NCBI GenBank assembly: GCA_003644175.1
Contig: QNBS01000017.1
Span: forward strand, 1 to 14,790
Reading direction: 5' to 3'
DNA length: 14,790 nucleotides
Origin: Planctomycetota bacterium
GTDB lineage: Bacteria > Planctomycetota > Phycisphaerae > Sedimentisphaerales > Anaerohalosphaeraceae
Positions 1 through 14,790 of this stretch are shown here, piece after piece (the first letter of the stretch is position 1; every line of letters begins with the position of its first letter). Both the position numbers and the translations under genes were made by a program. Below the pieces are notes generated by a model that saw only the letters and a program-made list of their open reading frames with translations, made no database searches and was not told the origin of the DNA.

Positions 1-67
1 ACAGAGGTTCGGTCGGGATGACAGAGGTTCGGTCGGGATGACAGAGGTTCGGTCGGGATGACAGAGG
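1..67. repeat. 20-bp tandem direct repeat (3 full copies plus a partial)
   Basis: Three perfect copies of the 20-base unit ACAGAGGTTCGGTCGGGATG lie head to tail at 1-20, 21-40 and 41-60, followed by a 7-base partial copy at 61-67. The array is cut by the window edge, so its true copy number is unknown. There are no spacers between units, so this is a simple tandem (VNTR-type) array and not CRISPR. It starts about 18 bp beyond the stop codon of the last polyamine gene. No hairpin terminator is visible between that stop codon and the array. Confidence 0.9.
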
Positions 68-84
68 GGGTGGACGGACGGTGG

Positions 85-1101
85 TTATTGGAAGATTTTG
101 GTCCATCTGCGGGGGGTTCTGTTTTGCCAGTTTCTTTTGTGGTAGACGCAGCTGACTATTAGCGGCAGGACCCCGGCGGCTTCTGCGAATACCATTTGCT
201 CGTGGTTTGTTTCTACTTTTCCCCATGAGGCCGCTTCCCTGAGTGTTGAGCCGGAGCAGCCTCCGTCGCGTGGGTCGGCTACGGTGATCTGGATGGCGTA
301 GCGGTGCATCCTGACGGGTTTTCCGAGCAGTTCGGCGCAGACGACGGTGTCCTGTGCGAAATTTTTCGGCACGCCGCCTCCGATCATGAAGAGGCCGGAG
401 ATGTCGGAGCGCATCTTGATCTCTGTGAGTTCCCTGAAATCCTTGACCGAATCGATGGCCACGTGATTGTCGGGCCTTTCGACCTGGTGGGCGACCAGTC
501 CGAAACCGGCCGAGGAATCCGAGAATGCCGGGCAGAAAATCGGGACATCCTGTTCGTAGGCCGTCTCGATGAGTGAGTCATGCTTGACCGCATGATCGAC
601 GAGATAGCGTCCCATTTGGCGGATGAACTCTCTGGAAGAATATGGGCGCGCCGCGAGTGCGTCTGCAATCTTTTTGACCGTGTTGTCGCATACCTGCAAC
701 TGCTCCTCGTCGATGTAGGTGTCGTAAATGCGGTCGATATAGAGTCGCCTAAGCTGCGTGTCGTCTGCGGCGGCCGAGCCCTTGTAGTGGGCAAAGCCCA
801 GCGCCTCGAAGAAGTCCATATCGACAATCGTCGCACCGGTGGCGACGACGGCGTCGACCATGTTGTGCCTGACCATATCGACGTAGATCTTCATGCAGCC
901 TGCGGCGCTGGTGCTGCCTGCAATGCAGAGAATGATCGTGCAGTCCGGATCGGCGATCATCATGTTGAGAATGTCGGCGGCGGCGGCGGTATCGCGAGCG
1001 GTAAAAGACATGTCCCGCATCGCCTCGATGATCGGCGTCGAGTCGAACGACTTGATATCGATATGTTTGACCGGTTGGCGGAGAAAATCTTTCTTTTCCA
1101 T
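85..1101 (-). CDS. speY: Deoxyhypusine synthase-like protein, probable homospermidine synthase (SpeY type)
   Basis: This 338-residue protein belongs to the deoxyhypusine synthase (DHS) family, cytosolic NAD-dependent aminobutyl transferases. The visible landmarks are an N-terminal VKHIDI segment, GSTSAAG near residue 65, GGGVPKN at 241-247 and EAASWGK at 289-295. The Lys of SWGK matches the catalytic Lys329 of human DHS, and Glu289 and Trp293 match its Glu323 and Trp327. The position of human His288 is Asn247, and the position of Asp316 appears to be Cys282, so the substrate pocket differs. Bacterial members of this branch generally act on free polyamines and make homospermidine; no eIF5A gene is visible here. 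I chose the ATG at 1101 because GAGGG lies 6 bases upstream; a TTG two codons earlier overlaps the speB stop. It is the last gene of the trxA-pdaD-speB operon, which supplies putrescine. The family call is secure; the exact product is inferred. Confidence 0.85.
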   Translation of the reverse strand: MEKKDFLRQPVKHIDIKSFDSTPIIEAMRDMSFTARDTAAAADILNMMIADPDCTIILCIAGSTSAAGCMKIYVDMVRHNMVDAVVATGATIVDMDFFEALGFAHYKGSAAADDTQLRRLYIDRIYDTYIDEEQLQVCDNTVKKIADALAARPYSSREFIRQMGRYLVDHAVKHDSLIETAYEQDVPIFCPAFSDSSAGFGLVAHQVERPDNHVAIDSVKDFRELTEIKMRSDISGLFMIGGGVPKNFAQDTVVCAELLGKPVRMHRYAIQITVADPRDGGCSGSTLREAASWGKVETNHEQMVFAEAAGVLPLIVSCVYHKRNWQNRTPRRWTKIFQ

Positions 1102-1103
1102 TT

Positions 1104-1958
1104 TCAACCCTCAAAAACGCAGCTCAATAACTTGTAGATCAGCTTGGCGGCCAGGAAATCCGGCGCTCTGTTCTGCTCGTTAGGGCACAGTTCGACGACG
1201 TCAAAGCCAACCACCTTCCGTTGGGCGGCGACGGCCTTTAGCAGGGCGTTAACATCGTACCAGCCCAATCCGCCCGGTTCGGGCGTGCCCGTCGACGGCA
1301 TGATCGCCGGGTCGAAGACGTCGAGGTCTATGGTGATATAGACTTTCTCGGACAAGGCCGCCACGACGCGGTCGATCCATGTGCGGTTGTCGTATATGTC
1401 CCGTGCGAAGAAGATACGGTCCGGCTCGCTAATGCTGTGTTCGGCGGCGTCCATGCTTCGGATGCCGACCTGGACAATCGGGCATTGCTCCCGGGCTCTG
1501 GCCATTACGCAGGCGTGGTTGAATTTCGAGCCTTGGTACTCGTCGCGCAGGTCGGTGTGGGCGTCTAATTGCAAGACGGTGAGACGCTCGTGGGATTTTG
1601 CATGTGCCCGGATCGAACCGATACTGACGGAGTGTTCGCCGCCGATGAGAACCGGGAATTTGCCCTTTTGGCGCCATGCCGAAACCGCTTTCTCGACGGC
1701 GACGGACATTTCCTCGGGACTGTCAAAACCCTCGGCGGGCTTGTCTGTGTAGATGCCGCGGAGGAAGACCTGCGAATCGGTGTCGATGTCATACAGTTCC
1801 ATGTGGGCCGAGGCGTCGATGATTGCGGCGGGGCCCTTATCGGCGCCTTTGCCCCAGGTGCTTGTGCCGTCGTAGGGGGCGGGGATGACGGCGATTTGTG
1901 AATCTTCGAGCCGACAGTTCACGGCGGGCGGGTCGGCAAAATTGGCTCTCGGTTTCAT
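1104..1958 (-). CDS. speB: Agmatinase (ureohydrolase family)
   Basis: This 284-residue ureohydrolase probably hydrolyses agmatine to putrescine and urea with a binuclear manganese centre in the cytosol. Metal-ligand motifs of the arginase/agmatinase family are all present: GGEHS (His109), DAHTD (Asp132, His134, Asp136) and TIDLDVFDPA (Asp211, Asp213). The substrate-loop motif GTPEPGGL is at 224-231. Length is normal for bacterial agmatinases. It starts 12 bp after the pdaD stop and its TGA overlaps the region just before the next gene, which fits translational coupling. No strong Shine-Dalgarno sequence is visible before the ATG. Agmatinase is preferred over arginase or formiminoglutamase because the upstream neighbour makes agmatine. 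An alternative role, hydrolysing an agmatine-modified protein as proposed in some archaea, cannot be excluded given the DHS homologue next door. Confidence 0.9.
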   Translation of the reverse strand: MKPRANFADPPAVNCRLEDSQIAVIPAPYDGTSTWGKGADKGPAAIIDASAHMELYDIDTDSQVFLRGIYTDKPAEGFDSPEEMSVAVEKAVSAWRQKGKFPVLIGGEHSVSIGSIRAHAKSHERLTVLQLDAHTDLRDEYQGSKFNHACVMARAREQCPIVQVGIRSMDAAEHSISEPDRIFFARDIYDNRTWIDRVVAALSEKVYITIDLDVFDPAIMPSTGTPEPGGLGWYDVNALLKAVAAQRKVVGFDVVELCPNEQNRAPDFLAAKLIYKLLSCVFEG

Positions 1959-1970
1959 AGGCCAGACGTT

Positions 1971-2522
1971 TTAATCATCAAACAAAAACATTGCAACGGC
2001 CACGGTGGTCGTCCAGAGGTTTTGTTGCCCCTTGGCGGTCTGGGTGATATTGGTCGTCTTGATGAAAAGACCGCTGGATCTGTAGGCCTGCTCCTTCTCC
2101 GACCAGGCCTTATCCGGGTCCACTTCCATACCTAAGGTTGTGCCCAGCATCTCGGCGGCAAGGTCTTCTGCCATGTCTTCTGCCTGCCGGCGGTTCATGC
2201 CGTGGCCGTGCACTTCGCTGAGGTAGCCCCACTTTTCACAGTTTTTGGGGATTGCGATCCCGACCGAGGAGGCGACGAGGCGCCCGTGTTCATTGGTGTC
2301 GGCTCGCGCCATCACGCAGAATCCTATCTGGCCCGGGGACAGTCTGCCGATGCCGGCTTTTCTGCTGATGATTTTGCACTTGGGCGGGAGGATTGACGAG
2401 ACCTGGACCAGGTTCAAGTGGGCGACCTCGGCCTGCCTTAACGCCTCCTCAAAAGACTTTAGCCGGTACTTGTGCCGCCCGACACCTTTGGTCAGAAAAA
2501 CACTTGTTGGTACGTGATTCAA
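1971..2522 (-). CDS. pdaD: Pyruvoyl-dependent arginine decarboxylase
   Basis: This 183-residue proenzyme is of the pyruvoyl-dependent arginine decarboxylase family (arginine to agmatine plus CO2). Family hallmarks are the N-terminal TKGVGRHKYRLKSFEEAL segment and the self-cleavage site VSSILPP at 41-47. By family precedent the chain is cut between Ser42 and Ser43, and Ser43 becomes the pyruvoyl group, giving a small beta and a larger alpha subunit. The region LSPGQIGFCVMARADTNEHG and the C-terminal TTVAVAMFLFDD also fit. The start is a TTG; AGGGA lies 8 bases upstream at the end of trxA, and no in-frame ATG would keep the conserved N-terminus. It begins 5 bp after the trxA stop and ends 12 bp before speB, so it provides the agmatine that SpeB uses. 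Confidence 0.92.
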   Translation of the reverse strand: MNHVPTSVFLTKGVGRHKYRLKSFEEALRQAEVAHLNLVQVSSILPPKCKIISRKAGIGRLSPGQIGFCVMARADTNEHGRLVASSVGIAIPKNCEKWGYLSEVHGHGMNRRQAEDMAEDLAAEMLGTTLGMEVDPDKAWSEKEQAYRSSGLFIKTTNITQTAKGQQNLWTTTVAVAMFLFDD

Positions 2523-2527
2523 CTATG

Positions 2528-2863
2528 TCATCCCTGCTCAACAAGACCGGCGAGTTCTGCAACAATATCCTTCTTGGTCGTCATGCCGGTCCATTTCTTT
2601 GCGATCTGTCCCTTGTTGAAAATAATCAGCGTCGGGATCGCGTTGATGCCGTACTCCACGGCCGCCTCGCGATGGTCGTCGGTGTTGACTTTGCAGATCT
2701 TGGCTTTGCCTGCGTGTTCGTTTGCGATTTCCTCGATTATCGGGGCGATCATCTTACAGGGCCCGCACCACGGGGCCCAGAAGTCAACAAGTACGGGAAC
2801 GTCGGAATTATTTATCGTCGCATCGAAATCTGCGTCTGTCAGTTCTATCACATTGCCCGCCAT
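2528..2863 (-). CDS. trxA: Thioredoxin
   Basis: This 111-residue protein is a complete single-domain thioredoxin, a cytosolic dithiol-disulfide reductant. The redox motif WCGPC is at 32-36, the conserved buried-acid and strand segment VLVDFWA precedes it, and the cis-proline motif AIPT has Pro77. Length matches classic thioredoxins and there is no signal peptide or membrane segment. AAAGGG lies 7 bases before the ATG. It is the first gene of the polyamine operon and lies about 57 bases downstream of the predicted transcription start. The link to polyamine synthesis may be only co-transcription. Confidence 0.95.
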   Translation of the reverse strand: MAGNVIELTDADFDATINNSDVPVLVDFWAPWCGPCKMIAPIIEEIANEHAGKAKICKVNTDDHREAAVEYGINAIPTLIIFNKGQIAKKWTGMTTKKDIVAELAGLVEQG

Positions 2864-2926
2864 GACAATACCCTTTCAAAAGGTTTCTTTATGGCCGAAA
2901 AGCCCTCTTTGGCTTCCAGCCCCGTG

Positions 2927-2955
2927 ATTTTACAGACAGACTGTTATCGTGTCAA
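2927..2955 (-). promoter_or_regulatory. Sigma-70-type promoter of the trxA-pdaD-speB-speY operon
   Basis: On the minus strand a perfect TTGACA (-35, 2950-2955) is followed by exactly 17 bases and TAAAAT (-10, 2927-2932; five of six consensus bases). Transcription would start near 2920, giving a leader of about 57 bases that contains a small hairpin (GGCT-GGA-AGCC, 2911-2921). It points at trxA, with nothing else in between. Confidence 0.75.
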
Positions 2956-3033
2956 ACACAAATTGATACCAATGGCATTATTCCTGTCGCGTTGTGAGTT
3001 GTGAGGTTTATAAGTTATTGTAAAAGAAGGTTT

Positions 3034-3207
3034 TATGCCCTTTGGGGCAGTAAATCCCCGCGAGTGTGGTTTTAAGTTACTATTTGGAAAGGTTGCCGGT
3101 GGGCTAATCCCGGCGTACCGGAACACCCTGCTGGGTACTTACCCGCGTACAAAGGGGCATTGGCAATCGCCAGCAGCATAGTTGCGCATTACAGCATGCG
3201 GTTTTTT
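3034..3207 (+). ncRNA. Hairpin-rich element, possible structured leader or small RNA (unidentified)
   Basis: Several perfect inverted repeats are packed together: TGCCC-TTTG-GGGCA (3036-3049), GCCGG...CCGGC (3095-3099 with 3110-3114), an alternative CCGGT...ACCGG (3096-3100 with 3117-3121), and GGGT-ACTT-ACCC (3133-3144). ATGCCC-TTT at 3035-3043 can also pair with AAAGGGGCAT at 3151-3160, enclosing the whole block with one bulge. At the 3' end CGCAT-6 nt-ATGCG (3185-3200) is followed by GTTTTTT, a weak terminator-like hairpin. I do not recognise any known riboswitch. It could equally be a palindromic repeat family acting at DNA level, and the strand is a guess. Confidence 0.35.
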
Positions 3208-3364
3208 CACAATCCGTATGATTTACTGACAATCCTTTAAACCTAATCGGCTAATTGTGACGATGCTATAGAGGTTTTTGTAGCAATTCACTCATTAACC
3301 GACGCAAACTGCTCGCTATTTGTAGTAAAACACTCGCTTGCTATCTTAAAAAGAAAGGTTTGAA

Positions 3365-6325
3365 ATGTCCTCAGACAACAATAGTTTCGTGAAAGTGGCG
3401 TTTTCAGTACTGGTAATTGCATTTACAATTATCTTGTCGGCGGAACTCATGGCTGTTGAGTTTGATTCCGAAGATCCGGAAGATCCTGGAGATATACCTT
3501 ACGCATGGATAAAGATTGGAACAATGGCAAGCGGCAAGCTCGATTATGATGGTAAGGTTGCAGACACCGACACATTTATTGACAGCGGCTCAACCATATT
3601 CGTCGGCGGCGCCGATGCAGATGTAACACTGAACGGAAATGGTATCGTCAAAGCCTATGCGAAAAAATATTACCATGACCAGGCCGCTCCTATGGAAGAT
3701 TTTGGTTTGGCTGACAGTGGCGGTTCGCTTGGTATGGCATCACAAACCTACAAACCATTTACAATAACATCCGACACTCTTGCTGACGGCTCGACAATTG
3801 ACCTTTCCACAAATGTTGTTTATGACGGTCTGATAGTCCTCCATGAAAAAAAAGCCGGTGAGTATTCCTCCGGTCAGATCGATTTTTTGTTCGAGATCGC
3901 AGATGACACAAGCGGCAGTGGCGCTATTACCGCTACCAACGGGGCTACAGTATCTTTCGAGGGTCAGTTGAGAATTCAGGATTCTTTTGACGGAACAACT
4001 CACACGTATACCAATGTTGCCGACATGGCTCCAGAAACTGTCGTCAATATTGATTTTCCGGATGAGGCGGCCGACAATTACTGGGATGGCGATGGGAGGG
4101 CTGATCTTACTATTGTGGAGATTGATCCTGCAGACCTGGATAACTTCACTGTTCTGCAGGGAAGTCTCGATGTGCTTCCGGCAGCTATCAAAACCTCAAT
4201 TACTGATAATAACTATAACGCAGCGGGCAATAAAATCTACTATATAATCTTTGACAAAACAATTACTTACCAAGGCGAAGTGGGAAAGAAATACTATGTG
4301 TATATGGATGCTCACGCCGCCGCACAGACCTCCCTTGGTGATGACGGCGCATGGGCCGGCAACGAAACACTGGTTGTATGCGATTTTTCGAATACCGTGG
4401 GGTACGACATATCAATGAGCGGCGCCAGCGGGCAGACGACTTCAACGATTTCAGATGACGAAGCTTTTGGAAACAACGGTGTTGGAACGATAGAACTTTC
4501 TGGAGGTGCTTTACGATGGAACGATGGCGTTTCATTGGCATATGATTTTGCACTTGGAGCAGGCACGACTTCGGTCATGGATACGCAGTCCAACTCAGGT
4601 ACTATTGCAGGCGATATCAGCGGAACAGGCGGTCTTACGAAAGAAGGCGCCGGCACTTTAACCCTCCCTGCGGGCAATACATATACCTATACAGGCGCCA
4701 CAATCGTTTCGGAAGGCGGTCTTGTTGTTAACGATTCATTTGACAGCGCGGTTACCGTCAACGACGGAGCATGGCTCGGCGGATCAGGCGGGTTCAATGC
4801 AGCAGTAACAAATAACGGCACATTAAAGCCGGGTAATTCGATAGGTCCCCTGGTATTGTCAGGAAACTACGTTCAGGGAAGCGGTGGGCAACTGGAAATA
4901 GAAGTTGCCGACGCAGATAACAACTCCGATACACTCGTCGTTGGCGGAGATGTTACCCTCGACGGAACTTTGTATGTCACACAGACAGAAAAGATTACAG
5001 AGACAAGAGAGTACGCTGATATTGTTTCGGCGACAGGCACACTATCCGGAACATTTGCCACCGTAACCGGAAGCACCGAACTGTTTTATGATTACACAGC
5101 TGTTGTTGACGGCAAAACTATCGACCTTACAGTAGATAAAACGGCATCGTTCAGCGATTTCGCCGGCGGCGCCACCAGGGGCGTAGCTTCTATGCTTGAA
5201 CGTACATATGACGCCGAATCTGCAACAGGACAGCTGGCTACTGTAATAGATTCAATAGTCTCCCTGTCATCGGCAAGTGCGGTCCAACAGGCCTACTCTG
5301 AACTTACACCTGGTAATATTACAAACATCACATCAACTACAGCCCTCAACTCCAGCGGCCTGTTCTCCGGTGCGATCCAGAAACATATAAGCAAGGCGCG
5401 ACTCGGTAATAACATAACAGTTGCCGGATTGAATAAGCCGGAAAGATTGCTCGCCTCGAATTCAAAGGACGCAAAGACTTACATCCGGCATAGAGATTAT
5501 GATGTTCCTGCCCAGGGTTTTGTAAAAACTTACGCAAGCAAAGGCGACAGAGAAAGCGACGGCAGCCAGGCCGGATACGATTTCGAGATATACGGTACGG
5601 CACTTGGAATCGATAAACTGATAGACGAGAACCTGCTGGCCGGTATAGCTTTCGGATACTCAAACGGCAATGTGGGGTCCTCTGATAACCTCACTCAAAA
5701 CAGTATGGAAACTTTCAGCACTTCAATCTACGGCAGTTGGTTCGATCTTGATTCGTATGTAGACGTTGTCGTTGGGTACGGGCATAACTGGTATGATGTT
5801 TCCAGAAAGATAAGCATTGCCGGCCTGAGGGCGTCAAGTAATCCTGAAAGCGATGTCTGGTCCACATCGATAACGGCAGGAAAAGCGTTTTATCTGGACG
5901 ATACGACCGTGGAGCCTTTTGCCGGTTTTTCATATACCCTCCTCCAAAGCAGAGGCTATACCGAAAGTGGCGCCGGGAATATCAGTCTTTCTGTCGATAG
6001 AGACAATGTCGACAGCATAAACAGCATGCTTGGAATGAGAATAGCGAAATATTTTGTAGTAAATGAAAAACCCCTGGCAACCGAATTCACACTGGCGTGG
6101 AAGCATGACTACTCCGACAGGATACAGACAAGCTCGAGATTTGTTGGCAGCAATTCGGCCTTTAGCACACGAGGACTCGATCCCCTGCGGGATTCTATGA
6201 TAGCCGCTGTAAGCATCGAAGCCAATCTTACTGAAAACTCAAAACTTTTCGTCAAATATGATACCGAATTCAACGGGCAGTTCCAAAGTCATACAGGGCA
6301 AATAGGCGTCAAAGTAACATTCTGA
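3365..6325 (+). CDS. Autotransporter (type V secretion) with beta-solenoid passenger
   Basis: This 986-residue protein has the layout of a classical autotransporter. Residues 1-30 form a signal peptide (hydrophobic 11-26, cleavage probably after LMA). Residues 31 to about 370 are Gly/Asp/Thr-rich passenger without a recognised motif. At about 370-540 lie passenger-associated repeats: GGLTKEGAGTLTLPAGNTYT is near residue 420 and LKPGNSIGPLVLSGNY near 485. A linker with LTPGNITNIT precedes the barrel. The last ~275 residues (from about 712) show alternating beta-strand patterns (YGTALGIDKL, VEPFAGFSYTLL, EFTLAWKHDYSDR), and the chain ends in VKVTF, a terminal Phe as used by the BAM complex. AAGAAAGG lies 6 bases upstream of the ATG. 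The gene stands alone between divergent and convergent operons. It is visibly more AT-rich than its neighbours, so horizontal acquisition is possible. The passenger substrate or ligand is unknown. Confidence 0.88.
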   Translation: MSSDNNSFVKVAFSVLVIAFTIILSAELMAVEFDSEDPEDPGDIPYAWIKIGTMASGKLDYDGKVADTDTFIDSGSTIFVGGADADVTLNGNGIVKAYAKKYYHDQAAPMEDFGLADSGGSLGMASQTYKPFTITSDTLADGSTIDLSTNVVYDGLIVLHEKKAGEYSSGQIDFLFEIADDTSGSGAITATNGATVSFEGQLRIQDSFDGTTHTYTNVADMAPETVVNIDFPDEAADNYWDGDGRADLTIVEIDPADLDNFTVLQGSLDVLPAAIKTSITDNNYNAAGNKIYYIIFDKTITYQGEVGKKYYVYMDAHAAAQTSLGDDGAWAGNETLVVCDFSNTVGYDISMSGASGQTTSTISDDEAFGNNGVGTIELSGGALRWNDGVSLAYDFALGAGTTSVMDTQSNSGTIAGDISGTGGLTKEGAGTLTLPAGNTYTYTGATIVSEGGLVVNDSFDSAVTVNDGAWLGGSGGFNAAVTNNGTLKPGNSIGPLVLSGNYVQGSGGQLEIEVADADNNSDTLVVGGDVTLDGTLYVTQTEKITETREYADIVSATGTLSGTFATVTGSTELFYDYTAVVDGKTIDLTVDKTASFSDFAGGATRGVASMLERTYDAESATGQLATVIDSIVSLSSASAVQQAYSELTPGNITNITSTTALNSSGLFSGAIQKHISKARLGNNITVAGLNKPERLLASNSKDAKTYIRHRDYDVPAQGFVKTYASKGDRESDGSQAGYDFEIYGTALGIDKLIDENLLAGIAFGYSNGNVGSSDNLTQNSMETFSTSIYGSWFDLDSYVDVVVGYGHNWYDVSRKISIAGLRASSNPESDVWSTSITAGKAFYLDDTTVEPFAGFSYTLLQSRGYTESGAGNISLSVDRDNVDSINSMLGMRIAKYFVVNEKPLATEFTLAWKHDYSDRIQTSSRFVGSNSAFSTRGLDPLRDSMIAAVSIEANLTENSKLFVKYDTEFNGQFQSHTGQIGVKVTF

Positions 6326-6327
6326 CT

Positions 6328-7263
6328 TTAGAGCCCTTCGATATTTTTGCCAGAGACATCTTTGGCGGGGTCGGTGATTGGGGGTGTTTGTTTGTGGGGT
6401 ATTTCCTGAATTGCGATGGTCGGCGGCGGCGGGCTGTCGTCGGGCTGGGCGTCCGGGTCTGCTTGTGCGGCATTTTCTTCTTCGGCTATTGCCATGGCGT
6501 AGATTGCGTTCTGGACTGCCTGTTCGGCTGGCTCGTCTGTGAGCGGTCGGAGGTAGATCGGACCGAGCCGGTCGGGTTGTTCGGCCCAGATGAGCCGGTG
6601 GCGTATGGGTTCGGGCAGAGCGAGGAAGAGGCCGACTATGACGAGGCGATTTTCCCTTGCCTGGAATATCTGTTCGAGCGTCATCGGGCCTTCGGTCTGG
6701 AGGCGATGGAGTATCTCGATCTGGTAAAGGTCTATCGGCGTGTCGTCCTTGATGTGGTCGAAACTGTGCAGTCGGCCGGTGGCCTTCATCATTTCATCGA
6801 ACGCCTCGAGAAGGGTCCAGATGCTGACCTGCTCCATATCAAGCTCGGGCTCGGCATCGGCCTTTAGGCCTTCGATGATCGAGTCGGGACGCGTGAACCG
6901 CTGGGCGCGATCCTGGGCGGAGCCCTGGAGCAGATTGGCGGCGTCCTTGAACTTTTTGTACTCCAGGAGTTGACGGACCAGCTCGATGCGCGGGTCGCTG
7001 AGGTCTTCTGCGCCGTCTTCTTCGGCCTCGGGACGTGGAAGCAGCATCGCCGACTTGATTTCCATCAGGGTCGCGGCCATCACTATAAAATCGCCCGCCA
7101 GATCGATATCCAGCATCTTGAGAATCTCCACGTGCCGCAGATACGCCTGGGTGATGCGTGCGATGGGAATATCGTATATATCCACCTCGTCTTTGCGCAC
7201 CAGGTAGAGCAACAGGTCCAGCGGCCCGGCAAAAATGTCAAGATTTACCCGATATTCGCTCAT
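6328..7263 (-). CDS. scpA: Segregation and condensation protein A
   Basis: ScpA is the kleisin subunit that bridges the SMC ATPase heads with ScpB in the bacterial condensin and helps chromosome segregation. The N-terminal kleisin signature is clear (FAGPLDLLLYLVRKDEVDIY, then DIPIARITQAYLRHVE), followed by the helix with AATLMEIKSAMLLPRP. The C-terminal winged-helix region carries NRLVIVGLFLALPEPIR. At 311 residues it is longer than the usual ~250, because residues from about 245 on form an acidic and proline-rich tail (DSPPPPT) that looks disordered. The ATG overlaps the TGA of the DUF2007 gene by four bases (ATGA), a sign of coupled translation. Its stop is 2 bp from the stop of the convergent autotransporter, and no terminator separates them. 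No scpB is seen in the window. Confidence 0.95.
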   Translation of the reverse strand: MSEYRVNLDIFAGPLDLLLYLVRKDEVDIYDIPIARITQAYLRHVEILKMLDIDLAGDFIVMAATLMEIKSAMLLPRPEAEEDGAEDLSDPRIELVRQLLEYKKFKDAANLLQGSAQDRAQRFTRPDSIIEGLKADAEPELDMEQVSIWTLLEAFDEMMKATGRLHSFDHIKDDTPIDLYQIEILHRLQTEGPMTLEQIFQARENRLVIVGLFLALPEPIRHRLIWAEQPDRLGPIYLRPLTDEPAEQAVQNAIYAMAIAEEENAAQADPDAQPDDSPPPPTIAIQEIPHKQTPPITDPAKDVSGKNIEGL

Positions 7264-7505
7264 GCCTGTTCGTCGCTTTCCTGTTCCTTCTCCTGCTCGA
7301 TAGCCTCTATGATCTTTGCGGCCTTTTCGGCGTATTGTTCAAAGACCTGCAGTTCGATCCTGATCCGCTCGATAGTTGGCATGTTGGCAACCAGATCTTC
7401 GCCGACGACAACCGCCTCAACGCCTTGCTCTTCAAGGCGCACCTTGACTAATTCAGCTTCAAAACCGGTTTCAAATTCCCCTACCGTTACAAGTTTGTCT
7501 TCCAT
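7260..7505 (-). CDS. Small DUF2007-family protein (putative signal-transducing protein)
   Basis: This protein of about 81 residues has the DUF2007 pattern: F..G.EAELVKVRLEEQGVEAVV at the N-terminus, then a beta strand with IELQVFEQYAEKAAKII. The fold is a small ferredoxin-like alpha/beta domain related to PII-like proteins; its function is not established. The C-terminus is acidic (EQEKEQESDEQA). Two ATGs are available: the one at 7511 overlaps the trpS stop, but GAGAGG directly abuts it. The ATG at 7505 has GAGAGG at a 6-base spacing and is preferred. The gene is sandwiched with four-base overlaps between trpS and scpA. Confidence 0.75.
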   Translation of the reverse strand: MEDKLVTVGEFETGFEAELVKVRLEEQGVEAVVVGEDLVANMPTIERIRIELQVFEQYAEKAAKIIEAIEQEKEQESDEQA

Positions 7506-7507
7506 GG

Positions 7508-7786
7508 TCATCCTCTCAAGCCTGTCGCCCGGCGGACCCTGTCCATTGTGGCCTGTGCGACTGCGCGTGCTCTTTGCGCTCCGCTTTTGAGCACACTGTT
7601 AACAAAACCCGGATCATTTTTCAACTCGGCCCGTTTCTGCCGGTATGGCTCGAAATACTCATGCAGCAGTTCGGCCAGGCGTTTCTTGGCCGTGCCGTAG
7701 CCCATGCCGCCGGCGCGATACTTCTGCTCCCAGTCCTTTAGCTCCTGGGCCGAGGCAACGAGCTTAGCATTGCAAAGACGTTGCAC
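7508..7786 (-). CDS. trpS: Tryptophanyl-tRNA synthetase, C-terminal fragment (frameshifted)
   Basis: This frame carries the C-terminal part of TrpS, beginning in the conserved run KLVASAQELKDWEQKYRAGG and continuing MGYGTAKKRLAELLHEYFEP, which belongs to the anticodon-binding helical domain. It ends in AQATMDRVRRATGLRG, as expected for the end of the enzyme. The nominal GTG at 7786 has no ribosome-binding site and lies inside the upstream frame, so this is a continuation of the N-terminal fragment and not an independent gene. Its TGA overlaps the first possible start of the DUF2007 gene. Confidence 0.85.
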   Translation of the reverse strand: MQRLCNAKLVASAQELKDWEQKYRAGGMGYGTAKKRLAELLHEYFEPYRQKRAELKNDPGFVNSVLKSGAQRARAVAQATMDRVRRATGLRG

Positions 7787-8472
7787 GTATCGGGGTCTTT
7801 TGGATCTTCCACCGGCGTCGAATCGGTTACGATACGCATTACCTTCTTCCTGACGCTTTTTTCAGACTCGAATATCTCGATCGTATTGTCATAACTCTTG
7901 CTCATTTTTCGCCCGTCAAGACCGGGCACGACCGCCACAGAGTCCAGGATGTGCTCCCTGGGCACTACGAACGTCTCGCCGTAGCGGTTGTTGAATCGAA
8001 TTGCGATGTCGCGCGTAACTTCAATATGCTGCTTCTGGTCGGCGCCTACGGGCACGAGATTGCTGTCGAAGATGAGGATATCGGCCGCCTGCAGTACCGG
8101 GTAGGCAAATAGCCCGTGGTTGGGAGAAAGCCCATTGGCAACTTTGTCCTTGTAGCTGGTGCACCGCTGCAAAAGGCCCATCGGGGTTATGCAGGACAGA
8201 ATCCAGGCCAGTTCGGTTACCTGGGGGACATCGGACTGTCGCCAGAAAACGGTCTTTTCCGTATCCAGACCCAAGGCAATATAGTCCATCGCCACATCAA
8301 GAGACCCCTGTTTTAACTCGGCCGGGTCCGGGCCGGTCGTCAGCGCATGGTAATCGGCAATGAAGTAAAAGCCCTCATTGTCGGCCTGCAACTGAAGATG
8401 CTGCCGCATTGCGCCAAAATAGTTGCCGATATGCAACTTTCCTGACGGCTGTATACCAGAAAGAATCCGCAA
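7738..8472 (-). CDS. trpS: Tryptophanyl-tRNA synthetase, N-terminal fragment (frameshifted)
   Basis: This part encodes the class I catalytic core that charges tRNA-Trp with tryptophan. From the TTG at 8472 it starts MRILSGIQPSGKLHIGNYFG, with the HIGH-type signature HIGN at 14-17, and it carries KMSKS at 189-193. The TTG is chosen because GGGAGG lies 5 bases upstream and family members start with exactly this stretch; a GTG at 8505 adds 11 unrelated residues. After DTCNVFAML the frame runs into SSLPRPRS and stops, while the correct continuation is in the -1 frame. Joined with one added base the product would be about 321 residues, normal for TrpS. It heads an operon with the DUF2007 gene and scpA. 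Confidence 0.92.
   Translation of the reverse strand: MRILSGIQPSGKLHIGNYFGAMRQHLQLQADNEGFYFIADYHALTTGPDPAELKQGSLDVAMDYIALGLDTEKTVFWRQSDVPQVTELAWILSCITPMGLLQRCTSYKDKVANGLSPNHGLFAYPVLQAADILIFDSNLVPVGADQKQHIEVTRDIAIRFNNRYGETFVVPREHILDSVAVVPGLDGRKMSKSYDNTIEIFESEKSVRKKVMRIVTDSTPVEDPKDPDTCNVFAMLSSLPRPRS
7762..7767 (-). other. Frameshift site within trpS
   Basis: On the minus strand the sequence reads GCA ATG CTA AGC TCG. Family conservation calls for ...VFAML-KLVAS, which is restored if CTAAGCTC is read as CTAAAGCTC, that is, one A missing from a run of three (AA at 7764-7765). There is no classical X-XXY-YYZ slippery heptamer directly at the junction. An assembly or sequencing indel, or a true recent mutation, is therefore more likely than programmed frameshifting. 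Confidence 0.85.
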
Positions 8473-8477
8473 ATTGA

Positions 8478-8483
8478 CCTCCC
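8478..8483 (-). promoter_or_regulatory. Ribosome-binding site that fixes the trpS TTG start
   Basis: A full GGGAGG motif on the minus strand lies 5 bases before the TTG at 8470-8472. It decides the start in favour of this TTG over the upstream GTG at 8505, which has no such motif. Confidence 0.7.
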
Positions 8484-8514
8484 GTCGAATCAATAGGTTA
8501 AACACGTCTTGCCG

Positions 8515-8543
8515 AGATTAACGGTTTTGGGTTCATAAGTCAA
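8515..8543 (-). promoter_or_regulatory. Candidate promoter of the trpS-DUF2007-scpA operon
   Basis: TTGACT (8538-8543; five of six consensus bases) is followed on the minus strand by 17 bases and TAATCT (8515-8520; weak -10, three of six). Transcription would begin near 8508, about 36 bases before the trpS start codon. The -35 is good and the -10 poor, so this is only a candidate. Confidence 0.4.
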
Positions 8544-8621
8544 GAATATGTTGAGATGCCCTGCCGGCGACCGAGAAAAACAGTTCGGGGCCCCCAGATG
8601 CTCAAATTCCCCCCCCCGGCG

Positions 8622-8657
8622 AAAAAAAGGGCCGCAGGCTTTTGACCTGCGGCCCTT
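8622..8657 (-). terminator. Rho-independent terminator of the giant protease gene
   Basis: On the minus strand AAGGGCCGCAGG and CCTGCGGCCCTT form a perfect 12-bp stem (8646-8657 with 8627-8638) with a 7-base loop. The hairpin runs directly into seven T residues (8622-8628, overlapping the stem base). It lies about 60 bases past the stop codon at 8718. A second hairpin, CAGAACC-AGAC-GGTTCTG at 8679-8696, sits between the stop codon and the terminator. Confidence 0.93.
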
Positions 8658-8717
8658 ATCGTTACTTTCCAATCGCCGCAGAACCAGACGGTTCTGTCGG
8701 CGCCGAAGCATTCGACG

Positions 8718-9820
8718 TTACGGCACCGTTAACACAGTATTCCAGCCGCCGGTGTTTTGATTCGGCGACTGGTCCTGCGTCCGGACACGGTAGCGGAAAT
8801 GGCTGTTCGGAGCCGACACCTGTACGTAGTATATGTTTGGTCCGGTAGCCGGCAGCCCGGCGGGGTCCAGAGACAGATTAACCGCATTCAACCATCCGCT
8901 GTCGTAGATCCCGCCCCCGTCAAGACATTCGAAGTAGTACTCTTCACCGTTACCCTCGGCATCGGCAACCGCCTGGACCGACATCCAGTGCCAGTACTCT
9001 GTCAGCCCGGAAGTTGGATTCACCCAGGTGAACTGCTGAGGCGGATCCTGCCAGAGCGGCGGATCAGGCAGCGGCGGATTGAAATCGACGACTGCCGGAT
9101 CGGGCACGCCAAGGGCGACGACGGATTCGGCTGTCTCATTGCCGAACTTGTCTCTAACGCTGACACGATAGTAGTAATTTGCAAGAGGAGTTAACCCGTC
9201 AGGTTCAAAGATGTGCGGCGCAGGCGTATAATTAGCCCCGGCGGGATCGTGGCTCTGCTGCCATGGGTTCTCAGCCGTTCCGCTGCTATAACCGTCGCCG
9301 GCGCCCGCGTTTACGCCCGCCGCATCGGTGTACCTGAAGCGGTACTCGAGGGACCCATCGTCAAACGGGCTGACCTCCTCACCGGGAATGATTGGCCGGT
9401 AGGCAACCATCCTTAGCGCAGTGCCGCTTATTGCATAAGGCATGATATCCCACTGGGCCGGGTTCGGCTGCGGCGGATCGAGTTCATTGCCGGCGACAGT
9501 CGACTTTGGAAGCGACCAGTCAGTCATATTGCCGCGTCCGTCGCGGACCCTGACTCTGTATGTGTAGTCCGTTTCCCCGTCGGGATCAAGGCCGGTATTC
9601 TCGTAGTACTCCGGATTCGCCACATACGTCGCCGAATCGGTCGGGTCGTAATTCTGACGCCATCCGCTGTCGTAATCCGAATCGGTGCGACACTCGAAGT
9701 AGTACTCAACATGGTCGCCCCACCAGGCATCGAGAGCCACCTTGGCCGACATCTCAATTGCGCCCACTCCGGGGCCGACAGACTGAGGCGCCATATCCCA
9801 TTCGGCCGGATTCGGGGCCG
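8718..9820 (-). repeat. Three FN3-like C-terminal modules
   Basis: Three modules of about 115-135 residues begin with NPAEWDMAP (ending near 9820), NPAQWDIMP (near 9475) and DPPLWQDPP (near 9070). Modules 1 and 3 share EYYFEC and YDSGW, module 2 has EYRFRY at the equivalent place, and each closes with a YRVRV/YRVSV/YRVRT strand followed by an Asp-rich turn and Asn. This looks like a fibronectin-III-type fold, but the exact family cannot be named from the sequence alone. Confidence 0.6.
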
Positions 9821-12800
9821 GCGCCGGCGTATCTTCAGCGAGCCAGCACGTGGCAAAGATCAGTAAGTCGAAGACGTTAACACCCTTGTCCGTGTTGATA
9901 TCGGCGCCGCCACACCACTCCGGCTCGGTGCACTGATCGAGCCATACCAGGGCAAAGGACGCCATGTCCTTCATATCCACGACACCGTCAAATACCAGAT
10001 CGCAGACCTTGCATGCGGCCATTGTGAGCTTCAAGGGATAGTGGAAGCCCATATCCACCTTGCCGGTATCGAAGGTCTCAAACGCATCATCGGACCTTGT
10101 CGTGTACTTGTCCATGCCTGTCTCACTGGCAGGATCGCGTCCTGCATTGACACAGGGACTATCTTCATCCTGCCCGGCGGCAATCTGGCTGAGATAGAAA
10201 CCGCCCAACGGTCCAATGACAAACATGGGATCGTCCAGGATGTTGTTGCTCCAGATAAGATCACAGTCTTCTTCAACAAGGACAGCGGGTTCGCCCTGGC
10301 CTCCCTGGACATTGCTGTAAGAGACGTCCAGCTTGCCGGGTCTCGGGTCGAACTCAAAGCCCGTTCCGACAGCCAACTGTCGCCCGTTCGGAGCATAATT
10401 GCCTTTGAATATGCTGTGGATGACATCGACCTGGCTTTCATAACCGCAATACAGGCCTCCGCCAAGAGCGGCAAAGTCGAGCTCGCCGGCGCCGCTCTGA
10501 GGTATCTCATTGGGATCGGCGACATTGATGAAGCCGAAGTAGCCCGTTGCCCAGTTGTTGGCGAAAGTGCAGTTGGCGATCTCAGGCTGTGCAAACCAGT
10601 TGGACGAAACGCCGCCGCCGTCTCTGCCTGCCTTGTTGTTGACAAACAGGCAGTTGTTAATCGTCGAAATCTGCGGCTCGGCGCCTGTCAAATATAAACC
10701 ACCACCGGAAGTGTTAGCCTGGTTGTCGAACAACTGCAGATTCCTGATATCCGCCGTTACCGACGCAAGGTGAATACCGCCACCGCGACCGACAACCTGT
10801 TCGGGATCGGTCTCGGTTGCACCGGCAAAGTTGCCATGTACAAAACCGCCCTCGATAACAGCATCGCCGCGTAAGCCGTAAATACCGCCGCCATTATAAG
10901 CAAGGTTGTCCATGATGTTGCAGTCTTCAACACGCAGAGCATTGCCATGCCAGTAAACACCGCCGCCGATCGACGCTTCGTTGCCGCTAATCAGACAATC
11001 TTTGAACGTCGCAGTTTCTGTGTCGTCAAGGACTATTCCACCGCCATAACCCAGAGCCGGATCTATAACCGGCACTGTTCCGGGCTTGGGTGCGACATTG
11101 GAAGAAATCTCACCTCCCTCGAACTCAACAATACTGTCGGGGGCGCAGTAAAGGCCGCCGCCGAAACTCGGTATCTCGTAAATCTCGAACGGATAGATTC
11201 TGCCGCCGCTGATTGTCATGCCGGGCGCCAGAGCCCCGTCTCCGACTTCGCCGCCAAGACCACTGAATCCGCCCTGGGTCGTATTGCCGGAAATTGTACA
11301 ATCCACAAACCGCGATTTACTCTCGGCTGAACAATAAACACCGCCGCCGTAGGCGCTGTACAAGGTATAATCACCCTCTTGCCCCAGAAGTTGCCATGGA
11401 TAGTAGAACACATTGCTCCAGCTTCCACCATAGCCCGGCGGATAAGGAATATCGTTAACTTCACCGCCGTCACCACCGTTACCGCCATTACCGCCGGTAG
11501 CGGTGCAATTGCTGATGGTGCAGTGAATGAACTGCGGTTCAGCCAACTCGCCGACAAAGACGCCGCCGCCTCGGGCCCAACCACCCCAGCCACCGCGACC
11601 GCCGCCAAAATTAAACTCGTTGGCATTTGCGCCATTGCCGCCGTCGCCGCCGTAAGCGTGACAATCGGTAATTGTCGTGTTGATAAATGTCGGTGAGGAT
11701 TCCGCAAGGCAACAGACACCGCCGCCATAAGCATTGCCGCCGTCGCCACCGTCGCCATCGAAGAAATTGGTGTCGTCTTCGTCGCCGTCGCCTCCTCGTC
11801 CGGCATGAATCTCAAATCCCGTTATCACACAGTTCTTGATCGTCGGTGAAGCGCCCGACCCAATAATGAGACCTGCACTGAATATATCACCACCATCAAA
11901 ACCGTTACTGGAGCCTACGATATACCTGAACCATCCGTTGGCGGCGATAGTAATGCCGTTTATCACAGTTTCCGGTCCGGCATTGGCGGTGAAGTATATA
12001 GCAAAATTGGCATTCGTGCCGGACAGATCGATAACCGTACCGGCTACAACATCCGGATCATCGGGGTTGGTGCTGGTAATAGTGACAGCCTTATCGATAA
12101 TAACAGCCCCGCCGCGGTAAGTTCCCGCGGTCAGAACAATCACATCACCGTCCCTGGCGTTGTCCACCGCCCCCTGGATCCTGTCTGCATCGCCGGGCAC
12201 ATACCATGTCCTGGGCTCTGTGTCAGGAGGGTCAACATCGAGAATGTCGATGTCTGATTCATCATCGGCATCATATATCCTTGAACCCTGTGTCGTACCG
12301 GGCGGAAGATTACCGATGTCAACCATGTCGGAGATGTATGAAACGACTTTCGGAGCAAGATAGTCATAAGCCTCCTCGGCCGACACATATCCACTGTTGT
12401 CGCCGAGCCGGTCGGCGCCGCCCTCTATCGCTCTGAGCAGATAGTATGTAAATACCCCGTGACGTAAATCGTCGGAATAGAACGCCATCTCATCGACTCC
12501 GCAGGCGGTAAGGACAACGCCCGCTTCATTCCTGTTAAGATCCTGAGGCAGCGGTTCTGAGTCTTCATCGCCGGAAAAACTCAGACCGGCTTCACTGGCG
12601 ATACTATTTGTAAACTGAAGTTGAACGGACTCTGGAAGCTCATATGCACCAACAGGGGACGAAGAAATTCCGTCGATCTGACCTGCCGAAAAATCGGTTT
12701 CAATAAGGACTACATAGTTATCGGTTGCAAATTCTGCAAGCATCTGACCGAGTTCATCGTCCCTGATACCGTCATACTCGTAAGTAATAAGATACTCGTC

Positions 12801-14790
12801 CCGGCCGTCAATTTCATCGATCGGTTCTATATCAACATCTGCAAAACCATAACCGGAGAAGTAGAAAACAAGAACGTCGTCGCTGTCGAGCTTTTCCGAA
12901 AGCTGCCGGAGAACCAACCGAATCGCCGGCTTGGTGGCTTGACTGTCGGTCAGGGTATAGATATTGTCTTCATCCCAGTCAAGACCTTCGGCAAGCCTGG
13001 CGCTAAGCTCATACGCATCACGAGCGGCATAAGGGAATTCGATAATCTGGCCGAACAAATCGTAATAATCCGATATTCCTACGATCACTGCGTAATATTC
13101 AGTACCTGCTTCGACATACGCGGCTGTAACTTCCTTGTCGGAATTCATTGTCGCAACGTTCGTTGCGTCCACAATAGTTCCGTCGTCAACACCCGTCCAC
13201 TTCACCTGGAATCCGTCCGGAGGCTCAGTTACAGTCATCTCGACAACCGTGCCCGGTTCATACACGTACATGGTCTCGCCGCCGACTTCCACCTCAATGC
13301 CCGAAGGATTGAGTTCGACAAGTTCGGGCTCAAAGTCCGGCAGAAGTTCAGGGTCCCAGTCAAGGTTTACATCAAGGGTGTAGCCAATGCTTTCAAATTC
13401 AACGATAACGGTCTTGTTGCCGTCCATCGTCACAATGTTGTTGGGTTCATGGCGCAAATCATCGTCCGTATTCGTCCAGACCGAGTGATATCCGGGCGGC
13501 GGCGGCTCCACGGTCAACCTGACCTGGGTAAGTTGATTGTATATCGGGCCGGCCGGATCCCGGGTAATCACAGGATCAAAGCCCGGCAGCATGAACGGAT
13601 CGACAATTGCAAAGTAGTCAAGTCTGTACCGCTTGACCTCCGTTTCAAACGGCAGGTGATGAAACCCAAGGTCAAGCGCCTTTTCGTCATATATCCCTTC
13701 ATCAAACTTTTTGCTGTCGGATCGCGTGGTATACGCTTCCATGCCGAAGTCTATGGCCAGACGATTCTGTTCGACATTGTGGATGTAATCAACACACCGA
13801 CTGCGTTCAATCTGGCCGGCGTCCGGCTCGCTGAGGAAGTAATCGCCCACCATCAGCGGATCGTCCATGATGTTGAACGTATCGACATCCCATTCCTGAC
13901 TGTTCGGATCCCAGCCGCGGAGTATGCAGCCTTCGTCAACGTAGATAGGCATGCTGCTCAGATTGGCGATCGCCGCACCAAGATTCACCCTCGGCTTTGT
14001 GATCGCCACCTTCGTATCGGTTATCGGCACACCGGTTGCAATCAGCAGGTTCCTGACCTCTACCGGCGTAAGGTATCTGTCGGTCTTGTCCAGAGCGGCG
14101 GCCTGGATACTCGCCACACAACCTGCCGCAAACGGAGTCGCCGACGATGTGCCGTTAAAGTTCGGGATGTAATCGCCCGGGACATAACCGGCGAGACCGA
14201 CCATATCTGTCGTGTACATCGGATCGGCCGGAGCAAGTATATCCAGCAGTTCGGCCGTATTCGAGTACCCGGTCACCATATCGGTTGTGTCAAAGACGGC
14301 GCCGACGGAGATCACTTTGCTCATCGCCGACGGGTGTGAAATGCCTTGACCGGCAAATCCGTCATTGCCGGAAGCTGCAAGTATGGTAATCCCCGCCATG
14401 TCCAGAGTATTCGCCGCCGCGGTGAGAGCCGGCACAAAGGCGTCAGCGGCGGCGGCGTTGTTGAACGGCAGACCTGTGAAACCCCAACTGTTGCTGACGA
14501 CCATAATCGGATTTTGCGGGTCGCTGTTCTTGTTGGTCACACACCAGTCCCATGAGGCAATGCCCGCTGCTATGGACATTCCTCCAAAGTCATTCGCCAT
14601 TTTCAATGCATACAGTTTGGCGCCGTAGGCAACACCGCCGATATAATCGCCTACCGTACCGAGATCGCCGGCGGCAATACCGGCACAGGCCGTGCCGTGG
14701 GCGCTGGTGGCGGGCATCGGGTCGGGATCGTTCATGCCGAAGTCGTAACCGCCGACGACCTTGTTGTTCGGGAAGCCTCCGCCGCCCAGA
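8718..14790 (-). CDS. Giant secreted subtilisin-like multidomain protein (5' end outside window)
   Basis: At least 2023 residues are visible; the open frame runs past the internal ATG at 14735 to the window edge, where LGGGGFPNNKVVGGYDFG precedes it, so the signal peptide and catalytic Asp are off-window. Domains in order: an S8 protease (to about 13950) with His in HGTACAG (14697-14699), oxyanion Asn in SGNDG (14364-14366) and Ser in GTSSATP (14145-14147); an isolated beta-helix-cap module (13647-13878); two InlB-B-like repeats (about 13100-13640, with VTMDGNKTV); a caspase-fold domain lacking its catalytic pair (12330-13100); a right-handed beta-helix (about 10250-12210); a second cap (10036-10251); a dockerin-like module (9837-10016); and three FN3-like modules. 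Export to the surface or outside is inferred from this layout. The S8 part is probably active. Substrate and physiological role are unknown. Confidence 0.9.
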   Translation of the reverse strand, partial: LGGGGFPNNKVVGGYDFGMNDPDPMPATSAHGTACAGIAAGDLGTVGDYIGGVAYGAKLYALKMANDFGGMSIAAGIASWDWCVTNKNSDPQNPIMVVSNSWGFTGLPFNNAAAADAFVPALTAAANTLDMAGITILAASGNDGFAGQGISHPSAMSKVISVGAVFDTTDMVTGYSNTAELLDILAPADPMYTTDMVGLAGYVPGDYIPNFNGTSSATPFAAGCVASIQAAALDKTDRYLTPVEVRNLLIATGVPITDTKVAITKPRVNLGAAIANLSSMPIYVDEGCILRGWDPNSQEWDVDTFNIMDDPLMVGDYFLSEPDAGQIERSRCVDYIHNVEQNRLAIDFGMEAYTTRSDSKKFDEGIYDEKALDLGFHHLPFETEVKRYRLDYFAIVDPFMLPGFDPVITRDPAGPIYNQLTQVRLTVEPPPPGYHSVWTNTDDDLRHEPNNIVTMDGNKTVIVEFESIGYTLDVNLDWDPELLPDFEPELVELNPSGIEVEVGGETMYVYEPGTVVEMTVTEPPDGFQVKWTGVDDGTIVDATNVATMNSDKEVTAAYVEAGTEYYAVIVGISDYYDLFGQIIEFPYAARDAYELSARLAEGLDWDEDNIYTLTDSQATKPAIRLVLRQLSEKLDSDDVLVFYFSGYGFADVDIEPIDEIDGRDEYLITYEYDGIRDDELGQMLAEFATDNYVVLIETDFSAGQIDGISSSPVGAYELPESVQLQFTNSIASEAGLSFSGDEDSEPLPQDLNRNEAGVVLTACGVDEMAFYSDDLRHGVFTYYLLRAIEGGADRLGDNSGYVSAEEAYDYLAPKVVSYISDMVDIGNLPPGTTQGSRIYDADDESDIDILDVDPPDTEPRTWYVPGDADRIQGAVDNARDGDVIVLTAGTYRGGAVIIDKAVTITSTNPDDPDVVAGTVIDLSGTNANFAIYFTANAGPETVINGITIAANGWFRYIVGSSNGFDGGDIFSAGLIIGSGASPTIKNCVITGFEIHAGRGGDGDEDDTNFFDGDGGDGGNAYGGGVCCLAESSPTFINTTITDCHAYGGDGGNGANANEFNFGGGRGGWGGWARGGGVFVGELAEPQFIHCTISNCTATGGNGGNGGDGGEVNDIPYPPGYGGSWSNVFYYPWQLLGQEGDYTLYSAYGGGVYCSAESKSRFVDCTISGNTTQGGFSGLGGEVGDGALAPGMTISGGRIYPFEIYEIPSFGGGLYCAPDSIVEFEGGEISSNVAPKPGTVPVIDPALGYGGGIVLDDTETATFKDCLISGNEASIGGGVYWHGNALRVEDCNIMDNLAYNGGGIYGLRGDAVIEGGFVHGNFAGATETDPEQVVGRGGGIHLASVTADIRNLQLFDNQANTSGGGLYLTGAEPQISTINNCLFVNNKAGRDGGGVSSNWFAQPEIANCTFANNWATGYFGFINVADPNEIPQSGAGELDFAALGGGLYCGYESQVDVIHSIFKGNYAPNGRQLAVGTGFEFDPRPGKLDVSYSNVQGGQGEPAVLVEEDCDLIWSNNILDDPMFVIGPLGGFYLSQIAAGQDEDSPCVNAGRDPASETGMDKYTTRSDDAFETFDTGKVDMGFHYPLKLTMAACKVCDLVFDGVVDMKDMASFALVWLDQCTEPEWCGGADINTDKGVNVFDLLIFATCWLAEDTPAPAPNPAEWDMAPQSVGPGVGAIEMSAKVALDAWWGDHVEYYFECRTDSDYDSGWRQNYDPTDSATYVANPEYYENTGLDPDGETDYTYRVRVRDGRGNMTDWSLPKSTVAGNELDPPQPNPAQWDIMPYAISGTALRMVAYRPIIPGEEVSPFDDGSLEYRFRYTDAAGVNAGAGDGYSSGTAENPWQQSHDPAGANYTPAPHIFEPDGLTPLANYYYRVSVRDKFGNETAESVVALGVPDPAVVDFNPPLPDPPLWQDPPQQFTWVNPTSGLTEYWHWMSVQAVADAEGNGEEYYFECLDGGGIYDSGWLNAVNLSLDPAGLPATGPNIYYVQVSAPNSHFRYRVRTQDQSPNQNTGGWNTVLTVP
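9837..10016 (-). other. Dockerin-like module within the giant protein
   Basis: Two EF-hand-like calcium loops are visible: DLVFDGVVDMKDMASFALVWL and ADINTDKGVNVFDLLIFATCWL, separated by a Cys-containing linker (CTEPEWC). The arrangement is that of planctomycete dockerin-type modules. Unusually it is not terminal; three FN3-like modules follow it. A cohesin partner is not visible in the window. Confidence 0.7.
10036..12210 (-). repeat. Beta-helix coil repeats with glycine-rich inserts
   Basis: After the opener WYVPGDADRIQGAVDNA and VIVLTAGTYRGGAVI, coils of roughly 25-60 residues repeat a pattern like YGGGVYC-AES-P-F-x-x-C-T-I-x-x-C-x-A. This is the parallel right-handed beta-helix of pectate-lyase-like proteins. 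Between 11330 and 11800 several coils carry long loops made almost entirely of Gly, Asp and Asn (GGDGGNGANAN, GGRGGWGGWARGGG). At DNA level these appear as GCC/ACC-rich imperfect repeats on the plus strand. The block ends with the FYLSQIAAGQ...YTTRSD...MGFHY cap. Confidence 0.8.
12330..13100 (-). other. Pseudocaspase (C14-like) domain within the giant protein
   Basis: The segment starts EYYAVIVGISDYYDL and continues YAARDAYELSARLAEGL, DDVLVFYFSGYG and YVVLIETDFSAGQ. It ends with LTACGVDEMAFYSD, GVFTYYLLRAIEGGA and EEAYDYLAPKV, which match the order of conserved blocks in caspase/metacaspase-like C14 peptidases. The usual SGHG is SGYG (Tyr codon 12849-12851) and the usual D-x-C-[FH]-S-G is E-T-D-F-S-A-G (Asp codon 12693-12695). 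Both catalytic residues are therefore replaced and the domain is predicted to be non-catalytic. Confidence 0.8.

Follow-up and report, generated by a model that had tools for sequence, protein, structure and literature searches.

Bacterial relatives of caspases that have lost catalytic residues are established: PMC6426788 counts 858 pseudo-orthocaspases (proteins whose p20 domain has a substitution at one catalytic residue or at both) among 9,994 orthocaspases, and assigns 90% of them to Alphaproteobacteria and Cyanobacteria. The cyanobacterial variants YD, HG and FS have already been listed, and most such pseudo-variants carry no other identifiable domain, according to PMC8283722. A subtilase coupled to a pseudoprotease is likewise known from CspBA of Clostridioides difficile, in which, as described in PMC12880746, an active subtilase and a dead, subtilisin-like Csp share one polypeptide, are separated by YabG, and the dead partner acts in germination.

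Here we describe a planctomycete locus, referred to as the window, which is the whole stretch of DNA analysed (14,790 bases, an entire contig of a draft genome 76.56% complete). Its C14 domain shares with the pseudo-orthocaspases of PMC6426788 and PMC8283722 the fold, the replacement of His and/or Cys and the conservation of both S1-pocket acids, but sits in a giant S8 / beta-helix protein. Compared with the metacaspases AtMC4, CgMCA-I and TbMCA2, the domain lacks the catalytic dyad and lies inside a much larger protein. It is also distinct from a CspBA-type fusion of an active subtilase with a subtilisin-fold pseudoprotease, since its dead domain is caspase-fold; the NCBIfam CspBA model gave the window S8 domain 22.3 of 1250 bits, far below cut-off. 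The main text of PMC6426788 makes no mention of Planctomycet, subtilisin, extracellular or secreted, that of PMC11266412 contains none of six words relating to proteases, giant proteins and adhesion, and no S8-C14 fusion in Planctomycetota is named in any title of the literature covered, mostly at the level of titles and abstract openings and with few subscription journals. As far as that literature was searched, the giant S8 / beta-helix setting, the Planctomycetota clade and a second dead clade described below are new.

The giant protein and its C14 domain

The window carries one giant multidomain open reading frame, whose product is probably secreted, with the following parts and substituted positions:

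8718..14789, minus strand: giant multidomain open reading frame of 2023 aa, 5' end cut at the contig edge
14031..14726, minus strand: Subtilase Peptidase_S8 domain, residues 22-253 (Pfam E 8.6e-30; aligned with homologues)
13110..13610, minus strand: S8-C14 linker, about residues 394-560 (limits by eye; aligns with homologue linkers)
12270..13094, minus strand: Peptidase_C14 domain of metacaspase fold, catalytically dead, about residues 566-840 (Pfam and fold comparison)
12849..12851, minus strand: Tyr647, codon TAT, at the catalytic His position (SGYG; alignment)
12693..12695, minus strand: Asp699, codon GAT, at the catalytic Cys position (ETDFSAG; alignment)
10110..12206, minus strand: right-handed beta-helix region, about residues 862-1560 (limits by eye)
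9810..10016, minus strand: dockerin-like stretch (by eye)

Residues 566-792 matched the Peptidase_C14 profile (PF00656) with an E-value of 1.8e-10 and 41.3 bits against a curated Pfam cut-off of 21.4, and the whole-genome search gave 3.1e-12. This match is far beyond chance and, together with the caspase fold seen on structural comparison, places the domain in Peptidase_C14. It confirms the preliminary description, which had put a caspase fold at 12330..13100; the location stands, although those limits were slightly too narrow and the real extent is approximately 13094-12270. Replacement of the catalytic His by Tyr and of the catalytic Cys by Asp, proposed in the same description, was likewise found at Tyr647 and Asp699, and an intact His/Cys pair elsewhere in the domain, the observation that would count against it, was looked for in the domain alignments and not found. 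With Tyr647 and Asp699 in place of the His-Cys dyad of an active C14 peptidase, the domain falls within the pseudo-orthocaspase definition of PMC6426788 by substitution of both residues and, judged from its sequence, is incapable of the standard mechanism.

The adjoining S8 domain displays its His (HGT), Asn (SGN) and Ser (GTSSATP), the Asp position lying beyond the contig edge. Asp, His and Ser are all present in five other aligned S8 domains (those of G011, G009 and G005, and both of G004) and also in that of G019. The earlier claim of a neighbouring S8 protease with intact visible catalytic residues is borne out. By eye only, the linker resembles InlB-B-type repeats. The best stretch for Pfam Beta_helix covers residues 1142-1304; the dockerin-like stretch has no Pfam match in the window protein, and Dockerin_1 is below cut-off in two homologues.

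The remainder of the contig includes a 986-aa protein (3365-6325, plus strand) in which an autotransporter beta-domain (E 1.1e-54) is combined with a passenger repeat, here on a planctomycete contig, and a polyamine-type cluster (85-2522, minus strand) with consecutive matches to deoxyhypusine synthase, the arginase family and pyruvoyl-dependent arginine decarboxylase. A class I tRNA synthetase (W/Y) match occupies one frame at 7738-8505 (minus strand); an overlapping frame at 7508-7786 (minus strand) reads, by eye, like the C-terminus of a tRNA synthetase, so the gene (7508-8505) may be frame-broken in the assembly.

Catalytic states and histories of C14 and S8 domains

Across 161 genomes of the window's order, eight close relatives of the C14 domain were identified besides the window itself (E 4.1e-27 or better). 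In five of these, all from related Planctomycetota (G011, G009, G005, G019 and G004), an S8 domain lies upstream; for the other three, a pair from G086 and a single one from G067, S8 was not found in the read stretches. The G019 link spans a frame break, as its S8 lies in an adjacent frame of the same strand and its C14 frame starts near an ambiguous base. Frames reach 6922 aa in G011 and 5022 aa in G005, and the other domains of the homologues comprise beta-helices, a nidogen-like domain (G011) and, in three of the five, InlB-type repeats (Pfam Flg_new_2, InlB-B-type, with its best stretch upstream of S8 and outside the linker). One 4402-aa open frame of G004 (contig C60; L067, L135), cut at the contig end, contains two S8 domains, with a dead C14 after the second and none behind the first.

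Among the six S8-linked domains (window included), His/Cys states are Y/D, F/S, H/S and, three times, H/G. Cys is thus lost in all six (Gly in three, Ser in two, Asp in one), with His lost in two and kept in four. The Tyr/Asp pair, whose conservation among S8-plus-C14 homologues had been raised in the preliminary description, is absent from the other five and hence particular to the window; loss of Cys is the shared trait. The nine nearest C14 relatives (L136, L143, L142, L079, L137-L141), in frames of 360 to 1560 aa, differ from the window domain in that His and Cys are intact in 9/9 and that no S8 match was found in the read stretches of their loci (short flanks only for L079). As the six belong to one clade and perhaps reflect one event, the association between Cys loss and S8 linkage (6/6 versus 0/9) does not amount to independent evidence.

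Genome scans and a GTDB scan together yielded 161 distinct C14 domains, comprising 143 with His and Cys, the six of the S8-linked clade, 11 of a second dead clade and one H/I singleton. The DNA pattern used to fetch GTDB loci ends before the His codon and therefore did not select for His. Extraction proceeded from 219 hits to 163 after duplicate removal, 162 of at least 180 aa, and finally 161; hits starting beyond model position 30 were excluded, and discarding one spurious additional hit in L174 gave the 161. Because a 70-residue stretch served to define duplicates, near-identical rows (L197 and L199, for example) were counted once. L131-L135, L136, L142 and L143, which coincide with the contigs of G011, G009, G005, G019, G004, G086 (two of them) and G067, were likewise counted once. 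Within the named loci as cut, frames of at least 2000 aa accompany 0 of 71 active domains versus 15 of 17 dead-clade members, a comparison that leaves aside the other 72 active domains, from short-flank loci; the two dead exceptions are G019 (a 1716-aa fragment) and the window (1227 aa in locus L001, 2023 in full). The singleton, L186, lies in an ORF of 465 aa and keeps His, with Ile at the Cys position.

The second dead clade (L158, L167, L168, L169, L174, L176, L184, L198, L199, L202 and L204) has His replaced by Ser or Gly and Cys by Gly or Ser in 11/11 (S/G nine times, S/S and G/G); these states were taken from the catalytic-state census, the nucleophile columns being gapped in the kept-position alignment. 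Its members are giants from Thermoguttaceae and other planctomycetes; their frames span 2284 to 4822 aa in the stretches read, and no S8 match was found in their loci. Goat omasum and water-buffalo rumen appear in two of the record titles. A conserved N-terminal region with a WAA..LA..L.YTGW block was observed at L184:6413-7462 and in the matching stretch of the ten other loci. Its model (pLDDT 53.6) had as best Foldseek match IdeC, of papain fold (1.3e-4), while the sequence profile of the region matched no PDB chain and no Pfam family was shared by two or more members. Immediately preceding the W of the block, at what we take to be the Cys position of IdeC-like papain-fold proteases, stands Thr, Ala or Gly. 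This region may represent a second dead protease fold in the same giants, a papain-like reading kept tentative by the low pLDDT and the lack of a PDB or shared Pfam match.

Phylogenetic reconstruction from 46 of the 161 C14 domains recovered the S8-linked six as a single clade close to the nine intact-dyad domains, with support of 93/92 that falls slightly short of the 95 threshold of the program, and the second dead set as a separate clade (100/100); three live/dead changes are needed on this tree, with the singleton apart. FastTree applied to all 161 domains supported the S8-linked six at 97 and needs two live/dead changes. The tree of 27 S8 domains has a different shape. There, the window S8 pairs with that of G014 (100/97) and a G004 S8 with that of G015 (94/85), neither G014 nor G015 having a C14 domain in the read stretch, and a single C14-bearing clade was rejected (p-AU 0.006). 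This discordance implies either repeated gain or loss of the dead module among S8 giants or its transfer from one to another. The S8 family itself is common in the order: 53/161 genomes carry it at an E-value of 1e-25 or better, and the open frames concerned reach 12,792 aa. Downstream of S8, C14 had no match in 20/20 other fetched S8 relatives; these regions were read for 524 to 1915 residues past S8 (three under 600) and are a non-random set, the best-scoring places without C14, with one such place (G081) skipped, and because the genomes are incomplete drafts, absence of a partner is weak evidence. Strict coupling of S8 and C14 was considered and found unsupported, given these 20 regions and the S8 tree topology.

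Kept acidic positions and selection

Of the columns that the nine active relatives conserve, those of Asp591, Asp653, Asp658, Glu659, Asp664, Glu665, Asp677 and Asp678 are unchanged in 6/6 of the S8-linked clade. Aligned to metacaspases of known sites, as given in PMC4357240 and PMC9622860, several window residues fall at S1-pocket or calcium-binding positions:

13017..13019, minus strand: Asp591, at S1-pocket Asp95 of TbMCA2 (PMC4357240; sequence alignment), 6/6
12699..12701, minus strand: Glu697, at S1-pocket Asp211 of TbMCA2 (PMC4357240), Asp in the other five
12798..12800, minus strand: Asp664, at calcium ligand Asp198 of CgMCA-I and Asp173 of TbMCA2 (PMC9622860), 6/6
12756..12761, minus strand: Asp677-Asp678, at calcium-site Asp214/Asp215 of CgMCA-I and Asp189/Asp190 of TbMCA2 (PMC9622860), 6/6
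12672..12674, minus strand: Asp706, at the fourth calcium ligand place, Cys+7 (PMC9622860), Asp in 2/6

Numbering of CgMCA-I in our alignment agrees at the calcium site with the residues named in PMC9622860. By alignment, counterparts of all four calcium-ligand Asp of TbMCA2 (173, 189, 190 and 220) occur in the window, as Asp664, Asp677, Asp678 and Asp706; across the clade three are kept in all members and the fourth in two, and the fourth position is Lys in three active relatives checked. Both S1-pocket positions are acidic in 6/6, which corresponds to the two acidic S1-pocket residues described in PMC6426788, with a D-to-E change at 697 in the window. At the place of TbMCA2 Cys92 the six have Ala or Ser. 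In the second dead clade, Asp591 is present in 11/11 but Asp664, Asp677 and Asp678 in 0/11, and a calcium-dependent function would accordingly not be general among the dead domains. The acidic residues may also have been kept for folding alone.

In the S8-linked clade, five of 15 possible pairs gave pN of 0.26-0.43 against pS of 0.67-0.81, with dS at or near saturation, so that dN/dS there is rough; in the second dead clade, dN/dS was 0.16-0.33 for seven of 55 possible pairs. These substitution patterns suggest purifying selection, or retained constraint, in both dead clades.

Possible roles of a non-cleaving module

Alignments and models show the fold, the absence of Cys from every one of the six, the retained acidic positions and the synonymous excess; from them we infer that the module binds without cutting. 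Taken broadly, it appears to be maintained by selection, probably to serve in binding or as a structural element. More specifically, we consider it a metacaspase-fold module that has lost its nucleophile, no longer cleaves, and would serve binding within giant S8 / beta-helix planctomycete proteins, a reading to which we assign a probability of about 0.42, with substrate presentation or binding as the preferred role. The module probably derives from an active metacaspase-like protein that was secreted; its nucleophile would have been lost in, or after, the common ancestor of the small S8-linked clade, and repeated gain or loss among S8 giants probably followed the recruitment. Retention of the acidic positions despite loss of the nucleophile fits a predicted calcium-stabilised domain whose acidic pocket would hold, uncut, a ligand with Arg/Lys side chains, so that a bound peptide, protein or cell surface could be tethered beside the active subtilase and the beta-helix.

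The data are almost equally compatible with a plain structural bead. That the dead fold is merely a rigid element between linker and beta-helix, holding no ligand, strikes us as rather unlikely, and as the strongest competitor: the S8-linked relatives are built bead-like of beta-helices and repeats, the module is optional as judged by the 20/20 other S8 regions without a C14 match, and the second dead clade retains the core and not the acidic loop. Against it, calcium-type and S1-type acids are kept in 6/6 of the window's clade while the nucleophile loop varies.

Regulation of the adjoining protease, one of the roles suggested in the preliminary description, found little support. Inhibition, activation or substrate presentation to S8 in cis by the pseudocaspase would be in keeping with a shared polypeptide in which S8 His and Ser are intact, as is Asp where visible, and CspBA, in which a signalling pseudoprotease is joined to an active subtilase, offers a precedent in kind (PMC12880746). 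However, control of S8 becomes less likely because the fetched S8 relatives do without C14 (20/20), and the first G004 S8 does so too, the one C14 stretch of that protein following the second; rejection of a single C14-bearing S8 clade further weighs against this improbable role.

Decay to a non-functional remnant appears more improbable still. Catalytic residues have been replaced variously (G, S, D) and the fetched S8 relatives outside the clade lack C14, but the frames run stop-free through the domain, fold and acidic positions persist at about 33-59% identity, and nonsynonymous differences are fewer than synonymous ones in all five pairs. With Cys gone in all six and the acidic sites kept, the earlier argument for a retained non-catalytic role over decay holds up. 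Catalysis through another nucleophile, Ser or Asp, is very improbable, as Ser occupies the Cys place in only 2/6 (one of them with His), Gly does so in 3/6, and the window lacks His too. A decoy function towards an active caspase partner was also considered and is unsupported, as PF00656 found no other C14 domain in the six genomes, all drafts, in a scan that missed the G005 domain found by other searches.

Extending the binding-module reading, we regard as speculative and on balance doubtful a scenario in which metacaspase-like proteins of Planctomycetota at least twice became domains of giant surface proteins and ceased to cut. The dead domain of the window's clade would then read Arg/Lys-rich peptides or surfaces in a calcium-dependent manner, having spread as a module among giant subtilases and capturing targets for the adjoining protease, and the second clade would combine a dead caspase fold with a Cys-less IdeS-like papain fold in one giant.

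Pseudoenzymes are best known as intracellular regulators. The clade described here places a dead caspase fold beside an active protease in proteins that are giant and probably secreted; it has lost the nucleophile throughout and retained the cation and specificity positions, and it thereby provides a natural test of what the caspase fold does without cutting. Planctomycetota thus join the groups with conserved pseudo-caspases.
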